Virus record (IMG/VR): IMGVR_UViG_3300030104_005063
Span: 25,361 to 89,360 of that record
Length of the DNA: 64,000 bases
Direction: 5' to 3' (one strand)
Origin: a virus
Both the position numbers and the translations under genes were made by a program. The notes under the pieces were generated by a model, which saw nothing but the letters and a program-made list of their open reading frames with translations, was not told the origin of the DNA and made no database searches. Positions 1 through 64,000 of this stretch are shown here, in pieces. Each line of letters opens with the position of its first letter. Position 1 is the stretch's first letter.

Positions 1-2
1 TT

Positions 3-2345
3 GGTTCTCAAGACATTCCAATGATTCTTAACACAACACCAAGTGTATATGCTACTCAACAAGGTGGCGGTGCGGGAGATGCCCGTATCAATGTTCGTGG
101 ATTCAATCAGAGAAATGTTGCTGTCATGATAAACGGTGTTCCCCAAAATGATATGGAGAACGGATGGGTTTATTGGTCTAATTGGGATGGGGTAGGTGAT
201 GCTACTTCCTCAATTCAGATGCAAAGAGGTCTATCAGCCGTCAATCTAGCAACACCATCTATTGGTGGAACTATGAACATTATCACCGATCCTGCTGCCC
301 AAGAAAAGGGTGGAAAGTTCAAACAGGAAGTCGGTGAGGGTGGATTTCTAAAATCTACCTTGAATTATAACTCAGGTCTAATCAATGATAAACTGGCAGT
401 AAGTGGAACGATTGTTCGTAAAACCGGTGATGGTTTTATAGACGGAACATGGACAGACGCTTGGGCTTATTATCTTGGTACATCTTATGCTGTATCAGAC
501 AAACAGAGGTTTGAGTTATACGCAATAGGTGCACCACAAAGACATGGTCAGAACCTATACAAACAGAACATAGCAACCTACTCTCAAGAGTTGGCTGGAA
601 GTATCGATGGATATAATGATTCAGCTTATGTTGAAGGGGAGAAGTTTGAACATGAAGCTGGTAGGTTCTTCAACCAAAATTGGGCTCCAGTATCTTCGGA
701 TTACAAAGGACAACAATATTGGTATATGTATGGCGCCAGAACAACAGATAGGTACAATCCTAATCTGTTGAATGAAAGAGAAAACTTCTTTCATAAACCA
801 CTTGTAAATCTAAACCATTTTTATGATATCAATGATGAGATGAGATTATCTTCGGTATTATATTGGAGTGGTGGTTCTGGTGGTGGTACTGGTACTTATG
901 GAAGTGTCAGTAGAAAACCAGCTATTGAAGGAAACCAATGGTGGGCTAGTTCACCTTGGATGTGGGATTGGGATGCTGAGATTGAACAGAACTCTGCTAA
1001 TGTAGACTCTGCTTGGTCTGATACAGAAAATCGTTCCACAGGTATCCTAAGAAACTCAATCAATAGACAGAATACTTATGGTTTGATTTCTAAATTAAAC
1101 TATGATGTATCAGATGAACTTGAAGTTCAAGTTGGTATTGATTGGAGAACTGCTGGTATTGAACATGCTAGAGAAGTTCGTGACTTACTTGGTGGAGATT
1201 ACTATGTAGACTTTGCTGATGACAATTTTGCTGATGGTAAGAAAGTTGGGTTAGGTGATATAATTGCTTATCACAACGAAACCACAGTAGATTGGTTTGG
1301 TGCTTTCTTACAAGGTCAATACGATACAGAGAAGATTAATCTTTATGGTATGGGTGGTATTTCAACCATCGAGTATACTTACAAAGACTTTTTCTCTGTT
1401 GAGAAAGAACTTGTAGAAGCTCCATCTATTACAACCTTTCAAGTAAAAGGTGGTGGTAGATATAATCTTGACGACAGACTTTCGGCATTTGCTAATGTCG
1501 GATATGTTCAGAAACCACCAATTCTTGATAATGTAATTGACTATGATGGAAATGTATCTACAAATCCAGACAATGAGAAATTTACATCTTTTGAAATCGG
1601 TGGTGAGTATGGAAGTGAGTTAGTTGCTATCAAAGGTAGTTATTACAACACCCAATGGAAAGATAGGAACTTAACTAAATCTGTAACCACAGGTCAAGGT
1701 GACTCAGGTGACACAGACATCATTTATTTAACAGGTGTGAATCAATCACATTCTGGTGTAGAGGTTGAATCTAAGATTGCTCTACACGAAATGGTGGACT
1801 TAGATGTTGCTGTTAGTATCGGTGATTGGTATTTTGATGGAGATGCGAAGGGTGATTATACTGAGATGGAATACAACGATGATAACCAAATCATTGGACA
1901 AACATCTACAGAATATCAGTATGCTTTAAGTAATCTTAAAGTTGGTGACATGCCACAAACTGCTTATGTTGGTGGATTAACATTAAAACCAATTAAAGGA
2001 TTGAGTGTACAAGGACTTTACAGATGGTATGACAATCATTATGCTGATTGGAGTCCTGATGCTCGTGAGGTTGACGAAGATGGTGCTGATAGGGCACAAG
2101 TATGGAAAACACCATCCTATGGTAAGTTAGACATACATGCTTCTTATAAGTTACCAGAAGTTGCTGGTTTAGACATGACATTAAGTGCTCATTTATTCAA
2201 TGCACTTGATGATGTTTATATCCAAGATGCAACAGATAACAGTAAGTATAATGGGTACGGTGATAAACTTCACTTGGCTCATAACGCTGAAGTATTCTTG
2301 GGAACACCAAGAAGTTTTAATTTAGGACTTTCTGTTAATTTCTAA
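3..2345 (+). CDS. TonB-dependent outer-membrane receptor, 5' truncated by the window edge
   Basis: The reading frame is open from base 3 with no start needed at the ATG at 21, so the gene begins upstream and its signal peptide is not visible. The visible N-terminus is a plug domain (VRGFNQRNVAVMINGVPQN, then MQRGLSAVNLATPSIGGTMNI). A long barrel region rich in alternating aromatic and polar strands follows, ending in a C-terminal Phe (LGLSVNF) as outer-membrane barrels do. Such receptors import siderophores, vitamins or glycans using TonB energy. The gene is followed by an intrinsic terminator and then a lipoprotein and the phage replisome on the same strand. The family call is firm. Its presence in a phage-like contig is odd and could mean phage cargo, a prophage boundary or a chimeric assembly. 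Confidence 0.88.
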   Translation, partial: GSQDIPMILNTTPSVYATQQGGGAGDARINVRGFNQRNVAVMINGVPQNDMENGWVYWSNWDGVGDATSSIQMQRGLSAVNLATPSIGGTMNIITDPAAQEKGGKFKQEVGEGGFLKSTLNYNSGLINDKLAVSGTIVRKTGDGFIDGTWTDAWAYYLGTSYAVSDKQRFELYAIGAPQRHGQNLYKQNIATYSQELAGSIDGYNDSAYVEGEKFEHEAGRFFNQNWAPVSSDYKGQQYWYMYGARTTDRYNPNLLNERENFFHKPLVNLNHFYDINDEMRLSSVLYWSGGSGGGTGTYGSVSRKPAIEGNQWWASSPWMWDWDAEIEQNSANVDSAWSDTENRSTGILRNSINRQNTYGLISKLNYDVSDELEVQVGIDWRTAGIEHAREVRDLLGGDYYVDFADDNFADGKKVGLGDIIAYHNETTVDWFGAFLQGQYDTEKINLYGMGGISTIEYTYKDFFSVEKELVEAPSITTFQVKGGGRYNLDDRLSAFANVGYVQKPPILDNVIDYDGNVSTNPDNEKFTSFEIGGEYGSELVAIKGSYYNTQWKDRNLTKSVTTGQGDSGDTDIIYLTGVNQSHSGVEVESKIALHEMVDLDVAVSIGDWYFDGDAKGDYTEMEYNDDNQIIGQTSTEYQYALSNLKVGDMPQTAYVGGLTLKPIKGLSVQGLYRWYDNHYADWSPDAREVDEDGADRAQVWKTPSYGKLDIHASYKLPEVAGLDMTLSAHLFNALDDVYIQDATDNSKYNGYGDKLHLAHNAEVFLGTPRSFNLGLSVNF

Positions 2346-2357
2346 AACGATAAATTT

Positions 2358-2385
2358 AGGGGGGTTGAAATATATCCCCCTTTTT
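2358..2385 (+). terminator. Intrinsic terminator after the TonB receptor gene
   Basis: A run of six G preceded by A (2358-2364) can pair with five C (2376-2380) and the following T across an 11-base AT loop. Five T follow (2381-2385). This is a classic G/C stem plus T-tract 13 bases after the stop codon. It isolates the receptor gene from the downstream phage genes. Confidence 0.8.
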
Positions 2386-2400
2386 ATCAAAGGTATTTAA

Positions 2401-2904
2401 ATGAAAAAGTTATTATTTTTATTATTATTATTATTTGGATGTGACGATAGGATTGAAGAACCAAATAAATCAAATATTATAGTTACAATGCTAAGAATAC
2501 CTAGAATAGAAATATTAGATAATATATGGATTACACCAGCTCCAATATGGGGACATTTAGAATCAGAAGATAGTATACCCGTTGAAAGAATGATTGTACA
2601 TTGGTGGAGTAATATGTATTGGGATGAAGATGATTCAAGTGGACATTACAGATTGTTATCTAATCGTAGAAACAAAGCAATATGGTATGATAAATTTGGT
2701 AACAGAGATACTATGGATGTAGATGTAGATACATTAAGATGGACTACAGATAGATACTCTGAAGTAGATAGTTTAGGATATTTTTTTAATACACTAAGAC
2801 CTACAAGAGTAATGCAAAATAAAGGTTCGGGTAGTTATATGAAATTGTATTGGAGTATTGAAAATACACTAATAGATTCACAAGAAGTTTTTTTAATGGA
2901 TTAA
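2401..2904 (+). CDS. Putative small lipoprotein
   Basis: A 167-residue protein with a short Lys-Lys start, a very hydrophobic Leu/Phe run, and a lipobox-like LLFGC with Cys at about residue 14. The acidic stretch after the Cys (DDRIEEPN) fits a signal-peptidase II lipoprotein. The rest is soluble, rich in Trp, Tyr and Asp, and not recognised. It lies between the receptor terminator and the polymerase promoter. No strong ribosome site is visible; the start is inferred from the signal sequence. Another lipoprotein gene lies at 42182. A surface or exclusion role is possible, but that is a guess. Confidence 0.6.
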   Translation: MKKLLFLLLLLFGCDDRIEEPNKSNIIVTMLRIPRIEILDNIWITPAPIWGHLESEDSIPVERMIVHWWSNMYWDEDDSSGHYRLLSNRRNKAIWYDKFGNRDTMDVDVDTLRWTTDRYSEVDSLGYFFNTLRPTRVMQNKGSGSYMKLYWSIENTLIDSQEVFLMD

Positions 2905-2912
2905 AAAAACAC

Positions 2913-2942
2913 TTGACTTGTATATGGTTTTGTTGTTATATT
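2913..2942 (+). promoter_or_regulatory. Sigma70-like promoter for the replisome operon
   Basis: TTGACT at 2913-2918 and TATATT at 2937-2942 with an 18 bp spacer (or TTATAT with 17). The site starts 8 bases after the lipoprotein stop and about 33 bases before the polymerase ATG. It closely resembles the site at 52509 through the whole spacer, not just in the two hexamers. Confidence 0.7.
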
Positions 2943-2974
2943 TACATATCGAAAATGGGGATTTTATAATCTAA

Positions 2975-5500
2975 ATGTATCAGAATATTTGGTGTGAAAA
3001 AAGAGGTGGTAATCAAGTAGAAGTTCATCTTTGGGATGATGTTGCTGGTTATCAAAACTTTATATTTAAAAATTATGCTTATGTCCGAGATGGTGGTGGG
3101 CAATATCGTTCTATTTATGGGGATAAGTTGAAGAAAGTTACATATTGGACAGAACAAGATTTTAAAACTGGTCGAGTCTTTGAATCAGATATTCCATTGG
3201 AAACTCGTATCTTATTAGATAGATATGAGGATTCAGATGAGCCGTCCAAAGACCACAGAGAATTATTTTTTGATATAGAGGTGGAAGTCACAGATGGTTT
3301 TCCTGAACCATCAAAAGCACAAAACAAGGTGACTTCGGTTGCCATGTATACCAAACACGATGGTAAATATCGTGTTTATGTTTTAGGAGAAGGACAAGAT
3401 AATTTAAAAGACGAAGTTGATATTCGTTTTTATTCTACAGAGAATGAGTTACTCAAAGAGTTTTTAAGATATTGGATAGATGTGAAACCAACAGTTGTTA
3501 CTGGTTGGAACACTAATGGTTTTGATATTCCTTACTTATATAATCGTCTATCAAAAGTTTTAGGTGAAGAGTTTGCTAATGCTTTGTCACCGATACAAAT
3601 TGTAAAATATAATCCAAACAAAAAGATGTATAGAATCGCTGGTGTTAGTTCTTTGGATTATATGGATTTATATAGAAAATTTACATACACACAACAATCA
3701 AGTTATCGTCTAGACCATATCGGAACAATAGAGGTAGGGTTAGGTAAGGTCGAGTATGAGGGAACATTAGATGACTTATATAGAGATGACATTGATAAGT
3801 TTATTGAATACAACCTAAACGATGTTGAGATAGTTAAGGCACTTGACCAAAAGTTCAAACTCTTGGATTTGGCTCGTGCTGTATCTCACTTGGGTAGAAT
3901 ACCTTACGAAGAGGTATATTTTAGTTCTCGATATATTGAGGGTGCTATGTTGGTGTATCTTCGTAGTTTAGGTTTAGTTGCTCCAAGTAAAGGAGCTAAT
4001 GTGACATATGATGGTTCAGAGGGTAGATTTAGTGGTGCTTATGTTAAGTCACCGACACCAGGTCGTTATGATTGGGTATTTGATTTAGATTTAACATCTA
4101 TGTATCCAAGTATCATTATGTCTTTGAATATGTCACCAGAAACTAAAATAGGTAAGATAAATGGTTGGGATGCGGAAGAATTTATTAGAGGGGAAGAAAA
4201 ACACTATTCTGTAGAAAAGGATGGTAAAACTATTAGAACCTTTACGAGTGGACAACTCAAAGATTTTTTTAACAAAAATGAAATATCCATTTCATCAAAT
4301 GGTGTATTGTATGACCTTACCCAAAAGGGTGTCATACCGGCAATACTTGAGAAATGGTTTAATGAAAGAGTAGAGTATAGAAAACTGGCAAAGAAGTATG
4401 GTGAAGAAGGGAATGACGAACTACATGGTTATTTTGATAGACGACAATTGGTACAGAAGATTCTTCTAAATAGTCTGTATGGAGTTTTGGGTTTGACGGT
4501 GTTTCGATTTTATGATATTGACAATGCTGAAGGTACGACAACGACAGGTCAAAAGCTGATTCAGTTTACAGAGAAGATTGCTAACAATTACTACAATAAC
4601 ATATTAGGAACGAAAGAGGATTATTGTATTTACACAGATACAGACTCAGTTTTCTACTCTGCTCTTCCACTTGTTCAAAACAGACATCCAAATGCCGATG
4701 TCAAGGATGACAAGTTCATGACCGAACAGATTCTTGAGATTGCTGGTGAGGTACAAGATTACATTAACAAATCTTACAATTACTTCAGTAGTAAGTTTCT
4801 AAACATCAGAGGTGACCATCGTTTTGAGATTAAACAAGAAATGATTGCTAAGTCTGCTTTTTGGGTGACTAAGAAAAGATATGGTCAATGGATTATCAAC
4901 GATGGTGGTTTGGAAGTAGAGAAACTTGATGTTAAAGGTTTGGATATTGTTCGTAGTTCATTCCCACCAGCATTTCGTGACTTCATGACTAAGGTTCTAA
5001 AAGCTATCCTTGCTAAAGTTCCAAAAGAAAAGATTGATGAGTTTATTTTGAACTTCAAGAACAATCTACAGAATGAAGAGTTAGATAAGATTGCTCTTCC
5101 AACAGGTGTCAAGGGATTGAATAAATACATTGATAAATCAAAGGGTGGTTTTCAAAGTAAAACTATGTTTACATCAATGAAGAAAGGTGCACCTGTTCAC
5201 ACAAAAGCCTCAGTTATCTATAATGACTTATTGAGACATTTTAAAGCTATGAATCACGAACCTATTTCAAATGGTAATAAAGTTCGTTGGGTATACCTAA
5301 AACAAAATCCCTTTAATATTGATGGGATTGCTTACAAAGGTTATGATGATCCTAAACAAATCATAGATTTCATTAATCAGTACATTGACCGAGATAAATT
5401 ATTTGATAAAGCTCTTAATAAAAAGATAAAGATGTTTTATGATGCGATGTCTTGGGATATGCCAGTAGAGAAGAAAAATACAATTGAAAAGTTTTTTTAA
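2975..5500 (+). CDS. 43: Family B DNA polymerase, T4 gp43-like
   Basis: Replicative polymerase with proofreading, 841 residues (T4 gp43 is about 900). Exonuclease motifs are present: DIE at residues 100-102 (ExoI), NTNGFDIP near 180 (ExoII) and YNLNDVEIV near 279 (ExoIII). Polymerase motifs follow in order: DLTSMYPSI near 370 (A), KILLNSLYG near 494 (B) and YTDTDSV near 552 (C) with both catalytic Asp. It is followed directly by clamp and clamp-loader genes, as in T4-like phages. The start is the ATG at 2975 after its own promoter; a GGGGA run about 13 bases upstream is a distant ribosome site. No truncation or missing catalytic residue was seen. Confidence 0.97.
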   Translation: MYQNIWCEKRGGNQVEVHLWDDVAGYQNFIFKNYAYVRDGGGQYRSIYGDKLKKVTYWTEQDFKTGRVFESDIPLETRILLDRYEDSDEPSKDHRELFFDIEVEVTDGFPEPSKAQNKVTSVAMYTKHDGKYRVYVLGEGQDNLKDEVDIRFYSTENELLKEFLRYWIDVKPTVVTGWNTNGFDIPYLYNRLSKVLGEEFANALSPIQIVKYNPNKKMYRIAGVSSLDYMDLYRKFTYTQQSSYRLDHIGTIEVGLGKVEYEGTLDDLYRDDIDKFIEYNLNDVEIVKALDQKFKLLDLARAVSHLGRIPYEEVYFSSRYIEGAMLVYLRSLGLVAPSKGANVTYDGSEGRFSGAYVKSPTPGRYDWVFDLDLTSMYPSIIMSLNMSPETKIGKINGWDAEEFIRGEEKHYSVEKDGKTIRTFTSGQLKDFFNKNEISISSNGVLYDLTQKGVIPAILEKWFNERVEYRKLAKKYGEEGNDELHGYFDRRQLVQKILLNSLYGVLGLTVFRFYDIDNAEGTTTTGQKLIQFTEKIANNYYNNILGTKEDYCIYTDTDSVFYSALPLVQNRHPNADVKDDKFMTEQILEIAGEVQDYINKSYNYFSSKFLNIRGDHRFEIKQEMIAKSAFWVTKKRYGQWIINDGGLEVEKLDVKGLDIVRSSFPPAFRDFMTKVLKAILAKVPKEKIDEFILNFKNNLQNEELDKIALPTGVKGLNKYIDKSKGGFQSKTMFTSMKKGAPVHTKASVIYNDLLRHFKAMNHEPISNGNKVRWVYLKQNPFNIDGIAYKGYDDPKQIIDFINQYIDRDKLFDKALNKKIKMFYDAMSWDMPVEKKNTIEKFF

Positions 5501-5501
5501 C

Positions 5502-5530
5502 TTGACATTTAGTCAAATATTTAGTAAATT
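5502..5530 (+). promoter_or_regulatory. Sigma70-like promoter for the sliding clamp gene
   Basis: TTGACA at 5502-5507, 17 bp spacer, TAAATT at 5525-5530. It starts directly after the polymerase stop codon (5498-5500), with the clamp ATG 26 bases after the -10. A ribosome site GGAGA follows at about 5542. Confidence 0.7.
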
Positions 5531-5556
5531 AAATAATAATATGGAGAATAATAATA

Positions 5557-6279
5557 ATGAATAAAATCACATTAGATACCTTTATCCAAAAGTACAATCT
5601 TGGTGGTAGTATAAATTCAGTAAAGTGGGAGTCAAATGGTGACACACTTTCTACTCGTTTTATATCACCAGATAAAAGTCTTTTGGGTGAGTTATCACTT
5701 AGTAAACAATCACTTCCTAACTTTGAGGTAGGTGTTTATGACACACCACTTCTATCTAAGATGTTAGGTACTCTTGCTGATAAGATTGATTTCAATGTAA
5801 TAAAATCACCATCAGATGAAGAACAACCTGTAGCATTCGGATTTTCAGATGGTAAGATATCTGTTAGTTATGTTCTTGCTGCTCTTGGTGTTATTCCTGA
5901 TGTGCCAGAACTAAAGAATGTACCTGAGTTTGATACTCTTATCAATATTGATACTCAGTTCATCAACTCTTTTATTCGTGGTAAAGGTGCTCTTGCAGAT
6001 GTTGAACATTTTTCTATTCAACCAGTAAATGGTGGTGTGGAGTTCGTCATTGGTTTTAGTGATATTAATTCCAATCGTATTAGTATTAAAGTTCAAAGTG
6101 GTGCAGTAAAACTAACTGAACCAATCGTCTTTAATGCCAACTTATTCAAGGAAGTTCTAAATGCGAACAAAGAATGTTCTAAGGCAGTTCTTCAAGTAAG
6201 TTCTGGTGGTCTTGCTCACATCGAGTTTAAGATAGACGACTTCAATGTTAAATATTACTTAGTATCACAGCAGGTATAA
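5557..6279 (+). CDS. 45: Sliding clamp, T4 gp45-like
   Basis: A 240-residue protein whose length and position fit the T4-like processivity clamp, which encircles DNA as a trimer and tethers polymerase. It lies between the polymerase and the clamp loader, exactly as gp45 does in T4-like genomes. It shows the clamp-like pattern of alternating beta strands with few aromatics (for example VGVYDTPLLSKMLGTL and GGVEFVIGFSDINS). Sequence identity among phage clamps is low, so the call leans on synteny. It has its own promoter at 5502 and is separated by one base from the clamp-loader gene. Confidence 0.88.
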   Translation: MNKITLDTFIQKYNLGGSINSVKWESNGDTLSTRFISPDKSLLGELSLSKQSLPNFEVGVYDTPLLSKMLGTLADKIDFNVIKSPSDEEQPVAFGFSDGKISVSYVLAALGVIPDVPELKNVPEFDTLINIDTQFINSFIRGKGALADVEHFSIQPVNGGVEFVIGFSDINSNRISIKVQSGAVKLTEPIVFNANLFKEVLNANKECSKAVLQVSSGGLAHIEFKIDDFNVKYYLVSQQV

Positions 6280-6280
6280 T

Positions 6281-7192
6281 ATGAGTTCACATGGATTATG
6301 GGTGGAGCGTTATCGTCCATCGACATTAGACACTTATGTTGGTAATGAAACTCTCAAAACAAAGGTCGAGAGGTTCATAGAGGAGCAAAATGTTCCACAC
6401 CTATTATTATATGGTAGAGCCGGTGGGGGTAAAACAACCCTTGCCAAGATTATCGTAAATGCTATCGAATGTGACTATCTCTATATTAATGCTTCGGATG
6501 AACGAAACATAGACTTGGTTAGGGACAAACTTAAGAACTTTGCTTCTTCTGTTGGTTTTAAACCAAACAAAATCGTAATCTTGGATGAGGCTGATTATCT
6601 TAATGTTAATTCAGCCCAACCGGCTCTTCGTAATCTTATGGAGACTTTCTCTGCTCATTGTAGATTTATCTTGACTTGTAACTATGTTGAAAAGATAATC
6701 GATCCGATTCAGAGTAGATGTCAGACCTATAAGATTATTCCACCATCAAAGAAAGATGTGGCAGTTCACGCTAAGTATATCTTGGAAGAAGAGAATATCT
6801 CTTTTGATTTAGATGACTTGGCTCTCGTGGTAACTGCTGGTTATCCTGACTTGAGAAAGGTTATCAATGACTTACAGAGACAGGCGATTGATGGTCAGTT
6901 AAAGATAGATAAAGATGGAATGTTACATAACGAGTTCAAACTTCAGTTCTTGGATATGATAAAACAAGGTGTTGATTTGAGAACCATTCGTAAGTTTGTA
7001 GCTGATAGTAACTTTACAGATTACACAGAGCTGTATCGTTTTCTATATGATGAGGTAGAGAATATTTCTGTGGAGAAACTACCAGAGATTATCATTGATA
7101 TATCAAATGGTTCTTATCAAGATGTGTTGGTCGTGGATAAAGAGATAAATTTTATGGCTACCATCTCTAACATACTTAGGAGATTACAATGA
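6281..7192 (+). CDS. 44: Clamp loader ATPase subunit, T4 gp44-like
   Basis: AAA+ ATPase of 303 residues that opens the sliding clamp and loads it on primed DNA. Residues 8-14 (VERYRPS) match the RFC/gp44 N-terminal box. Walker A is GRAGGGKT at 45-52, Walker B IVILDEA at 98-104, and the arginine-finger SRC motif is at 145-147. The C-terminal part is helical, as in other loader subunits. The gene starts one base after the clamp stop and ends in an ATGA overlap with a zinc-ribbon gene; the small loader subunit is one gene further on. Confidence 0.96.
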   Translation: MSSHGLWVERYRPSTLDTYVGNETLKTKVERFIEEQNVPHLLLYGRAGGGKTTLAKIIVNAIECDYLYINASDERNIDLVRDKLKNFASSVGFKPNKIVILDEADYLNVNSAQPALRNLMETFSAHCRFILTCNYVEKIIDPIQSRCQTYKIIPPSKKDVAVHAKYILEEENISFDLDDLALVVTAGYPDLRKVINDLQRQAIDGQLKIDKDGMLHNEFKLQFLDMIKQGVDLRTIRKFVADSNFTDYTELYRFLYDEVENISVEKLPEIIIDISNGSYQDVLVVDKEINFMATISNILRRLQ

Positions 7193-7428
7193 ACATGAAA
7201 CCACAAAAACCATTACCACAACAACAAGTTCAAATAGACTTGAGTGATGCAGATACAATGAAATGTCAGAAGTGTGAAAATAGTATTTTCATACAAGGAT
7301 ATGTTATAAAGAAAATATCTGCTATCGTATCGCCTACAGGTAAAGAAGTTATCGCTCCAATTCAAGTTTTCAATTGTGGAAATTGTGGAGAGATGTTACC
7401 ACTACAGGAATTAGATGAACTTATTTAA
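7189..7428 (+). CDS. Small zinc-ribbon protein
   Basis: A 79-residue protein with two CxxC knuckles (CQKCEN near residue 26 and CGNCGE near 66) separated by about 37 residues, which should bind one zinc ion. It sits between the two clamp-loader genes, overlapping the first by ATGA and the second by 14 bases. An AGGAG site lies about 5 bases before the ATG. Small proteins of this pattern are common in marine T4-like phages. The function is unknown; its position suggests a link with replication. Confidence 0.8.
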   Translation: MNMKPQKPLPQQQVQIDLSDADTMKCQKCENSIFIQGYVIKKISAIVSPTGKEVIAPIQVFNCGNCGEMLPLQELDELI

Positions 7429-7834
7429 GTGGATAGATGAACTATTCACTAAGAAAAGACCTTGGGATAGTTTTTCAGAAGAAGAACAAAAGAAGTTTAG
7501 TCCGTTTATGGTAAATCGTTATTTAAGTATGAATAATGATTTCTTACCTATTGTTAATCACTTTCAGAAGTTGACCATTGAGGTAATGCCACATTCTGCT
7601 GTCTATAAATTCTATTGTTCCTTACTCCCAAACAAGAAAACTTTTTTAAGGTATCTTAGTGGTAAAAAAACAAAGGTCAACGAAAAAGTTGTTCCTTTTA
7701 TTCAAGAATACTTCGAGGTTAGTAAGATACAAGCTGGTGAATATTATCAGTTGATGAATAAAGACGAATTGAAGTCTTTACTAACCAAGTATGGTAAAAC
7801 AGAAAAGGAAATAAAAAAGATGGGTGTTAAATGA
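7415..7834 (+). CDS. 62: Clamp loader small subunit, T4 gp62-like
   Basis: A 139-residue protein resembling T4 gp62, which partners gp44 in the clamp loader. The key similarity is KFSPFMVNRYLSM near residues 28-40, comparable to the YSKFMVENALSQF segment of T4 gp62, followed by a helical region (VYKFYCSLLP). It is shorter than T4 gp62 (about 187), as is usual in marine phages. It starts inside the preceding zinc-ribbon gene and ends with an ATGA overlap with a membrane-protein gene. The weak sequence signal is offset by its position near gp44. Confidence 0.82.
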   Translation: MNLFKWIDELFTKKRPWDSFSEEEQKKFSPFMVNRYLSMNNDFLPIVNHFQKLTIEVMPHSAVYKFYCSLLPNKKTFLRYLSGKKTKVNEKVVPFIQEYFEVSKIQAGEYYQLMNKDELKSLLTKYGKTEKEIKKMGVK

Positions 7835-8175
7835 ATAAGTTACTCATGGCTATGTCTATATCATTAGTAGGGCATGTTATTGCATGGTTTCATATGCAAG
7901 GTCAATTCAAATATGAATGGGCAAAAAGTTTATGGTGGATAGTTCTTGGTGGGATACCTATAAGTTTTTGTTTTTTCTATGGAACAAAGTGGTATTATGA
8001 TTATTTCCAAAATTATTGGTATGTTAGACCAATAGGATTTGGTATGGCAACGCTAACTATGGGTGTTTTAACTTGGTTGGTTTTGAATGAAGTGCCAGAT
8101 ACAAGAACTATCATATCGTTAGTTTTATCAGTTGTTATTATAGCAATACAGTTATCACATTTAATTATAAAATAG
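7831..8175 (+). CDS. Small four-helix integral membrane protein
   Basis: A 114-residue protein with about four hydrophobic segments: residues 3-20, 33-49, 70-86 and 93-112. Loops contain GQFKYEWAK and a Trp/Tyr-rich YYDYFQNYWYVRP. It should sit in the inner membrane. The pattern is reminiscent of a conserved hypothetical family in marine phages and of half a small multidrug or DMT transporter, but I cannot assign transport. ATGA overlap with gene 62 places it in the replication operon. Confidence 0.75.
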   Translation: MNKLLMAMSISLVGHVIAWFHMQGQFKYEWAKSLWWIVLGGIPISFCFFYGTKWYYDYFQNYWYVRPIGFGMATLTMGVLTWLVLNEVPDTRTIISLVLSVVIIAIQLSHLIIK

Positions 8176-8182
8176 AGGTTAT

Positions 8183-8560
8183 ATGAAAATAAAAGAAAGA
8201 GAACTTAATAAGTCAAGTGACACTCATCCAGTTGTAGAACAAATGGAAAAAGAATGGCCACAGATGACTAGAGAGTTTAAGAGATTACAGAGAGAACAAT
8301 ATGAATTGTTTTGTAGAAAACAACATGATTATGGTCCTGGTAATATTTCAGTTGGAACTATGTTACAGACCGATGATGAAGTTCACTTATCACTTACAGG
8401 TTTGTGGTTTAGAATGAATGATAAAATTCAGAGGTTAAAGACTTTGATTATGACCGGCAGAGAATCTGCTGTAGACGAACCATTAGAGGATGCTTATTTA
8501 GATGTATCTAACTATGGTATTATGGCAACAATCGTTAAAAATGGTAAATGGGGTAAATAA
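8183..8560 (+). CDS. DUF1599-like nucleotide-modification-associated protein
   Basis: All-helical protein of 125 residues resembling DUF1599 (Nmad1). The visible signature is KQHDYGPGNIS near residues 47-57, then LWFRMNDKIQRLKTL near 74-88 and EPLEDAYLDVSNYG near 99-112. The spaced Asp/Glu residues could hold metal in an MazG-like nucleotide pyrophosphatase fold. Families of this type occur in phages that alter their nucleotide pools. It has a GAGGTTAT ribosome-site-like sequence before the ATG and abuts the ClpP gene. The enzymatic activity is inferred from the family, not shown. Confidence 0.65.
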   Translation: MKIKERELNKSSDTHPVVEQMEKEWPQMTREFKRLQREQYELFCRKQHDYGPGNISVGTMLQTDDEVHLSLTGLWFRMNDKIQRLKTLIMTGRESAVDEPLEDAYLDVSNYGIMATIVKNGKWGK

Positions 8561-9159
8561 TGGAAAGACATTGGGGTGAGAAACAAAAACCAACGCCAAG
8601 AAAAGCTGGTGCTGAGGCTACTGAAAAACACATTTCAGTACAAGATAACAAGATATATTTTTACTCTGGTGTGAGTAGAAACGCTTGTAGTGAATTAAAC
8701 AAAAAAATAAGTGAGTTAGAATCTAAGGCTATAACTTTGTCCAATAGTCTCTCCATTGAACCACCACCTATTAAACTTTTCATTAATTCTGGCGGTGGAA
8801 CTATCGTGAGTGGTATCGCTTCTATGGATACCATTATTAGAAGTCAAGTGCCTGTTTGGACTTATGTTGATGGTTTTTCCGCTAGTGCAGCTACATTTAT
8901 GACAGTTGTTGGTAATCGTAGATTTATGAGTAGAAATTCTTACATGTTAGTTCATCAACTGTCCACCACATTTTGGGGAACATACTCTAATTTTGAAGAT
9001 GAAAAACAAAATTTAGATTTGATGATGAAGAACATAAAAAATATCTACAAGCAATATACTAAGATTCCTATGAAGAAACTTAACGAAATACTAAAACACG
9101 ACTTGATGTGGGATGCTAAAACTTGTTTGGAATATGGAATGATTGACGAGATTATATAA
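8560..9159 (+). CDS. clpP: ClpP-like serine protease
   Basis: A 199-residue protein of the ClpP/crotonase fold. LFINSGGG at 73-80 matches the ClpP strand and glycine loop. GFSASAA at 105-111 carries the likely nucleophile Ser109, YMLVHQL the catalytic His132, and KHDLMWDA the likely Asp181, so the triad looks complete. The N-terminal 25 residues are Lys-rich and unlike host ClpP; no Clp ATPase gene is in the window. Phage ClpP-like proteins may serve head maturation or borrow a host unfoldase. Single-base overlap (TAATG) with the following nuclease gene. Confidence 0.88.
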   Translation: MERHWGEKQKPTPRKAGAEATEKHISVQDNKIYFYSGVSRNACSELNKKISELESKAITLSNSLSIEPPPIKLFINSGGGTIVSGIASMDTIIRSQVPVWTYVDGFSASAATFMTVVGNRRFMSRNSYMLVHQLSTTFWGTYSNFEDEKQNLDLMMKNIKNIYKQYTKIPMKKLNEILKHDLMWDAKTCLEYGMIDEII

Positions 9160-10022
9160 TGGCTCATGTCTCACATAGTCAATTTACCACTTATAACGAT
9201 TGTAACCTTAAATGGAAACTTCGTTATATAGATAAGTTAGGTACTTTTGTTGGTAACATACATACTCTTTTTGGGACAGCGATGCACACCGTAATACAAG
9301 AGTATCTATCGGTGATGTATAATAAATCTATTGTTGCTGCTGATAAACTTAATATGGAGTCTCGACTAAAAGAAGAGATGGTTACTGAGTTTACCAAGAT
9401 AAAAGAAAGTCAGAATGTTTTACCTTGCACCCAAGATGAGATGATGGAGTTCTATCAAGATGGTATTGCCATCTTACAACATTTCAGAAAGTATCGTAAT
9501 AAATACTTCATGAAACAGAATTGGGAGTTAGTTGGTATAGAAGTTCCAATCGTGAAAGGCGTGCAAGAAGGTGTTGATGTAATGGGATACTTAGATGTTG
9601 TTTTAAGAAATAAAATATCTGGTAGAGTGGTCATTATCGACCTTAAAACTGCTACTCGTGGTTGGACAGATTTTCAGAAGAAGGACTTTAATAAAAAGTC
9701 TCAGTTGTTAATTTACAAAAAGTTTTACTCTGAATTGTTTGATGTATCGTTAGACAAGATTGATGTTTACTTTTTAATACTGAAAAGAAAGATAGCAAAA
9801 AATCCTGACTTTCCTATAACAAGACTACAGAAGTTTGAACCGGCAAACGGAGTTCCAAGTATCAATAAGGTTATGACTAAGTTTGATGAGTTTAGAAAAG
9901 GTGTCTTTGATGATAAGGGTAAATATCTATTAGAAAGAACTTACGCTGCGAAACCAGGTAAGGCATGTAAATTTTGTGAATTTTATGATACGGAGCATTG
10001 TGAATGGGGGAAAATCCTTTAA
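9159..10022 (+). CDS. PD-(D/E)XK nuclease with likely iron-sulfur cluster (Cas4/AddB-like)
   Basis: A 287-residue RecB-type nuclease. The N-terminal box SHSQFTTYNDCNLKWKLRY carries the first Cys, FGTAMHTVIQEYL is the helical His-containing motif, and GYLDVV followed by IIDLKTATRG gives the catalytic D...DLK core near residues 144-168. The C-terminus has CKFCEFYDTEHC, three Cys that with the N-terminal Cys make the four ligands of a Cas4/AddB-type 4Fe-4S cluster. It probably processes DNA ends in replication or recombination. It lies directly after clpP and overlaps the SLOG-like gene by 19 bases. Confidence 0.88.
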   Translation: MAHVSHSQFTTYNDCNLKWKLRYIDKLGTFVGNIHTLFGTAMHTVIQEYLSVMYNKSIVAADKLNMESRLKEEMVTEFTKIKESQNVLPCTQDEMMEFYQDGIAILQHFRKYRNKYFMKQNWELVGIEVPIVKGVQEGVDVMGYLDVVLRNKISGRVVIIDLKTATRGWTDFQKKDFNKKSQLLIYKKFYSELFDVSLDKIDVYFLILKRKIAKNPDFPITRLQKFEPANGVPSINKVMTKFDEFRKGVFDDKGKYLLERTYAAKPGKACKFCEFYDTEHCEWGKIL

Positions 10023-10420
10023 AGGTAGGAATTGTCGGTAGTCGTGAATACGAAAACCGAAAGAAGATAAAAGAATTTATTTTTAAATTAAAAAAGGAAA
10101 AAGGCGCTGACACTATCATCGTAAGTGGTGGTTGTCCGAAAGGAGCTGATTTTTATGCTAAAAAATATGCTCTTGAATTGGGATTACAATATGAAGAGTA
10201 TCCACCAGCACATCAGGCACATAATTTATACTGTCCTTTACATGAAAGAAATTATGGTAAACCATATAGTGTGAAAAACTTTTTTGCTCGTAATAAACAG
10301 ATTGCTATTCATTCAGAGTATGTTGTGGCATTTATTCCAAGAGGAGTTGAATCACCAGGTTCTGTATCAACCATAAATTATGCTAAAAAATTTGGAAAAA
10401 AAACACTCGTTATTAATTAA
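10004..10420 (+). CDS. SLOG-superfamily (YspA/DUF2493-like) nucleotide-binding protein
   Basis: A 138-residue Rossmann-like protein. KVGIVGSREYENR at 7-19 and VSGGCPKGADFYAK near 39-52 match the GSRxY and GGAxxGAD signature of the YspA/DprA/LOG superfamily, which binds nucleotides or related ligands. Such proteins are found in phage and in defence or conflict gene sets; a catalytic role is not established. The start at 10004 lies inside the nuclease gene. It ends the replication operon; a TATTTATA motif follows in the gap. Confidence 0.78.
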   Translation: MGENPLKVGIVGSREYENRKKIKEFIFKLKKEKGADTIIVSGGCPKGADFYAKKYALELGLQYEEYPPAHQAHNLYCPLHERNYGKPYSVKNFFARNKQIAIHSEYVVAFIPRGVESPGSVSTINYAKKFGKKTLVIN

Positions 10421-10426
10421 ATCGTA

Positions 10427-10434
10427 TATTTATA
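10427..10434 (+). promoter_or_regulatory. Intergenic TATTTATA motif (copy 1)
   Basis: TATTTATA in the 46-base gap before the gene at 10467, followed by further TA alternation. It is the exact reverse complement of the T4 late promoter core. The same 8-mer is in four other gaps of this window. Function unproven. Confidence 0.4.
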
Positions 10435-10466
10435 TATATAGTTATTAACTTAACAAGGAATTGGTT

Positions 10467-10664
10467 ATGAAGCATGAGACAAAATTAACATCTGTTAAAA
10501 TTTTAAGAAGTTTATATGAACGATTTAAATTTAAAACAGTTAATTCTTCTATGAACTTACAAAAATTGGTTAATCGTTCTATTGATCAATACATACATGA
10601 TAATGTAATACAAGAACAAATGGAAACTTATGACCGACTACATATAAGTGGGAGTCAGTTTTGA
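10467..10664 (+). CDS. Putative ribbon-helix-helix DNA-binding protein
   Basis: A 65-residue protein starting at the ATG at 10467, with AAGGAA six bases upstream; a TTG at 10461 has no such support. TKLTSVKILRSLYERFKFK, then SMNLQKLVNRSIDQYI, fits the strand-helix-helix layout of small Arc/MetJ-type repressors. It follows a TATTTATA-containing gap and heads the glycan block, so a role in controlling that block is possible but inferred. The next ORF starts at its stop codon (TGATG). Confidence 0.6.
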   Translation: MKHETKLTSVKILRSLYERFKFKTVNSSMNLQKLVNRSIDQYIHDNVIQEQMETYDRLHISGSQF

Positions 10665-10906
10665 TGAGAGAAGAATTAATTAAAGCTAGTAAAATGCATT
10701 TTGAAGCACATATAGAAAAACATCGTGTAAATGTAGAAAACATTTTACATAATTCAGTTGGTGTAGCTGAACACTCGGATATAATTGACACTATAGAAAA
10801 AGAGTTAGAAGTTATTGCCGAGTACGATGATAAACTTAATGTTTTAAAAAAATATTTTCCTAATGATTATCAAGGAGACGATGTGAGGAAGTTAATAAAT
10901 GGCTAA
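10664..10906 (+). CDS. Conserved marine-phage hypothetical protein
   Basis: An 80-residue, charged, helical protein. HRVNVENILHNSVGVAEHSD followed by IEKELEVIAEYDDKL resembles a small hypothetical protein I recall from marine T4-like phages; no biochemical role is known to me. The start chosen is the ATG at 10664 overlapping the upstream stop as TGATG. It overlaps the following glycosyltransferase by 8 bases, so the two are probably translated together. Confidence 0.65.
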   Translation: MREELIKASKMHFEAHIEKHRVNVENILHNSVGVAEHSDIIDTIEKELEVIAEYDDKLNVLKKYFPNDYQGDDVRKLING

Positions 10907-12260
10907 GAAAAAAATATTATTAATGTCAGATGATTTAAGAATGCATAGTGGAGTGGCTACCGTATCTAAAGATATTGTATTTGAGACATTGAATGAATAT
11001 GATTGGGTACAAATCGGTGGTGCTATAAAACATCCTGAGGTCGGTAAAATTATTGATATGTCTCAAGGTCTTAATGAATTTGGTATCAAAGATGGTTATT
11101 TAAAAATATATCCTGTAGATGGATATGGTAATGAGGATATACTTAGAGAGGTAATGGAAATAGAAAAACCAGATGCTATACTTCACTATACAGATCCTCG
11201 TTTTTGGATTTGGTTTTATAATATGGAGTCTGAAATTCGTAGAGAGATTCCAATATTTTACTATAACATTTGGGATGACTTACCAGATCCACAATACAAT
11301 ACTAACTACTATAAAAGTTGTGATTTGTTGATGGGTATATCAAAACAAACTTATGGTATTAATAAAAGACTTCTACCAGAATATGAAGATTGGCAAGTAA
11401 CTTATGTTCCACATGGAATATCTGAAAGAAGATTTAATAAAGTTGAAGATGATAATACCTCGCTATTAGATTTTGAAGCTAAACACAACATAGGTGATAA
11501 GAAGTTTAAGATACTTTACAGTAATAGGAACATTAGAAGAAAACAACCTAATGATTTAATTTTAGCGTACAAGTATTTTATGGATGAACTAACACCAGAA
11601 CAAAGAAAAGAATGTGTGTTGATTTTTCATTGTAATCCAACCGATGAAAATGGAACAGATTTACCAAGAGTTCACAAACATTTAATTCCTGAATATGATA
11701 TTTGTTTTACATACGATACAGATGGTAGACCTTTCAATGACCAAGAAATGAATCTATTATTCAATTCAGCTGATGTTTATGTCAATATGGCTTCCAATGA
11801 AGGATTTGGATTGGGTAGTGCTGAAGCACTTACAGTAGGCACACCAATAATTGTAAATGTTACAGGTGGTCTGCAAGACCAATGTGGATTTAGAAATGAT
11901 GGTGGTGATTTTTTAATACCTGAAGATTATGTCGAATTAGGAACTAATCATAGAGGTCGATATAAAACTCATGGTGATTGGGTAAAACCTGTTTATCCAA
12001 CTTCAATATCATTACAAGGTTCTCCAATGACACCTTACATATGGGATGACAGATGTCAGCCAGAAGATGTTGCTAAAAATTTAAGAGAATTTTATGATAT
12101 GGGTAGAGAAGAAAGAAAAAGACTTGGTTTACTAGGAACAGAGTTCTGTAAAGAAAATCAAATGACATCAAAAGCTATGGGACAAAATTTTATTGATTCT
12201 ATGAATGGTGCTTTTGAAAATTGGAAACCACAACCTAAATATCATATGGAGGCAGTATGA
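10899..12260 (+). CDS. GT-B (GT4-like) glycosyltransferase
   Basis: A 453-residue transferase that would move a sugar from a nucleotide donor. The N-terminal Rossmann part begins KKILLMSDDLRMHSGVA. The C-terminal donor domain has VYVNMASNEGFGLGSAEAL near residues 295-313 and GTPIIVNVTGG near 316-326, the E-x7-E-type region of family GT4. No signal peptide or membrane segment, so it acts in the cytoplasm. It opens the glycan block and overlaps the next GT4-like gene as ATGA. The acceptor cannot be told from sequence. Confidence 0.85.
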   Translation: MAKKKILLMSDDLRMHSGVATVSKDIVFETLNEYDWVQIGGAIKHPEVGKIIDMSQGLNEFGIKDGYLKIYPVDGYGNEDILREVMEIEKPDAILHYTDPRFWIWFYNMESEIRREIPIFYYNIWDDLPDPQYNTNYYKSCDLLMGISKQTYGINKRLLPEYEDWQVTYVPHGISERRFNKVEDDNTSLLDFEAKHNIGDKKFKILYSNRNIRRKQPNDLILAYKYFMDELTPEQRKECVLIFHCNPTDENGTDLPRVHKHLIPEYDICFTYDTDGRPFNDQEMNLLFNSADVYVNMASNEGFGLGSAEALTVGTPIIVNVTGGLQDQCGFRNDGGDFLIPEDYVELGTNHRGRYKTHGDWVKPVYPTSISLQGSPMTPYIWDDRCQPEDVAKNLREFYDMGREERKRLGLLGTEFCKENQMTSKAMGQNFIDSMNGAFENWKPQPKYHMEAV

Positions 12261-13612
12261 AACGAAATGTGTTGATGATTGCACCTTTCAATACTCGTAG
12301 TGGTTACGGTGACCACGCTCGTTCAATATATTATTCTATTATGGATAGAGAAGATTTGGATATAAAGTGTATTGATGTTAAGTGGGGAAATACACCACGA
12401 AATCATCTTAAATCAGAAATCCCTAGACATAAAAAGTTGTTAGACAGTTTTATTGCACATGATAAAGTACAAGGACAACCAGATGTTCTTATTGACATAA
12501 GAATACCAAATGAGTTTGCTACTGGCGCTAAACTTAATATTGGTATAACCGCTGGTGTTGAAACTGATGTTGTCTCACCTGAATTTTTAGATGGGATGAA
12601 TCGTATGAACTTTAATATCGTACCATCTCGTTTTACAGCAGACACATTTAATCGTTGTACTTATGACCGAATGGAAGATTTACCTAATGGTCAAAAAAGA
12701 AAGTCTGGTGAAGTTAGAAACGAAAAACCAATTCATGTTTTGTTTGAAGGAGTGGATACCGATGTATATTATCCTAAACAAAAACATCAGTTAGAGAAAA
12801 AATTGTGTAGTGAACTAGATGAACTTATCAAAGAAGATTTTGCTTATCTTCATGTTGGACAATGGGGACAAGCTAGTTTTGGAGAAGACAGAAAAAACAT
12901 TGGAATCTTGATAAAGTCTTTCTTAAAGGCATTTGCTAATATTCCTAACCCACCAGCACTTGTTTTAAAAACTAATGGTGCTAATTTTAGTATTCTTGAT
13001 AGACAAGAGATTAAGAAAAGAATAAATCATGTTAAAGATATGTTTGATGGTGTTAATTTACCAAACATTTATTTAATACATGGTGATTTTACTATTGAAG
13101 AAATGTCAACACTTTACAACCATCCAAAAATTGGTGCTTTTATTACTTGTACTCATGGTGAGGGTTATGGCAGACCGATGGCTGAAGCTACTTGTTGTGA
13201 TTTACCTGTTATTGCCACTAAATGGAGTGGACACATGGACTTTCTCACAGACTCAGAATCTATGTTAATTGATGGTTTTTTACAACCTGTACCTAAATCT
13301 TCTATTTGGAAGCCGATTATTGTAGAACCATCAAGGTGGTTTAATGTAAATGAAGCTGATGTGGTTAGAAAGATTAGAACTTTTCATAAGAAAAGAAAAC
13401 TAATACAAAAGAAAGCCACTCGTTTGGGTAAGAAGAATAGACGAGAGAAGTCTTTGAAAGCTATGAAAATTCAATTTAATAAAATATTAGATGAAGCACT
13501 AAAATCAATTCCGCAAGCTGTTGGTTTAAAACTGCCTAAATTGAAAAAAGTTGGTGGAGACACTTCTAAACCTGCAAAGTTAAAGTTACCTAAATTAAAA
13601 AAAGTAACATAA
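12257..13612 (+). CDS. GT-B (GT4-like) glycosyltransferase with Lys-rich repeat tail
   Basis: A 451-residue transferase: NVLMIAPFNTRSGYGDHAR near the start is a typical GT4 acceptor-side loop, and THGEGYGRPMAEATCCDLPVIA near residues 300-321 is the donor-binding region. A GGAGG site precedes the ATG. The last 30 residues are unusual: LKLPKLKKV occurs twice, at 424-432 and 442-450, joined by a Gly/Ser/Lys linker. Such a basic tail could bind nucleic acid or membrane phosphates; this is inference. It is preceded by another GT4-like gene and followed by a zinc-ribbon gene (TAATG). Confidence 0.85.
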   Translation: MKRNVLMIAPFNTRSGYGDHARSIYYSIMDREDLDIKCIDVKWGNTPRNHLKSEIPRHKKLLDSFIAHDKVQGQPDVLIDIRIPNEFATGAKLNIGITAGVETDVVSPEFLDGMNRMNFNIVPSRFTADTFNRCTYDRMEDLPNGQKRKSGEVRNEKPIHVLFEGVDTDVYYPKQKHQLEKKLCSELDELIKEDFAYLHVGQWGQASFGEDRKNIGILIKSFLKAFANIPNPPALVLKTNGANFSILDRQEIKKRINHVKDMFDGVNLPNIYLIHGDFTIEEMSTLYNHPKIGAFITCTHGEGYGRPMAEATCCDLPVIATKWSGHMDFLTDSESMLIDGFLQPVPKSSIWKPIIVEPSRWFNVNEADVVRKIRTFHKKRKLIQKKATRLGKKNRREKSLKAMKIQFNKILDEALKSIPQAVGLKLPKLKKVGGDTSKPAKLKLPKLKKVT

Positions 13613-14025
13613 TGGAAGATTTCATCCTAAGAGTAAAATGTCCTATCTGCCTACAAGAAGACGGAGAGAAAAATACATCAGACACTCTTGTATTACTTGG
13701 TGATGATGAACAAAATATGCAATGTTTAGGTTGTGGGTATGGTTCTAATAACAAAATGAAAACTCATATTCAACCTTTACCTGAAGACTTTAAGGATGTT
13801 TGTGTTACGACTGGTGAAGATAGATTTTGGGCACCATCTGTGTTTACAACAGAAAATTATCAAGTAGTTCCTATGGTTAATAAAAAAGAATTGAAATGGA
13901 GAGTGTTTGCTCACACTGATCCTGAGACAGAGGTGGTAGTTCCGACTTTTGGTGATGCTTTTAAAATGGTAGAGAAAATGGAGAATTTAATTGGCAAGAC
14001 GATACAACAACAGACGGATAATTAA
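13612..14025 (+). CDS. Zinc-ribbon protein of unknown function
   Basis: A 137-residue protein with a zinc knuckle pair, CPICLQEDG near residue 10 and CLGCGYG near 38, then a soluble domain containing DRFWAPSVFTTEN. The pattern resembles hypothetical zinc-finger proteins of marine T4-like phages. It is joined by TAATG to the upstream glycosyltransferase and overlaps the next gene by 35 bases in another frame. It does not look like a sugar enzyme, so it may belong to core phage functions interleaved with the glycan block. Confidence 0.7.
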   Translation: MEDFILRVKCPICLQEDGEKNTSDTLVLLGDDEQNMQCLGCGYGSNNKMKTHIQPLPEDFKDVCVTTGEDRFWAPSVFTTENYQVVPMVNKKELKWRVFAHTDPETEVVVPTFGDAFKMVEKMENLIGKTIQQQTDN

Positions 14026-14449
14026 GTCGATTCAAACAGTCCCATCTCGTAGGCTAATACCTGGTATGATAGTCACATTTAACTATTCTGAACAAGGTGT
14101 TATGGATCCTCGTCCTATTTTACTTTTTTTACATGAAGACAGTAAGACAAAAAATATTGAAGGTTTAAATTTAAATTATCTTAACCCAACTAAGTTAAAA
14201 AAATTATTCCAAGTAATGGATTTCAAAAAAACTAAGTTGGATGAAGTCGAAAATCTAATTAATTTGACTGATGAGTATTTTAGGATTCAGATTTCTAACC
14301 CAAAGAAAAGATCTGCAATGTCCACCAAAAGATTTTATAGTGATGTAATATTATCTGATAAATTTTTTAAAGAAGCATATAGAGCTTATAAAATAGGTAA
14401 ATTGACCTCACTAAAAGTTACACAAATAAATACTCAATTTATTCAATGA
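13991..14449 (+). CDS. Hypothetical phage protein, TTG start
   Basis: A 152-residue basic protein. The call uses the TTG at 13991, which overlaps the preceding gene by 35 bases; no better start lies close by. RLIPGMIVTFNYSEQGVMDPRPILLF followed by IEGLNLNYL (a beta-rich segment, then PTKLKKLF helices) resembles a family I associate with T4-like marine phages, without known role. ATGA overlap with a GT2 gene. The reading frame is well kept to the C-terminus, so it is likely real. Confidence 0.6.
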   Translation: MARRYNNRRIIKSIQTVPSRRLIPGMIVTFNYSEQGVMDPRPILLFLHEDSKTKNIEGLNLNYLNPTKLKKLFQVMDFKKTKLDEVENLINLTDEYFRIQISNPKKRSAMSTKRFYSDVILSDKFFKEAYRAYKIGKLTSLKVTQINTQFIQ

Positions 14450-15069
14450 AAATTAGTTACTCAATGTTGGTTCATAATGAAACCGACACTCTTGAAAAAT
14501 TATTAGAATTTTTAGTAAAGTATAAACAACCACGAGATGAAATTGTTATATTAGATGATTATTCTGATAACGAAAAGACTAAAATTATATTAGATTATTA
14601 TTCTTCAGCAGAGGGTGTCGTACTTGAACAAAGAAATCTTCTAGGTGACTTTGCTACTCAAAAAAACTATCTTAAGAATATGTGTTCTGGTGATTATAGT
14701 TTTAATTTAGATGCTGATGAGATAGTAACACATTGGTTTATGAAAGATATTCATGAAATATTAAATGGTAATGAGGTTGATTTAATTTTTGTGCCTAGAA
14801 TAAATACAGTAGAGGGAATTACAGAACAACACATAAGGGGTTGGGGTTGGCAAGTAAATGAAAAAGGTTGGATAAATTATCCTGATTGGCAAGGTCGTAT
14901 TTTTCGTAATAGACCAAACATTCGTTGGGAAAAACCAGTTCATGAACAGCTCATAGGATTTCAAACTTATGCTCACTTACCAATGGAACAAAAATATTCT
15001 ATTATTCATCCAAAGACCATAGATAGACAAGTGAAACAAAATCAAAAATATTCAGAAATTTTAAGATGA
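14446..15069 (+). CDS. GT2-like (GT-A) glycosyltransferase
   Basis: A 207-residue GT-A enzyme. ISYSMLVHNETDTLEKLLEFL at the start, IVILDDYSDN near residues 33-42 and NLDADEIV near 86-93 (DAD metal-binding motif) place it in family GT2. It is shorter than most GT2 enzymes, ending soon after the acceptor side. The middle shows WQGRIFRNRPNIRWEKPVHE, typical of SunS/GT2 relatives that modify proteins or lipids. Cytoplasmic. ATGA junctions on both sides. Confidence 0.8.
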   Translation: MKISYSMLVHNETDTLEKLLEFLVKYKQPRDEIVILDDYSDNEKTKIILDYYSSAEGVVLEQRNLLGDFATQKNYLKNMCSGDYSFNLDADEIVTHWFMKDIHEILNGNEVDLIFVPRINTVEGITEQHIRGWGWQVNEKGWINYPDWQGRIFRNRPNIRWEKPVHEQLIGFQTYAHLPMEQKYSIIHPKTIDRQVKQNQKYSEILR

Positions 15070-16082
15070 TAAAAATTAAATTACTAGAACTAGACAAACA
15101 CAGAAATGAAACTACATTTAGACCTTTTCTTTTTGCCGCAGAATTGTTTAAAGAAGTAGGTATAGAATTTACAAATTCTGATGATTGTGACTACGCGTTT
15201 GTAGGTCAAGCTAGTATCATAGATAAAAAGAAACCTTTAAAAGAATCAATAAATGATGGCTTAGATTTTGTTTCTAAAATTAGTGGAGATTATTTCATAG
15301 TTGATGGACAAGACTCTACCACTTTGATAGGAACAATTGATGTTTTTCGTGAGTCAAATGCTAAACTATTTTTAAAAAATACATACTTAAAAGATTTTAA
15401 TTTGTACAAACAAGGTTGGGCTAATGGTAGAATGTATTGGGGAGAGGGTAATTATTCTGTACCAGACATACACGATTTAGAGCCTAATATGGAGTTAACA
15501 GGTTGTAATTGGTTACACACTCTGCAACCAAATTGGTATGATTATAATCAAGATAAACCATATGATTTGTCTTGTATGTTTAGTTATCCAACAAAAGAAC
15601 CAGTTTATGAACATGATTTATGTCAGACAGATTATTATGATCCTCACAGAAAAAATTTAATGGACATCTTAGGTGATAAATATAATGTAGCTAAATTAGT
15701 AGATGGTGTAAGATTACCACCACAAGAGTATTATAAAAAAATGTTCAACTCTAAGATTATTTTAGCACCAATTGGTTATGGTGAAATGGCACCTAGAGAC
15801 TTAGAATCTGCTATGTTTGGTTCAGTATTGATGAAGCCTGATATGAGTTATATTGATTCCAAACCTTTTATATATGAAGATGATGAGACATATATTGCTG
15901 TAAATTATGATTGGTCTAATCTTGAAGAGAAGATAGACTATGTGTTATCAGATTATAGTAACATTAGAGAAAAACTCGTCCAAAATATGAGAAAAAAATA
16001 TCATGAGAAGTATGATTTAAAAAATTTAGTGTTGCATATTTATGATATTTTTAGTAGATTAGATGAGGTAGAAACATCATGA
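15066..16082 (+). CDS. GT-B-like glycosyltransferase, paralogue of the gene at 32818
   Basis: A 338-residue protein. The C-terminal half, with KIILAPIGYGEMAPRDLESAM and VLMKPDMS, looks like the donor domain of exostosin/CgeB-like GT-B enzymes. The same architecture recurs at 32818-33831, where the N-termini also match (MIKIKLLELD versus MIKVKLTDSS) and SGDYFIVDGQDST corresponds to SGDYFLFHGGDST. The two therefore look like duplicated genes with diverged specificity. Acceptor and donor are unknown. Confidence 0.7.
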   Translation: MIKIKLLELDKHRNETTFRPFLFAAELFKEVGIEFTNSDDCDYAFVGQASIIDKKKPLKESINDGLDFVSKISGDYFIVDGQDSTTLIGTIDVFRESNAKLFLKNTYLKDFNLYKQGWANGRMYWGEGNYSVPDIHDLEPNMELTGCNWLHTLQPNWYDYNQDKPYDLSCMFSYPTKEPVYEHDLCQTDYYDPHRKNLMDILGDKYNVAKLVDGVRLPPQEYYKKMFNSKIILAPIGYGEMAPRDLESAMFGSVLMKPDMSYIDSKPFIYEDDETYIAVNYDWSNLEEKIDYVLSDYSNIREKLVQNMRKKYHEKYDLKNLVLHIYDIFSRLDEVETS

Positions 16083-17089
16083 AATTTGGTTTAATAACAG
16101 ACGACACAGCAATAAATTCTTATTACATAAAAGATGGAACTGCTTTTGGTTATCATAATGATGAACCATACATTTACCACCATGCTTTTTCACCTGAGTG
16201 TTTTGTTGCTATGATGAACTTACCATTTTTATTTGATTTTGGGTGTTATATAAATTGGATAGAGTGGCAAGACAAAGAGCTACCAGATTATGATTTGGAT
16301 TTAATACTTTATGACAATGGAAAAATTGGACTTGAAGAGAAATATTATGATGACTACAAAGTAGATATATTGAGAGAAAAATACCCTAATGCTAAAATAA
16401 TGGGTTGGATAAAAGAGGTAAATGTAAAAACACACAGACTTGAAAACAGAGTTAAGTTTTTAAATGATTGCGACTCTGTGATAACATCAGGTATATCAGA
16501 TAATTTTAAGAATTTGGATATGTTTAAATATTTGAAATCAGTTGTTGATAAAGATTTTTATTTTATATCACAACCTGTAAATGTAAATTATTTATTTGAT
16601 AATTTTTATTCCGAAGAAAAAGAAAATGTTATTTGGGCATATTTACCTAATCCAATGTATAGGAGAGGTAGAACTTATGAGTTTACAAATTATCTTGGTG
16701 AAAAATATGGTGTTGAAGTTAGAAGAAAACCACTTCAACCAGGTCAAAAGTTTGACCATATTAGTCAATGGGATTTTATAGAAATGTGGTCAAAATGTGC
16801 TTATCATTTTAACATGGATCCTTCTGATATTCATCCAGGTAATCAAGTTATGCAAACCGCTGCTGTAGGGTGTATAAATTTTGGTGGATTTAATGAATCT
16901 CATAGTATATTATATCCGAAAACAGCAACTTGTGATGAAAAAATTTTAGAAGAAAAATTTGTAGAATATTTAAATAATGAAAATAAAAGATTTGAAGCAA
17001 TACAGTACGCTTGGGATAAAGTAAATGAGGTGTATGGTTTTAAATCAGTTGTAAATCAAATAAATCAAATATATGGAGAACTTGGATGA
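16079..17089 (+). CDS. Putative GT-B glycosyltransferase
   Basis: A 336-residue soluble protein in the middle of the glycan block. No classical signature is complete, but VIWAYLPNPMYRRGRTYEF followed by AYHFNMDPSDIHPGNQVMQTAAVGCINFGG resembles the C-terminal donor-binding half of a GT-B transferase. A residual E/H position near the HPGNQ loop could contact the donor. ATGA overlaps on both sides. The glycosyltransferase call is an inference from the layout and context. Confidence 0.5.
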   Translation: MKFGLITDDTAINSYYIKDGTAFGYHNDEPYIYHHAFSPECFVAMMNLPFLFDFGCYINWIEWQDKELPDYDLDLILYDNGKIGLEEKYYDDYKVDILREKYPNAKIMGWIKEVNVKTHRLENRVKFLNDCDSVITSGISDNFKNLDMFKYLKSVVDKDFYFISQPVNVNYLFDNFYSEEKENVIWAYLPNPMYRRGRTYEFTNYLGEKYGVEVRRKPLQPGQKFDHISQWDFIEMWSKCAYHFNMDPSDIHPGNQVMQTAAVGCINFGGFNESHSILYPKTATCDEKILEEKFVEYLNNENKRFEAIQYAWDKVNEVYGFKSVVNQINQIYGELG

Positions 17090-17964
17090 AAGTTTTAGTA
17101 ACAGGTGGTGTTGGGTTTATAGGCACTAATTTAATAAAAAGATTATTAGACGATGGACATAAAGTTGTTAGCTTAGATAACTATTCCACAGGAATAAAAG
17201 AAAATGAGTTACAACAAAAAGGAGTTCAGTACTTTGATGTTGATTTAAGATATGTACATGATTATGATTTTTTTATGGATAAACCTGACATTATTTTTCA
17301 TATCGCTGCACTTGCTAGAATACAACCATCAATGGAAGATCCGACAACATCTATTCAAAATAATTTTGATAGTACACTTAACATATTAGAGTGGGCTAGA
17401 GCTAAAAAATGTCCTGTTATTTTTGCTGGTTCAAGTTCTTTTCATCAAGGGTTGTGGGACAGTCCTTACGCGTGGTCTAAATTTGCTGGAGAACAACTTT
17501 GTGAACTATATAATAAAGTGTATGATTTACCAACCACCGTTTGTAGGTTTTATAATGTATACGGTCCACATCAAATAGAAGGTGGTGATTATGCTGCTGT
17601 AATTGGTATTTTTGAAAGACAATATAAAAACAATGAATCACTAACCATTACAGGTGATGGGGAACAGAGAAGAGATTTTACTCATGTGGATGATATTGTC
17701 GATGGTTTAGTCAAGTGCGGTGAAATGATTGTTACAGATCGTGGTTATGAAATTAGTGGTGAGGAGTTTGAACTCGGAAGAGGAATTAACTTTTCAATTA
17801 ATGAAATAGCAAATATGTTTGGGGAGGACTATTCAAAGGAATATATCGATGCTAGACCTGGAGAATATGAAATGACATTATGTACTGATGATAAAGCTAA
17901 AAAATTATTAAATTGGGATGCAAAAATTAACATTGATGATTACATCGAGGGAGTTATAAAATGA
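17086..17964 (+). CDS. NAD-dependent sugar epimerase/dehydratase (extended SDR)
   Basis: A 292-residue extended SDR. TGGVGFIG near residues 6-13 is the NAD-binding glycine motif, AGSSSF the Ser-containing strand, and SPYAWSKFAGE the YxxxK catalytic motif. NVYGPHQ and GDGEQRRDFTHVDDIV are typical of UDP-glucose 4-epimerase-like enzymes. It would interconvert a nucleotide-activated hexose in the cytoplasm. It leads directly, by ATGA, into the TPP-enzyme and dehydratase genes, so it may supply or finish the same sugar. The exact substrate is not determined. Confidence 0.85.
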   Translation: MKVLVTGGVGFIGTNLIKRLLDDGHKVVSLDNYSTGIKENELQQKGVQYFDVDLRYVHDYDFFMDKPDIIFHIAALARIQPSMEDPTTSIQNNFDSTLNILEWARAKKCPVIFAGSSSFHQGLWDSPYAWSKFAGEQLCELYNKVYDLPTTVCRFYNVYGPHQIEGGDYAAVIGIFERQYKNNESLTITGDGEQRRDFTHVDDIVDGLVKCGEMIVTDRGYEISGEEFELGRGINFSINEIANMFGEDYSKEYIDARPGEYEMTLCTDDKAKKLLNWDAKINIDDYIEGVIK

Positions 17965-18593
17965 GTGTTAGAATACCAAAACATCTTGAGAAAAAAAGAG
18001 ATGTTACAATTACAAAAGAAGAGCTCATTGAGTTTGAAACTGAAGTGAAAAATAGATATGAAGCTGGAGAGGTAAAAGCACCAATTCATTTAGCAAAAGA
18101 TAATGAAGATGAACTCATCGAAATTTTTCAGTACATAGGTTTAAACGATTGGGTGTTTCAGGCTTGGAGAAATCATTACCATGCTTTACTACATGGTTTT
18201 GATAGACAACAATTAATGGACGACATTGTTGAAGGTAGAAGTATGGCTACAAGTAGTAATGTTAACAAGTTTTATTCTTCTGCAATAGTAGGAGGTGTAA
18301 TACCAATTGCTCTCGGTGCTGCCATGGCATTGAAGAGAAACAATTCAGATGATAAGGTTTGGTGTTTTGTTGGGGATATGACTTTTGAAACTGGTGTTTT
18401 TTACGAATCATATAAATATGCCCAAAACTTTGAATTACCAATTCAGTTTGTAGTTGAGGATAATAATTTAAGTGTCCACACACCAACTGATGCTGCTTGG
18501 GGTATCAGACAAGAAGTGCCAGATGATGTTGTGTACTATAGATATGAAAATGGATATCCACACCACGGTACTGGTGCTTGGGTTAACTTTTAA
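17961..18593 (+). CDS. TPP-dependent enzyme, alpha-like (pyrophosphate-binding) subunit
   Basis: A 210-residue protein resembling the E1-alpha or N-terminal transketolase domain. SAIVGGVIPIALGAAMALK and then GDMTFETG with NN about 24 residues later (VVEDNN) correspond to the GDG-x25-NN thiamine-diphosphate motif; the usual GDG reads GDM here. The following gene encodes the matching Pyr domain, so together they form one split enzyme. Placed among sugar genes it may transfer a two-carbon unit to a keto-sugar, as proposed for branched-sugar pathways. Activity inferred. Confidence 0.78.
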   Translation: MSVRIPKHLEKKRDVTITKEELIEFETEVKNRYEAGEVKAPIHLAKDNEDELIEIFQYIGLNDWVFQAWRNHYHALLHGFDRQQLMDDIVEGRSMATSSNVNKFYSSAIVGGVIPIALGAAMALKRNNSDDKVWCFVGDMTFETGVFYESYKYAQNFELPIQFVVEDNNLSVHTPTDAAWGIRQEVPDDVVYYRYENGYPHHGTGAWVNF

Positions 18594-18602
18594 GGGGTTA
18601 TC

Positions 18603-19133
18603 ATGAAATATAAAGATGAATTAATTAGGTCAATGAAATGGCTTGGTGAAAAAGAAAACACATTATTTTTAGGTCAAGCTACAGCATTTAGTGGTCACGC
18701 TATTTCTGGTACTTTAACTGAAGTTCCTAAAGACAGACTAATTGAGTTACCTGTAATGGAAGAAGTTCAAATGGGTATGTGTGCTGGTCTTTCACTTGAA
18801 GGGTATGTACCAATATCAATATATCCAAGATTTAACTTTATGATGTTAGCAATAAATCAGTTAGTTAATCATATTGATAAAATGAAAAAAATGAGTAAGA
18901 ACATGTTAGTTCCGAAAGTGATTGTTAGAGTTGCCGTTGGTGCTAGAAAACCATTAGATGGTGGAGAACAACACACTCAAGATTTTACTAAATCAATAGA
19001 ATGTATGTTAACCGATACAACTTTAGTTGAGTTAACGGAGCCAGAACAAGTATTTGACACTTTTGTTGATGCTTATAATAGAAATGGCTCTACTGTAATT
19101 GTTGAGTGGGGAGATTTTTATAGTGAAAAATAA
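18603..19133 (+). CDS. TPP-dependent enzyme, beta-like (pyrimidine-binding) subunit
   Basis: A 176-residue protein matching the transketolase Pyr domain or the start of pyruvate dehydrogenase E1-beta: a conserved Glu in LPVMEEVQMGMCAGLSLEG, then PISIYPRFNFMMLAINQLVNH. The C-terminal third domain of normal E1-beta is absent. It has an AAGGGG site before the ATG and starts 9 bases after the alpha-like gene. It should pair with that subunit to hold thiamine diphosphate at the interface. It overlaps the ColD-like gene by 11 bases, linking the three in one unit. Confidence 0.78.
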   Translation: MKYKDELIRSMKWLGEKENTLFLGQATAFSGHAISGTLTEVPKDRLIELPVMEEVQMGMCAGLSLEGYVPISIYPRFNFMMLAINQLVNHIDKMKKMSKNMLVPKVIVRVAVGARKPLDGGEQHTQDFTKSIECMLTDTTLVELTEPEQVFDTFVDAYNRNGSTVIVEWGDFYSEK

Positions 19134-20292
19134 GTTCAAGTGGCAACTGATAAATGATAGTATCACAGATGGTGACAAAAAAGCATTAACAGATTTTATC
19201 AATACACCCAATCAAAGGTTTACAAATGGTCCTAAGGTTAAAGAGTTTGAAAAAGCTTGGTCTGAATATGTGGGATGTGATTTTAGTGTATTTGTAAACT
19301 CAGGTGCCTCAGCTAACTATGTTATGGCTTCAATCATGAAAGAAGAGAAGGGAGTTGGTGAGGTTATTGTGTCTCCATTGGGATGGGTTTCTGATGTATC
19401 TCCGTTAGTTAACTTGGGATTTACTCCTGTATTTGTTGATGTCAGTATGGAGAATATGTCTATAACTCTTGATAATATCAAGGCTGCCGTTACAGATAAA
19501 ACAGTTGGTGTTTCTTTAGTTCATGTTCTTGGGTTTGCTGCTGTTACAGACGAGATGGTAAAGTTCTGTGAAGATAACGATTTATTTTTTATAGAGGACT
19601 GTTGTGAATCTCATGGTGCTACTTACAAGGGAACAAAAGTTGGTAACTTTGGTAATGTATCTAACTTTTCTTTTTATTTTGGTCATCATATCACTACAAT
19701 TGAGGGTGGTATGGTTTGTACAAATGATGAAAAGTTATATGATTATGCTAAATTGTTTAGGTCACATGGAATGACGAGAGAAGCGTCAAGTCAAGTCCAA
19801 GAGCAATATGAAAGAACCAGACCTGATTTAAATCCATTATTTACTTTTGCTGTTCCTGGTTACAACATGAGAAACCAAGAGTTAAACGCTGTCTTAGGAT
19901 TAGAACAATTAAAAAGACTTAACTATAATTGTGATAAAAGACGAGACAACTTTAAGACTTGGGTTGAGTCATTAGATTCAGATAAATTTTTCATTGACTT
20001 TCATCAAAATGGAAATAGTAATTTTGCATTACCATTAGTTTTAAAAGAAAAAGACTTGGAATTGTTTGAAAGATGTTGTATATTATTGAATAACGAAAAA
20101 GTAGAATATCGCATTGGAACTGCAGGTGGTGGTAATCAGGCAAGACAACCTTACTTGGACAAGTATGATTTCGTCAAACATGACTTATCAAATGTAGACC
20201 ACATACATGATTTTGGGTTATATATTGGCAATCATCCAGAGTTAGTAGAAAAAGATATTATTAATTTATGTGAGGAATTAAATAGGTTATGA
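19123..20292 (+). CDS. DegT/DnrJ-fold PLP enzyme with His for Lys: ColD-like sugar 3-dehydratase
   Basis: A 389-residue fold-type I PLP enzyme starting at the GTG at 19123, with GGGGAG about 9 bases upstream; a longer TTG-started frame lacks this. The segment FSFYFGHHITTIEGG places His188 where sugar aminotransferases have the Schiff-base Lys. Known members with this change (ColD, RfbH/E1) remove the 3-hydroxyl from a 4-keto-6-deoxy sugar instead of aminating. EDCCESHGA carries the PLP-binding Asp. With the gmd gene at 31862 this predicts GDP-4-keto-3,6-dideoxymannose. It lies between the TPP enzyme and two fucose-synthase-like SDR genes. Confidence 0.85.
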   Translation: MKNKFKWQLINDSITDGDKKALTDFINTPNQRFTNGPKVKEFEKAWSEYVGCDFSVFVNSGASANYVMASIMKEEKGVGEVIVSPLGWVSDVSPLVNLGFTPVFVDVSMENMSITLDNIKAAVTDKTVGVSLVHVLGFAAVTDEMVKFCEDNDLFFIEDCCESHGATYKGTKVGNFGNVSNFSFYFGHHITTIEGGMVCTNDEKLYDYAKLFRSHGMTREASSQVQEQYERTRPDLNPLFTFAVPGYNMRNQELNAVLGLEQLKRLNYNCDKRRDNFKTWVESLDSDKFFIDFHQNGNSNFALPLVLKEKDLELFERCCILLNNEKVEYRIGTAGGGNQARQPYLDKYDFVKHDLSNVDHIHDFGLYIGNHPELVEKDIINLCEELNRL

Positions 20293-21197
20293 TTGATTTA
20301 AACAATAAAAACATATTAGTTACTGGAGCCAATGGGATGATTGGTAAAGAACTAGTTAGAATATTAAAGAAAGAGTATCAGCCAAGATACATAAGTGAAG
20401 TTGATTTACCAGAGTACGATTTAAGAGAACGAATTGATTGTGAAACCATATGTGACGGTCAAGAAATAGTTTTTCATTTAGCTGGTATAAAAGGTTCACC
20501 TCAGAGGTGTATGGAGGCACCAGCCTCATTTAGTGTTCCTATGATTCAGTTCAACGCCAACATGATTGAAGCATCATACAATGCAGGTGTAGATTGGTTT
20601 CTTTACACTAGTTCGGTTGGAGTATATCATCCAGCAGAAGTATTTGTGGAAGACCATGTATGGGGTACACTTCCAAGTGAAAACGATTGGTATGCGGGTT
20701 GGGCAAAAAGAATCGGTGAAATGAATGTTGAAGCTTATATGAAACAATATGATTGGAATAAATGCTCAATAGTAAGACCAGCAAATGTATATGGTCCTAA
20801 TGATAATTTTGGTAAGTGGTCAATGGTCGTACCATCATTAATTAAAAAAGCCATGGAGAATGATACTTTATCAGTATGGGGTGATGGTTCACCGATAAGA
20901 GATTTAATATATGCTGAAGATGTTGCTCGTGGTATGATACACATGGTAGAAAACCAAGTTACCCAACCAGTTAATCTTGGTAGTGGTACAGGAGTTACTG
21001 TAAAAGAAGTAGCAGACATTGTAGCTGGATATTTTAACAAAAAAATAGAATGGGATACTAGTAAACCTATGGGTGATATGAAAAGATTGATGAGTACGAA
21101 GAGAGCAGAGAGTCATGGTTTTACACCTAAAGTTAGTTTAGAACAAGGTATAATAAAAACAATACAATGGTACAAGGAGAATAAAGATGTTTTATAA
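20289..21197 (+). CDS. Extended SDR, GDP-fucose/colitose synthase-like, catalytic Tyr displaced
   Basis: A 302-residue SDR with NAD(P) motif TGANGMIG near residues 13-20, a TSSVGVYHP strand, RPANVYGPNDNF and DGSPIRDLIYAEDVA, a layout like GDP-fucose synthase (WcaG) and ColC. It could epimerise or reduce the ColD-like product. The YxxxK motif is abnormal: the segment reads WYAGWAK, so the residue four before Lys is Ala and the Tyr sits one place too early. The enzyme may use the shifted Tyr or be epimerase-only. Overlaps the ColD-like gene by ATGA. Confidence 0.78.
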   Translation: MIDLNNKNILVTGANGMIGKELVRILKKEYQPRYISEVDLPEYDLRERIDCETICDGQEIVFHLAGIKGSPQRCMEAPASFSVPMIQFNANMIEASYNAGVDWFLYTSSVGVYHPAEVFVEDHVWGTLPSENDWYAGWAKRIGEMNVEAYMKQYDWNKCSIVRPANVYGPNDNFGKWSMVVPSLIKKAMENDTLSVWGDGSPIRDLIYAEDVARGMIHMVENQVTQPVNLGSGTGVTVKEVADIVAGYFNKKIEWDTSKPMGDMKRLMSTKRAESHGFTPKVSLEQGIIKTIQWYKENKDVL

Positions 21198-22134
21198 AAA
21201 TAAAAAAGTGTTAGTAACTGGTGCTGGTGGTTTACTTGGTTCACAAGTAGCAAAGATGTTAGTTGAACAAGGTGCTATTGTTAGAGCTAGTTACAGAGGT
21301 AGAGAAGTTCCGAGTTGGGTTGGAGATGTTGAGTCTGTAAAGGCAGACTTTATGAACATTGAAGATGTTAAGAAGTGTGTTAAAGATATGGATATAGTTT
21401 TTGTTTGTTCTGCTAACACATCAGGTGCTGGAGTTATGGCTCATGATCCACTACAACATGTAACACCTAATTTGATTATGAACTCTACATTAATGGAAGA
21501 GTCTTACAGAGCTGGAGTAGAGAGATTTTTCTTTGTTAGTAGTGCAACAACCTATCCACCAGCGGACTACCCAATAAAAGAGGACGAAGTTTATAATGGA
21601 GAACCTTACAAAACTTATTTTGGTGTTGGTTGGATGAAAAGATACACCGAGATACTTGGTCAATTTTATCAAAGAAACGAAATGATGAAAATAGCCACAG
21701 TTAGACCAGCGAATATATACGGTATTCAAGGTGACTTTACTGATGAGACTGGTCATGTCTTACCTGCTTTAATAAGAAGAGCTCTAGAAAAACAAACACC
21801 TTACATGGTTTGGGGTAATCCAGATGTAGTTAGAGACTTCACACACTCAGTAGATATGGCTCGTGCTTGTTTGGATGTGGTTGAACACTACGCTGTTTGT
21901 GATCCTATCAATATCGCTTCTGGTAATTTAGTTACTATAGGAGAGAGTGTTGATTTGATATTAAAGTGTGCAGGTCATGATGTCACACCAGAGTATGATG
22001 AAAGTAAACCTGTCACCATTCAATATAGAGCATTAGATACTACAAAAGCTAAAGAGGTGATTGGTTATGAGCCAACCATACCTTTTGAAGATGGTATACA
22101 AGAAACTGTAAATTGGATTAGGGAGAATATGTAG
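21187..22134 (+). CDS. Extended SDR paralogue of the preceding gene, catalytic Tyr missing
   Basis: A 315-residue SDR. TGAGGLLG near residues 12-19 binds NAD(P). SSATTYPP, RPANIYGIQGDF and NPDVVRDFTHSVDMA parallel the preceding enzyme, so the pair look like tandem paralogues. The catalytic motif reads GVGWMK, with Val four before Lys; no Tyr is at that position. An AAGGAG ribosome site lies inside the upstream gene. It could be the second half of an epimerase-reductase pair or a substrate-specific partner. TAGTG junction with the radical SAM gene. Confidence 0.75.
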   Translation: MFYKNKKVLVTGAGGLLGSQVAKMLVEQGAIVRASYRGREVPSWVGDVESVKADFMNIEDVKKCVKDMDIVFVCSANTSGAGVMAHDPLQHVTPNLIMNSTLMEESYRAGVERFFFVSSATTYPPADYPIKEDEVYNGEPYKTYFGVGWMKRYTEILGQFYQRNEMMKIATVRPANIYGIQGDFTDETGHVLPALIRRALEKQTPYMVWGNPDVVRDFTHSVDMARACLDVVEHYAVCDPINIASGNLVTIGESVDLILKCAGHDVTPEYDESKPVTIQYRALDTTKAKEVIGYEPTIPFEDGIQETVNWIRENM

Positions 22135-23816
22135 TGTGGCCACCGAGGCATACTTCACAGTTAGAAATAACTGTTAACATCGCACACAAGGGTTGTGCTG
22201 TAGCTTGTATAGTTTGCCCACAAGACAAGTTATCTAAGACCTACAACTTATATCCAGAAAATAAATTAATTAGAGACTTATCATTTGATACATTTAAAAC
22301 TGCTATTGATAAAGTTCCACTTACTACTCGTATTGATTTTTCAGGATATACAGAACCTTATCTAAATAAAGATTGTTCTAAAATGATAAAGTATGTTCAT
22401 GATAGAGGACATACTGTTTCAGTTTACACAACTTTAGTCGGTGCTACTGAAAGTGATGTGGATTTGCTGCTAGATATATGTCAACATCCAACTAGACCTT
22501 TTTCGGCGTTTGACCAAGAAAATCCATTGTGTATACACTTACCTGATGAGGGTGGTGTTATGCCAGTAAAAATAACTAAAAAATATAAAAGAGTACTAAA
22601 GTATTTAATAACTAAAGCTCAAAGTCTTAGGTTGGGACTAGGAACTCACATTAGAATGATGACAATGGATAAAAATGGCAAATTAAGTAAGAAAATTTTG
22701 GATGTTTTTCCTGTTGACAAAATACCTTTCCAATTTAAAGCAATATCTCGTGCTTCAAATTTAGATGATGACGGTGTTAAAAGAAAAGCACCAACTATGA
22801 CAAATTATGAGGGTGGTGTTGGTATGAAAACTGGTAAAATTATTTGTAAGTCTAATAGTTTACATAATAATGTTTTAATACCTAACGGAGATGTACATTT
22901 GTGTTGTATGGATTATGGTTTGGAAGCAAAGGTTGGAAATTTGTTGGAGAATGATTATGATTACCTCCACAATGGTGAGGGGATGAAGTATATTACCGAT
23001 AGGATGACAGACGATTCATTAGATGGTGATATAATTTGTAGGAGATGTGAAAATGCTGATTATGAATTTAACGAGGATTTTGTAATGAAAACTATAGATA
23101 TGCAGGACACTTTAAATTACTTGTATGAAAAATTAGATTCGGAGAGTAAAGTTTATTATAGTCGTTTTGGTGATGGGGATTTTGAAATAATGAAAGGTAA
23201 AAGGGAAATGATGCATAGATATTCACCAGAGTTAGCAGAAGAGTTAAGAGAATCTTTTGGTATATTAGATAATAATTACATCAGAGGAACAATGTTTAAT
23301 GAACCAACCTACAATGGAAGGGAATTAGTTCATCAATCTCCTGATAACTTTAAAGATTTGTTTGGATTTATACAAAATAACTATGAAAATTTTAACGACT
23401 TTATTTTGTATTCGCATGTTTTACTAACTTACATTTTTATACATGAACAAGACATTTTTTTAGATTTTATGAATAATTTTATCAGACCAAAGAGAAAACT
23501 CTTTATAGGATCTATAAAAAAATCATCAATAGAAAAATTAGTTGGTGAAGTTCATTATCATGTAGAAACACCGTCAAGAGATGCTTATTACAACATAGAC
23601 GAGTGGTGGCCAAAAGTTTTAGAATGTGTTGATGATGTTGATTTAGTCTTACCAGCAGCTGGTATGGCTGGTAGAGTTGTTCAAAAAAGATTATGGAAAC
23701 TAGATAAGAATGTTCATAGTATTGAGTTAGGCTCTATGGTCGATACTGTAGATGATTTAAATACAAGAAGTTGGATGGTTAATAAAAAAGAAATTATTGA
23801 TAGGATTTTAATATGA
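22134..23816 (+). CDS. Radical SAM protein fused to a GT-D-like glycosyltransferase domain
   Basis: A 560-residue two-domain protein with a GTG start in TAGTG. C21-x3-C25-x2-C28 is the radical SAM 4Fe-4S motif. A SPASM/twitch-like cluster follows at about 236-305: single Cys near 236, CC near 258, CRRC near 302. From about 340 the protein resembles the DUF1792/GT-D fold: SRFGDGDFEIMKG, then VDLVLPAAGMAGRVVQKRL and IELGSMVD near the end. A radical SAM/GT-D fusion is not an arrangement I recognise. It may alter and transfer the same sugar. Cytoplasmic; in the middle of the sugar operon. Confidence 0.75.
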   Translation: MWPPRHTSQLEITVNIAHKGCAVACIVCPQDKLSKTYNLYPENKLIRDLSFDTFKTAIDKVPLTTRIDFSGYTEPYLNKDCSKMIKYVHDRGHTVSVYTTLVGATESDVDLLLDICQHPTRPFSAFDQENPLCIHLPDEGGVMPVKITKKYKRVLKYLITKAQSLRLGLGTHIRMMTMDKNGKLSKKILDVFPVDKIPFQFKAISRASNLDDDGVKRKAPTMTNYEGGVGMKTGKIICKSNSLHNNVLIPNGDVHLCCMDYGLEAKVGNLLENDYDYLHNGEGMKYITDRMTDDSLDGDIICRRCENADYEFNEDFVMKTIDMQDTLNYLYEKLDSESKVYYSRFGDGDFEIMKGKREMMHRYSPELAEELRESFGILDNNYIRGTMFNEPTYNGRELVHQSPDNFKDLFGFIQNNYENFNDFILYSHVLLTYIFIHEQDIFLDFMNNFIRPKRKLFIGSIKKSSIEKLVGEVHYHVETPSRDAYYNIDEWWPKVLECVDDVDLVLPAAGMAGRVVQKRLWKLDKNVHSIELGSMVDTVDDLNTRSWMVNKKEIIDRILI

Positions 23817-24781
23817 ACATATTAATAACGGGTGGTACAGGTTTTGTAGGTAGTCACATGATTGACTACATTTTAAAGTATGCTATAAAACCGAATCAAA
23901 AATTATATTGTACAAAACGATGGATGGAAGATACTAAGAATGTCGACCATATTAATGATGATAGATTTGAGTTCATTGATTGTGATTTACTAGACGCTAA
24001 TAGTATACGAAGGGCAGTAGAAATTTCTAAACCAGAAAAGGTATTTCATTTTGCTGCTCAAAGTTTTCCTGAAGTTAGTTTTAAAATACCAATCATAACA
24101 CTACAGACAAACACGATTGGTACAACACATTTATTAGAAGCAATAAAAGAGTCGGAATACGATCCTGTAATTGTTAGTGTTTCAACAAGTGAGGTTTATG
24201 GTATGCCAAAAGAAGATGAAGTTCCGATTAAAGAGACAAACCCTATCAGAGCTGCTAATCCATACTCGATATCAAAGGTTGGTCATGATTTGATGTCTCA
24301 GTATTATTACAAAGCATACGGTATGAAAATTATCATAACTCGTATGTTTAGTCATGAGGGTGCTCGTAGGGGTAAACAATTTGCTCTATCTTCTTTTGCG
24401 TATCAGATTGCTAAAGCTGAAAAACTTGTGGGTGAACAATTTATATATCATGGTAATTTAGAATCAACGAGAACCTATGCTCACATCGATGATGCGATAA
24501 GTGCTTATTGGGTATGTTCTAGTAGTAATAAATTTGGAGAGGTTTACAATATCGGTGGGAGTGAAACTTGTACAGTTGGTGATGCTTTAGATAAATTAAT
24601 TAGTATGTCCACAAAAAAAGATTTGAAAAAGAAATTAGATGAGGATAGAGTAAGACCTACTGATATTACACTACAGATACCAGATACCACAAAGTTCAGA
24701 CATGAATTTGCTTGGACACCAATGAAAAATCTAACAAATGTATGTGAGGATTTATTAAACTATTGGAGAGGTGTTTTATGA
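23813..24781 (+). CDS. Nucleotide-sugar 4,6-dehydratase-like SDR
   Basis: A 322-residue extended SDR. TGGTGFVG near residues 6-13, VFHFAAQSFPEVSF, VSTSEVYGMP and NPYSISKVGHD (intact YxxxK) match the 4,6-dehydratase subgroup, and TRMFSHEGARRG resembles the GDP-mannose dehydratase NADP loop. It would form a 4-keto-6-deoxy sugar. A clearer gmd gene lies at 31862, so this may use another nucleotide sugar. The next gene is an RmlC-like 3,5-epimerase, which in known pathways acts just after a 4,6-dehydratase. Confidence 0.82.
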   Translation: MNILITGGTGFVGSHMIDYILKYAIKPNQKLYCTKRWMEDTKNVDHINDDRFEFIDCDLLDANSIRRAVEISKPEKVFHFAAQSFPEVSFKIPIITLQTNTIGTTHLLEAIKESEYDPVIVSVSTSEVYGMPKEDEVPIKETNPIRAANPYSISKVGHDLMSQYYYKAYGMKIIITRMFSHEGARRGKQFALSSFAYQIAKAEKLVGEQFIYHGNLESTRTYAHIDDAISAYWVCSSSNKFGEVYNIGGSETCTVGDALDKLISMSTKKDLKKKLDEDRVRPTDITLQIPDTTKFRHEFAWTPMKNLTNVCEDLLNYWRGVL

Positions 24782-25251
24782 TAAACGGTGTGGTAATCAG
24801 AGAACAAGATACTTTTACTGATTATAGAGGTGACCTTTATACTATTTGGAAAGATGGTGATTTTAATTTAGAATTTAATCATGATAAAGTTTCTACATCA
24901 AGAAAAAATGTTTTGCGTGGTATACACGGTGACCATAAATCTTGGAAATTGGTAACTTGTCTTCATGGAGAAATATATTTTGTTATTGTAGACAATAGAG
25001 AATCTTCAGATACATTTACAGAATGGGAATCTATGCTACTAAGTGATAGAAACAACAAACAAGTTTTGTTACCTCCAGGTGTTGGTAATGGTTTTTTAGT
25101 GATGAGTGATACTTCAGTTTTTCATTATAAGTGGTCCTATGAAGGAGAGTATCCAGATGTAGATAAACAATTCACAATAAAATGGAATGATCCAATAATA
25201 GGAATAGATTGGCCGATACAAAATCCTATTCTATCGAGGAGAGATAAATGA
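24778..25251 (+). CDS. RmlC-like sugar 3,5-epimerase (cupin fold)
   Basis: A 157-residue cupin enzyme, started at the ATG at 24778 (ATGA overlap). VLRGIHGDHKSWKLVTCLHGEIYFVIVDNR and PPGVGNGFLVMSD follow the dTDP-4-dehydrorhamnose 3,5-epimerase pattern, with the catalytic His in the RGIHGD segment; the C-terminus has NDPIIGIDWPI. It would invert C3/C5 of a 4-keto sugar, or only one centre. It pairs naturally with the SDR just upstream. Family usual length is about 180, so this is slightly short. Confidence 0.85.
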   Translation: MINGVVIREQDTFTDYRGDLYTIWKDGDFNLEFNHDKVSTSRKNVLRGIHGDHKSWKLVTCLHGEIYFVIVDNRESSDTFTEWESMLLSDRNNKQVLLPPGVGNGFLVMSDTSVFHYKWSYEGEYPDVDKQFTIKWNDPIIGIDWPIQNPILSRRDK

Positions 25252-26027
25252 AAATTAGCATAATGTGGATGACTAGAAAAAGATCACACGAACTAATTTA
25301 TTCTTTATCATCTTTTATCATGAGAGCAAAAGATAATTCTAATGTGGAATACATAGTTATTTCAGATCCTGATGATGAAGAGACATATGAAGCTGTTGAC
25401 AAAGTAAGTAGAATGTGTTTCGTTGATGATGCTAATATAGAAAATCTAGTTTCTGATAAAAGATATGGATATGAAGAATTAGAACAGTATCAAAATATTG
25501 TTGGTGAAGTGTTTACGGGTGATTGCTTGTTTATAATGAATGATGATGTTGTTTGTTTAAATGAAGGATGGGATGAAGAAATAAGAAATATATTAAAACC
25601 ACATGTTGAAGATGCAAGATGGATAGGTTTGGCTGGTGTGAATGAAAATTGGAAAGGTTCTACGACTTTTGTGGGTATTAATCGAAAGTGGTATGAGGTA
25701 ACAAATAGAGTTTCAGGAAACAGAGCTACAGATGGTTACATAATGGCACTTGGTAAAAAGTTAGGAATAAATCCACTAAGACCTAAAGTAGAAATGGTTC
25801 ACTTACAAAGAGGTAGAGAAACTGTTACATTTGAGCGAAACAACAAGCGATATATTACTGGTGGATTGCCAGACGATGGTTTAGGTGGATATCCAACTAA
25901 AAGTCCAAAACCACCAAAATATTATCACGATTCTAATGAGTTCACCAACAACTACACCGATTTTGTAGAGGGTAAAAAAAGATTTGATAACGACTTTAAA
26001 AAATTGAAGGAACACTATGCAGAATAG
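25248..26027 (+). CDS. GT2-like glycosyltransferase
   Basis: A 259-residue protein with a GT-A-like start, ISIMWMTRKRSHELIYSLSSFI, followed by YIVISDPDDEETYEAV and LFIMNDDVVCLNEGWDEEI, where NDD is the likely metal-binding motif near residue 100. The C-terminal part (YYHDSNEFTNNYTDF) is not recognised. Similar proteins occur in marine phage sugar clusters. ATGA overlap at its start; it overlaps the next gene by 11 bases. Confidence 0.65.
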   Translation: MKISIMWMTRKRSHELIYSLSSFIMRAKDNSNVEYIVISDPDDEETYEAVDKVSRMCFVDDANIENLVSDKRYGYEELEQYQNIVGEVFTGDCLFIMNDDVVCLNEGWDEEIRNILKPHVEDARWIGLAGVNENWKGSTTFVGINRKWYEVTNRVSGNRATDGYIMALGKKLGINPLRPKVEMVHLQRGRETVTFERNNKRYITGGLPDDGLGGYPTKSPKPPKYYHDSNEFTNNYTDFVEGKKRFDNDFKKLKEHYAE

Positions 26028-26406
26028 AAAATACTTACCAACAGTAGCAGAGTTGATAGATAGGCTTTCTATCATTCAATTAAAAGAGGTTTTTATTACA
26101 GAACATAAGGAAGAGTATGCTAAAGAAATCAAAGACATAGTTCACGATTTGTCAGAGTTGGGTTTGAACGGTGAGATGATAAGAGCAACCATAGTATTGG
26201 CTCAAATGAATCTACACATTTGGCATAACGAGACAAAATACAGAGCTGGGGATGGTGATGGTAATCTTGGTTTGACTCATGGACTAAATGGTATTAGAAA
26301 TACAGCAAAAAACATCATACAAGACCATGTTGATGATAACAGTAGAAAAGATTATAAGATAGATTGTATTGCTGCTGAGTTTAAAGATTGGGAAGTGAGC
26401 TGGTAA
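26017..26406 (+). CDS. Hypothetical helical protein of sugar clusters
   Basis: A 129-residue mostly helical protein. KYLPTVAELIDRLSIIQLKEVFI at the start and a middle part QMNLHIWHNETKYR with a GDGDGNLGLTHGLN loop are distinctive but do not match a family I can name. I recall similar sequences near sugar genes in marine phages. TAATG junction with a cupin gene suggests joint expression. No signal peptide or membrane segment. Confidence 0.6.
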   Translation: MQNRKYLPTVAELIDRLSIIQLKEVFITEHKEEYAKEIKDIVHDLSELGLNGEMIRATIVLAQMNLHIWHNETKYRAGDGDGNLGLTHGLNGIRNTAKNIIQDHVDDNSRKDYKIDCIAAEFKDWEVSW

Positions 26407-26852
26407 TGTTACAACATGGTAAAATAAAAACACCAGTTAATATGGAGAGTTGTCACATCCCAAAGGGTTGGGGTGAAGAGATAATAATAGAAAACAATGA
26501 AATGTATTGTGGGAAGATATTGGTATTCAAGGCTGGTTGTAAGTTTTCAATGCACTACCATATGAAAAAAGATGAGACTTGGTGGGTTGAGGAGGGTGAG
26601 TTTAAATATACATTTATTGATACTGAAAATGCCTTACAAACCACACTAAAATTAGAACCTGGTTGGGTGGTCAGACAATATCCTGGTCAACCACATCAAT
26701 TAGAAGCTTTAACAGATGGTAGAATATTCGAGGTGTCAACTCACCATGAGGATTCGGATTCATACAGAGTGTTGCCAGGAGACAGTCAAGCAGAAGTTTG
26801 GAAGAGTGTAGAAGAATTTAAAAGAGACAAAGGATTGGGAGACAAAAAATGA
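26406..26852 (+). CDS. Cupin-fold sugar isomerase-like protein
   Basis: A 148-residue cupin. KFSMHYHMKKDETWWVEEGEF near residues 45-65 is cupin motif 1, with His, His and Glu metal ligands, and YPGQPHQLEALTDGRIFEVST is motif 2. It resembles the phosphomannose-isomerase-like cupins that act on sugar phosphates. The start at 26406 (TAATG) is preferred over a longer upstream frame. It is followed by an HldE-like kinase, and such pairs occur in heptose or other sugar-phosphate routes. Confidence 0.75.
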   Translation: MLQHGKIKTPVNMESCHIPKGWGEEIIIENNEMYCGKILVFKAGCKFSMHYHMKKDETWWVEEGEFKYTFIDTENALQTTLKLEPGWVVRQYPGQPHQLEALTDGRIFEVSTHHEDSDSYRVLPGDSQAEVWKSVEEFKRDKGLGDKK

Positions 26853-27616
26853 AAGTATTGATAATAGGAGATAGTTGTAAAGATATTTTTATTTATGGTA
26901 AAGTTAAGAGGTTAACACCAGAAGCACCAGTGCCTGTATTTAATCCAACTAAAGAAAAATCCAATGATGGGATGGCAAAAAATGTTACCAATAACATTGA
27001 AGCATTGGGTGTTAGTATATTTACGATAACTAATAGAAATAGTATTAAGAAAATTCGTTATGTAGATGATAAGTCAAATCAATTAGTGATAAGAGTTGAC
27101 GAACATGATTACTGTGATAGAATAGATTGGGCTTTGCTTCATAGAATTCAAAAAAATGAATGTAATTTACCAATGAATGGTGTAGTTGAAGTTGATGCTA
27201 TTGTTATTTCTGATTATGACAAAGGTTTTTTAGAAGAATATGATATCAAATGGATTTGTGAGAATAACAAAAATGTTTTTATTGATACTAAAAAGAAAAT
27301 GGGTGATTGGATACTAGATGCTGATTTTTTAAAAATAAATGATTTAGAATTTGAACAAAATAAAGAATTTTTTGAATCATCAAAAGTTATGTTAGACAAA
27401 ACAATAATAACTAGAGGTAGAGAGGGTTGTATATACAAAGGTAAGGTCTATCCAACCGATGATGTGCCAGTCAAAGATATATCTGGCGCAGGTGATACTT
27501 TTCTTGCTGGGTTAGTGGTAGAGTATGTAAGGAGTGGTGACATAGAAAAGGCAATAGATTTTGCTCAAGATTGTACGAAAATAGTTGTACAAAAACATGG
27601 AGTTTCCACTATTTAG
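26849..27616 (+). CDS. PfkB-family sugar kinase, HldE N-domain-like
   Basis: A 255-residue kinase. KVKRLTPEAPVPVF near residues 18-31 is the HldE/RfaE substrate-side motif and DISGAGDTFLAG near 209-220 is the PfkB ATP and catalytic-Asp motif. Known relatives phosphorylate D-glycero-D-manno-heptose 7-phosphate. The cytidylyl- or adenylyltransferase half of HldE is absent here and not seen elsewhere in the window. The protein is shorter than the usual 320-residue kinase domain, lacking part of the lid. The last gene before a TATTTATA gap. Confidence 0.78.
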   Translation: MKVLIIGDSCKDIFIYGKVKRLTPEAPVPVFNPTKEKSNDGMAKNVTNNIEALGVSIFTITNRNSIKKIRYVDDKSNQLVIRVDEHDYCDRIDWALLHRIQKNECNLPMNGVVEVDAIVISDYDKGFLEEYDIKWICENNKNVFIDTKKKMGDWILDADFLKINDLEFEQNKEFFESSKVMLDKTIITRGREGCIYKGKVYPTDDVPVKDISGAGDTFLAGLVVEYVRSGDIEKAIDFAQDCTKIVVQKHGVSTI

Positions 27617-27620
27617 TTTA

Positions 27621-27628
27621 TATTTATA
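27621..27628 (+). promoter_or_regulatory. Intergenic TATTTATA motif (copy 2)
   Basis: TATTTATA in the 30-base gap between the kinase and the LmbE gene, followed by more TA alternation and then AAAGG, a ribosome site six bases before the ATG at 27647. Same 8-mer as at 10427, 38343, 41791 and 57482. Confidence 0.4.
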
Positions 27629-27646
27629 TATATATAAAGGTTATGA

Positions 27647-28252
27647 ATGTATAAAAAAGTTTTAGCACTAGCACCACATACGGATGATGTTGAATTAGGT
27701 TGTGGCGGATTTTTATCTAAATTGACAAAAGAAAAAGTTATCGTAGATGTTGTCTCTTTCTCTGAGGCACAACCCTTGTCTATTGGAGATCCTGTTCAAG
27801 AATTTAAAGATGCTATGAAAATAATAGGAATTGACAAGACAGATTTTTTAGGTTATAAACCAAGATATTTTCACGAGAGAAGACAAGAAATACTAGATTA
27901 CCTTTGGAACAGAAACAAAAATGTTAAGTATGACTTGGTTCTATGTCCGTCATCTTATGATCATCATCAAGACCACCAAGTAATATACGAAGAATGCTTT
28001 CGTGCATTTAAAAAGACAAGTATATTTGGTTATGAAATGCCTTGGAATAATAGAACTTTTTCAACAGACATTTTCATAAAACTAACAAAAGAAAATTTAA
28101 ATGAAAAATTTAAAATGTTAGATTGTTATAAGACTCAAGGTGAAAGAGCCTTTATGAACAAAGATTACATCTTTGATATGGCTAGAACAAGAGGTTTACA
28201 AATAGGTTCTGAGTTTGCAGAATGTTATGAGGCAATAAGGGTAGTCATATGA
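27647..28252 (+). CDS. LmbE/PIG-L-family deacetylase
   Basis: A 201-residue zinc-dependent hydrolase. PHTDDVELGCGG at residues 10-21 provides the His-x-Asp-Asp metal/base motif, and SYDHHQDHQ near 105-113 the second metal site. Members remove the acetyl group from N-acetylglucosamine in lipids, mycothiol or antibiotics. Here it could free an amine on an amino sugar of the phage glycan. Its own leader after the TATTTATA gap makes it the first gene of a new transcription unit; it ends in ATGA. Confidence 0.88.
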   Translation: MYKKVLALAPHTDDVELGCGGFLSKLTKEKVIVDVVSFSEAQPLSIGDPVQEFKDAMKIIGIDKTDFLGYKPRYFHERRQEILDYLWNRNKNVKYDLVLCPSSYDHHQDHQVIYEECFRAFKKTSIFGYEMPWNNRTFSTDIFIKLTKENLNEKFKMLDCYKTQGERAFMNKDYIFDMARTRGLQIGSEFAECYEAIRVVI

Positions 28253-29589
28253 GTAAAAATGTAGTTTTTTGGGTTGGGGTGAAGAACGAAAAGTATTCGG
28301 AGAAATATGGTGGATGGGAATGGATGGATATTAGTCGTAAGACTTGGGAGTATTGGTGTAAAAAACACGATGTAATATTCTTTCCTTTTGAAGAACCAAT
28401 TAATGATGATTTAGTAAACTATAGAATTAACTGGCAAAAATCAATATATTGTTTTGATTTGTTGGACGAGGCTGGTATTGATTATGACCAAATATTTTTA
28501 GCAGATGCCACTTGTATGGTCAAATGGGACATGCCAAATATATTTGAATTAACAGATAACAAGTTTACTGCTTGGAGAGAAACAGATAATTTAAATTGGG
28601 TTTACGATAGTGTAAAGGGTTACGAAGAATTCTTTTCTTATAAACTAAATAAACACAACTATTTTAGTTCTGGTGTAATTATTTTTAACAAATCACATAA
28701 GGATATATTTTTAGATTTTAAAGATTTGTATCTTAACAACACCGAAGAGTTTGTAGAGTTGCAAGATAAAATTGTTCGTAAGGGTACAGAGCAAACACCT
28801 TTAAATTATTGGGTTCAGAAAAATAATGTAGAACTTAATTTAGATTTACCTTTCAGTTATAAGTTAACTCACATACATCGTAAAGATATGTTTAAACCTA
28901 ACTGGCAACTAAATGAAGATTCGACACCGTTTTTTATTAAATATGGTTACAATTGGGTTTTTAATGGCATACCAAAAAATCAAAGAACTGAAGTGATGTC
29001 TCAAACTTGGGGGTTTGTAAAAGATAACTATGATGAGAATTATTTTCTTAATAGAGTTGTCCATAAAGATAAGTGGTGTAAAACAACATCAAGAAAATTC
29101 AAAGAAGATGTGCTTAGAATTTTTAGAGATAGAAAAATGGACAATTGTATAGAAATAGGCTCGTGTAGAGGTGATACTACAAGAGTGTTGTCTGAGTGTT
29201 TCAAAAAAGTATATTCATTTGAACAATCATCGGATAACATAACTTACATAAAAGAAAGGTGTTCTGATGTAGACAATGTAGAAATAAGTCAAGCTGATGT
29301 GTATGACTCAAACTTTGAAATACCAGATGTTAGTGTAGCATTTATTGACGCTGGTCATTCAACTGAATTAGTAAAAAAAGATATCAGTAGATTTCTAAAC
29401 AAAAATCCAAATATGGTTTTAGTATTTGATGATTATGGACAAAAAGATGAATCTATAAAGAAAGCTATTCTTGAGACTGGTGTAAAGATAAGTAGACATA
29501 TTGGTGAATATAATGGATTTAAGTTTAACAGAATTAACGGAGAAGAAGTTACCATGATGGGTAGAGAAGGAGTTATTTGTAACTTATGA
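28249..29589 (+). CDS. GT8-like domain fused to a SAM-dependent methyltransferase
   Basis: A 446-residue protein of two parts. Residues 1 to about 260 resemble the stand-alone transferase encoded next (29586), with WQKSIYCFDLLDEAGIDYDQIFLADAT. The usual DxD of GT8 reads DAT here, so metal binding may be impaired. From about 285, CIEIGSCRGDTTRVLSECF and VYSFEQSSDN are SAM-binding motifs I and II of a class I methyltransferase, followed by VSVAFIDAGHS. A methyltransferase gene also stands alone at 30365. It probably methylates or caps a glycan. Confidence 0.72.
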   Translation: MSKNVVFWVGVKNEKYSEKYGGWEWMDISRKTWEYWCKKHDVIFFPFEEPINDDLVNYRINWQKSIYCFDLLDEAGIDYDQIFLADATCMVKWDMPNIFELTDNKFTAWRETDNLNWVYDSVKGYEEFFSYKLNKHNYFSSGVIIFNKSHKDIFLDFKDLYLNNTEEFVELQDKIVRKGTEQTPLNYWVQKNNVELNLDLPFSYKLTHIHRKDMFKPNWQLNEDSTPFFIKYGYNWVFNGIPKNQRTEVMSQTWGFVKDNYDENYFLNRVVHKDKWCKTTSRKFKEDVLRIFRDRKMDNCIEIGSCRGDTTRVLSECFKKVYSFEQSSDNITYIKERCSDVDNVEISQADVYDSNFEIPDVSVAFIDAGHSTELVKKDISRFLNKNPNMVLVFDDYGQKDESIKKAILETGVKISRHIGEYNGFKFNRINGEEVTMMGREGVICNL

Positions 29590-30365
29590 AGAATGTAGTT
29601 TTTATAGTAGACATAACTTTAAAAGGTTCACAAAGAGAGGTTGGTAGATGGGCTGAAACTCGTAGTGATCCTTATGTGTTTTGTACGAAAGCTTGGAAGA
29701 AATGGTGCGATAAAAATGATTGTGAGTTATTTGTTTTGAATGAAGAAGTCTTATCACACAGCACGATGCCTGTTTCTTGGCAAAGATATTATGTTTTTGA
29801 TTTATTAGAAGCTAGTGGTATTGAGTATGACCAAATTTTATATGTTGATGCTGATACTATTCCACATCCTGATTGTCCTAATGTATTTGAGATGAGTGAT
29901 AGGAAGTTCTGCTTCGTTCACAATGAAGGTAGTTATGATTGGATTTTGAGAAGTATTGAGAATTATGGTAAATATTTTTTTGATGGATATATGATACCTT
30001 GGACAGACTATTTTGATTCTGGTATGTTAATATTCAATAAACAACACAAACAATTTTTTCAAAAAATAATAGAGTTTTTTCATGATAATAGAGAAAACTT
30101 GTTAAAGGTAGAGAGTGAGTGGCATGCCGGTACAGACCAAACTCCTGTTAATTTTTTGACTCATATCTTAAACATTGACTACAAGAGGTTACCATATGAA
30201 TTCAATATGTGTGATATGTTCAGAAAAGAAATATTAAATAATGATATGACTTTTACAAAATGGGGTTGGATATATCAGTATAATAGCATTCCAAACAATG
30301 TAGACGACAGGTTAACTTTTCATTGGATGGAAAAAACTTATAATCATTTGTGGAAAGGTATATAA
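29586..30365 (+). CDS. GT8-like (GT-A) glycosyltransferase
   Basis: A 259-residue transferase. WQRYYVFDLLEASGIEYDQILYVDADTIP carries a full DAD motif near residue 86, and SGMLIFNKQHKQFF and GTDQTPVNFL follow as in GT8-type enzymes. It is homologous by eye to the N-terminal half of the preceding fusion, which has lost the second Asp, so the two look like a duplicated pair with one possibly inactive member. TAATG junction with a methyltransferase gene. Confidence 0.78.
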   Translation: MKNVVFIVDITLKGSQREVGRWAETRSDPYVFCTKAWKKWCDKNDCELFVLNEEVLSHSTMPVSWQRYYVFDLLEASGIEYDQILYVDADTIPHPDCPNVFEMSDRKFCFVHNEGSYDWILRSIENYGKYFFDGYMIPWTDYFDSGMLIFNKQHKQFFQKIIEFFHDNRENLLKVESEWHAGTDQTPVNFLTHILNIDYKRLPYEFNMCDMFRKEILNNDMTFTKWGWIYQYNSIPNNVDDRLTFHWMEKTYNHLWKGI

Positions 30366-30877
30366 TGGCTGAAGGCATAACAATAAACAAAAATTGTGTA
30401 AACTTAATAAAAAAATTATTACCAGATGGTGGGACTATATTAGAGTTTGGTAGTGGTGAGGGAACAACTTGGTTGTCTGATGCTGGATATACAATGTTCT
30501 CCGTAGAAAATCAAGAGGAGTGGATGGATAAGTTTCCAAATCATACTACATATATAAATTGTAGGATAAAATATTATGATTCAGAATATGTGGCTCCTGA
30601 CAACATATTTGACCAAACAGGTTGGTATCATCCTGATGATTTATTTTCTAACTTACCTAATGATTATGATTTGATTTTAATTGATGGTCCTGGTGGTAGG
30701 TGGGGAAGAGCCGGTTTTTTCAAACACATAGATAAGTTTAATACTGATGTTCCTATGATTTTTGATGACATACATAGAACTCAAGATTCTGATGTAATGG
30801 AAAGTGTGTCCGAATATGTTGGTAGAGAATACGATGTAATAGACATTTATACTGGAGTAATATATGGTAAATCTTAG
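30365..30877 (+). CDS. Small class I SAM-dependent methyltransferase
   Basis: A 170-residue protein started at the ATG at 30365, which overlaps the upstream stop. ILEFGSGEGTTWLSDAGYTMFSVEN is SAM motif I with the ribose-binding acid, and LILIDGPGGRWGRAGFF resembles the post-II loop of sugar or FkbM-like O-methyltransferases. It likely methylates a sugar hydroxyl. Together with the two genes before it, it forms a transferase-methyltransferase set. Confidence 0.75.
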   Translation: MAEGITINKNCVNLIKKLLPDGGTILEFGSGEGTTWLSDAGYTMFSVENQEEWMDKFPNHTTYINCRIKYYDSEYVAPDNIFDQTGWYHPDDLFSNLPNDYDLILIDGPGGRWGRAGFFKHIDKFNTDVPMIFDDIHRTQDSDVMESVSEYVGREYDVIDIYTGVIYGKS

Positions 30878-31865
30878 TAAAACATATGTGATTGGCACTC
30901 ATGTTATGTGGTTTGAGATAGAGATGTATGCTGACTTTATCGATGGTATGGTTAATTTATTGGAAACTGTCGATAATACAGAGAATGTAACCATAGATTT
31001 ATGTTTTAATATGTTACAGCATTTTGAAGAGGTTGATTATGATAAGATAAAGAAACATGAGTTGGTAATTAAATTTAAAAAGGGTGTGGCCATATTGGAG
31101 TCTATGGGATTTATTGTCAATCAAGAGATTAAAGATGGTGATGAGTTTTACTTTCATGCTGACTACAGAAGAGATTTAAACTACAACTATTGTAAGAAAG
31201 TGGACTATGTGATGTGGGGTGAAACAGATAGTTTCTTTCCACGAGAAGCATTTCAGGTGGTAGAGGCATTATCAAAGTACACCGATGAACAAAATATACA
31301 TAGATATTTACTTAGTTTTTCTGATAGAAAGATGTGGGATGCTAGCTGGGATGCTTTAGTTCATAATGATTATGTTAACTTAGAATTTGTAGACGATGAT
31401 GAAGGTCACTTAAATCCAAATCAAGCTAAATCACCGATGTCTATAGAAAAAATGAACGAGATAAATTCTAAAGCTGAAGAGTTCGATTTTTCTTATATAC
31501 AGTATCCAAAGATAAGTGGTGCTTGTTTGGTGTTGTCATCTGATTTAATAAAGTCTGGAGTAAACATACCACCTTGTTTACTGTATAATGATGATGAGGG
31601 TTTATCAATAATGTCACATAAGTTACTTGGGGATAAATATATTCAGTTTGTGGTTAAAAATGTCTTACATGTTCATGCTAGAAGACACCCTCAAAAGAGA
31701 ATGTATGTTAAAGGTGAAGATAATCCTTATTCTTTTATCGGTGACAAAAATGATAATTTTCAAAAGTTTTTAAGTATGTCAAAACAAAATATACAAACTC
31801 TTGCTACAGAGCAAGGTAAATTTAAAGAGTATAATGATTTAAAAAATATATTGGAGTCAAAATGA
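30864..31865 (+). CDS. Putative GT-A glycosyltransferase or glycan-associated protein
   Basis: A 333-residue protein overlapping the methyltransferase gene by 14 bases. KTYVIGTHVMWFEIEMYADF begins it, VMWGETDSFFPREAF near 115-129 may be a degenerate DxD region, and YNDDEGLSIMSHKLLGDKY near 255-273 resembles the late GT2 acidic motif. The overall layout fits a GT-A fold, but no single motif is decisive. It leads by ATGA into gmd. Confidence 0.5.
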   Translation: MVNLSKTYVIGTHVMWFEIEMYADFIDGMVNLLETVDNTENVTIDLCFNMLQHFEEVDYDKIKKHELVIKFKKGVAILESMGFIVNQEIKDGDEFYFHADYRRDLNYNYCKKVDYVMWGETDSFFPREAFQVVEALSKYTDEQNIHRYLLSFSDRKMWDASWDALVHNDYVNLEFVDDDEGHLNPNQAKSPMSIEKMNEINSKAEEFDFSYIQYPKISGACLVLSSDLIKSGVNIPPCLLYNDDEGLSIMSHKLLGDKYIQFVVKNVLHVHARRHPQKRMYVKGEDNPYSFIGDKNDNFQKFLSMSKQNIQTLATEQGKFKEYNDLKNILESK

Positions 31866-32821
31866 AAAGAGTATTAATCACAGGTATTAACGGTATGGAT
31901 GGAAGTCACCTTGCAGATTTTCTTTTAGAGAAAGGATACGAGGTGTATGGGATGGAAAGAAGAACATCGAGTCCAAATAGAACTAACACTAAACATCTTG
32001 AAGGTCAGATAACATTTGTTAATGGTGATTTAACAGATCAAAACTCGTTAGTAAGGTGTTTGAGAGAGTCAAATCCAGACGAGGTTTATAATCTTGCTGC
32101 ACAATCATTTGTGGGAGAAAGTTGGAACACGCCTGAACAAACAGGTGATGTCACAGGTCTCGGTGCTTTGAGAATGTTAGAGGCAATAAGAGAGTATGGA
32201 AAAGAAATTAGATTTTATCAAGCATCAACTTCAGAGCTTTATGGTAGAATGATTGAAAATCCAGCGAATGAAAACACACCATTCTATCCTCGTTCACCAT
32301 ATGGAGTTGCTAAATTATATGGTCATTGGATTACGAAAAACTACAGAGAGTCTTATGACATGTTCAATGTAAGTGGTATATTATTTAATCACGAATCCGA
32401 GAGAAGAGGTGTTGAATTTGTAACTCGTAAGATTACTGATGGTGTTGCTCGTATTCACTTAGGGTTAGAAGATTATATTACTTTGGGTAATTTAGATTCA
32501 AAGAGAGATTGGGGATATTCTCCAGATTATGTTAAGTCAATGTGGATGATGTTGCAACAAGATGAGCCAGATGATTATGTTATTGCTACAGGAGTTGAAC
32601 ACTCTATAAGAGATTTTTTAGATTGTGCTTTTCAACACATCGGTGTTACTGAATGGTCTAAATATGTTTTACAAGATGAGAGATATATGCGACCAGCAGA
32701 AGTCGCTGTATTATGCGGAGACTCATCAAAAGCTCGTCAAGTTATAGGATGGGAGCCAGAAACATCCTTTAAACAGATGGTTTCTAACATGGTGGACAAT
32801 GATATACAATTGTTATCATGA
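31862..32821 (+). CDS. gmd: GDP-mannose 4,6-dehydratase
   Basis: A 319-residue SDR that converts GDP-mannose to GDP-4-keto-6-deoxymannose. Strong family landmarks: TGINGMDGSHLAD near residues 7-19, NLAAQSFVGESW, STSELYG, RSPYGVAKLYGHW (intact YxxxK), LFNHESERRG and LGNLDSKRDWG. This is the entry step to fucose, colitose and perosamine. The ColD-like and fucose-synthase-like genes at 19-22 kb could continue from its product. Usual family length is about 350-370; this is slightly short at the C-terminus. ATGA on both sides. Confidence 0.93.
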   Translation: MKRVLITGINGMDGSHLADFLLEKGYEVYGMERRTSSPNRTNTKHLEGQITFVNGDLTDQNSLVRCLRESNPDEVYNLAAQSFVGESWNTPEQTGDVTGLGALRMLEAIREYGKEIRFYQASTSELYGRMIENPANENTPFYPRSPYGVAKLYGHWITKNYRESYDMFNVSGILFNHESERRGVEFVTRKITDGVARIHLGLEDYITLGNLDSKRDWGYSPDYVKSMWMMLQQDEPDDYVIATGVEHSIRDFLDCAFQHIGVTEWSKYVLQDERYMRPAEVAVLCGDSSKARQVIGWEPETSFKQMVSNMVDNDIQLLS

Positions 32822-33831
32822 TAAAAGTAAAATTAACAGACTCAAGTAATATGAAATGTTTTAGTGGGTTGATTCACACTAAAGATTTATTAAGAGATTA
32901 CAGCATAGATATAACCGACTCGGATGATTATGACTACGAGTTTGTTCATGCTGATGAGTTTGTTAATTTGTCTTTACCACTACAAGAAAGCATAGATAGA
33001 GGTATAGATAACTTAAGTAAAAAGTCTGGAGATTACTTTTTGTTTCACGGTGGAGATTCCACCTCTATAATGGGAGCATATGAAGTGTTCATAGAATCTG
33101 AAGCTAAATTTCTTTTTAAAAAACAACTTCTATCTCAAGATGACTATAAGAATAAAACTACCATAAATAAATGGTTCTTCGGAAACGATTCAGATTTAGA
33201 TAAAGGTTATGATATATCAGATGATGTTTATGATAGGATGAAACTTACTGGTTATAATGTTGCTCATAACTGGCCTCATTTACAACAGATGCAAGTTGGT
33301 AACATAAATAGAGATGTAGATGTTTGTGCTATATATCAAGGTATATTAGATAATGGTAATATGGATCACGAGTTGAGAACTGATGTGTTGTATACTAAAC
33401 ATAGAAAAACAGCTTGGGATATACTTGATAATTTGAATGATAAATATAATGTGGTAAAAGGTCAATCAACTCCACAACAATTTGTTGAAGTGATGAAAAG
33501 GTCAAAAGTAGGATTATCTCCATTTGGTATGGGAGAGTTATGTTACAGAGACTTAGAGTTAATTCAATGGGGTTGTTTGTTAGTCAAACCTGATATGAGT
33601 AAGGTTATAACAGAGCCAGACTTTTTTAAACCAATGGAAACCTATGTGCCAGTAAAAGCAGATTGGTCAGATTTAAATGAAACGATAGAAAAAGTTCTTG
33701 CTAATTTTAAAGATTATCAGTATATTATAGACAACTCTAGAAAGAAAGTAGTGGAAATGTATAGTTATGAAAATGTTTGTATGTATTGGTATAAATTTTT
33801 TTCCAATTTAAGTGGGGTAGGTAATGCATAA
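32818..33831 (+). CDS. GT-B-like glycosyltransferase, paralogue of the gene at 15066
   Basis: A 337-residue protein. Its C-terminal half has KVGLSPFGMGELCYRDLELIQWG and LLVKPDMSKV, aligning by eye with GYGEMAPRDLESAM and VLMKPDMS of the gene at 15066; N-termini also correspond. The region probably forms the donor-binding domain of an exostosin-like GT-B fold. The duplication 17 kb away argues that the glycan block grew by gene copying. Overlaps the next GT2 gene by 8 bases. Confidence 0.7.
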   Translation: MIKVKLTDSSNMKCFSGLIHTKDLLRDYSIDITDSDDYDYEFVHADEFVNLSLPLQESIDRGIDNLSKKSGDYFLFHGGDSTSIMGAYEVFIESEAKFLFKKQLLSQDDYKNKTTINKWFFGNDSDLDKGYDISDDVYDRMKLTGYNVAHNWPHLQQMQVGNINRDVDVCAIYQGILDNGNMDHELRTDVLYTKHRKTAWDILDNLNDKYNVVKGQSTPQQFVEVMKRSKVGLSPFGMGELCYRDLELIQWGCLLVKPDMSKVITEPDFFKPMETYVPVKADWSDLNETIEKVLANFKDYQYIIDNSRKKVVEMYSYENVCMYWYKFFSNLSGVGNA

Positions 33832-34732
33832 AATAACATCGGTGATTCCGACTTACAACAATTTACCATTTTTAAAATTAACTGTCACATCGGTTAGACA
33901 GAATTGTTATTATAACGATATGCCGATTGTTATATTTGCTGAAAATTGTACCGATGGTACAAACGATTGGCTACATAATCATGCTGACGAGCTTGGTATT
34001 GAATACTACATAGAAGATGGAAAGGATAGAGAAGACCAGCGAGGTATCGGTGGTGGTATTGATTATTGCGTTAGTAAGGTTAAAACAGAATTTGTCAATA
34101 TATTACACTCAGACTTTTGGGTTGGTCCTAATCAAGATATCGAGTTACTAAAGTTATATGATGACATAGAATTAAATGAAAGATTGATTGCTTCTTCATT
34201 CAGAGTTCAACCGAACATATTTCCTAATGATCCTCCTTATAGACCTGGTACTATCTTTGTTGACTTTGATGAATTTGGTGCTCACGATACAGATTTTGAT
34301 GGTGATTATTTTGACCAATGGTCTAATGAATTTACAAAAGACAACGACATTTATGTCAGAAAAGGTGGTGGTGCTGGTTATTTCTGTAGAGTAGAAGACC
34401 ATATTTACATAGGTGGTAATGATCCTAGATTTGAACCAATGTATTGGGAAGATAAAGATTTATTTATGAGAATGCAAATGGAGGGGTATAAATTTATAAT
34501 GACAAGTAAATCTCTTATCTGGCATTTTACATCAAGGACATCAAGATTTCCTGATGGTACAAAGGTGTTGGATAATAATAAAAGACCAGCACATTTAGTT
34601 CATTGGGAACAAAGAGCAACACAAAGATTCATAGAAAAATGGGGTAGGCTTCCAAATGAAGATAGTGAGTCGTTTGTTGTTCCGATTGAAGGAACAAATA
34701 ACCCAAATAGAATAGAGTGGCCTTTCGTATGA
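33824..34732 (+). CDS. GT2 glycosyltransferase
   Basis: A 302-residue GT-A enzyme. ITSVIPTYNNLPFLKLTVTSV at the start is a classical GT2 opening; NILHSDFWVG near residue 90 holds the DxD position as HSD, and FEPMYWEDKDLFMRMQMEGY is the ED acceptor motif. It resembles the N-terminal part of the larger protein at 37088, with a shared HxTSRTSRF/MTCRGSRF element. Cytoplasmic; the acceptor is unknown. ATGA overlap with the dehydrogenase gene. Confidence 0.82.
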   Translation: MHKITSVIPTYNNLPFLKLTVTSVRQNCYYNDMPIVIFAENCTDGTNDWLHNHADELGIEYYIEDGKDREDQRGIGGGIDYCVSKVKTEFVNILHSDFWVGPNQDIELLKLYDDIELNERLIASSFRVQPNIFPNDPPYRPGTIFVDFDEFGAHDTDFDGDYFDQWSNEFTKDNDIYVRKGGGAGYFCRVEDHIYIGGNDPRFEPMYWEDKDLFMRMQMEGYKFIMTSKSLIWHFTSRTSRFPDGTKVLDNNKRPAHLVHWEQRATQRFIEKWGRLPNEDSESFVVPIEGTNNPNRIEWPFV

Positions 34733-35607
34733 AATTAAAACAAAAAATAGGTGTTGTAGGAAATGGTTTTGTAGGTGGAGCTGTCAAGTTTGGTTTTTCA
34801 CCACAAGTTGGTTGTGATGCTGAAGTTAGGGTTTATGACAAAAACCCAAACAAATCAACACATACACTAGAAGAGACAGTTAATGAATCTGATTTCATAT
34901 TTTTATCAGTACCAACACCGTCAAATGAAGATGGTTCTATTAACATTGACACATTAAACGATGCTTTAAATGATATTAATGAAGTTCACAATGGTAAACA
35001 TAATATAATATTAATTAGGTCAACTGTAATACCTGGAACTACTTGGGCTTTACAAAAAAAGTATCCTGAGTTAAAAATATTATTTAATCCAGAATTCTTG
35101 ACTGAAAGGTCTGCTAATTTTGATTTTATAAATCAATCTCGTTTCATAATAGGACATAATGGAAATCAATTAAGTATGATGCACTCTGAAAGCTTTTCTG
35201 ATTTGATTAGAGATAGATTTGGTGATTGTGTTGCAATATTAGAAACTAATTATGAAACGGCTGAACTTATTAAATATATGAGTAATTGTTTTTTTGCCAC
35301 TAAAGTATCTTTTATGAATGAGATGTATCAAATAGCAGAGAAAATAGACGCTGATTGGGACGCAGCAGTTGATGGTTTTGTGGGTGATGGTAGGATAGGA
35401 CACTCACATTTAGGGGTGCCAGGACATGATGGTAAGTTTGGATTTGGTGGTAGTTGTTTCCCTAAAGATATACAGGCGATGATTGAATTTGCTGAAATGT
35501 TTGGAATTGAACCAAGTGTCTTAAAAGGTGTTTGGAAAAAGAATTTAGATGTGAGGCCGGAACAAGATTGGAAAAAACTAAAGGGGAGAGCTGTTGTAGA
35601 TGAGTAA
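34729..35607 (+). CDS. Short UDP-glucose/GDP-mannose dehydrogenase-like enzyme
   Basis: A 292-residue protein starting at the ATG at 34729. VVGNGFVGGAVKFGF near residues 9-23 binds NAD, FLSVPTPSNEDG and FNPEFLTERSA are family landmarks, and FGFGGSCFPKD near 243-253 carries the catalytic Cys. The enzyme would oxidise a sugar nucleotide to a uronic acid. It lacks the C-terminal nucleotide-binding domain of normal family members (about 390-450 residues), so it may be a truncated but catalytically equipped version. Overlaps both neighbours. Confidence 0.82.
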   Translation: MKLKQKIGVVGNGFVGGAVKFGFSPQVGCDAEVRVYDKNPNKSTHTLEETVNESDFIFLSVPTPSNEDGSINIDTLNDALNDINEVHNGKHNIILIRSTVIPGTTWALQKKYPELKILFNPEFLTERSANFDFINQSRFIIGHNGNQLSMMHSESFSDLIRDRFGDCVAILETNYETAELIKYMSNCFFATKVSFMNEMYQIAEKIDADWDAAVDGFVGDGRIGHSHLGVPGHDGKFGFGGSCFPKDIQAMIEFAEMFGIEPSVLKGVWKKNLDVRPEQDWKKLKGRAVVDE

Positions 35608-36433
35608 AATATTATTAGTTGTAACAACTTATAATCAATCTGAATATACTAAGTTGTGTTTTGATTCTTTAAAAAAACTAGATGACAACTTTGATGTGTT
35701 AGTGGTTGACGATTATAGTACAGATAATACTGTTGAACTTTGTAATGAATATGGGTATGAGGTCATGACAAAAAGTGAGGGTAAAGGTTTAACTCACTCT
35801 TGGAATTTAGGGTATCAGAGATTTAAGAAACATTGGTTTTATAATTCAAGTGGCATGGATGACCAATATGAGTATTTAATTATAGCTAATAATGATGTAT
35901 TAATTCCAAATGGAGCTATGAATCAATTACTTGAATCATTTTATCAATGGCCTTATTCATTGATAGTTCCATTATCTACAACTTATGGTGCTGGTTCTAA
36001 TGCTCAATTTCAATCAATTGAAAATTATTATCAAGGTATGGCGCCATCTTGTAATGATCCTAAATACTATCAAGAGATACAAGACAAAATACTTGATGTA
36101 AAAGAACAGACAAGAAAATCCAATAATCTATACATGCTGGATACTTGTAGAATGAAGATGTTTAATGGTTTTTTCTTCATGATGAACAGGAATATAATTA
36201 ATTATGAACACGATAATGATATTCTATTTAATCCTGATTTCAATATGACCAAGAATGAAGATGAATTTAATTGGAGTAAGTTAATACCTAACAATGATTT
36301 TCCAGCAGTTTGTAAAACATCTTTTATTTTTCACTATAAGGGTGTGTCCACATTTGAAGTTTTTGATAACTATGGTAAAATATCAAATGATGTTTCAGAA
36401 TGGAAACGACAAAGGGAATTAAAAGGTGGATAA
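35600..36433 (+). CDS. GT2 glycosyltransferase
   Basis: A 277-residue GT-A enzyme. ILLVVTTYNQSEYTKLCFDSL, then VLVVDDYSTDNTVELC and LIIANNDVLIPNGA (NND as the DxD equivalent near residue 99) fit family GT2. A long insertion around YYQGMAPSCNDPKYY precedes a typical FNGFFFMMNR segment. It overlaps the preceding dehydrogenase and following oxygenase genes by 8 bases each, indicating one operon. Confidence 0.85.
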   Translation: MSKILLVVTTYNQSEYTKLCFDSLKKLDDNFDVLVVDDYSTDNTVELCNEYGYEVMTKSEGKGLTHSWNLGYQRFKKHWFYNSSGMDDQYEYLIIANNDVLIPNGAMNQLLESFYQWPYSLIVPLSTTYGAGSNAQFQSIENYYQGMAPSCNDPKYYQEIQDKILDVKEQTRKSNNLYMLDTCRMKMFNGFFFMMNRNIINYEHDNDILFNPDFNMTKNEDEFNWSKLIPNNDFPAVCKTSFIFHYKGVSTFEVFDNYGKISNDVSEWKRQRELKGG

Positions 36434-37088
36434 AATAAATTATATCACAGACACTTATCCTTTCAGAGAAATTGTAGAGTGTTGGTTTTGGGATGAATCC
36501 ATATTACCGCTAAGTGGTATTTCAAATTTACATCTTGAGAAAACTTATGATTTATTTGAAAGAAAAAATGACCAGTCAACAATATGGCATAAATGTTTTT
36601 ATAAAGAAATTAGAGAGGATGATTCGTTTAACGACATCTATTTAAAATTTTTAGAAGATATAATTAAACCAAGATTTGGTGAAAAAATAGTATATCAAAA
36701 AATACCAACATTTAGAGTTCATTTGCCAGGTAATGTATCTGTTGGTGAGTTTCATAAAGACAGACATTATAGGGATGAAGAATGGGCTAATAAGGTTCAA
36801 GAATTGAATTACTTTGTGCCATTAACTAAAGCTTATGGGACTAACACGATATGGGCAGAAACAGAGGAAGACTTGAGTGATTTTAAAGAGATAAGAGCAA
36901 ATTACGGTGAGTGTGTAGAGTGGAATGCTAGTAAGTTGACTCATGGTAATAAACAAAATATGACTAGAGTGACAAGAGTAAGTTTTGATTTCAGAGTGAT
37001 ACCAAAATCGAGATATGTAAATAGTGAGCATTTAACAATTAACACCAATGTGCCTTTTGAAATTGGTGGATATTATGGGGTTTTATAG
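36426..37088 (+). CDS. Fe(II)/2-oxoglutarate-type oxygenase (StrG-like)
   Basis: A 220-residue protein with a GTG start. A facial triad is visible: H110-x-D112 in GEFHKDRHY and H173 in LTHGNKQN, with Arg near 181-184 to hold 2-oxoglutarate. LNYFVPLTKAYGTNTIWAE fits the double-stranded beta-helix core seen in StrG-type sugar-modifying oxygenases. It would hydroxylate or oxidise a sugar or aglycone in the cytoplasm. Within the glycan block, between two GT2 genes. Confidence 0.72.
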   Translation: MDKINYITDTYPFREIVECWFWDESILPLSGISNLHLEKTYDLFERKNDQSTIWHKCFYKEIREDDSFNDIYLKFLEDIIKPRFGEKIVYQKIPTFRVHLPGNVSVGEFHKDRHYRDEEWANKVQELNYFVPLTKAYGTNTIWAETEEDLSDFKEIRANYGECVEWNASKLTHGNKQNMTRVTRVSFDFRVIPKSRYVNSEHLTINTNVPFEIGGYYGVL

Positions 37089-38341
37089 TGAATGAAGTTA
37101 TAAGTTTTATACAACCAAGTAGAAACAATTTAAAGTATCTGAAGTGGTCTTATGACAGCATCAGAAAGAACTTAGGATACCGACACGAAATATGTTGGGC
37201 TGATGATTTCTCTGATGATGGGACTTGGGAGTGGATGCAAGAGATTGCTGAAAAAGATAAGAATGTTAAAATACATCGTAATGAAGGTCCTACAAGATTA
37301 GGTCATACGATACTTTATGATACATTAATTAATGACTATGCTACAAACGACATCGTAATGATTTATCATGCTGATATGTATGCCTGTCCTAAAATGGATG
37401 AGGAAGTTCTAAAACATTTAGAACGAGGTAAGGTAGTCAGTGCAACTCGTATAGAACCACCACTACATCCTGATGGACCAGAAAAGATACTCAAAGACTT
37501 TGGTATAGAACCTGAAGAATTTGATGAGATGGGACTAATGAACTTTCTTAAATTTGCTAGGGAACAAAGAGAAGTAAATAAAAATAATGGAGAAGGAAAG
37601 ACTACCAATGGTATATTTGCACCTTGGGCTATATACAAAGATGACTTTACCAGTATTGGTGGACATGATCCGTTATATGCTCCACAATCTAAAGAAGACT
37701 CTGATATATTCAATCGATTCAAGTTAGCTGGGTATGAGTTTATTCAAACCTGGCAAGGATTCGTATATCATATGACTTGTAGAGGTAGTAGATTCAAAGA
37801 TGGAGCTATGAGGAATCCAGCAGGTCAAGTCTTCATGAAAAATAGAGAATCATCAGAGTGGTTAGCTCAAAATCTTAGGTCAACTCGTAATTTCATTCGT
37901 AAGTGGGGACATATGGTAAAACATGATGAGTATTTGAAACCGATAGTGCCACCAAAATACAAAGTGTATTTCAAAGCATATAACTGTAATCTTCAGTTGT
38001 TACATGAGTTAGAACCGTGGTGTGACTCCATATATTTAGATTATGGCTCTGTTGGAAAGTATTCTCATGAGTATAGAAAAAAAGAACAACCAAATACTCA
38101 ATTCAACTTAGACGAGAGAATATGGATGTATGGAAATAGCAAGATAACAGATAAAGATGGTGTCGTTGTAGAGTTTGATTGTAATAAATTAACACCAACT
38201 AACTTTCAAATAATAGTAAATTTGTCAGAAATAGTTCAAGAAAGCGGAGAGTTGGGTGAAATGGAACTCGACATATTTAAATTTTATATTAATTCGTTAG
38301 AGACTTACGAAAAAAACTTAATCGTTTGTAAGACTAACTAA
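37088..38341 (+). CDS. GT2 glycosyltransferase with extra C-terminal domain
   Basis: A 417-residue protein with a GTG start in TAGTG. The GT-A part reads ISFIQPSRNNLKYLKWSYDS, CWADDFSDDGTWEWM and MIYHADMYACP (HAD for DxD near residue 95), then SKEDSDIFNRFKLAGYEF. From about 295 a separate domain begins (VYFKAYNCNLQLLHELEPW) that is not a known transferase part. I recall proteins of this shape in T4-like marine phages. It ends the glycan block; the following gap carries a TATTTATA motif. Confidence 0.8.
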   Translation: MNEVISFIQPSRNNLKYLKWSYDSIRKNLGYRHEICWADDFSDDGTWEWMQEIAEKDKNVKIHRNEGPTRLGHTILYDTLINDYATNDIVMIYHADMYACPKMDEEVLKHLERGKVVSATRIEPPLHPDGPEKILKDFGIEPEEFDEMGLMNFLKFAREQREVNKNNGEGKTTNGIFAPWAIYKDDFTSIGGHDPLYAPQSKEDSDIFNRFKLAGYEFIQTWQGFVYHMTCRGSRFKDGAMRNPAGQVFMKNRESSEWLAQNLRSTRNFIRKWGHMVKHDEYLKPIVPPKYKVYFKAYNCNLQLLHELEPWCDSIYLDYGSVGKYSHEYRKKEQPNTQFNLDERIWMYGNSKITDKDGVVVEFDCNKLTPTNFQIIVNLSEIVQESGELGEMELDIFKFYINSLETYEKNLIVCKTN

Positions 38342-38342
38342 C

Positions 38343-38350
38343 TATTTATA
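38343..38350 (+). promoter_or_regulatory. Intergenic TATTTATA motif (copy 3)
   Basis: TATTTATA right after the glycan block stop, followed by AGTGTAATAAGAGG and the start at 38370. It marks the junction between the glycan block and the small-gene region. Confidence 0.4.
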
Positions 38351-38369
38351 AGTGTAATAAGAGGTTATA

Positions 38370-38597
38370 ATGGAAAATAAATTAGGTTCTTACATCAATA
38401 ATTTGATGACCACCATAGTAGATAAAGAAGAAAGATTTTTCGTCAGAAAGTTAGCTTTTAGTGAACTAACTAAATTAAAGACAGACATCACAGATTTTAT
38501 ATTTGAGTATATAGATGAGATGGAAGATGGTCCTTGGAAAGACGAAGATAAAAACCAAACTGAACTTAAATTTGGAGATAAAAATGAAAATAAGTAA
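38370..38597 (+). CDS. Small acidic hypothetical protein
   Basis: A 75-residue protein, helical and acidic toward the end (EYIDEMEDGPWKDEDKN). GAGG lies 8-9 bases before the ATG. No family recognised. It overlaps the next small gene by 14 bases in another frame, which supports both being translated. Confidence 0.6.
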   Translation: MENKLGSYINNLMTTIVDKEERFFVRKLAFSELTKLKTDITDFIFEYIDEMEDGPWKDEDKNQTELKFGDKNENK

Positions 38598-38799
38598 TGA
38601 AGTCGTTGTGGAGTTAAAAAAAGTTAGAGCTGCACTTGACAATATGTATGACAAGTTAGGTACAACTCTGTACAAAAAAAATCTTGGTGCAAAAGTAAGC
38701 TACTCAAAAGTCAATCCTTTTGATATAGTATCTGAAAACTTCGAGTACATTTCAAAAATAGTTAGAGATTTACAAGATTCTGAAAGAGTGGAGGATTAA
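38584..38799 (+). CDS. Small helical hypothetical protein
   Basis: A 71-residue protein starting at the ATG at 38584, inside the end of the previous gene; the longer frame upstream is a shadow of that gene. ISNEVVVELKKVRAALDN starts a helical coiled-coil-like stretch. The rest (VSYSKVNPFDIVSENFEYI) is not recognised. It is followed one base after its stop by the next ORF. Confidence 0.6.
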   Translation: MKISNEVVVELKKVRAALDNMYDKLGTTLYKKNLGAKVSYSKVNPFDIVSENFEYISKIVRDLQDSERVED

Positions 38800-38800
38800 T

Positions 38801-39022
38801 ATGGCAAACGACCATGCTCAAGACAGATATGATCCTCCAAAAGTTGGTAGTGATTGGGAAAAAGAATACTTTGGTGATGTAAATATTGGAGAGGTATTTA
38901 GACTTTTTCCACAAAACGATGCTAAAACATTTCGTAAAACAGGAGATGGAGTGGCTGTTGATGTGAGTGACATGAAAGAGGTCATTCTAAAAGACAGAGA
39001 CGAAATTTATGTCAAGTCGTAA
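38801..39022 (+). CDS. Small hypothetical protein
   Basis: A 73-residue charged protein: ending DMKEVILKDRDEIYVKS, with a middle VFRLFPQNDAKTFRKTGDG that looks like a small beta domain. No family recognised. GAGG lies about 8 bases upstream of the ATG. It overlaps the HNH gene by 14 bases. Confidence 0.6.
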   Translation: MANDHAQDRYDPPKVGSDWEKEYFGDVNIGEVFRLFPQNDAKTFRKTGDGVAVDVSDMKEVILKDRDEIYVKS

Positions 39023-39515
39023 TTTTCAGAAACCGATAAGAATCAAAGGTAAGAAACTTGTTCTTACCAAAAAGATGATTGAAGATGCTCAATCTCAGAC
39101 AAAATCTAATATGGCAGCTGCTCGTTGGTTAGGTGTAAGTTATCTAACTTATCGTAAGTATGCTAAAATATATGGTTTGTTTGAGAAACACCTTAACCCA
39201 TCTGGTGTTGGAATAAAAAAAGGATATGGAAGATGGATAAAATCACTTGACCAAATATTAGATGGAAGTAAAAAATATAGAATGAGAGCTGGGTATATTA
39301 AAAAAAGACTTATAAAAGAAAAGTGGGTTGAGGAAGAGTGTGGTTCTTGTGGGTACAATGAAATCATCATAGGAAAAGATTCGGTTGCTCTTCGTTTGGA
39401 TTATGTAGACGGAGATATAACAAATAACACATTAGAAAATTTAAGGTTATTGTGTCCAAATTGTTATCTATCACATAACGGACATATGCCATCTTCAGAG
39501 AGGTTTTATAAATGA
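39009..39515 (+). CDS. HNH-type endonuclease with helix-turn-helix N-terminus
   Basis: A 168-residue protein. Residues 18-45 (LTKKMIEDAQSQTKSNMAAARWLGVSYLTYRKYA) contain a helix-turn-helix-like stretch around AARWLGVSYLTYRKYA. The C-terminal part has ECGSCGYNE and CPNCYLSHNGH, the zinc pair of HNH nucleases, with LRLDYVDGDITNNTLENLRLLCPNC; the usual central DH reads as RLDYVDGD, so the first catalytic His is replaced. It may be a homing-type or DNA-nicking enzyme, or a binding-only derivative. ATGA overlap with a small gene. Confidence 0.75.
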   Translation: MSSRNFQKPIRIKGKKLVLTKKMIEDAQSQTKSNMAAARWLGVSYLTYRKYAKIYGLFEKHLNPSGVGIKKGYGRWIKSLDQILDGSKKYRMRAGYIKKRLIKEKWVEEECGSCGYNEIIIGKDSVALRLDYVDGDITNNTLENLRLLCPNCYLSHNGHMPSSERFYK

Positions 39516-39685
39516 AAAAACAAAAAGCAATATTAATTAAAGACTTTTACAATGATAAGGGTGCTCTTCACAAGGGAGAAAAAGTTGTAATAGAGGGACA
39601 GGCTGCAGAGGGATTTATAAGGGTGGTTACTGGTACAGGTGCAGTTTATATTATACCATCACACATTATCAAAAAAACCTCTTGA
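39512..39685 (+). CDS. Small SH3-like hypothetical protein
   Basis: A 57-residue protein, ATGA-linked to the HNH gene. HKGEKVVIEGQAAEGFIRVV followed by VYIIPSHIIKK reads as a small five-strand barrel, like phage SH3-type domains. The -35 box of the deformylase promoter begins one base before its TGA and overlaps it. Function unknown. Confidence 0.6.
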   Translation: MKKQKAILIKDFYNDKGALHKGEKVVIEGQAAEGFIRVVTGTGAVYIIPSHIIKKTS

Positions 39686-39710
39686 CAAATAGGTTATTTT
39701 TTCTTAACTT
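39682..39710 (+). promoter_or_regulatory. Promoter giving a leaderless deformylase mRNA
   Basis: TTGACA at 39682-39687, 17 bp spacer, TAACTT at 39705-39710. The ATG of the next gene begins six bases after the -10, so transcription should start at or next to the ATG. No ribosome site is present. The same spacing is seen at 43636 and 58231. Confidence 0.65.
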
Positions 39711-39716
39711 ATTGTT

Positions 39717-40349
39717 ATGAAAAAAGTAATAAATTGTATAAAACAAGATAATCCTTTAATTAATAAAAAACTAAAAGAGGTATCAGTTGAAGAAGGACTG
39801 GCTATTGCAGAAGAACTATTTCAGATACTTAACAAAAGAGGGGACGGTATTGGGTTGGCAGCTAATCAAGTGGGAATTGATGCACAAGTGGCCGTTGTCA
39901 ATGTTCGTGAACCTTTGGTACTCATCAATCCTAAAATCATTGAGAAACACAACGAGATACCTTTTTATGAAGGTTGTTTATCTTATCCAGGCAAAGGAGT
40001 ACACACCAAAAGATACAGAGATGTAATTATACAAACTGCTCAATCAGAGAGTGGTTGGTATTTTAGTGGTGCGAGTGATATAGTGGATAATGCTCGTGGT
40101 AGTTGGGAAGTTGACAGAAAGACTAAAGACCAAGAGTTGAGAATACTTGAGTCGGTATGTGTGCAACATGAGATTGACCACCTAAATGGTGTTGTTTGTA
40201 TGGATAGAAAAGTAAACACTACTGTCAAGGTTGATAAAAAAATAGGTCGTAACAGTTTAGTTACTATTAAAAAAGGTGATGCAGTTAAGGTGTTAAAATA
40301 TAAAAAGGCACAAAACTTTTTAAATCAAGGGTGGGCGATTGAAAACTAA
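39717..40349 (+). CDS. def: Peptide deformylase
   Basis: A 210-residue metalloenzyme that removes the formyl group from nascent proteins. All three family motifs are present: GDGIGLAANQ near 42-51, EGCLS at 85-89 with the Cys metal ligand, and HEIDH at 151-155. There is a long insertion between motifs 2 and 3 (around WYFSGASDIVDNARG), and about 50 residues follow the last motif. Phage deformylases are known from marine T4-like phages. Its promoter leaves no leader, so translation probably starts on the 5' AUG. Confidence 0.95.
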   Translation: MKKVINCIKQDNPLINKKLKEVSVEEGLAIAEELFQILNKRGDGIGLAANQVGIDAQVAVVNVREPLVLINPKIIEKHNEIPFYEGCLSYPGKGVHTKRYRDVIIQTAQSESGWYFSGASDIVDNARGSWEVDRKTKDQELRILESVCVQHEIDHLNGVVCMDRKVNTTVKVDKKIGRNSLVTIKKGDAVKVLKYKKAQNFLNQGWAIEN

Positions 40350-40458
40350 AAAAACAGTTACGACATCTGATGTTACGATGGAATATGTTAAGGGTGTTAT
40401 TTGGTTAATCTTGGCATATTTGTACTTTCATTTCATCATAATGGGTTGGACTTTATGA
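40339..40458 (+). CDS. Small single-span membrane protein, TTG start
   Basis: A 39-residue ORF from a TTG at 40339 inside the end of the deformylase gene. A Lys/Thr-rich start (MKTKKTVTTSD) is followed by a single hydrophobic segment, GVIWLILAYLYFHFIIMGW. ATGA overlap with the next gene supports it. It is shorter than most annotated genes; confidence moderate. Confidence 0.5.
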   Translation: MKTKKTVTTSDVTMEYVKGVIWLILAYLYFHFIIMGWTL

Positions 40459-40718
40459 AAAAAAAGTATTCTGATGCTGGTAAGGGTGACAAAAACAGAA
40501 CATCAGACAAAAAAAGATTTGATAAAAATTGGGAAAAGATATTTGGTATTGATAAAGAAGTACGCGACCATCCTTTAGGAGTTGGGTTTGCTCAAAAGGA
40601 TATTAAGAAGAAAAATATTAGAGAATTTTACAGTAGCGAAGATTGTAAAATAGACGAAAATGGAGGTCCACATAAAATTGACCTTAACAAATTAAAAAAA
40701 AATGAAAGTAAAAATTGA
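40455..40718 (+). CDS. Small basic hypothetical protein
   Basis: An 87-residue protein starting at the ATG at 40455; the longer frame upstream mostly shadows the membrane-protein gene. It is strongly charged, with KKKYSDAGKGDKNRTSDKKRF at the N-terminus resembling small phage nucleic-acid-binding proteins. The rest, KNWEKIFGIDKEVRDHPLG, is not recognised. Overlaps the next gene by 17 bases. Confidence 0.6.
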   Translation: MKKKYSDAGKGDKNRTSDKKRFDKNWEKIFGIDKEVRDHPLGVGFAQKDIKKKNIREFYSSEDCKIDENGGPHKIDLNKLKKNESKN

Positions 40719-40902
40719 CAAAATAAAAAAAAGTTTACCTTATTTATTATTGTTGATGGGTATTTATCACTTTTGTTATTTTTTTATGAAAGGCATACAT
40801 TCTATTTGTAGGTATTTAGCCGATAAATTAGATATGCCACTTTCTTATAAAATAATTGAATATCCAAAACCAAAGAAAGAAGAGGATATATTAGGGATAT
40901 GA
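40702..40902 (+). CDS. Small membrane protein
   Basis: A 66-residue protein with a basic N-terminus (KVKIDKIKKS) and one hydrophobic segment, LPYLLLLMGIYHFCYFF, then a soluble tail. It should anchor in the inner membrane. No family recognised. ATGA overlap with a zinc-knuckle gene. Confidence 0.55.
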   Translation: MKVKIDKIKKSLPYLLLLMGIYHFCYFFMKGIHSICRYLADKLDMPLSYKIIEYPKPKKEEDILGI

Positions 40903-41075
40903 AAGAGTTATGTGTTACTTGTAAAAAAGAAACAAAATACAATAAAGAAGACCATATTGATTACAGAATTGGTTACATAGAGGGTTCTGGTCAATTATGT
41001 CTTGATTGTTATGATAAGTTATATATTAAACCAAAGTTAGGAGTTAAAAATGAACAAATTCACAAAAGCCATTGA
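40899..41075 (+). CDS. Small zinc-knuckle protein
   Basis: A 58-residue protein with CVTC near residue 5 and CLDC near 34, four Cys likely to bind one zinc. Starts in ATGA with the membrane-protein gene and overlaps the next ORF by 26 bases. No function known. Confidence 0.6.
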   Translation: MKELCVTCKKETKYNKEDHIDYRIGYIEGSGQLCLDCYDKLYIKPKLGVKNEQIHKSH

Positions 41076-41196
41076 GACTTTGAAAAGATGGATTGGAATA
41101 GACAAAAGAAGTGGTGATGAGAGAAGAAAAAAGAAACCACGAAAAAGAAAATACGAGAAAAGAAAAGCTGGTATAAAATCAGATAGGAGAAAGTAA
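41050..41196 (+). CDS. Very basic small protein
   Basis: A 48-residue ORF with a TAGGAG site about 8 bases upstream. About 40 percent of residues are Lys or Arg (for example RRKKKPRKRKYEKRK), suggesting nucleic-acid binding. It overlaps the zinc-knuckle gene by 26 bases and its stop is followed directly by the next ATG. Confidence 0.55.
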   Translation: MNKFTKAIETLKRWIGIDKRSGDERRKKKPRKRKYEKRKAGIKSDRRK

Positions 41197-41790
41197 ATGA
41201 TGTTGGACAGTTTGTTAGCTGGTGTAATGTTGTTCGGTTCTTTTGCCGCTCGCACACCAAATGTACAACCTAATCCTGATGACTATGAAATTAGTGTCGG
41301 ATTGAATCACAAAAACTTTTATATCAATCGTCAATGGGAAAGAGAACTTGGCGAACCTTACATTGATGATTTAATTTGGTTAAAATTAGACAATCAGATA
41401 TACTTTAAACCTGAGTATATGAATAAACAAAGTCGTGATGTCAAGTATCTTAAGATTGACTGGCGAAGTAAATGGAAAGATTGGTCGTATGGATTTACAA
41501 GTCGTAATGATGATGACAATGTATTCAGTAGAAACTTTGAAACATTTTTCTCTTTTGGTATGAATAAAAAGAAAAAATATTTTGATGATAGAGTAGAAGT
41601 CGAAGTTACATTTGATGGATATTTTCCTCCTAATGAAAGTGGTGGAAATAACACATTTGAGTTTGAAGATAAGTTTAAAGTAAGTTGGAAACTTACAGAT
41701 AAAGTTCGTGTATATAATATGGGCGAAGTGTCTAGGTTACAAGGTAAAGATTACTACAAAGCTAAGATAGGTTTAGAATACACTTTTTGA
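41197..41790 (+). CDS. Putative outer-membrane beta-barrel protein
   Basis: A 197-residue protein with a signal-peptide-like start (LLAGVMLFGSFAARTP, cleavage plausible after the SFA/A region). The rest alternates aromatic and charged residues (YEISVGLNHKNFYINRQW, KDWSYGFTSRND) and ends LEYTF with a terminal Phe, the signature for outer-membrane insertion. It would be a small barrel of about 8 strands. With the TonB receptor and two lipoproteins this is the fourth envelope-type gene in the window. The stop is followed by a TATTTATA motif. Confidence 0.6.
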   Translation: MMLDSLLAGVMLFGSFAARTPNVQPNPDDYEISVGLNHKNFYINRQWERELGEPYIDDLIWLKLDNQIYFKPEYMNKQSRDVKYLKIDWRSKWKDWSYGFTSRNDDDNVFSRNFETFFSFGMNKKKKYFDDRVEVEVTFDGYFPPNESGGNNTFEFEDKFKVSWKLTDKVRVYNMGEVSRLQGKDYYKAKIGLEYTF

Positions 41791-41798
41791 TATTTATA
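41791..41798 (+). promoter_or_regulatory. Intergenic TATTTATA motif (copy 4)
   Basis: TATTTATA immediately after the stop of the barrel gene, then GGTAAGGA and the ATG at 41809. The gap is only 18 bases long. Confidence 0.4.
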
Positions 41799-41808
41799 GG
41801 TAAGGAAA

Positions 41809-41925
41809 ATGAAAATTAAAATTAAAGAGTCAGCAAATAAATCCTTTACTCCGTTTGTACCGAAGTGGACGACAAGCACTTCACATAAAATTAATTACGA
41901 AATAGTCTATAAAGTGCTTGACTAA
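41809..41925 (+). CDS. Very small hypothetical protein
   Basis: A 38-residue ORF with AAGGA 5 bases before the ATG. A Lys-rich start (MKIKIKESANKSF) and no family match. Its last codons (GTG CTT GAC TAA) coincide with the -35 region of the next promoter, so coding and control sequences overlap. Confidence 0.5.
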   Translation: MKIKIKESANKSFTPFVPKWTTSTSHKINYEIVYKVLD

Positions 41926-41947
41926 TAATGCTGTTTGTTAGTAACTT
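41918..41947 (+). promoter_or_regulatory. Promoter with extended -35, overlapping a stop codon
   Basis: AAAGTGC directly precedes TTGACT (41918-41923); TAACTT at 41942-41947 after 18 bp. The -35 overlaps the TAA of the small ORF. An AGGAG site follows at 41949-41953 before the ATG pair at 41958/41961. Confidence 0.65.
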
Positions 41948-41960
41948 TAGGAGTAATATG

Positions 41961-42179
41961 ATGAAAAATGTATGGTCCACTGAAAGAAAAGAAATTGCCA
42001 CTTGGTTGTCTGGTTATTTAGCTATGATAAAAAAATGGGTTGATAGAATTCTTGATAACGAAGACCACGATGTTGACAAGAATAAAATTATCGGTCAAAT
42101 AGATGAGTGGATTAAGTGGTTAGAAGAGACTAAAATCAAAATCATAAAAATGAAAGACACAGTAGTAGAAAGGGAGTAA
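41961..42179 (+). CDS. Small helical hypothetical protein
   Basis: A 72-residue protein. Start at 41961 chosen because AGGAG lies 7 bases upstream; the ATG at 41958 is the alternative, and a longer frame from 41928 runs through the promoter. NVWSTERKEIATWLSGYLAMIKKWVDRIL is an amphipathic helix, followed by EWIKWLEETKIKIIKM. Coiled-coil-like; no family recognised. Confidence 0.6.
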   Translation: MKNVWSTERKEIATWLSGYLAMIKKWVDRILDNEDHDVDKNKIIGQIDEWIKWLEETKIKIIKMKDTVVERE

Positions 42180-42181
42180 AA

Positions 42182-42604
42182 ATGAAAAGGTTATTATTTT
42201 TAATAGGTTTAATAGTTATTGGGTGTTCAAATCCAATGATATCAGAAGATTGCGGATGTGATTTTAGCATATCTTCAGATTTACCACAAACTAATGATAT
42301 ATATGAACTAGAATTTAATCAAGATTTAGCACAAACTTACTCTGTCTTGAGTTGTCAAACTGAGTGTGGTTGGGCACAACATATTCAATGGACTTCAGAT
42401 TATGTATATCAAATTCAACCAAATCAATGGATTAGTTTGATTAATCCAGCAAGTATGACAGATGAAGATGGTAATGGTAATATAGTGTTTGCTGTTTGGG
42501 AAGAATTTGTAGATAAAACAATTACAATTTACGGTGGTTACACAGATGATTGCGGTCATCATTTTATCGATTCTTTAAAAGTAAAAGTCGTTGATAATGA
42601 ATAG
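42182..42604 (+). CDS. Putative lipoprotein with Cys-rich N-terminal part
   Basis: A 140-residue protein: RLLFLIGLIVIGC is a signal-peptidase II lipobox with Cys at residue 15, followed by SNPMISEDCGCDF. Four to five further Cys, including CQTECGW near 59, may form disulfides in the periplasm. The rest is beta-rich (TYSVLS, QWISLINPAS). It follows the helical gene in one unit. With the lipoprotein at 2401 and the barrel at 41197 it suggests envelope functions; no role known. Confidence 0.65.
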   Translation: MKRLLFLIGLIVIGCSNPMISEDCGCDFSISSDLPQTNDIYELEFNQDLAQTYSVLSCQTECGWAQHIQWTSDYVYQIQPNQWISLINPASMTDEDGNGNIVFAVWEEFVDKTITIYGGYTDDCGHHFIDSLKVKVVDNE

Positions 42605-42614
42605 GAGATAAATT

Positions 42615-42863
42615 ATGAAATGGGTGTTGGTTAATAATATGGATGAGATAGTTGACACATGTGAGATAGCAAGTGGAATTGGTGTTTCAGGTGCTAAAAC
42701 TTATTTTATGGGTATCAAACGATTAAAAGGAAAGGAGTTTGATAGTCTTTGGAGAGTGATGAGTCAAGAAAAATATGACTTACAATTTAAAGCATCATTA
42801 CAAAATAGACAAATCGAGTGGTGGAAAGACGACCAGTCATACTTGGATATAGATAAACTATAA
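42615..42863 (+). CDS. Small hypothetical protein
   Basis: An 82-residue soluble protein, with a beta start (KWVLVNNMDEIVDTCEIA) and a helical tail (LWRVMSQEKYDLQFKASLQN). A GGAGA site precedes the ATG. No family recognised. It ends the unit before the Hsp20 leader. Confidence 0.6.
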   Translation: MKWVLVNNMDEIVDTCEIASGIGVSGAKTYFMGIKRLKGKEFDSLWRVMSQEKYDLQFKASLQNRQIEWWKDDQSYLDIDKL

Positions 42864-42923
42864 AACTCTGTCATATTGTCATTAAAAAATTATTGGAACA
42901 GTTGTTGTACTATATAGGTAAGA

Positions 42924-42945
42924 ACATCGCCACAAAGTGGGATGT
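42924..42945 (+). promoter_or_regulatory. Hairpin in the leader of the hsp20 gene
   Basis: ACATC-G-CCAC, loop AAA, GTGG-GATGT: nine base pairs with one bulged G at 42929. It lies 35 bases before the Hsp20 ATG, ahead of the AGGAG site at about 42969. It could be a temperature-sensing or mRNA-stabilising element. It does not sequester the ribosome site by itself. Confidence 0.45.
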
Positions 42946-42979
42946 CGTTAGTTCAAATGAATAACATAGGAGTAGTACA

Positions 42980-43456
42980 ATGACAAAAGTCACATTTCAT
43001 AGAGGATTGCCTGTAATCGATAGGGAATCATTTTTAACACCATTCGATAAGATGTTTGATGATATAGTATCAACATCTTTTCCACAAATCAACGAACAAG
43101 TTGGAGTTACACCGTTTACTAATTCAGCATATCCAAAGGTCAATGTATATGAATACGATGACAAGGTTGGTTTAGTTGCCGAAATTCCTGGTCTTGATAA
43201 GAAAGACTTGAATGTTGAAGTGGAAGAAGGCACTCTAACTATATCAGGTGATAAACAACATGGTATATTTGACGAGGCAAAAGCTAAAGTGCTTCGTAGG
43301 GAGTTAAAACACTCTTCATTCAAAAGGTCATTCACCTTGGGAGAATTATTAGATGGAGATAATATCTCTGCTAATTTCAAGGATGGAATTCTTTCAGTAG
43401 AAATTCCGAAAGTAGAACCCGAACTACCGAAGAAAAACATCGTGAAAATCAAGTGA
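42980..43456 (+). CDS. Hsp20 small heat-shock protein
   Basis: A 158-residue alpha-crystallin-domain chaperone that holds unfolding proteins. KVNVYEYDDKVGLVAEIPGLDKKDLNVEVEEGTLTISGDK near 53-92 is the start of the crystallin domain and FKDGILSVEIPK near 136-147 is its conserved end, with a short C-terminal tail (NIVKIK) carrying an I-x-I-like anchor. Small heat-shock proteins are typical of T4-like marine phages and may help capsid assembly. GTGA overlap with the next small gene; an AGGAG site precedes the start. Confidence 0.92.
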   Translation: MTKVTFHRGLPVIDRESFLTPFDKMFDDIVSTSFPQINEQVGVTPFTNSAYPKVNVYEYDDKVGLVAEIPGLDKKDLNVEVEEGTLTISGDKQHGIFDEAKAKVLRRELKHSSFKRSFTLGELLDGDNISANFKDGILSVEIPKVEPELPKKNIVKIK

Positions 43457-43632
43457 AAATAGTCTCCGTAGGAGGCAAAGGTTATATCGTTCTCGGTGTT
43501 GTGTCGGCCAATACTTCATTCTCTACTAAAGAGTTAAAGAGTCAATGGAGATTGGCCGATACTATTTTAAGAAAAGACAATGATTGGTATATATGCATGG
43601 AAATGATTGATGCAGAATTTTTTGATATTTAA
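43453..43632 (+). CDS. Small hypothetical protein, GTG start
   Basis: A 59-residue ORF, GTGA-overlapping the Hsp20 stop. KIVSVGGKGYIVLGVVSANT then a helix STKELKSQWRLAD and a Trp-Tyr segment. It looks like a small alpha/beta fold. Its TAA lies 3 bases before the next -35 hexamer. No family recognised. Confidence 0.55.
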   Translation: MKIVSVGGKGYIVLGVVSANTSFSTKELKSQWRLADTILRKDNDWYICMEMIDAEFFDI

Positions 43633-43635
43633 TGC

Positions 43636-43665
43636 TTGACAATAATAGTTATATTAAAGTATATT
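43636..43665 (+). promoter_or_regulatory. Promoter giving a leaderless mRNA
   Basis: TTGACA at 43636-43641, 18 bp spacer, TATATT at 43660-43665, then ATTGTT and the ATG at 43672. The ATTGTT between -10 and ATG is identical to that before the deformylase gene. No ribosome site. Confidence 0.62.
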
Positions 43666-43671
43666 ATTGTT

Positions 43672-44088
43672 ATGAAACAAACACGACCAGATTATATAGA
43701 AAAAGGAGTTCGTTATATGATGTGTAACTGCGGTGTCTACATTAGAGTAGGAGAGTCAGCAACAGGTGTAGTTTGTGGAACTTGTACTAATCGTAAAATG
43801 ATGATTAGTTTTCCTGAACTACATGAAGATAAACAAAGAAGAAAAACCACAGGTCGTCCATCAGGATGGCATTTTATGAATGAGTATGTTGATGCTGATG
43901 GAAATGTTTTTCATAAGGGTAAAGAACAACCTAATTTAAAAGGTACTTTACCACCTACCAAAATCAAACCTAAAAAGAAAGTGAAGCGTAGGTCAAAAGA
44001 AGAAATACTTCTGGCAAGACACGAAAAGAAGAAGAAAGTTTTAAAGAAAGCGAAGACTAAACTACAGAAGAAGATTACCAGGAGATAA
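43672..44088 (+). CDS. Zinc-knuckle protein with basic tail
   Basis: A 138-residue protein starting at the ATG at 43672; the ATT-only frame upstream runs through the promoter. It has CNCGVYIRVGE near 19 and CGTCTNRK near 36, a likely zinc site. The C-terminal 45 residues are mostly Lys and Arg (KIKPKKKVKRRSKEEI, KKKKVLKKAKTKLQKK). Probably binds DNA or RNA. Small basic zinc proteins occur across this part of the genome. The next gene begins after TAATA. Confidence 0.65.
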   Translation: MKQTRPDYIEKGVRYMMCNCGVYIRVGESATGVVCGTCTNRKMMISFPELHEDKQRRKTTGRPSGWHFMNEYVDADGNVFHKGKEQPNLKGTLPPTKIKPKKKVKRRSKEEILLARHEKKKKVLKKAKTKLQKKITRR

Positions 44089-44090
44089 TA

Positions 44091-44477
44091 ATGGGTAAAC
44101 AAGTAAAGAAACATGGTTATAGTTGTAAATTAGTGAGGGTTGTCGATGGTGACACTTGTGACGCTATGATTGATTTAGGATTTGATGTTTGGGTAAAAAA
44201 CAGAATAAGATTTTATGGTGTGGATACTTGGGAATCAAGGACAAGAGACTTGAAAGAAAAAGCTAAAGGTTTGGAAGCAAAAGCTTATGTGAAAGACCTA
44301 TTGGAAAATTCAGACGAGGGTAAATTCAGTATCATATCACATGGTAGAGGTAAATATGGTCGTGTTCTCGGAGAGATATTCGTTAAGGGACATGAGAAGT
44401 CAGTTAATGAATTATTAAAGGAGAATGGACATGCCTACGAGTACCACGGTGAAAAGAAAAAAGTCTTTGGCTCATAA
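44091..44477 (+). CDS. Thermonuclease (SNase-like)
   Basis: A 128-residue nuclease of the staphylococcal fold. VVDGDT at 17-22, RIRFYGVDTWE at 38-48 and KYGRVLGEIF at 88-97 contain the catalytic Asp19/Asp21, Arg40, Asp45, Glu48 and Arg91. KSVNELLKENGHAYEY closes the domain. It may break host DNA or RNA to recycle nucleotides; it has no signal peptide and so works inside the cell. GGAGATAATA before the ATG acts as ribosome site. A small ORF overlaps its end. Confidence 0.93.
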   Translation: MGKQVKKHGYSCKLVRVVDGDTCDAMIDLGFDVWVKNRIRFYGVDTWESRTRDLKEKAKGLEAKAYVKDLLENSDEGKFSIISHGRGKYGRVLGEIFVKGHEKSVNELLKENGHAYEYHGEKKKVFGS

Positions 44478-44544
44478 GGTTTCACTATTGGAGTTAAAAA
44501 GAAAAGTTGGTTCACCAAAACTAAACTTTAGGAAAAGAAGATAA
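44431..44544 (+). CDS. Basic microprotein nested in the nuclease gene end
   Basis: A 37-residue ORF in the +1 frame relative to the nuclease gene, overlapping it by 47 bases. A strong AAGGAG site lies 7 bases before the ATG. The peptide is basic (TVKRKKSLAHK, LNFRKRR). The good ribosome site inside a coding gene is the main support. Confidence 0.5.
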   Translation: MPTSTTVKRKKSLAHKVSLLELKRKVGSPKLNFRKRR

Positions 44545-44591
44545 AAATTAGTATTGAATATTACGAGTCAGTAACATAACAGGAGAAAGTA

Positions 44592-44717
44592 GTGAGTGAA
44601 AAAGAAGAATCTGTATTGCGGAATCAGGCTATTCTTATGATTGCTAGAAATTATGATAAACCAAAAGTCATAAAAAGAGTTCTAAAAAGATTTAAGAAGT
44701 GTATTAAAATAAGTTAA
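44592..44717 (+). CDS. Small basic hypothetical protein, GTG start
   Basis: A 41-residue ORF with AGGAGA 5 bases before GTG. Helical with a basic end (KPKVIKRVLKRFKKCIKIS). No family recognised. It is one of five adjacent short basic genes between 43.6 and 44.9 kb. Confidence 0.5.
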   Translation: MSEKEESVLRNQAILMIARNYDKPKVIKRVLKRFKKCIKIS

Positions 44718-44732
44718 AGTTAAGAGGTTACA

Positions 44733-44882
44733 ATGGCGAAAGCAAAACATCACTTTGGTTCTGATACAGGTGGGACTAAAGCTAAAAAGAAAACAAGACA
44801 AGGATTAGGTAGAGGCACTAAATTTAGTAGTCGAGTCGGTTCAAAACGATTCAAGAAAAAATATAGAGGACAAGGGAAGTGA
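44733..44882 (+). CDS. Small basic protein
   Basis: A 49-residue Lys/Arg/Gly-rich protein (AKAKHHFGSDTGGTKAKKK, then FKKKYRGQGK). An AGAGGTTA sequence before the ATG acts as ribosome site. GTGA overlap with thyX suggests coupled translation. Probably nucleic-acid-binding; no known family. Confidence 0.55.
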   Translation: MAKAKHHFGSDTGGTKAKKKTRQGLGRGTKFSSRVGSKRFKKKYRGQGK

Positions 44883-45577
44883 AATCAAAAGTTTTAGATA
44901 AAGGTTTTATTGAGGTCGTGGATTGGTTAGGAAAAGACATGCTAACAGTTGTTAATTCTGCTCGTGTGTCATTCGGTAAAAGAAAAAAATATTGGGATAA
45001 GTCAGATGAAAGGTTAGTTCGTTATTTGGCTAAACACAAACACTATTCTCCATTCAGACATTTACAAGTTCAGTTTCATATCAAGGCGCCAGAGTTCGTG
45101 ATGCGACAATGGTACAAACATGTAGTTGGAATAGAAACAACATCCAATAGTTCTGCCAAAGACCATGCTTGGAATGAGATAAGTGGTAGGTATGTTCCAG
45201 TAGAAGATTTCTATGTACCATCGGTTTGGAGAAAACAATCTGAAGATAACAAACAGGCTAGTGAAGGTGAGATACAACAGCAAGAATTAGCTGATTTTGT
45301 TTGGGACAGTACAATGAGAAGCGTAAAAGAAGCTTATGATGGGTTGTTAAAACTAGGTGTTGCTAAAGAACAAGCAAGAGCTCTAATACCTTTAAATCAA
45401 TACACCGAAGTATATTGGACAGGATCATTTCAAGCTATTATGAATTTTATAGAGTTGAGAAACGAGAAAACATCTCAGTGGGAAATACAAGAGTATGCTA
45501 AAGTGTTATTAGAACAGACAAAAGAAACATTTCCAAAAACAACAGAACTATGGAGTGAAGCTCATGGATGGGTATAA
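44879..45577 (+). CDS. thyX: Flavin-dependent thymidylate synthase
   Basis: A 232-residue enzyme making dTMP from dUMP with FAD and folate. SPFRHLQVQFHIKAP, FVMRQWYKH and WNEISGRYVP follow the ThyX pattern, and ARALIPLNQYTEVYW, FIELRN are C-terminal landmarks. The hallmark RHR-x7-S signature is altered: the segment reads YKH with an insertion before NEISGRY. GTG start in GTGA. Phage ThyX supports dTTP for DNA synthesis; an adenine phosphoribosyltransferase gene follows, overlapping by 14 bases. Confidence 0.9.
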   Translation: MKSKVLDKGFIEVVDWLGKDMLTVVNSARVSFGKRKKYWDKSDERLVRYLAKHKHYSPFRHLQVQFHIKAPEFVMRQWYKHVVGIETTSNSSAKDHAWNEISGRYVPVEDFYVPSVWRKQSEDNKQASEGEIQQQELADFVWDSTMRSVKEAYDGLLKLGVAKEQARALIPLNQYTEVYWTGSFQAIMNFIELRNEKTSQWEIQEYAKVLLEQTKETFPKTTELWSEAHGWV

Positions 45578-46061
45578 AAGATTTATAAAAGAAGTGCCAG
45601 ATTTTCCAATCAAGGGAGTAAACTTTAAAGATATATCTCCACTACTGGCAGACCAACAAATGTTTTTAGAGGCAATAGTTGACATGGGTAGAAGAGTTAG
45701 AAATCCTGATTATTGGGTTGGGATAGACTCTCGTGGTTACTTATTTTCTTCAGCACTTGCCACTCAGTTTGGTGGTGGTATTATTTGTGCTAGAAAAGAG
45801 GGTAAAACACCTGGTGAAAAAATCTCAGTAAGTTATGAACTCGAATACGGTGGTGCAACTTTAGAGATGCAAGAAGGCGAGGGTGAAGTGGTTATCGTAG
45901 ATGATGTATTAGCAACAGGTGGGACATTACAAGCAACCAATGACTTAGCAGAAAAAGCTGGTTATAAAGTGGTTGGTAATTTAGTGTTGGTTGATTTAAA
46001 GTATGTTCAAAGAGTAGATAACTTTAACTTAGATGTGAGGTCGGTAATACAATATGGCTAG
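45564..46061 (+). CDS. apt: Adenine phosphoribosyltransferase
   Basis: A 165-residue enzyme joining adenine and PRPP to AMP. Start at the ATG at 45564 gives the family-like DGYKRFIKEVPDFPIKGVNFKDI; a GTG at 45555 is the alternative. IDSRGYLF and ICARKEGKTPGE are typical, and VVIVDDVLATGGT near 109-121 is the PRPP-binding loop. It could salvage purines from degraded host nucleic acid. Lies between thyX and phoH. Confidence 0.92.
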   Translation: MDGYKRFIKEVPDFPIKGVNFKDISPLLADQQMFLEAIVDMGRRVRNPDYWVGIDSRGYLFSSALATQFGGGIICARKEGKTPGEKISVSYELEYGGATLEMQEGEGEVVIVDDVLATGGTLQATNDLAEKAGYKVVGNLVLVDLKYVQRVDNFNLDVRSVIQYG

Positions 46062-46779
46062 AAAGACGATTGGTGCTATACCAAAAATTATAAATAATTT
46101 CAAACCAAAAACAAGTAACCAAAACATATTTTATAACATCATAGGAGAGGAAGACACACAACTTATATTGTGTCATGGGATTGCTGGCACTGGTAAAACT
46201 TATGTATCCATCTATAGAGCTCTTCAAGATGTCTTAAGAAGAGGAACACCTTATCATAAACTTATCATTATAAATCCAACCGTAGATGTTGGTAATGAAG
46301 ATAAGTTGGGGTATTTACCAGGTGAGTTGTCGTCCAAGATACAACAATACAACGAGTCCACATTTACTATTTTAGATAAGATTATTGGTAAAGCTAGAGC
46401 AACAAAGATGATATCGGATGGTAAGTTAGAGATTGGTGTCCTAAACTTTCTGAGGGGAGTTAATCTAGAGAATTGTTATGTGATACTTGATGAGGCTCAG
46501 AATGTGTCACCAATGCAAATTAAGACTTTGATGACAAGGATATCTGAAAATTGTAAGATGATTATACAAGGTGACATGTCACAATGTGATAAGTTCAAGG
46601 CTAACGGAGTTACAGCATACGAGAAGAGTGGTTTCTATGATGCTTGGTTTAGATTAAAAGGTGTCAAGGGTGTCAATCACATGGCATTTAACAGAGAAGA
46701 TTGTGTCAGACATCCGTTGGTGAAGAGAATCTTGAAGACATATGAAGACGAACATGAAATTGACTTGAGTCATGATTAA
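46054..46779 (+). CDS. phoH: PhoH-like ATPase
   Basis: A 241-residue P-loop ATPase. Walker A GIAGTGKT at 42-49, a PTVDVGNEDKLGYLPGEL segment near 74-91, Walker B CYVILDEAQN near 142-151 and QGDMSQCD match the PhoH family. It is the single-domain form common in marine phages; RNA-related functions have been proposed. Overlaps apt by 8 bases and shares one base with the next gene. Confidence 0.95.
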   Translation: MARKTIGAIPKIINNFKPKTSNQNIFYNIIGEEDTQLILCHGIAGTGKTYVSIYRALQDVLRRGTPYHKLIIINPTVDVGNEDKLGYLPGELSSKIQQYNESTFTILDKIIGKARATKMISDGKLEIGVLNFLRGVNLENCYVILDEAQNVSPMQIKTLMTRISENCKMIIQGDMSQCDKFKANGVTAYEKSGFYDAWFRLKGVKGVNHMAFNREDCVRHPLVKRILKTYEDEHEIDLSHD

Positions 46780-47498
46780 TGTTATCCCAAGAGTTTTTAA
46801 TACAACGAGGTTATTGTTGTGGACATGGTTGTTTGATGTGTCCATACGAACCTAAACATACGAAAGGTAATACAAATCTAATGGGTTATGGAAATATAAA
46901 GAAAAAAACATTAATAGTTTGTGCACTTGAGGTTGAAACTCAAGGTCAATTAGAAGATTACGAAGTATTATATACTGGAGTTGGTAAAGTAAATGCTACA
47001 TATAAACTAACACAGAAGTTTGGTAAGTTAGGTAGTCACATTCCTTATGATTTAGTGATAAACTATGGGACTGCTGGTTCACAGATTTGGAAATATCATA
47101 AAGGAGACTTAGTTGACTGCACACAATTTGTTCAAAGAGATATGGATGTATCCGGTCTTGGTTTTAAGTTAGGTCAAACACCATTTGAAAAAGACATCCC
47201 ATTAATAATAGAGAGTGATTCTGATTTTAATCCTATCAGTAAAAATGTTCTTTGTGGTAGTGGTGATTCATTTGTTACAGTTGACCAGTTTAATTGGAAA
47301 AACTTGATTGATGTAGTAGACATGGAAGCATATGCTTTAGCAAAAGTGTGTAAGTTATATGATGTTCCATTCATATCATTCAAATATATTACAGATGAGG
47401 CTAATGGAGATGCTGGTGATGATTGGGAAGAGAATGTTGGAAAAGGTATTATAGAATTTAAGAAAAAAGTGCTTGACAAATTACCAAAATCTTTGTAA
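46779..47498 (+). CDS. DUF5522-like knuckle fused to a nucleosidase-like domain
   Basis: A 239-residue protein. Residues 8-24 (IQRGYCCGHGCLMCPYE) match the CCGxGCxxCPY signature of small DUF5522 proteins. After a short linker, KTLIVCALEVETQGQLEDYEVLYTGVGKVNA and LVINYGTAGS fit a 5'-methylthioadenosine/purine nucleosidase fold, with VVDMEAYALAKVC as the substrate-binding Met-Glu motif. The frame is continuous, with no sign of a frameshift. It may cleave nucleosides in purine salvage with the apt gene nearby. A promoter overlaps its stop codon. Confidence 0.78.
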   Translation: MLSQEFLIQRGYCCGHGCLMCPYEPKHTKGNTNLMGYGNIKKKTLIVCALEVETQGQLEDYEVLYTGVGKVNATYKLTQKFGKLGSHIPYDLVINYGTAGSQIWKYHKGDLVDCTQFVQRDMDVSGLGFKLGQTPFEKDIPLIIESDSDFNPISKNVLCGSGDSFVTVDQFNWKNLIDVVDMEAYALAKVCKLYDVPFISFKYITDEANGDAGDDWEENVGKGIIEFKKKVLDKLPKSL

Positions 47499-47501
47499 TT
47501 T
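47473..47501 (+). promoter_or_regulatory. Promoter embedded in the end of the nucleosidase gene
   Basis: AAAGTGC then TTGACA at 47473-47478, 17 bp spacer, TAATTT at 47496-47501. The -10 covers the TAA stop at 47496-47498. The first gene downstream starts at 47525. Confidence 0.65.
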
Positions 47502-47524
47502 AGTAGAAATAATAAGGATAAACT

Positions 47525-47641
47525 ATGAATGACATATTAGTAGCAATCTACTTCAACTTTATACCAATTGCTATAATTGGATTTGGTTCTTGGTTTTTTG
47601 TTGAGTGCGTAAAGTATGAACATAAAAGGATGAAAAAATAA
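47525..47641 (+). CDS. Small single-span membrane protein
   Basis: A 38-residue ORF: a hydrophobic stretch (ILVAIYFNFIPIAIIGFGSWFFV) and a basic end (KYEHKRMKK). AAGGA lies 6-7 bases before the ATG. Its last base is shared with the next ATG (TAATG). Likely inner-membrane peptide, orientation N-out. Confidence 0.55.
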   Translation: MNDILVAIYFNFIPIAIIGFGSWFFVECVKYEHKRMKK

Positions 47642-47847
47642 TGACCTACCGAGAGTATAAACCAACTTGGTTACAACAAACAATATTCGTAGATACATAT
47701 GGTAGAGAGTACAATCTATCTGATGTGCCTATGACTATGATGACACGAAAAGAAGTTTACGCCAAACGAGGATTAACCGAGGAACAAATAGATGAGATTT
47801 ACGAAGAGTGGATTTCAGAAGAATTAAAAGATGAGGAGAATGAATAA
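47641..47847 (+). CDS. Small acidic hypothetical protein
   Basis: A 68-residue soluble protein; the C-terminal half is an acidic helix (LTEEQIDEIYEEWISEELKD). TAATG junctions on both sides point to translational coupling. No family recognised. Confidence 0.6.
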   Translation: MTYREYKPTWLQQTIFVDTYGREYNLSDVPMTMMTRKEVYAKRGLTEEQIDEIYEEWISEELKDEENE

Positions 47848-47972
47848 TGGCAAAGAAAAGTAAAAGTCAATGGAAAGACTACAAGACTTTCACCTTGAAA
47901 GATGGAACTAAGTTTTTAGCTCGTGATGAGCATGATGCCAAACTGTATCGTCAAAAGGTAGGTGATGAGTAA
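47847..47972 (+). CDS. Small hypothetical protein
   Basis: A 41-residue ORF (KSQWKDYKTFTLKDGTKFLA is its core), starting in TAATG and overlapping the methyltransferase start by 8 bases. It may be a small beta hairpin. No family recognised. Confidence 0.55.
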   Translation: MAKKSKSQWKDYKTFTLKDGTKFLARDEHDAKLYRQKVGDE

Positions 47973-49572
47973 ATACTACTACGAGAGAAGTGGTATTATT
48001 GATTCAAAAATTAACATCACTTATCACGAGTTGTTCCTAAAAACTGATGAAGAACTTGACGAGTGGATTGAGGAAACTCGTCAATTTATTATTGAGGATT
48101 GGGATGAGCATGGAACACCACCGATGGTTGGTCAAAATATTGAAGACATCATTAAATCATTCAAGAAACTCAGAGAATATGATATACATGGTTTTATAGA
48201 AAAAGCTGATGATGGTCAGAGAAATGTAATCAAAAATTTCAACAAGTTTGCTAATGGTGTCAATCAGTTTTTTCCAACCATGCTTAAAACTCGTATTGGT
48301 GATGTTGGTGATGTAGGTCTTAATTCTATTTACGATAGAATAAAAGAAGATGTTAACAAAGACCTTTTCTTCAGAGCTATGAGAAGAGGAGTTCGTAGAG
48401 ACTCCATGTATAGTTTCAGTAAGTCTGTATCTTTGGACAGAAAAGAAAATGACAAGGGTGGACTACCTTATTGGAATGACGAGTCTGCATTAGAGTGGTT
48501 ACAATATTACCACAACAATAAATTAAAATTTAAAGATATTCGTTTATGGATTTCTAAATCACATCAAGAGAAGTATCTTAAACAATATGTGACTTTAACT
48601 GCGGATGAAATCAAACAAGCATATCAAGATGGGTTGATTACAGATGAGATGGTTACTAACTTGTGGTGTCCCACATTAAAGAAGTTAATGTCAGTTGAAG
48701 ACTTAGATGACCATGTTTCTACGAAAGGTGGAAAACTCAAGAGAAATGTTTTTATGATTAGATACTATAATGTTCATAAAAAACTATTCCCATCAGCATT
48801 TCAGATATTTAGGTTAAGTCTAAACTCACAACCAGCAGTTAACTTCCCACCACTTACAGCAAGACTTCTGTATGAAAAATATACCGACCACATTGATCAA
48901 GACCAACCACTCAATATATACGATCCTTCGAGTGGTTGGGGTGGTCGGATACTTGGTGCTATGGCTTCCAAGAAGAGGATACATTATATCGGAACAGATC
49001 CGAACACAGACAATTGGATAGATGAAATAGATAAGTCAAGATATGAATATGTTGCTGACTTTTTTAACGAGCATGGCTTGGAAACAAATCCATTTTGGGA
49101 AGAACCAAAAAATACTTATCATTATTTTCAGTTAGGTTCTGAACATGTTGGTGACCATCCTGACTTCCAACAATATAAAGGTAAGTTAGATATGGTGTTT
49201 ACTTCGCCACCTTACTTTGATAGAGAACAGTATTCGGAAGATGAAGAACAATCATTTAAGGCTTATCCGATGTATTCTGATTGGAGAGATAACTTTCTAA
49301 AACCAACATTAACAAATGCTTATGAAAGTCTAAGAAATGATAGATATTTACTTTGGAACATCGCTGACATTAAGTTGAATGGAGATAACTTTCATCCTTT
49401 AGAACAAGATAGCATTGACATTATTGAATCACTTGGTGGTAAGTATCAAGGTAAGTTAAAGATGTTAATGGCGTCTATGATTGGAGTTGACCAAAGTAAT
49501 GTAAAGAATAGTGTTTCTGTTGGTGGTCAAGTTATGAAATATGAACCAATATTTATCTTTCATAAACCTTAG
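47965..49572 (+). CDS. TSPPY-type SAM-dependent DNA methyltransferase with large N-terminal domain
   Basis: A 535-residue protein, started at the ATG at 47965 rather than the GTG three bases earlier. The N-terminal 270 residues are not recognised. PSSGWGGRILGAMASK near 325-340 is SAM motif I and VFTSPPYFDRE near 413-423 the catalytic (S)PPY motif of N4-cytosine or N6-adenine methylases. NYYHYF-like and WNIADIK segments follow. Two shorter relatives lie at 54997 and 56211. It begins a set with a PLP enzyme and two glycosyltransferases, which suggests DNA modification beyond methylation. Confidence 0.82.
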   Translation: MSKYYYERSGIIDSKINITYHELFLKTDEELDEWIEETRQFIIEDWDEHGTPPMVGQNIEDIIKSFKKLREYDIHGFIEKADDGQRNVIKNFNKFANGVNQFFPTMLKTRIGDVGDVGLNSIYDRIKEDVNKDLFFRAMRRGVRRDSMYSFSKSVSLDRKENDKGGLPYWNDESALEWLQYYHNNKLKFKDIRLWISKSHQEKYLKQYVTLTADEIKQAYQDGLITDEMVTNLWCPTLKKLMSVEDLDDHVSTKGGKLKRNVFMIRYYNVHKKLFPSAFQIFRLSLNSQPAVNFPPLTARLLYEKYTDHIDQDQPLNIYDPSSGWGGRILGAMASKKRIHYIGTDPNTDNWIDEIDKSRYEYVADFFNEHGLETNPFWEEPKNTYHYFQLGSEHVGDHPDFQQYKGKLDMVFTSPPYFDREQYSEDEEQSFKAYPMYSDWRDNFLKPTLTNAYESLRNDRYLLWNIADIKLNGDNFHPLEQDSIDIIESLGGKYQGKLKMLMASMIGVDQSNVKNSVSVGGQVMKYEPIFIFHKP

Positions 49573-50321
49573 TGGATATACTAGACTACAAACTAAACGA
49601 TATAGACTACGATGTAGACTTACCAAAGCCAGTTGTAAAAGAACATGATGGTTTCCGAGTAGTCCGAGATGACCTACTCAATGGTGGTACAAAAAGAAGA
49701 GCATTTACTGTCTATGTTAAAAATAAACCTGATGTAGAGGAGTTTGTTTATGCTTCACCAAGACAAGGTTATGCTCAGTTATCATTAGCATATGCGTGTA
49801 GAGACATGGGTAAAAAATGTACTGTAACTGTTCCACAAGGAAAGAGATATTGGTTGACAGATGCGGCTGAAGAGTTAGGTTGTAATATAATAGAAGTTCC
49901 GATGGGTTTTCTAACCAACATACAGGCAAAAGCTAGATACTATTGTCAAGATAATAATGCTCACTTAATTCCTTTTGGTGGTGACCATCCGATAATAGTT
50001 GAGACTATGAGAAGAACAGCATTAAGTCTTGGTATTAGACCATTAGAGGTTTGGACAGTTATGAGTAGTGGAGTGTTGAGTCGTGGTTTACAAGGAGCTT
50101 GGCCTGATGCGAAAGTGTATGGTGTTAGGATAGGACATAATACGACACCACAAGAACAAGGAAGAGCTGAGACTTATAAGTCAAGATACAAATTTCAACA
50201 AGAATGTAAAGAAGATGAAAGACCACCATTTCCAAGTTCGTTAACTTACGATAGTAAGGCTTGGTCTTTTATGAAGGAACATGCAAGTAAGAACGCTTTA
50301 TTTTGGAATGTAGGAAAATGA
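49572..50321 (+). CDS. Fold-type II PLP-dependent enzyme (ACC deaminase/threonine synthase-like)
   Basis: A 249-residue protein with a GTG start in TAGTG. NGGTKRRA near residues 37-44 holds the candidate PLP lysine. YASPRQGYAQLSLAYACRDMGKKC corresponds to the SxSxGNHG-like phosphate loop and VMSSGVLSRGLQG to the glycine-rich C-terminal loop of tryptophan-synthase-beta relatives. It is short for this fold. It sits between a DNA methyltransferase and a glycosyltransferase, so it may modify a base or its precursor. Activity not assigned. Confidence 0.68.
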   Translation: MDILDYKLNDIDYDVDLPKPVVKEHDGFRVVRDDLLNGGTKRRAFTVYVKNKPDVEEFVYASPRQGYAQLSLAYACRDMGKKCTVTVPQGKRYWLTDAAEELGCNIIEVPMGFLTNIQAKARYYCQDNNAHLIPFGGDHPIIVETMRRTALSLGIRPLEVWTVMSSGVLSRGLQGAWPDAKVYGVRIGHNTTPQEQGRAETYKSRYKFQQECKEDERPPFPSSLTYDSKAWSFMKEHASKNALFWNVGK

Positions 50322-51673
50322 ACGATTTTTTTAGTTATAATAAAGAGGTAAAATTACAGAAGACAATTAGGATATTAGTTTATCCAAACATAACTTACCT
50401 AAAGGATTTAAAGAAAGATAGTTACATACAGGCTATAAAACAACAAATATCAACATTAAATGAAATTAGGGATGACCTATGGTTCTATCTGATTTTACCT
50501 GAACCCGTTGAAGATTTGGATTTCAAAAATGTGAGTCAACATTTCATGAAGTTTCCATCTTACATACCAGCGATGAGGGTTCATTTTGACACCTTTGATT
50601 TTTATAAAAATGTGACTAAAAAGTTTGACTTTGATTTGGTAATGTCTCATTTGCCAGAACACACCCATCAAATAAAAAATATGTTTTTTAACAAGACACA
50701 CCATTGGCCAAACTTATTTGGATATTGTCATTGGTTTGATTTTAAAAATACAGCAACATGGGAAGTCAGTTCGTTTAATCAAAATATAACTGGTCTATTG
50801 GAGTATGATAGATGTTATCTAAACACCGAGTATCAGAAACAACTGGTGTTGACAGAGATGAAGGATACATTTAATCAAGATACTATAGATAAGGTAGATG
50901 ACATATTAAAGGTTCAGTATCTTGGTGTGAAAGAATCCGATATACTTGAAAAGACAAATGAAAATACTGATAAAATAATTGTATTTAATCACAGACCAGA
51001 AGAATATAAAGACTTCAATAATTTCATGTCCATAGTAGACGAGTTAAGAGAGCAAAGACAAGATTTCAAGGTGTGGATACCACTATTAAATAAACCTAAC
51101 AGAGATTATGTTATTACTGATAAATTTGAGAAGGCTGGTTATTACGAAAAGTTAAGTAAGTGTCGTGTTGGATTGTCACCTAAACAAAAGTATGGTGGGT
51201 GGAGTGTTGCTACAACCGATGGTTTAATGAATGGAACACCTTATATTATGTATGATGAACTATATTATAAGGAACTACAATCTAATGCTGAGTTTTTTAA
51301 GACAAATGGTCAAGCTGTAGATTTGTTAAACAAATACTTGGATGACAACAATCACAGAAATGAGATGGGTAAGAGAGGATTAGATTGGATGAGAGACAAC
51401 TTGTTGTTTAAAGATAGTATGAAAGAAATGTCAGACTATATAGATAATCTTGTGGATGACTTACCAACTCTGAAAAAGTCAACAAGGATAGAAGATATAA
51501 AAGAAATGATAAGGCATTCTTATTTTGGTATTACCAAAGGAGAGTTAATACAAAAACTAAAGTGGGGTGGTGGTATAACTTGGACGCCATACAGAAGGGC
51601 ACTCATGGCAGACTCGAATATCTATGATGCTTGTGACGCCACACCCACTTATTATTGGAGTGAAGATGATTGA
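50318..51673 (+). CDS. GT-B glycosyltransferase of the modification island
   Basis: A 451-residue protein started at the ATG at 50318 (ATGA). The donor half contains IIVFNHRPEEYKDFNNF near 223-239 and KCRVGLSPKQKYGGWSVATTDGLMNGTPYIMY near 287-318, a GT4-like pattern. The N-terminal half (RILVYPNITYLKDLKK, then YCHWFDFKN) is acceptor-side. The C-terminal 60 residues (KSTRIEDIKEMIRHSYF) form an extra helical part. Unlike the GTs at 10-38 kb it lies with DNA-methylase genes, so DNA may be its acceptor; this is inferred. Confidence 0.72.
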   Translation: MNDFFSYNKEVKLQKTIRILVYPNITYLKDLKKDSYIQAIKQQISTLNEIRDDLWFYLILPEPVEDLDFKNVSQHFMKFPSYIPAMRVHFDTFDFYKNVTKKFDFDLVMSHLPEHTHQIKNMFFNKTHHWPNLFGYCHWFDFKNTATWEVSSFNQNITGLLEYDRCYLNTEYQKQLVLTEMKDTFNQDTIDKVDDILKVQYLGVKESDILEKTNENTDKIIVFNHRPEEYKDFNNFMSIVDELREQRQDFKVWIPLLNKPNRDYVITDKFEKAGYYEKLSKCRVGLSPKQKYGGWSVATTDGLMNGTPYIMYDELYYKELQSNAEFFKTNGQAVDLLNKYLDDNNHRNEMGKRGLDWMRDNLLFKDSMKEMSDYIDNLVDDLPTLKKSTRIEDIKEMIRHSYFGITKGELIQKLKWGGGITWTPYRRALMADSNIYDACDATPTYYWSEDD

Positions 51674-52490
51674 TAAAATTTATATACCCACGTTTCGTAG
51701 AGTGAATGACCAAACTACCTTTGATGGTTTGCCAGATGAGTATAAAGAAAAGGTAGTTATGGTAGTTCAAGAACAAGAGAGGGATGAGTACAAATATGAC
51801 GTGGAATATTTGGTAGTTGGTGACAATATTGGTATCGCTAAAACAAGAGAGTTAATCTGTAGAGATGCGGGTAATAAGAGATTTTACATGTTAGATGACC
51901 AACTTGTCATTCAGAGAAGAAATGCTAAATATTTTGGTGACGAGTCAAATATGGATACTGCTAAAAGAGTGTGTACAAAAGAAGACTTAGATGATATGTT
52001 CACTCTGTTTCATGGTTGGATGGATGATGAAAATATAATGCACATTGGACATAAAGCATCAGCGATGCCACCTGGCAAACGATACTTAGAAAACCAAGCT
52101 ATTACACAGGCGACCATGATAGATGGTAGAGAACTTTCAAAGTTTATTGACGACATAAATTGGGATTTGTGTTACTTAGGTTCGGATAGTAGATTTACAT
52201 TAGATTGTTTGGTTAACGGATATAAGAATAGAATATCAGATGAGTTCTGTCATTTTAAAAAAGGTATGTGGGCGCCTGGTGGTTGTCAAAGTAGTGGTCG
52301 AACTGTAGAGATGTGGGAAAAAGAACATATGAAATTGATGGACTATTATCCTGAGTTCGTTTACATACACAACGATAAGATGAAACCTTGGGGTAAATAT
52401 GCTGACAACTTTGGTGAGTTCGTTGAATTCAGATATAAATGGAAAGATGCGTACACTTCATCTAAAAATATAACCCATGATTTTTTCTAA
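51666..52490 (+). CDS. GT-A glycosyltransferase resembling TET-associated (TAGT) transferases
   Basis: A 274-residue protein started at the ATG at 51666. DKIYIPTFRRVNDQTTFDGLP, VVMVVQEQERDEY and NIGIAKTRELICRDAG are reminiscent of the TET-associated glycosyltransferase family, which is thought to act on hydroxylated bases in phage DNA. The DxD site is MLDDQL near residue 78. DLCYLGSDSRFTLDCLVNG follows. No TET/JBP oxygenase is visible near it. ATGA-type overlap with the GT-B gene. The family call is from memory and needs a profile search. Confidence 0.6.
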   Translation: MIDKIYIPTFRRVNDQTTFDGLPDEYKEKVVMVVQEQERDEYKYDVEYLVVGDNIGIAKTRELICRDAGNKRFYMLDDQLVIQRRNAKYFGDESNMDTAKRVCTKEDLDDMFTLFHGWMDDENIMHIGHKASAMPPGKRYLENQAITQATMIDGRELSKFIDDINWDLCYLGSDSRFTLDCLVNGYKNRISDEFCHFKKGMWAPGGCQSSGRTVEMWEKEHMKLMDYYPEFVYIHNDKMKPWGKYADNFGEFVEFRYKWKDAYTSSKNITHDFF

Positions 52491-52508
52491 AAAAAGTGCC
52501 TTTTTTTC

Positions 52509-52538
52509 TTGACTTATATACTGTTTTATTGTTACATT
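52509..52538 (+). promoter_or_regulatory. Sigma70-like promoter for the DUF262-HNH gene
   Basis: TTGACT at 52509-52514, 18 bp spacer, TACATT at 52533-52538 (TTACAT with 17 is the alternative). The full spacer resembles that at 2913. An A7/T7 run upstream (52490-52507) could act as a weak terminator for the preceding operon. The ATG is 33 bases downstream. Confidence 0.65.
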
Positions 52539-52570
52539 TAGGGGTAATGATAAAGAAAAAGAGATAAATC

Positions 52571-54256
52571 ATGAAATTAGTTAATGAAAATAATTTAGAG
52601 AGTTTAAAAGGTTTTAATTATGTAAGGATGTTTTTGGGTGGTTACACTGGTAACATCCAATTTGGTACTTACATGGAACTTTTCAGAAGTGGAATTATTG
52701 ACCCGAAACCAACTTATCAAAGACCTTATACATATGATGACGAGTTGGGTACTTATACAGGTAATACCTGGCAGAAGAATTTAATCTCAAACTTTTTGAG
52801 AGGAGATAAGATACCACCTCTTTCTTTAAGACAGGTTAGTGACAAACCAATAGATTTTCAAGATTATAACCAACAATACATTGAACTTTTTATACAAGAA
52901 CTGTTAGATGGTGGACACAGAACTCGTACATTTTTCAACTTCTATCAAGGTTTACTAACTGTACCAAAGGGATTTACTTTGGAGATAAATGGTATGTCAT
53001 ATGACTTAGGTGAGAAGAGTTGGGTTGAGTTCCCACCAGTAGTCAAAGACCATTTGTCTAAGACTTTGGTTTTTGATGTTGATGTTTACACTACTTTAAC
53101 TGATACATTAGCTGGAGAGAAGTTTAGAACTTTGAATAACTTACATGTCATGACCGATCCACAATGGAGAAACTCATACAGAAAACAGATTTCTTATAGT
53201 TGTCGTCAGTTGGGTTCTTTTGATAGTAGTGAGTTTGAGATTTTCACAAAGAGAGAGAATGGTGTAAACAAACTATTATACTTGAGTTCAAAAGTATCTC
53301 ATACAGGTCGTGTGACAGATGAAATTGTTTCCGTACTTTCAATACGAATTAAAGAGAACTTTTTGAGTAATATCGAACCTGATAAATATCCATCTCTTGT
53401 ACCGAGTAAGACAAAAATAGATGATGTTTATGAGAATGATTTACACGAGAAGAAAGGGGAGTCAGGTTCTTACCACATAAATGGTAAGATAATGAAGAGA
53501 GTAAAGTTAATATTGTCTGTGATGAACAAAATCATTGTCAACAATAGTAACGACAAAAGATTCAAGAAGATTAATACACTTTGGACAAAGAGTTCACTGG
53601 TTAAACTTGGATTGATGTTAAATGATTGGATTGAGAAGTATGGACACTTTTCAATAGAGAAAATGGATGAGAATCTTTTCTTCAACAAGTTAACTTCCTA
53701 TCTGTTGACTACTACCAAAGAACTAAAGATGGTTGAGAACTGTCGTTATGAGGTTGTGAATGGTAAGTTAACAATTGTTCACAAAAAGATTATGAAGTCT
53801 GAAAGGTCTAAGTATAGATTTCAAGGTGTGTGGAAGACTGGTATTAACATCAATGACTACGAGTGGTTGAAGGGTGTCATTGAAATTGACATGGAAAAGA
53901 ATCTATCCAATTGGGGTATAGTGATACTAGATAGTCAAAGAGATTTCAGTAAGAAACAAAGACAACAGATAGAAGACAGAGATGGTTGTGTGTGTAATCA
54001 TCCTGGTTGTAATGTGACAGAAGGTCTACAAGTTGACCACATTAAACCTTGGAGTAAGGGTGGTAAGACTCACATCGACAACGGACAATTGTTATGTTCC
54101 GAACACAACTTACAGAAGACCGACACAATGGATGACGAACAACTGGTTGACCTATCTACAGAAGACTTACAAGGTTTGGTGATGATGGGTAAGATAGACT
54201 TAGATAAGGTTTTCGAAATACAAGAAATAAAGAAACAAAGAGGTATAGAATCATGA
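52571..54256 (+). CDS. DUF262-HNH protein resembling GmrSD-type modification-dependent nucleases
   Basis: A 561-residue protein. The N-terminal ParB/DUF262-like part shows KPTYQRPYTYDDE near 37-49, LISNFLRGDKIPPLSL and LLDGGHRTRTFFNF near 113-126. The C-terminal HNH nuclease is CNHPGCNVTEGLQVDHIKPWSKGG near 475-498, with CSEHNLQ. This is the GmrS/GmrD type of fusion, which in bacteria cuts glucosylated or otherwise modified foreign DNA, though the C-terminal nuclease here is the simple HNH type. It has its own promoter, right after the putative base-modification genes. Confidence 0.78.
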   Translation: MKLVNENNLESLKGFNYVRMFLGGYTGNIQFGTYMELFRSGIIDPKPTYQRPYTYDDELGTYTGNTWQKNLISNFLRGDKIPPLSLRQVSDKPIDFQDYNQQYIELFIQELLDGGHRTRTFFNFYQGLLTVPKGFTLEINGMSYDLGEKSWVEFPPVVKDHLSKTLVFDVDVYTTLTDTLAGEKFRTLNNLHVMTDPQWRNSYRKQISYSCRQLGSFDSSEFEIFTKRENGVNKLLYLSSKVSHTGRVTDEIVSVLSIRIKENFLSNIEPDKYPSLVPSKTKIDDVYENDLHEKKGESGSYHINGKIMKRVKLILSVMNKIIVNNSNDKRFKKINTLWTKSSLVKLGLMLNDWIEKYGHFSIEKMDENLFFNKLTSYLLTTTKELKMVENCRYEVVNGKLTIVHKKIMKSERSKYRFQGVWKTGININDYEWLKGVIEIDMEKNLSNWGIVILDSQRDFSKKQRQQIEDRDGCVCNHPGCNVTEGLQVDHIKPWSKGGKTHIDNGQLLCSEHNLQKTDTMDDEQLVDLSTEDLQGLVMMGKIDLDKVFEIQEIKKQRGIES

Positions 54257-54996
54257 AAGAGTTGACACCCGAACAGATTCAAGAGAATTGGGAAAAACTG
54301 AGGAGTCTCATCAATGAAACATTCGTTGGTGAAAGACTCGATAACTTAAATAAAATGTATGACTACTTTGAAGAGAGGATGTGTATCGCACCAGCAAGTG
54401 GTAAAGAACACTTCCATAACGCTCACGCTGGTGGTTATGTGGAACATGTCCTACATATAACTGATTTAGTAGTTCAGATATGGGATTTATGGGGTAAAAA
54501 TGGTGCTACAATTGACGATTTTGATAAAGAAGAGTTAATATTTGCTGCCTTACATCATGACTTGGGTAAAGTTGGTGGTTTGGCTGAGGACTATTATGTA
54601 CCAAACGAATCAGACTGGCATCGTAAGAATCAAGGGTTAATCTATAAACATAATCCTAATATTCAGTACATGACTGTAACTGATAGGGCAATTTGGTTAT
54701 TACAACATTTTGATGTCAAGATGTCTGAAAATGAGTATCTTGGACTAAGATTAACCGATGGTATGTATGAAGAAGCTAATAAAGGTTACTATGTCAGTTA
54801 CATGCCACATAAACAACTTAGGTCTAATATTGCTCATATATTACATCAGGCAGATATGATGGCTAGTAAAATAGAGTATGATGAGTGGAAACGAGGTGAC
54901 CATGATATTAAAGTACAGAAAGAAGTGGTAACGAAAGAGAAGACTCAACAATCAAAAGCTGCCAATCAGGCATTCAAAGACCTATTCGGAGAGTAA
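54253..54996 (+). CDS. HD-domain phosphohydrolase
   Basis: A 247-residue protein with the HD metal site: HAGGYVEHV near residue 56 and ALHHDLGKVGG near 99-109, then ILHQADMMASK, where the last Asp completes the site. Such proteins hydrolyse nucleotides or cyclic phosphates; the long form is frequent in marine T4-like phages. ATGA overlap with the DUF262-HNH gene; a TTG-started methyltransferase gene follows directly. The substrate is unknown. It could be a nucleotidase acting with that nuclease. Confidence 0.88.
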   Translation: MKELTPEQIQENWEKLRSLINETFVGERLDNLNKMYDYFEERMCIAPASGKEHFHNAHAGGYVEHVLHITDLVVQIWDLWGKNGATIDDFDKEELIFAALHHDLGKVGGLAEDYYVPNESDWHRKNQGLIYKHNPNIQYMTVTDRAIWLLQHFDVKMSENEYLGLRLTDGMYEEANKGYYVSYMPHKQLRSNIAHILHQADMMASKIEYDEWKRGDHDIKVQKEVVTKEKTQQSKAANQAFKDLFGE

Positions 54997-56226
54997 TTGT
55001 ACTTAGATTACTTCGACAAGTTCAAGAACCAAGAACCATATCTTCACATCGATGAAAAAGAATGGACTTACATAAAGGATACATTCGAGAAGGATGATGT
55101 AAAGGAATCTCTGGCAAAAGTCGCTATGGACTATCCAATGCCGACAATGGAGATGACCGAAGAAAATTGTCGTAAGGACTTCAATAAGTTAAAGGGAACT
55201 TGGGTTTATGATATTCTGAAAGAAGGAGAATGGTTTGCTCGTTCCGAAGAGGGTTATGAGTGGCCTTTAACTTATAAGGGTGAACAATGGTATTTTAGTA
55301 GAAATAATATAGGTAATAAATCATCTAATTATTTTCAACAAGAAAATAGATGGTCAGTTGATGGTTCAGTATCACCAGGTCCCAAACGAACTTGGGAGTC
55401 TGAAAAGTTTATGACATCATTGATGGGTTCAGCATATAGTCTGAAACTACCAAAGATAGATAGGTCAGCATTAAGAGTAATGTTAGGACTTCGTAAGTAT
55501 ATCTGTAGTCAGTTCAAACCGAATGTGGCAAAAGCTCTGTACGACTTATTTAAGGTCAAAAATGTTATGGACTTCTCGATGGGATGGGGAGATAGGTTAG
55601 CTGGTTTCTTTGCTAGTCAGAACACCGAGTTGTATGTTGGTGTCGATCCTCGTAAAGAGAACCATCCGATTTACAGAGAACAGGCTGATTACTACGAAGG
55701 TCAACTTACGATGTTTGAGTCGATGAAAAAGGTTGACTTCTATTGTGAGGCCGCTGAGGACTTTTACTACGATGGTTATGAAGATACATTTGATATTATA
55801 TTTACATCACCACCTTATTTTAATGTGGAAAGATATAGTCATGATGATACTCAAAGTTGGGTTAGATATAAAGACATTGATAATTGGAATAATCAGTTTT
55901 TACATAGAGCCCTTGATAATATGTTACCGACTTTAAGAAGTGGTGGTAAGCTATGTGTCAATATATCAGACGTTTACGGAAATTCTAAGTGGTCAACTGA
56001 GAGGGGTTGGTCAAAGATTTGTGACCCGATGAATGAGTATCTTGACGAATTTAGAGATATGGAATATATTGGTTGTATAGGTATGGAAATGGCAAAACGA
56101 CCAAATAGTGGTGGAGCTGGTACGGCAAAGGATAAGACACAATATAGTGAAGAGTCTTTAAAACTTGCAGAGGAAACAAAGGACAAAAGGTTCTGTGAAC
56201 CAATTTGGATATGGGAAAAGAAATAG
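54997..56226 (+). CDS. TSPPY-type DNA methyltransferase, tandem copy A
   Basis: A 409-residue protein with a TTG start right after the HD gene stop. KNVMDFSMGWGDRLAGF near 188-204 is SAM motif I and IIFTSPPYFNVERYSHDDTQ near 267-286 the (S)PPY motif, matching the gene at 47965. The N-terminus (YLDYFDKFKNQEPYLHIDEKEW) aligns with the next gene, as does the end (EPIWIWEK), so A and B arose by tandem duplication. It probably methylates cytosine N4 or adenine N6. The recognition sequence is unknown. Confidence 0.82.
   Translation: MYLDYFDKFKNQEPYLHIDEKEWTYIKDTFEKDDVKESLAKVAMDYPMPTMEMTEENCRKDFNKLKGTWVYDILKEGEWFARSEEGYEWPLTYKGEQWYFSRNNIGNKSSNYFQQENRWSVDGSVSPGPKRTWESEKFMTSLMGSAYSLKLPKIDRSALRVMLGLRKYICSQFKPNVAKALYDLFKVKNVMDFSMGWGDRLAGFFASQNTELYVGVDPRKENHPIYREQADYYEGQLTMFESMKKVDFYCEAAEDFYYDGYEDTFDIIFTSPPYFNVERYSHDDTQSWVRYKDIDNWNNQFLHRALDNMLPTLRSGGKLCVNISDVYGNSKWSTERGWSKICDPMNEYLDEFRDMEYIGCIGMEMAKRPNSGGAGTAKDKTQYSEESLKLAEETKDKRFCEPIWIWEKK
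56195..56219 (+). repeat. Direct repeat, copy 1 of 2 (25 bases)
   Basis: 25 bases at the end of methyltransferase A are identical to 57406-57430 at the end of methyltransferase B. The repeat includes the start of gene B (ATG at 56211). It looks like a trace of the tandem duplication or of strong constraint on the shared EPIWIWEK tail. Confidence 0.7.
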
Positions 56227-57434
56227 AACAAAGATTTAAAAAGTATTATAATATGGAGCCGTATATCAACATACCGCATGATGAGTGGCAATCCATACTC
56301 AAGGACTATGAGAAAGATGATATCATAGACGAGTTGGCAAAGGTGTTACATACCTACGAACCACCGATTCAGAAGATAACAGAAGAAGACACAATTGATG
56401 CTCTGAAAAAACTAAAATCAACTTGGTGGAATGATATCTTACTTGATGGTGTTTGGTTTCCAAGAAACGATACAAAGACAGATTACGACCTACGATTTGA
56501 TGGAGAGTGGAAGTATCTCAAGAGGGTAAATGCGGGTAACAACGCCTCTAATCCATTTCATATCGAAAATAGATGGAAGGTTGATTGGGTTAGAATGCCA
56601 AGTGGATGGAAAACATGGCAAACAGAGAAGGGAATAAAAACAATTATCAGAGCCTATTTCAGTTTGGAAAAGGTTCTAACAGAAGTTAACGAAAACACAT
56701 TGAGGATGGCAACCACTTTAAGAAAGTATATTGCATCTCAATTCAAACCAAGTATTGCAAAGGCCTTTTATGACTATTTTGGAAGTAATAATGTACTCGA
56801 CTTTAGTGCTGGTTGGGGTGATAGGTTGGCTGGGTTTTATTGTGGAGAGACTACAAAATCATATGTCGGGATTGACCCGAACACCAACAATCATCCAAAT
56901 TATCAAAGACAAGTGGAATTCTATAAGAAACATCAAACATTCTTCGAACAAGAAAAGAAAGTAGATTTAATACCACTACCAGCAGAAGATGTTGATTTTA
57001 CTAAATATAAGGAACACTTTGATACAGTGTTCACCTCACCACCTTATTTTAATACGGAGAAATATTCTGAACATGATACACAGAGTTTCAGAAGATACAC
57101 AGAGATAGATAATTGGAATAAAAACTTTTTACATAAGGCCTTGGGTAACATAATTCCAGCGATGAAGACAGGTGGTATTCTTGCGGTTAATATAGCAGAT
57201 GTGTATTGTGCTAAGAAGAAAGGATATCTTGACATCTGTAATCCAATGAATGACTTCATAAAATCACAAGGACTAAAATACAGAGGATGTATTGGTATGG
57301 AAATGACCAAAAGGTTCAACTCGGCTGGAGCTGGTAAAGCTGCGAGTGATTACTTTTCAGATGATTTTCAAGACAAGGCCTTGGATACAAAAAATGATGC
57401 TTTTGGTGAACCAATTTGGATATGGGAAAAATAA
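56211..57434 (+). CDS. TSPPY-type DNA methyltransferase, tandem copy B
   Basis: A 407-residue protein. The ATG at 56211 overlaps the end of gene A by 16 bases; a TTG at 56205 is the alternative. NVLDFSAGWGDRLAGFY near 196-212 is SAM motif I and VFTSPPYFNTEKYSEHDTQ near 276-294 the catalytic motif. Identity by eye to copy A runs through the whole length, with the shared FLHKALGNIIPAMKTGG region. Two different sequence specificities, or one heteromeric enzyme, are possible. The gene ends at the boundary of a short intergenic gap. Confidence 0.82.
   Translation: MGKEIEQRFKKYYNMEPYINIPHDEWQSILKDYEKDDIIDELAKVLHTYEPPIQKITEEDTIDALKKLKSTWWNDILLDGVWFPRNDTKTDYDLRFDGEWKYLKRVNAGNNASNPFHIENRWKVDWVRMPSGWKTWQTEKGIKTIIRAYFSLEKVLTEVNENTLRMATTLRKYIASQFKPSIAKAFYDYFGSNNVLDFSAGWGDRLAGFYCGETTKSYVGIDPNTNNHPNYQRQVEFYKKHQTFFEQEKKVDLIPLPAEDVDFTKYKEHFDTVFTSPPYFNTEKYSEHDTQSFRRYTEIDNWNKNFLHKALGNIIPAMKTGGILAVNIADVYCAKKKGYLDICNPMNDFIKSQGLKYRGCIGMEMTKRFNSAGAGKAASDYFSDDFQDKALDTKNDAFGEPIWIWEK
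57406..57430 (+). repeat. Direct repeat, copy 2 of 2 (25 bases)
   Basis: Identical to 56195-56219. After it, an ATG at 57422 opens a 22-codon frame ending at about 57490, which starts MGK like gene B and may be a relic of a further copy or chance. Confidence 0.65.
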
Positions 57435-57438
57435 TTTA

Positions 57439-57459
57439 TATTTTCCATGAGAGAAAATA
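57439..57459. repeat. Inverted repeat in the gap after the methyltransferases
   Basis: TATTTTC (57439-57445) and GAAAATA (57453-57459) form a perfect 7 bp palindrome around a 7-base loop. No T-tract follows, so it is not a standard terminator. It may be an operator or mRNA end structure. Confidence 0.5.
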
Positions 57460-57481
57460 CAACGTAGTTAAAATAAAGATA

Positions 57482-57489
57482 TATTTATA
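57482..57489 (+). promoter_or_regulatory. Intergenic TATTTATA motif (copy 5)
   Basis: TATTTATA three bases before the ATG at 57493. This is too close to serve as a promoter of that gene with a leader, so here the motif could give a leaderless mRNA or act on RNA or on the other strand. Confidence 0.4.
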
Positions 57490-57492
57490 AGT

Positions 57493-57774
57493 ATGAACGC
57501 TGCAGATAGAAAAGAATTCGAGTTAATTCACGAGAAGATAGACAACATCAAAGAAGATATAAAAGACATGAAACATGACATGTCTATGGCTCATGGTAAA
57601 ACAGAGGAGACTCTGAGATTCATGAAAGAAAACCTCTTTAATCCACATGAGGGACTTTGGGCTGAAACAAAACAAAATACTCAGTTCAGAGAAAATTCCC
57701 AAAAATGGAGAGGTATCATCGGAATAGGTTTTATAGGATTGGTTATTGAAAAAATCTGGTCAATATTCACATAA
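57493..57774 (+). CDS. Coiled-coil protein with C-terminal membrane span (XhlA-like layout)
   Basis: A 93-residue protein: residues 5-50 are an amphipathic helix (FELIHEKIDNIKEDIKDMKHD) and residues 72-91 a hydrophobic span (WRGIIGIGFIGLVIEKIWSIF). This is the layout of XhlA-type lysis accessory proteins, which attach to the inner membrane. Lysis is inferred from layout only. No ribosome site; the gap before it carries the TATTTATA motif. Overlaps the next gene by 29 bases. Confidence 0.6.
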   Translation: MNAADRKEFELIHEKIDNIKEDIKDMKHDMSMAHGKTEETLRFMKENLFNPHEGLWAETKQNTQFRENSQKWRGIIGIGFIGLVIEKIWSIFT

Positions 57775-58234
57775 ACTAAAACAACTTGAAAAATGGATGG
57801 ATTGGTTGGAGACACCAAATAAAGATTTTGGTGGATTTCCACCTTGTCCGTTTCTTGCACCTGAACGTAAACAAGGTAAGTTACTGATTGATTTTTACGA
57901 TTATACAGAAAACTCACTGTTTAGCCAAATAGAAGAGTTTAATAAGGATGATAACTACACTACAGCATTATATCTACATGTCAATGGTGAGTGGAGAAAA
58001 CAAAAAACTAAAGAATATGAGGCTTGGATAACAAGTAATTTAGATATGATAGGACTTGGTCTTCTAAAGGCTATATGTTTTAGTCCTTGGGAGAAGGTAA
58101 AAAGAAACGGAGTTAGAACAAGAGTACAGGCACCTTGTTTTATCACGTCCATAACTACACATAAATCGTTAGATGATGCTTGGAAGAAAATAGTCAACAC
58201 AAAATATTGGAATAAAAATAGAGAAAGTGCTTGA
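57746..58234 (+). CDS. Conserved hypothetical phage protein, TTG start
   Basis: A 162-residue protein starting at the TTG at 57746 inside the preceding gene; a Met 17 codons later is possible. MDWLETPNKDFGGFPPCPFLAPERKQGK is the recognisable part, a pattern I recall from marine T4-like phages without function. It has Cys residues in PPCPF and APCFITS. It ends at the promoter before the gene at 58267. Confidence 0.6.
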   Translation: MKKSGQYSHKLKQLEKWMDWLETPNKDFGGFPPCPFLAPERKQGKLLIDFYDYTENSLFSQIEEFNKDDNYTTALYLHVNGEWRKQKTKEYEAWITSNLDMIGLGLLKAICFSPWEKVKRNGVRTRVQAPCFITSITTHKSLDDAWKKIVNTKYWNKNRESA

Positions 58235-58260
58235 CTGTTATGTATATTTGGAGTTAAGTT
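58231..58260 (+). promoter_or_regulatory. Promoter with extended -35, leaderless downstream gene
   Basis: AAAGTGC then TTGACT at 58231-58236; 18 bp to TAAGTT at 58255-58260 (TTAAGT with 17 bp is the alternative). The ATG follows six bases after the -10. The -35 overlaps the TGA of the gene before it. Confidence 0.55.
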
Positions 58261-58266
58261 TACTAT

Positions 58267-58689
58267 ATGAGAAATAAAGAAAGATATAATAAAGAGATAA
58301 AGAGTCTCAGAAAGCTATTGGCTGATAATCAATATACAAGGACATTGTCAACCACTTATCATGGTTTTTTGAATGATATGCACATGAAATTAATTGGTGA
58401 TGGAAATGTGACACCAAAGATGATAAAATCAATAGAAACGGCTATTCATTGTTATGGTAATTATAATAGACCTGATATCAAGATTCAAAGGGATAATATG
58501 TTAGCTAAGATAACTAAGTTAAAATACTTATTATCACAATGTGGTTATACTCAACAATATGAAAGAGAGAAAATGGAGTTCTTAGATAGTATAACGAGTA
58601 GGGCACATTCGAGGGGTAACCTAACACCTAAACAGGCAAAATATGCCAATAATTTATATAAACAATTCAACAAGAGGATTTTACCTTAG
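58267..58689 (+). CDS. Hypothetical protein with two related helical units
   Basis: A 140-residue basic helical protein. GDGNVTPKMIKSIETAIHCYG near 41-61 and SRGNLTPKQAKYANNLYKQF near 117-136 share a GNxTPKxxK pattern, so the protein seems to be an internal duplication. The two parts each start with an Arg/Lys-rich helix. Similar folds are seen in marine-phage hypothetical proteins. Leaderless start at 58267; no ribosome site. Confidence 0.6.
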   Translation: MRNKERYNKEIKSLRKLLADNQYTRTLSTTYHGFLNDMHMKLIGDGNVTPKMIKSIETAIHCYGNYNRPDIKIQRDNMLAKITKLKYLLSQCGYTQQYEREKMEFLDSITSRAHSRGNLTPKQAKYANNLYKQFNKRILP

Positions 58690-58711
58690 TGCATTTTTTT
58701 GAAGAAAGTGC

Positions 58712-58740
58712 TTGTAACTGTTGTTTTTTATTCGTAGCTT
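58712..58740 (+). promoter_or_regulatory. Promoter-like site before the vWA gene
   Basis: AAAGTGC then TTGTAA at 58712-58717, 17 bp spacer, TAGCTT at 58735-58740. The -35 departs from TTGACA at two places but the extension matches three other sites. The GTG start is 27 bases further on, with GGGAG before it. Confidence 0.5.
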
Positions 58741-58767
58741 TAAGTGTAATTAAAAGGGAGTTTTTGA

Positions 58768-60774
58768 GTGAGTAAATATAGTGATTTTTGGTTTGATAAT
58801 CGGAGGACAAGTTTGGTCGATGACCTGTTGTCTCTTGATGATGACAAGCCAGTAAAAAAAGGTAAAGACCACATCGCTCTTGCTGGTCACAAAAGGGCAA
58901 TTGCTAATTTTGTCCGTATCGTGAGTGGTGAAAGTATTCCTGTCAAGTTTCCATCTCGTGGAGATAGTTATACTGATGGTAAGTCTGTTACTATCGGTGC
59001 TAATATCAATGAGAAGAACTTTGACTATGTTGTTGGTCTGGCTCTTCATGAGGGTAGTCACATAGCCTACTCTGATTTTAATGCCTTCGGTGAAGTTCGT
59101 AGGATGTCAAAAATCAGAGAGTTTGAACTAACCTATGAAAAGATGGAGTTCTTTCGTGGGATAATCAATTACATTGAGGATAGACGAGTCGATAGTATTG
59201 TCTTCAGAGGTTCACCTGGCTACAAGGGTTACTACCATAGTCTTTACAACAAGTATTTCAATGGTAAGAAAGTTGCCAAAGGTCTTAATTCAAACATGTA
59301 TCGTGAGTTGGACTTAGATTCTTATATGTTCAGAATCGTTAACTTCACTAATGAAGCTACTGATTTTGGTTCTCTTCCAAGACTAATTGACATTTACAAA
59401 CTAATCAACATGAAAAACATCTCAAGACTAAAATCTACTGATGATGCGATTCAGTTGGCAAAGTCTGTTTGTGAGATTGTCTTCAAGATTGTAGATAGTG
59501 TCAAACAACCTGAAGAGGGTAATAGTCAAGGTAACAACGAAAATACCGAGAGTGGTGAAAATAAAGAGTCTGAAGGTAGTTCTGATGGTGGTGGTAGTTC
59601 TGATGGAGATGGAACTGAGGTTGATACTGGTGATGCTCAGATGACTCCTGAAGGTGGAGAACCTACTGAGTCAAATGGTCAAGAGTTATCACCTCAACAA
59701 CAGAAACAAATTTCTAATATGTTCGAGAAACAAAAAGAGTTCTTGGATGGTCAGACTAAAAAGTCCACATTGACCAAGAAAGATTCTCAGATTGTTGACG
59801 CTCTTTCAAACTCAAATACTGAGTTGGTTGAGACTGGCGATGGTAGAATTGGTAAGGTTGGAACTGTTGTGATTCCATCACTAACTAAGGAACTTATCGA
59901 AAGTGGTGCCTTTCCTTTCTTTCGTAAACTTGATAATTCTTCTTGGGAGTACACGAGTAGTTATGGTGGTGGTGCCGAGATGATTGAGACAATTGACGAA
60001 GGTCTTAGACTTGGTGCTATTCTTGGTAAAAAACTTAAGATTCGTGGTGAGGAAAAAGACTTGATTTTCACAAGACAAAACACTGGTAAGATTAACAAAA
60101 GATTAATCTCCGAGTTGGGTTTTGGTAATGAGAATGTCTTTTCCCAAGTGGTTAAAGAAAGATATAACAAAGCTAACTTACACTTGTCGATTGATGGTTC
60201 TGGTTCCATGAGTGGTGGAAAGTTTGAAAAAGCCATCAAGTCTGCGGTTGCGATTGCTAAGGCTGCCGATATGGCTGGAAACATTCATGTGACTGTCGAT
60301 GTGAGATATACTCATAATGACAAGCCTGTTGTTGTCATCATTTACAATAGTAAGAAAGATAAGTTGACTACTATCAAAACTCTTTGGAAGACACTAAAAC
60401 CAAGTGGAGTTACTCCTGAGTCACTATGTTACGAGGCTATTATGAAAAAGTGGTTAGGTGGTACAAATGGTGAGGATAACTACTTCATCAACTACTCAGA
60501 TGGGGCGCCTTGGTTTTCTACTGGTGGTAGAGGATATAATAATCCTGATGTTTACTACTGTGGTGACAGAGCCATTGACCACACTCGTAGAATGACTAAG
60601 TTGATGAGAAACAATGGAATCAAAATCATGAGTTATTTCATTTCAAATGGAACACCTTACGAAAGTGATGTTCAGACTTTCAAAAGAATGTATGGTAAGG
60701 ATGCGAGTTTCATTGATTCCACAAACATGATGAACGTTGCGAAAACAATGAATGACAAGTTTCTTTCGAAGTAA
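58768..60774 (+). CDS. Zincin-like metallopeptidase plus vWA domain protein
   Basis: A 668-residue protein, GTG start with GGGAG 7 bases upstream. LALHEGSHIAYSD near 91-103 gives H94-E95-x-x-H98, an HExxH zinc site. A long Gly/Ser/Glu-rich linker spans about 250-315. LSIDGSGSMSGGKFEKAIKSA near 473-494 is the MIDAS motif of a von Willebrand A domain, with a second conserved segment INYSDGAPWFS near 570. This matches the metallopeptidase-vWA proteins of T4-like phages, usually coupled to a MoxR-type ATPase; none is in the window. Probably a large cytoplasmic assembly factor. Confidence 0.9.
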   Translation: MSKYSDFWFDNRRTSLVDDLLSLDDDKPVKKGKDHIALAGHKRAIANFVRIVSGESIPVKFPSRGDSYTDGKSVTIGANINEKNFDYVVGLALHEGSHIAYSDFNAFGEVRRMSKIREFELTYEKMEFFRGIINYIEDRRVDSIVFRGSPGYKGYYHSLYNKYFNGKKVAKGLNSNMYRELDLDSYMFRIVNFTNEATDFGSLPRLIDIYKLINMKNISRLKSTDDAIQLAKSVCEIVFKIVDSVKQPEEGNSQGNNENTESGENKESEGSSDGGGSSDGDGTEVDTGDAQMTPEGGEPTESNGQELSPQQQKQISNMFEKQKEFLDGQTKKSTLTKKDSQIVDALSNSNTELVETGDGRIGKVGTVVIPSLTKELIESGAFPFFRKLDNSSWEYTSSYGGGAEMIETIDEGLRLGAILGKKLKIRGEEKDLIFTRQNTGKINKRLISELGFGNENVFSQVVKERYNKANLHLSIDGSGSMSGGKFEKAIKSAVAIAKAADMAGNIHVTVDVRYTHNDKPVVVIIYNSKKDKLTTIKTLWKTLKPSGVTPESLCYEAIMKKWLGGTNGEDNYFINYSDGAPWFSTGGRGYNNPDVYYCGDRAIDHTRRMTKLMRNNGIKIMSYFISNGTPYESDVQTFKRMYGKDASFIDSTNMMNVAKTMNDKFLSK

Positions 60775-60954
60775 ATGATTAGAAAGTGGTTACATAACAG
60801 AAAACTCAAAAACAACCCGATGTGTCCTTGTGGGTGGCGAATGATTGACCACCCACGAAGGCACTTTACACACTATTGGACGTGTATATGGGATGTATGT
60901 ACCTGGGAAGCATTTGCACAAGATGGTGGAAAGGTAAAATATTGGTATGGCTAA
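60775..60954 (+). CDS. Small zinc-binding hypothetical protein
   Basis: A 59-residue ORF beginning directly after the stop of the vWA gene. CPCGW near 17, then CIWDVC near 37-42, a likely Cys4 zinc site, with several Trp. It ends in an 8-base overlap with the next gene. Similar zinc proteins are scattered through this genome. Confidence 0.55.
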   Translation: MIRKWLHNRKLKNNPMCPCGWRMIDHPRRHFTHYWTCIWDVCTWEAFAQDGGKVKYWYG

Positions 60955-61393
60955 TATAAGTCAAAATATGTTGGTAGAAAAACTTGAGATGCTCATAGAG
61001 TTATGTGTGGAAACTGAACCTACACCAAAACAACTTCTGAAGATGTCTGGTGAGAAAAATGCTGACATTACAGACCTATTTACGCCTGAACTTATCGATG
61101 CTAAATTCTATCTACAAGAAGTTTTAGAGGGTAGTTATGAGATACACGAAATGACAGAAATCATGAAGGGAGCTAATACTATCTGGCGATGGAGACAAAA
61201 AGTCAAAAAAGATGGATGGCCAGATATGTCTAATATTGAGTATAGATGTGGTGACTTACTGAAACAGAAACAAAAGATAAATGCGATTAAGGAATACAGA
61301 GCATTCATGCATGACCGAGGTAATAAGGTGAGTTTGAAAGAATGCAAAGATTGGGTGGATAGGTTAATGGTGAAGATGGACTTGGACAATTGA
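60947..61393 (+). CDS. Hypothetical helical protein
   Basis: A 148-residue acidic helical protein. LIELCVETEPTPKQLLKMSGE and IMKGANTIWRWRQKVKKDGWPDM are characteristic; no known family. It follows the small zinc gene and ends before a 67-base gap. The final helix (KECKDWVDRLMVKMD) is amphipathic. Confidence 0.6.
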   Translation: MANISQNMLVEKLEMLIELCVETEPTPKQLLKMSGEKNADITDLFTPELIDAKFYLQEVLEGSYEIHEMTEIMKGANTIWRWRQKVKKDGWPDMSNIEYRCGDLLKQKQKINAIKEYRAFMHDRGNKVSLKECKDWVDRLMVKMDLDN

Positions 61394-61460
61394 GAGATTT
61401 GGGGAAATTTTTTTTGAGGGTTATATATATAATCCATAATTATTAATAAGGAGAAGTATA

Positions 61461-61685
61461 ATGAAATTACATGAAATAGTAGATAGTTTAATAGAATTGT
61501 CAACCGAAGAGATGCCCGAAGAAGCTCGTAAATCACTTGATGATGCCATAGATAATATAGTATCGAGTATGACCGAACTACAATTACAAAATATTGTAGA
61601 GGAATCGTTTGGAAAGATGGTAGGTGAAGAAGAAGAGATTCAAGCTATTAAATCCATGATGGAAGGTAATATTGCGATTGCCTAA
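61461..61685 (+). CDS. Small acidic hypothetical protein
   Basis: A 74-residue strongly acidic helical protein (LSTEEMPEEARKSLDDAID). AAGGAG lies 7 bases before the ATG. The leader carries an AT run with a TATAAT (61438-61443), but no proper -35 at 17 bp, so I do not call a promoter. Overlaps the next gene by 14 bases. Confidence 0.55.
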   Translation: MKLHEIVDSLIELSTEEMPEEARKSLDDAIDNIVSSMTELQLQNIVEESFGKMVGEEEEIQAIKSMMEGNIAIA

Positions 61686-62022
61686 ACACGTTAAGATTGC
61701 CCGAGAAGATTGGGTTCGTATGATGTTTTGTGTAAAACATCTAATGAGGTTACATCCCGAATACAATGAACTAATAATGACGTTCTATGCCAAGATGTTC
61801 GACAAGTACCCGTATAATGAAAAAGACCCGTTTGATTTCGAAGAACCAAGACCAAGAACTACAATTGAACGTTCACTTGATGAGTTGGTCGACTTGAATG
61901 ATAAAGAGAAAAAAACTACAAAAAAAGAATTTAGTAATGATTTAAACCTAATGCTAGTCAACTTAGGACTTAAGTTACCTAGTTGGGATGATAACAAAGA
62001 GGAAGGTAAAGATAATGAATAA
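61672..62022 (+). CDS. Hypothetical protein, TTG start
   Basis: A 116-residue protein, with TTG at 61672 or 61678. WVRMMFCVKHLMRLHPEYNELIMTF is a helical core; an acidic-basic tail follows. No family recognised. It overlaps its neighbours on both sides, consistent with the dense operon. Confidence 0.55.
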   Translation: MRLPKHVKIAREDWVRMMFCVKHLMRLHPEYNELIMTFYAKMFDKYPYNEKDPFDFEEPRPRTTIERSLDELVDLNDKEKKTTKKEFSNDLNLMLVNLGLKLPSWDDNKEEGKDNE

Positions 62023-62269
62023 ACGTAATCCATGTAGAGTAAAAAAAGTAGAGTATCGTGAAGATGGTGTTCACATCGTGGAACGCCGTGGTTATGCTCA
62101 AGAACGTAAAACAATCGAAGAGGTGGAATCGGTCTTCGTGATGGAAGGTGGAGATACAGGAATAGGTTATTGGTATCCGAAGGATGATGTGACACTTACG
62201 AAGGGTAAGTGGACTAATAACACAGGTAAGGTTATAAGTAAGAAGTCTTTCTACAGGCGTGCGAAATAG
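62015..62269 (+). CDS. Small beta-rich hypothetical protein
   Basis: An 84-residue protein from the ATG at 62015, with GAGGAAGG upstream. CRVKKVEYREDGVHIVERRGY then GYWYPKDDVTLTKGKW resembles small phage beta proteins. The longer upstream frame is a shadow of the preceding gene. Confidence 0.55.
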   Translation: MNKRNPCRVKKVEYREDGVHIVERRGYAQERKTIEEVESVFVMEGGDTGIGYWYPKDDVTLTKGKWTNNTGKVISKKSFYRRAK

Positions 62270-62486
62270 CAACAAGTTAGGATACTATATTTGGAAGAGA
62301 ATTAACCAAGACCAAGAGAGATTCTCTCGTAGTAGACCAAGAAATCTGGTCGGTTTGTATGTGAATGAAAAAGATATTCGTGGTTACATAATGGACTATT
62401 TCAACTATGGATTCGATTGGGATGACACATCCAAAGAGGAACTATGGGAGCGAAGGTATTGGGATGAAAGAGATGAGGATATATGA
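62259..62486 (+). CDS. Small charged hypothetical protein, GTG start
   Basis: A 75-residue protein, Trp/Arg/Asp-rich (ELWERRYWDERDEDI at the end). The GTG at 62259 has little ribosome site, but ATGA coupling with the SET-domain gene supports the frame. No family recognised. Confidence 0.55.
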   Translation: MRNSNKLGYYIWKRINQDQERFSRSRPRNLVGLYVNEKDIRGYIMDYFNYGFDWDDTSKEELWERRYWDERDEDI

Positions 62487-62893
62487 GTTTAGTTAGACCA
62501 AAAAAAGTAAGGATTGATTACTCACCCGAAAAACCAATTTGGGGGATGTTTGCGTGTGCACCGATAATGAATAAAGAGGTAATAGAGGAATGTCCAGTGA
62601 TTCCGTTGGATGGTGAGAATCCACTACCCGACTATCGTTTTGCTTGGCCCAAGTCACCTACCGATGTACCACAAATACTATGTTTACCTCTTGGTTTCGG
62701 TGCGGTATATAACCATAGCCGTAACAATTGGAATGCAAATTGGATTAATCATCCCGAGTTGGATAGGGTGTTTCAATTTGTAGCAACAAGGGACATCGAG
62801 GTAGGTGAAGAGGTTTGTACATACTATGATGATGATTACTACTTTGCTAGGGACGCATTTAACGACATACCTTTGGTAGGCGAATTGGAATGA
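62483..62893 (+). CDS. SET-domain protein
   Basis: A 136-residue protein with the SET fold: IWGMFACAPIMNKEVIEECPVI near 19-40 is the N-terminal SET motif, LPLGFGAVYNHSRNNWNANW near 73-92 the NHS motif, and VATRDIEVGEEVCTYYDDDYY near 104-124 the C-terminal GEE/YY part. SET enzymes methylate lysine in proteins with SAM. Phage copies could modify a host or phage protein. ATGA coupling with the genes around it. Confidence 0.8.
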   Translation: MSLVRPKKVRIDYSPEKPIWGMFACAPIMNKEVIEECPVIPLDGENPLPDYRFAWPKSPTDVPQILCLPLGFGAVYNHSRNNWNANWINHPELDRVFQFVATRDIEVGEEVCTYYDDDYYFARDAFNDIPLVGELE

Positions 62894-63123
62894 TGGATGA
62901 ACTAAACAAGCTACGACCAAAACTCAACATCGAGAAGTCACTTAGGGAAATCCTCAAGATACTTAGGACACCACACCGTGTCTATGGTCATGGTGTAGTT
63001 GGTCATAAAGAATTAGAAAAAGTACAAAAACGACTTGATAAGATTGAAGACGACCTACATACTATTAAAGATAAGCTTGGTTTACTAAGTAATATGGATA
63101 AGTTAAATAATGAAGAAATATAG
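62890..63123 (+). CDS. Coiled-coil hypothetical protein
   Basis: A 77-residue helical protein: ELEKVQKRLDKIEDDLHTIKDKL is a clear coiled coil. ATGA overlap with the SET gene and 14-base overlap with the GIY-YIG gene. No family recognised. Confidence 0.6.
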   Translation: MMDELNKLRPKLNIEKSLREILKILRTPHRVYGHGVVGHKELEKVQKRLDKIEDDLHTIKDKLGLLSNMDKLNNEEI

Positions 63124-63388
63124 AGTATACATGTTGGAATGTTCGGATGGGACTATCTATACAGGAATAACAACGGATTGGAAGAGAAGGTTAAATGAAC
63201 ATAATAGTGGTAGGGGAGCAAAGTATGTGAGTAAACGAATTCCAGCTCACATAGTATATCTAAGTCATCTTATAGGTAACAGAAGCGACGCTATGAAAGT
63301 GGAGTATGGTATAAAACAATGGAATCGTAGAAAAAAACTATCTTGGATAAAGGCAAATGAACGAGAAACAAAAGAAAGAATACTTTGA
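63110..63388 (+). CDS. GIY-YIG nuclease (YhbQ/UvrC-N-like)
   Basis: A 92-residue single-domain nuclease. VYMLECSDGTIYTGITTDWKRRLNEHN near 6-32 is the GIY-YIG motif (variant VYM...YTGIT) with the catalytic Arg in KRRLNEH, and EYGIKQWNRRKKLSWIK holds the conserved Glu near residue 64. It is the length of bacterial YhbQ-type proteins. It overlaps the next gene by 32 bases. Might act in repair or as a small homing-type enzyme. Confidence 0.9.
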   Translation: MKKYRVYMLECSDGTIYTGITTDWKRRLNEHNSGRGAKYVSKRIPAHIVYLSHLIGNRSDAMKVEYGIKQWNRRKKLSWIKANERETKERIL

Positions 63389-63635
63389 ATTCCTAATCAA
63401 CGAGTACGATGAAGGAAGAGCCCGTATAAGGGGTGACCATCCAAAGGAAGTACAGGTAGCAATAGACACGTTCTTTAAAGCGGGTAAGATACTCGTGGAC
63501 AATCCCGAGATAGATAAGATACCCGATGAGTACGTTACCAACCTATTAAAGTCTCTATCCAACCATCCTCAATATCATCAACTCGTATATGAACTAATCG
63601 ATATACTCAACCAAAAAGAAAAGAATGATGGGTGA
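63357..63635 (+). CDS. Hypothetical helical protein
   Basis: A 92-residue acidic helical protein. KKEYFEFLINEYDEGRARIRG and TNLLKSLSNHPQYHQLVYELI are its main segments. It starts within the nuclease gene by 32 bases. No family recognised. Followed by a very small membrane-like ORF. Confidence 0.55.
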   Translation: MNEKQKKEYFEFLINEYDEGRARIRGDHPKEVQVAIDTFFKAGKILVDNPEIDKIPDEYVTNLLKSLSNHPQYHQLVYELIDILNQKEKNDG

Positions 63636-63714
63636 ATTTATTATGCAAGTAATAGGGGTTAACTTGACGCTTCTTCTCATAGAATGGCTAGTTAACGAGT
63701 GGACAGATGTCTAA
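63625..63714 (+). CDS. Tiny membrane-like ORF
   Basis: A 29-residue frame (ATG at 63625 or 63628) with one hydrophobic stretch, IMQVIGVNLTLLLIEWLV. It overlaps the genes on both sides. It is short, so the call is tentative. Confidence 0.4.
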   Translation: MMGEFIMQVIGVNLTLLLIEWLVNEWTDV

Positions 63715-63910
63715 TCCCTTTTGGGGTGACGATACACAAGAAGGCTGGTATCACATAAGAGCCAGAGACATGGGTATATACAAACCTAATGGTAAAGTTA
63801 TTCAGTTCTGGTTATGGGGTGACTCTGAAGTACACATAAAAGAATTATTAAGCATTAAAGGGGTAAAAGACATAGAATGGATAAGGAAGGAAGAGCCACC
63901 TTTTACCTAA
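63707..63910 (+). CDS. Small hypothetical protein
   Basis: A 67-residue soluble protein rich in Trp and Gly (SNPFWGDDTQEGWYHIRARD). It may be a small alpha/beta fold ending KGVKDIEWIRKEEP. No family recognised. It is the last complete gene in the window. Confidence 0.55.
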   Translation: MSNPFWGDDTQEGWYHIRARDMGIYKPNGKVIQFWLWGDSEVHIKELLSIKGVKDIEWIRKEEPPFT

Positions 63911-63925
63911 ATATAACACGTTCCA

Positions 63926-63939
63926 CCCTCTAGCGAGGG
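63926..63939 (+). other. Short hairpin in the final non-coding tail
   Basis: CCCTC-TAGC-GAGGG, a 5 bp stem with a four-base loop, in the tail 63911-64000. No T-tract follows. A TATAAT lies at 63959-63964 without a good -35. I see no gene in the tail; it may be the leader of one beyond the edge. Confidence 0.4.
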
Positions 63940-64000
63940 ATACACATCAAATATCCAATATAATACACTAGCTCTATGGTTACTCGTGGGTAGTGGTGGG

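Follow-up and report, generated by a model that had tools for sequence, protein, structure and literature searches.

Introduction

Several enzymatic routes to hypermodified phage DNA have been described. In Pseudomonas phage M6 and the Yuavirus group, a thymidine-hypermodification cassette that yields 5-(2-aminoethyl)-dU (PMC9476957) uses a hydroxymethylase, the HMUDK kinase, the amino acid:DNA transferase ADDT and a radical SAM protein, together with the PLP enzyme gp52, which is reported to decarboxylate an amino acid attached to DNA (10.1093/nar/gkab781). In Synechococcus phage S-B43, the CmoA–CmoX–CmoY system gives 5-carboxymethylcytosine: a methyltransferase homolog, the C5-cytosine enzyme CmoX with an SPPC motif, uses carboxy-S-adenosylmethionine to install a group larger than methyl as a handle for later steps, an Arg reads the carboxylate of the cofactor and ParBc proteins are often encoded nearby (PMC12783734). 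In T-even phages, the T4 α- and β-glucosyltransferases and the T2/T6 β-glucosyl-HMC α-glucosyltransferase TAGT (family PF20691) act in the order of a GT-B enzyme first and the GT-A-fold TAGT second (PMC13216743). Finally, ParB-fused N6_N4 DNA methyltransferases, such as Enterococcus phiFL3A gp36 and Listeria B054 gp77, occur in phages with no partner decarboxylase beside them.

Here, we analysed a four-gene operon in a 64,000-nucleotide window (positions 25,361 to 89,360) of the roughly 100 kb marine virus record IMGVR_UViG_3300030104_005063. The original prediction, made from the sequence alone, described these genes as a candidate DNA-hypermodification island with an (S)PPY methyltransferase, a fold-type II PLP enzyme, a GT-B enzyme and a TAGT-like GT-A enzyme. 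The operon shares with M6 a PLP enzyme of the gp52 clade, but pairs it with an SPPY methyltransferase; it shares with S-B43 a methyltransferase homolog that is proposed to install a group larger than methyl, but the enzymes are SPPY amino-type enzymes with PLP or S-adenosylmethionine decarboxylase (AdoMetDC, SpeD) partners; it shares with the T-even phages the TAGT family and the gene order, although no hydroxymethylase was detected and the GT-B enzyme is GT4-like and not a recognized T4 α- or β-glucosyltransferase; and the ParB-fused methyltransferases belong to the same family as the PLP- and SpeD-linked enzymes considered below.

Results

The observation of four consecutive plus-strand genes joined by overlaps was confirmed (Table 1). 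The genes are not a chance arrangement, as they recur in the same order in dozens of IMG/VR contigs. MT1 matched the Pfam family N6_N4_Mtase with an E-value of 2e-5, just under the cut-off, with the SAM motif I and the motif IV of a class I fold, and its TSPPYF motif is invariant across 14 relatives; a Foldseek search with the MT1 model returned ordinary methyltransferases. The PLP enzyme matched PALP with 35.5 bits against a cut-off of 35 and PHROG 7093 with an E-value of 2e-34, and it carries the PLP lysine and the PFP..YDxKAW..FWN C-terminus of the M6 gp52 clade. GTB matched Glycos_transf_1 with an E-value of 1e-4, under the cut-off, but its predicted structure (mean pLDDT 78) is of the GT-B fold with GT4 matches in Foldseek (best E-value 4e-13, target TM up to 0.74). 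TAGT matched PF20691 with 38.3 bits against 27.5 and PHROG 842 with an E-value of 4e-21. Searches of the PLP enzyme and TAGT against PDB sequences gave nothing useful.

Table 1. Features of the operon and its neighbouring slot, in window coordinates.
Feature	Position	Strand	Assignment	Remarks
MT1	47965..49572	+	(S)PPY amino-type DNA methyltransferase homolog; proposed transferase of a SAM-derived group	Arg328 in motif I; TSPPYF in motif IV
PLP	49572..50321	+	Fold-type II PLP enzyme of the M6 gp52 clade; proposed to act on the DNA-linked group	GTG start, TAGTG junction; conserved PLP lysine K41
GTB	50318..51673	+	GT4-like GT-B glycosyltransferase; proposed first sugar	ATG 50318 overlapping the PLP stop, not the TTG at 50303; small C-terminal winged-helix-like tail
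TAGT	51666..52490	+	PF20691 glycosyltransferase; proposed second sugar	ATG 51666 overlapping the GTB stop, not 51624
DUF262-HNH	52571..54256	+	Nuclease-like protein in the variable slot next to the operon	Association with the modification genes by position only

The original interpretation was partly supported. The gene identities and the general reading of DNA hypermodification hold up, as does the statement that the two glycosyltransferases resemble neither each other nor the glycan-block set: neither BLAST nor profile comparison related them to each other or to any ORF of the glycan block at 10.9–38.4 kb. A placement of both glycosyltransferases with cell-surface enzymes, named beforehand as grounds for rejection, was not found for TAGT, which belongs to the family of the T2/T6 second-sugar DNA glucosyltransferase, and the picture is mixed for GTB, the closest solved folds of which are GT4 small-molecule and glycan enzymes plus one 'phage HY126 glycosyltransferase'. 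However, the four genes are not one indivisible island: the methyltransferase–PLP pair is the old core and occurs widely without glycosyltransferases, whereas the glycosyltransferases are a lineage-specific, swappable addition.

The core pair is adjacent in marine phages and in alphaproteobacterial prophages. MT1 ends within 3–16 nt of the PLP start in most near marine relatives, and an (S)PPY methyltransferase ends within about 15 nt in most alphaproteobacterial loci, although in one marine sub-clade PLP is not next to MT1. In the Erythrobacter phages R6L and ZS04 and in phage Pam4 the PLP domain is inserted between motif I and motif IV of the methyltransferase, while Mae-JY30 has the same methyltransferase uninterrupted. 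Profile searches of R6L, ZS04, Mae-JY30 and the record of the window with PF00303, PF18748 and PF18724, for pyrimidine hydroxymethylase (thymidylate synthase/hydroxymethylase), HMUDK and ADDT, gave no match, nor was the M6 radical SAM protein found, with M6 as the positive control, in which all three families were detected; the record of the window may, however, be a fragment. These results do not support a 5-hydroxymethyl route as in M6 or T4. As the complete phages with the pair lack the M6 route, the substrate of the PLP enzyme probably comes from the methyltransferase. Neither PF12851, for TET dioxygenase, nor PF00303 was matched in the 100 kb record, which may be incomplete, and the positive control of the TET search did not respond, so that a TET route is not ruled out. 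A carboxy-SAM route is not supported, as TIGR00740 (CmoA) gave no match, with detection in Escherichia coli as the control, and MT1 has TSPPYF instead of SPPC.

In a wider family of ParB-methyltransferases, the slot behind the methyltransferase holds either PLP or AdoMetDC; the latter takes this slot in 54 aligned loci and never co-occurs with PLP. Isolates that carry a methyltransferase with its partner include R6L, ZS04, Mae-JY30, Pam4, ZRG1 and Croceibacter phage P2559S, the methyltransferase of which has a SpeD partner. Residue 8 of motif I, the SAM-binding motif, tracks the partner: it is Arg in 75/75 PLP-linked, Phe/Met in 54/54 SpeD-linked and Arg/Lys in 27/29 partnerless methyltransferases, with two partnerless sequences keeping Phe, and it is Arg in MT1 and in all of the relatives aligned. 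A lineage nested in the SpeD clade that lacks SpeD carries Lys at this position, and a third partner, a QueC-like PP-loop ATPase, occurs with 4 of 8 Lys-type methyltransferases and with none of 150 others. This match rests on few independent switches (four changes for SpeD and three for PLP on the tree), so that shared descent explains part of it, and since the rule was found in ParB-methyltransferases, of which MT1 is a distant relative (about 23% identity), its transfer to the window is by analogy. Many members of the family have no partner and may be ordinary methylases, and some phage SpeD homologs decarboxylate ornithine or arginine instead of SAM (PMC10407285). The idea that cyanophage speD serves this methyltransferase was not supported in P-SSM4, where speD lies between uvsY and a 2OG oxygenase with no annotated methyltransferase within 3.5 kb.

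Of 22 distinct marine MT1–PLP loci, 20 have a GTB gene or a c17 gene next or nearby, where c17 denotes a gene that matches nothing in Pfam, PHROGs or PDB; profile comparison gave no support for GTB and c17 as one family. GTB or c17 follows PLP with overlap in 24 of 36 testable loci, and all 15 TAGTs in PLP loci adjoin one of them. Some PLP loci lack any glycosyltransferase, and GTB relatives mostly occur without PLP, beside DruA-domain genes and nuclease-like genes.

Discussion

We interpret the locus, with moderate confidence, as a phage DNA-hypermodification operon built on a two-enzyme core in which MT1 and the PLP enzyme act in sequence on the same base. MT1 probably flips a base (cytosine N4 or adenine N6, by analogy with SPPY enzymes) and transfers a SAM-derived group, for which we consider the 3-amino-3-carboxypropyl (acp) group to be more likely than methyl. 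The PLP enzyme would then act on this DNA-linked amino acid, most likely decarboxylating it to a 3-aminopropyl group, as its M6 relative is reported to do on another DNA-linked amino acid. In this lineage GTB and then TAGT would add a first and a second sugar, giving bulky modified DNA that host nucleases would read poorly, although an aminopropyl group offers no hydroxyl for a sugar. The precedent of phage CmoA/CmoX, in which an Arg reads the carboxylate of carboxy-SAM (PMC12783734), is consistent with this view. The analysis itself establishes the gene identities and their conservation, the linkage and insertion fusion of the methyltransferase and PLP, the lack of the M6 hydroxymethyl route in complete PLP-module phages and the match of one SAM-motif residue to the partner decarboxylase, whereas the transfer of an acp or aminopropyl group, the decarboxylation on DNA, the order of the steps, the target base and the action of the glycosyltransferases on DNA are inferred from sequence alone, without chemical data.

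More tentatively, these loci may represent a widespread, unrecognized class of phage DNA alkyltransferases that put the acp group of SAM, or the aminopropyl group of decarboxylated SAM, on DNA bases. The class would come in interchangeable versions: methyltransferase with AdoMetDC (decarboxylation before transfer), methyltransferase with PLP decarboxylase, including PLP inserted into the methyltransferase (decarboxylation after transfer), and methyltransferase with PP-loop ATPase (carboxylate activated instead), which the lineage of the window would extend with one or two sugars. Most of our literature searches on this topic found no paper describing phage DNA modification by a methyltransferase with PLP or with AdoMetDC, although this does not establish its absence from the literature. 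Known phage hypermodifications start mostly from a hydroxymethyl pyrimidine or, in one 2025 case, from carboxy-SAM; a family that needs only SAM, the common methyl donor of the cell, and one decarboxylase would be a further, simple entry point to amine-bearing DNA, present in many phages and prophages now annotated as 'DNA methyltransferase', including isolates of culturable hosts. It would also give a reason for some phage-encoded S-adenosylmethionine decarboxylases, which are usually read as polyamine genes, and would supply enzymes for putting amines on DNA, and the sequence rule linking motif-I residue 8 to the partner gene makes the idea directly testable.

Among the alternatives, it remains possible, although less likely than not, that the glycosyltransferases act on a separate acceptor (another base modification, a virion protein or a host glycan) and only share the variable slot with the methyltransferase–PLP pair. 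The occurrence of GTB relatives without PLP, the PLP loci without any glycosyltransferase, the lack of a hydroxyl on an aminopropyl base and the nearest folds of GTB are in favour of this reading, whereas the overlap of GTB or c17 with PLP, the constant adjacency of TAGT, a known DNA-glucosyltransferase family, in PLP loci and the lack of resemblance to the glycan-block enzymes speak against it.

It is unlikely, but compatible with the main interpretation, that the operon and the adjacent DUF262-HNH protein form a phage-borne restriction-modification system in which the modification protects phage DNA while the nuclease cuts unmodified host or rival DNA. A different nuclease-like gene occupies the neighbouring slot in most relatives, one of them scoring as GmrSD_N, but the matches of the slot proteins to PADLOC are weak, DUF262/GmrSD proteins usually cut modified DNA and HNH genes are common mobile passengers.

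It is also unlikely that MT1 is an ordinary N4-cytosine or N6-adenine methylase that marks phage DNA and that the PLP enzyme does something else, for example making or scavenging an amino acid, with the two kept together because both are early genes. MT1 and the ParB-methyltransferases do match the ordinary N6_N4_Mtase family, many relatives have no partner gene and the Foldseek matches of MT1 are ordinary methyltransferases; however, the insertion of PLP inside the methyltransferase in three phage records of two kinds, the tight adjacency in distant lineages, the presence of M6 gp52 in the PLP clade and the tracking of the partner gene by a SAM-motif residue argue against this.

Least likely is that the PLP enzyme itself installs the group, by forming an aminoacrylate from serine or a similar amino acid and adding it to a base that the methyltransferase domain mainly recognizes and flips, or methylates, since, although fold-type II PLP enzymes often catalyse such β-replacement and PLP inserted in the methyltransferase would suit a shared active centre, the SAM motif and catalytic TSPPY are invariant, the M6 relative is reported as a decarboxylase and AdoMetDC, which has no such chemistry, replaces PLP in the same slot.

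Gene content of the locus

The record analysed is a 100,504-base IMG/VR virus sequence, of which the window covers bases 25361–89360. Its tail sheath is closest to that of Flavobacterium phage immuto (46%), from which we infer a T4-like myovirus, probably of a Bacteroidota host. The observation underlying the original prediction holds: the four genes are real and overlap end to end, with the refined starts listed in the table. By family matches they encode an (S)PPY N6/N4-type methyltransferase (MT1), a PALP enzyme (PLP), a protein with a weak GT1/GT4 match (GTB) and a TAGT, the last scoring over its cut-off.

Features of the locus and of the compared loci (handles beginning with L denote individual loci)
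Feature	Sequence	Coordinates
MT1, start	window	47965
PLP, start	window	49572
GTB, start	window	50318
TAGT, start	window	51666
DUF262-HNH nuclease-like gene	window	52571-54256
Same slot, between PLP and HD, in relatives	L005-L063	
Further (S)PPY methyltransferase paralogs (three in total)	window; L065	54997-57434; 1760-2824
Glycan block	window	10899-38338
TonB-dependent receptor-like gene (by eye)	L065 to window	4937-5500 to 3-2345
PAPS-reductase-like protein (gp7)	L002 (Erythrobacter phage R6L)	4392-5435
MTase gene overlapping SpeD gene	L313 (phage ZRG1)	1356-3201
MTase gene overlapping SpeD gene	L315 (phage P2559S)	1356-2997
MTase gene overlapping SpeD gene	L318-L384	
QueC-like PP-loop ATPase gene	L347	1959-3143
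QueC-like PP-loop ATPase gene	L349	4056-5210
QueC-like PP-loop ATPase gene	L390	1316-2260
QueC-like PP-loop ATPase gene	L394	4271-5326
Other PALP enzyme (gp2)	L314 (mycobacteriophage AlanGrant)	1406-2275
GTB relative behind a DruA protein	L173	4862-5974
GTB relatives behind a DruA protein	L106-L176	

Conservation of the locus

A scan of IMG/VR with the PLP protein gave 59 loci. In the nearest relatives MT1 ends 3–16 nt from the PLP start, or one nuclease-like gene lies between them, whereas in another marine sub-clade PLP sits apart from MT1. Downstream of PLP comes a variable slot, which holds GTB or an unassigned protein, c17, often TAGT and usually a nuclease-like gene, and is followed by the HD gene and a second methyltransferase gene, MT2. 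In most relatives a different nuclease-like gene (DUF262-HNH, DGQHR-HNH, ParB-like, GIY-YIG, HATPase or AAA) sits beside the modification genes and may represent phage-borne restriction. Of 42 distinct marine-type PLPs, 36 have at least 400 nt downstream; GTB or c17 is directly next in 24 of these and nearby in two more. Of the 22 with MT1 upstream, 20 have one, and all 15 TAGTs in PLP loci adjoin GTB or c17. This fits a first-sugar/second-sugar order, as in T2/T6, where TAGT adds the second glucose (PMC13216743).

The methyltransferase–PLP pair as the core

Relatives of PLP at 35–43% lie in Rhodobacterales and Rhizobiales contigs, inferred to be prophages, in most cases directly behind a ParB-type (S)PPY MTase. 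In Microcystis phage Mae-JY30 the MTase and PLP genes overlap. In Erythrobacter phages R6L and ZS04 the PLP domain is inserted into the same kind of MTase between motif I and motif IV, and in Pseudanabaena phage Pam4 a more divergent PLP domain sits in the same place. In R6L a PAPS-reductase-like protein is encoded about 1.4 kb upstream of the fusion gene. We infer that proteins that fuse in this way very likely act on the same substrate.

The PLP enzyme aligns with M6 gp52 along its length (23% identity) and shares with it the PLP lysine and a PFP..YDxKAW..FWN ending. By Pfam, M6 gp51–gp56 are ADDT, PALP, radical SAM, HMUDK, HMUDK_hel and Nmad5, in line with the published cassette of the near-identical phage SN1 (PMC9476957), and M6 gp52 is reported to be a PLP-dependent decarboxylase (10.1093/nar/gkab781). 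With M6 as a positive control, R6L, ZS04, Mae-JY30 and the window's record, which may be incomplete, gave no match to the hydroxymethylase family, HMUDK, ADDT or the M6 radical SAM protein. In those phages, therefore, the PLP substrate probably does not come from the M6 route, and the MTase is the natural source.

Alternative partners of the methyltransferase

Among MTase relatives without PLP, Croceibacter phage P2559S and Pseudomonas phage ZRG1 carry an S-adenosylmethionine decarboxylase gene (SpeD; PF02675) overlapping the end of a ParB-(S)PPY MTase gene, and at these loci and at L318-L384 motif I reads GD[TS]VFG instead of GGSVRG. A scan with the MTase alignment, followed by classification, gave 54 SpeD-linked, 75 PLP-linked and 29 partnerless MTase domains, none with both partners, although these sets came from separate scans with different seeds and the numbers are not population frequencies. 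Eight residues after the motif-I Asp there is Arg in all 75 PLP-linked domains, Phe or Met in all 54 SpeD-linked domains, and Arg in 19, Lys in eight and Phe in two of the partnerless ones; other positions also separate the SpeD set, as expected for a clade. On a 72-sequence tree the SpeD label needs four changes and the PLP label three (shuffled means 22.8 and 16.9), so that few independent switches support the rule, and a lineage nested in the SpeD clade that lacks SpeD carries Lys.

Four of the eight Lys-type MTases have a QueC-like PP-loop ATPase behind them, whereas none of 150 others do; at the loci with the ATPase motif I carries Lys (GDTQKG, GGEQTKG), and some of them also have an unknown 162-aa protein. 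Of the 56 linked SpeDs, 55 keep the Ser, His and Cys named as catalytic in PMC10407285. In mycobacteriophage AlanGrant another PALP enzyme, annotated as nucleoside deaminase/Trp synthase beta superfamily, overlaps a ParB-MTase gene. MT1 and its aligned relatives have Arg at residue 8; the rule was found in the ParB-MTase family and is carried over to MT1, a distant relative, through motif I only. Three more (S)PPY methyltransferase paralogs lie in the same genome.

Inferred reaction sequence

The simplest account is that these enzymes move an aminocarboxypropyl group from SAM, with the basic residue holding its carboxylate, and that the PLP enzyme removes the carboxylate on the DNA. With SpeD the carboxylate would be removed before transfer, so that the basic residue would no longer be needed, and the PP-loop partner could activate the same carboxylate. 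The Arg in PLP-linked MTases speaks against PLP decarboxylating free SAM. Whereas the linkage of the genes and the residue counts are observed, every one of these steps, including the transfer to DNA, the decarboxylation on DNA and the contact of residue 8 with the carboxylate, is inferred from sequence alone. In the literature that we searched, the closest proven precedent is CmoA/CmoX, where a phage MTase homolog uses carboxy-SAM and an Arg reads its carboxylate (PMC12783734); a search for CmoA here gave no match.

The glycosyltransferases

GTB is a GT-B enzyme of GT4 type by model, with a small C-terminal helix–helix–helix–strand–strand tail that resembles a winged helix and, by inference, might bind DNA, whereas TAGT belongs to the family of the T6 DNA glucosyltransferase. 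However, an aminopropyl base has no hydroxyl, which is the weakest point of the joint account of the pair and the sugars. Relatives of GTB at 55–59% mostly lie beside a DruA-domain gene and not PLP, so that GTB may serve another acceptor. GTB relatives in T4-like marine phages lie behind a DruA (PF14236) protein, often with the same kind of nuclease-like gene between.

Neither glycosyltransferase resembles the enzymes of the phage's own glycan block, which comprises about 32 genes with GDP-mannose dehydratase-like, epimerase, dTDP-sugar isomerase, aminotransferase and GT families and could supply donor sugars. The phage genome also carries a long gene that by eye looks like a TonB-dependent receptor.
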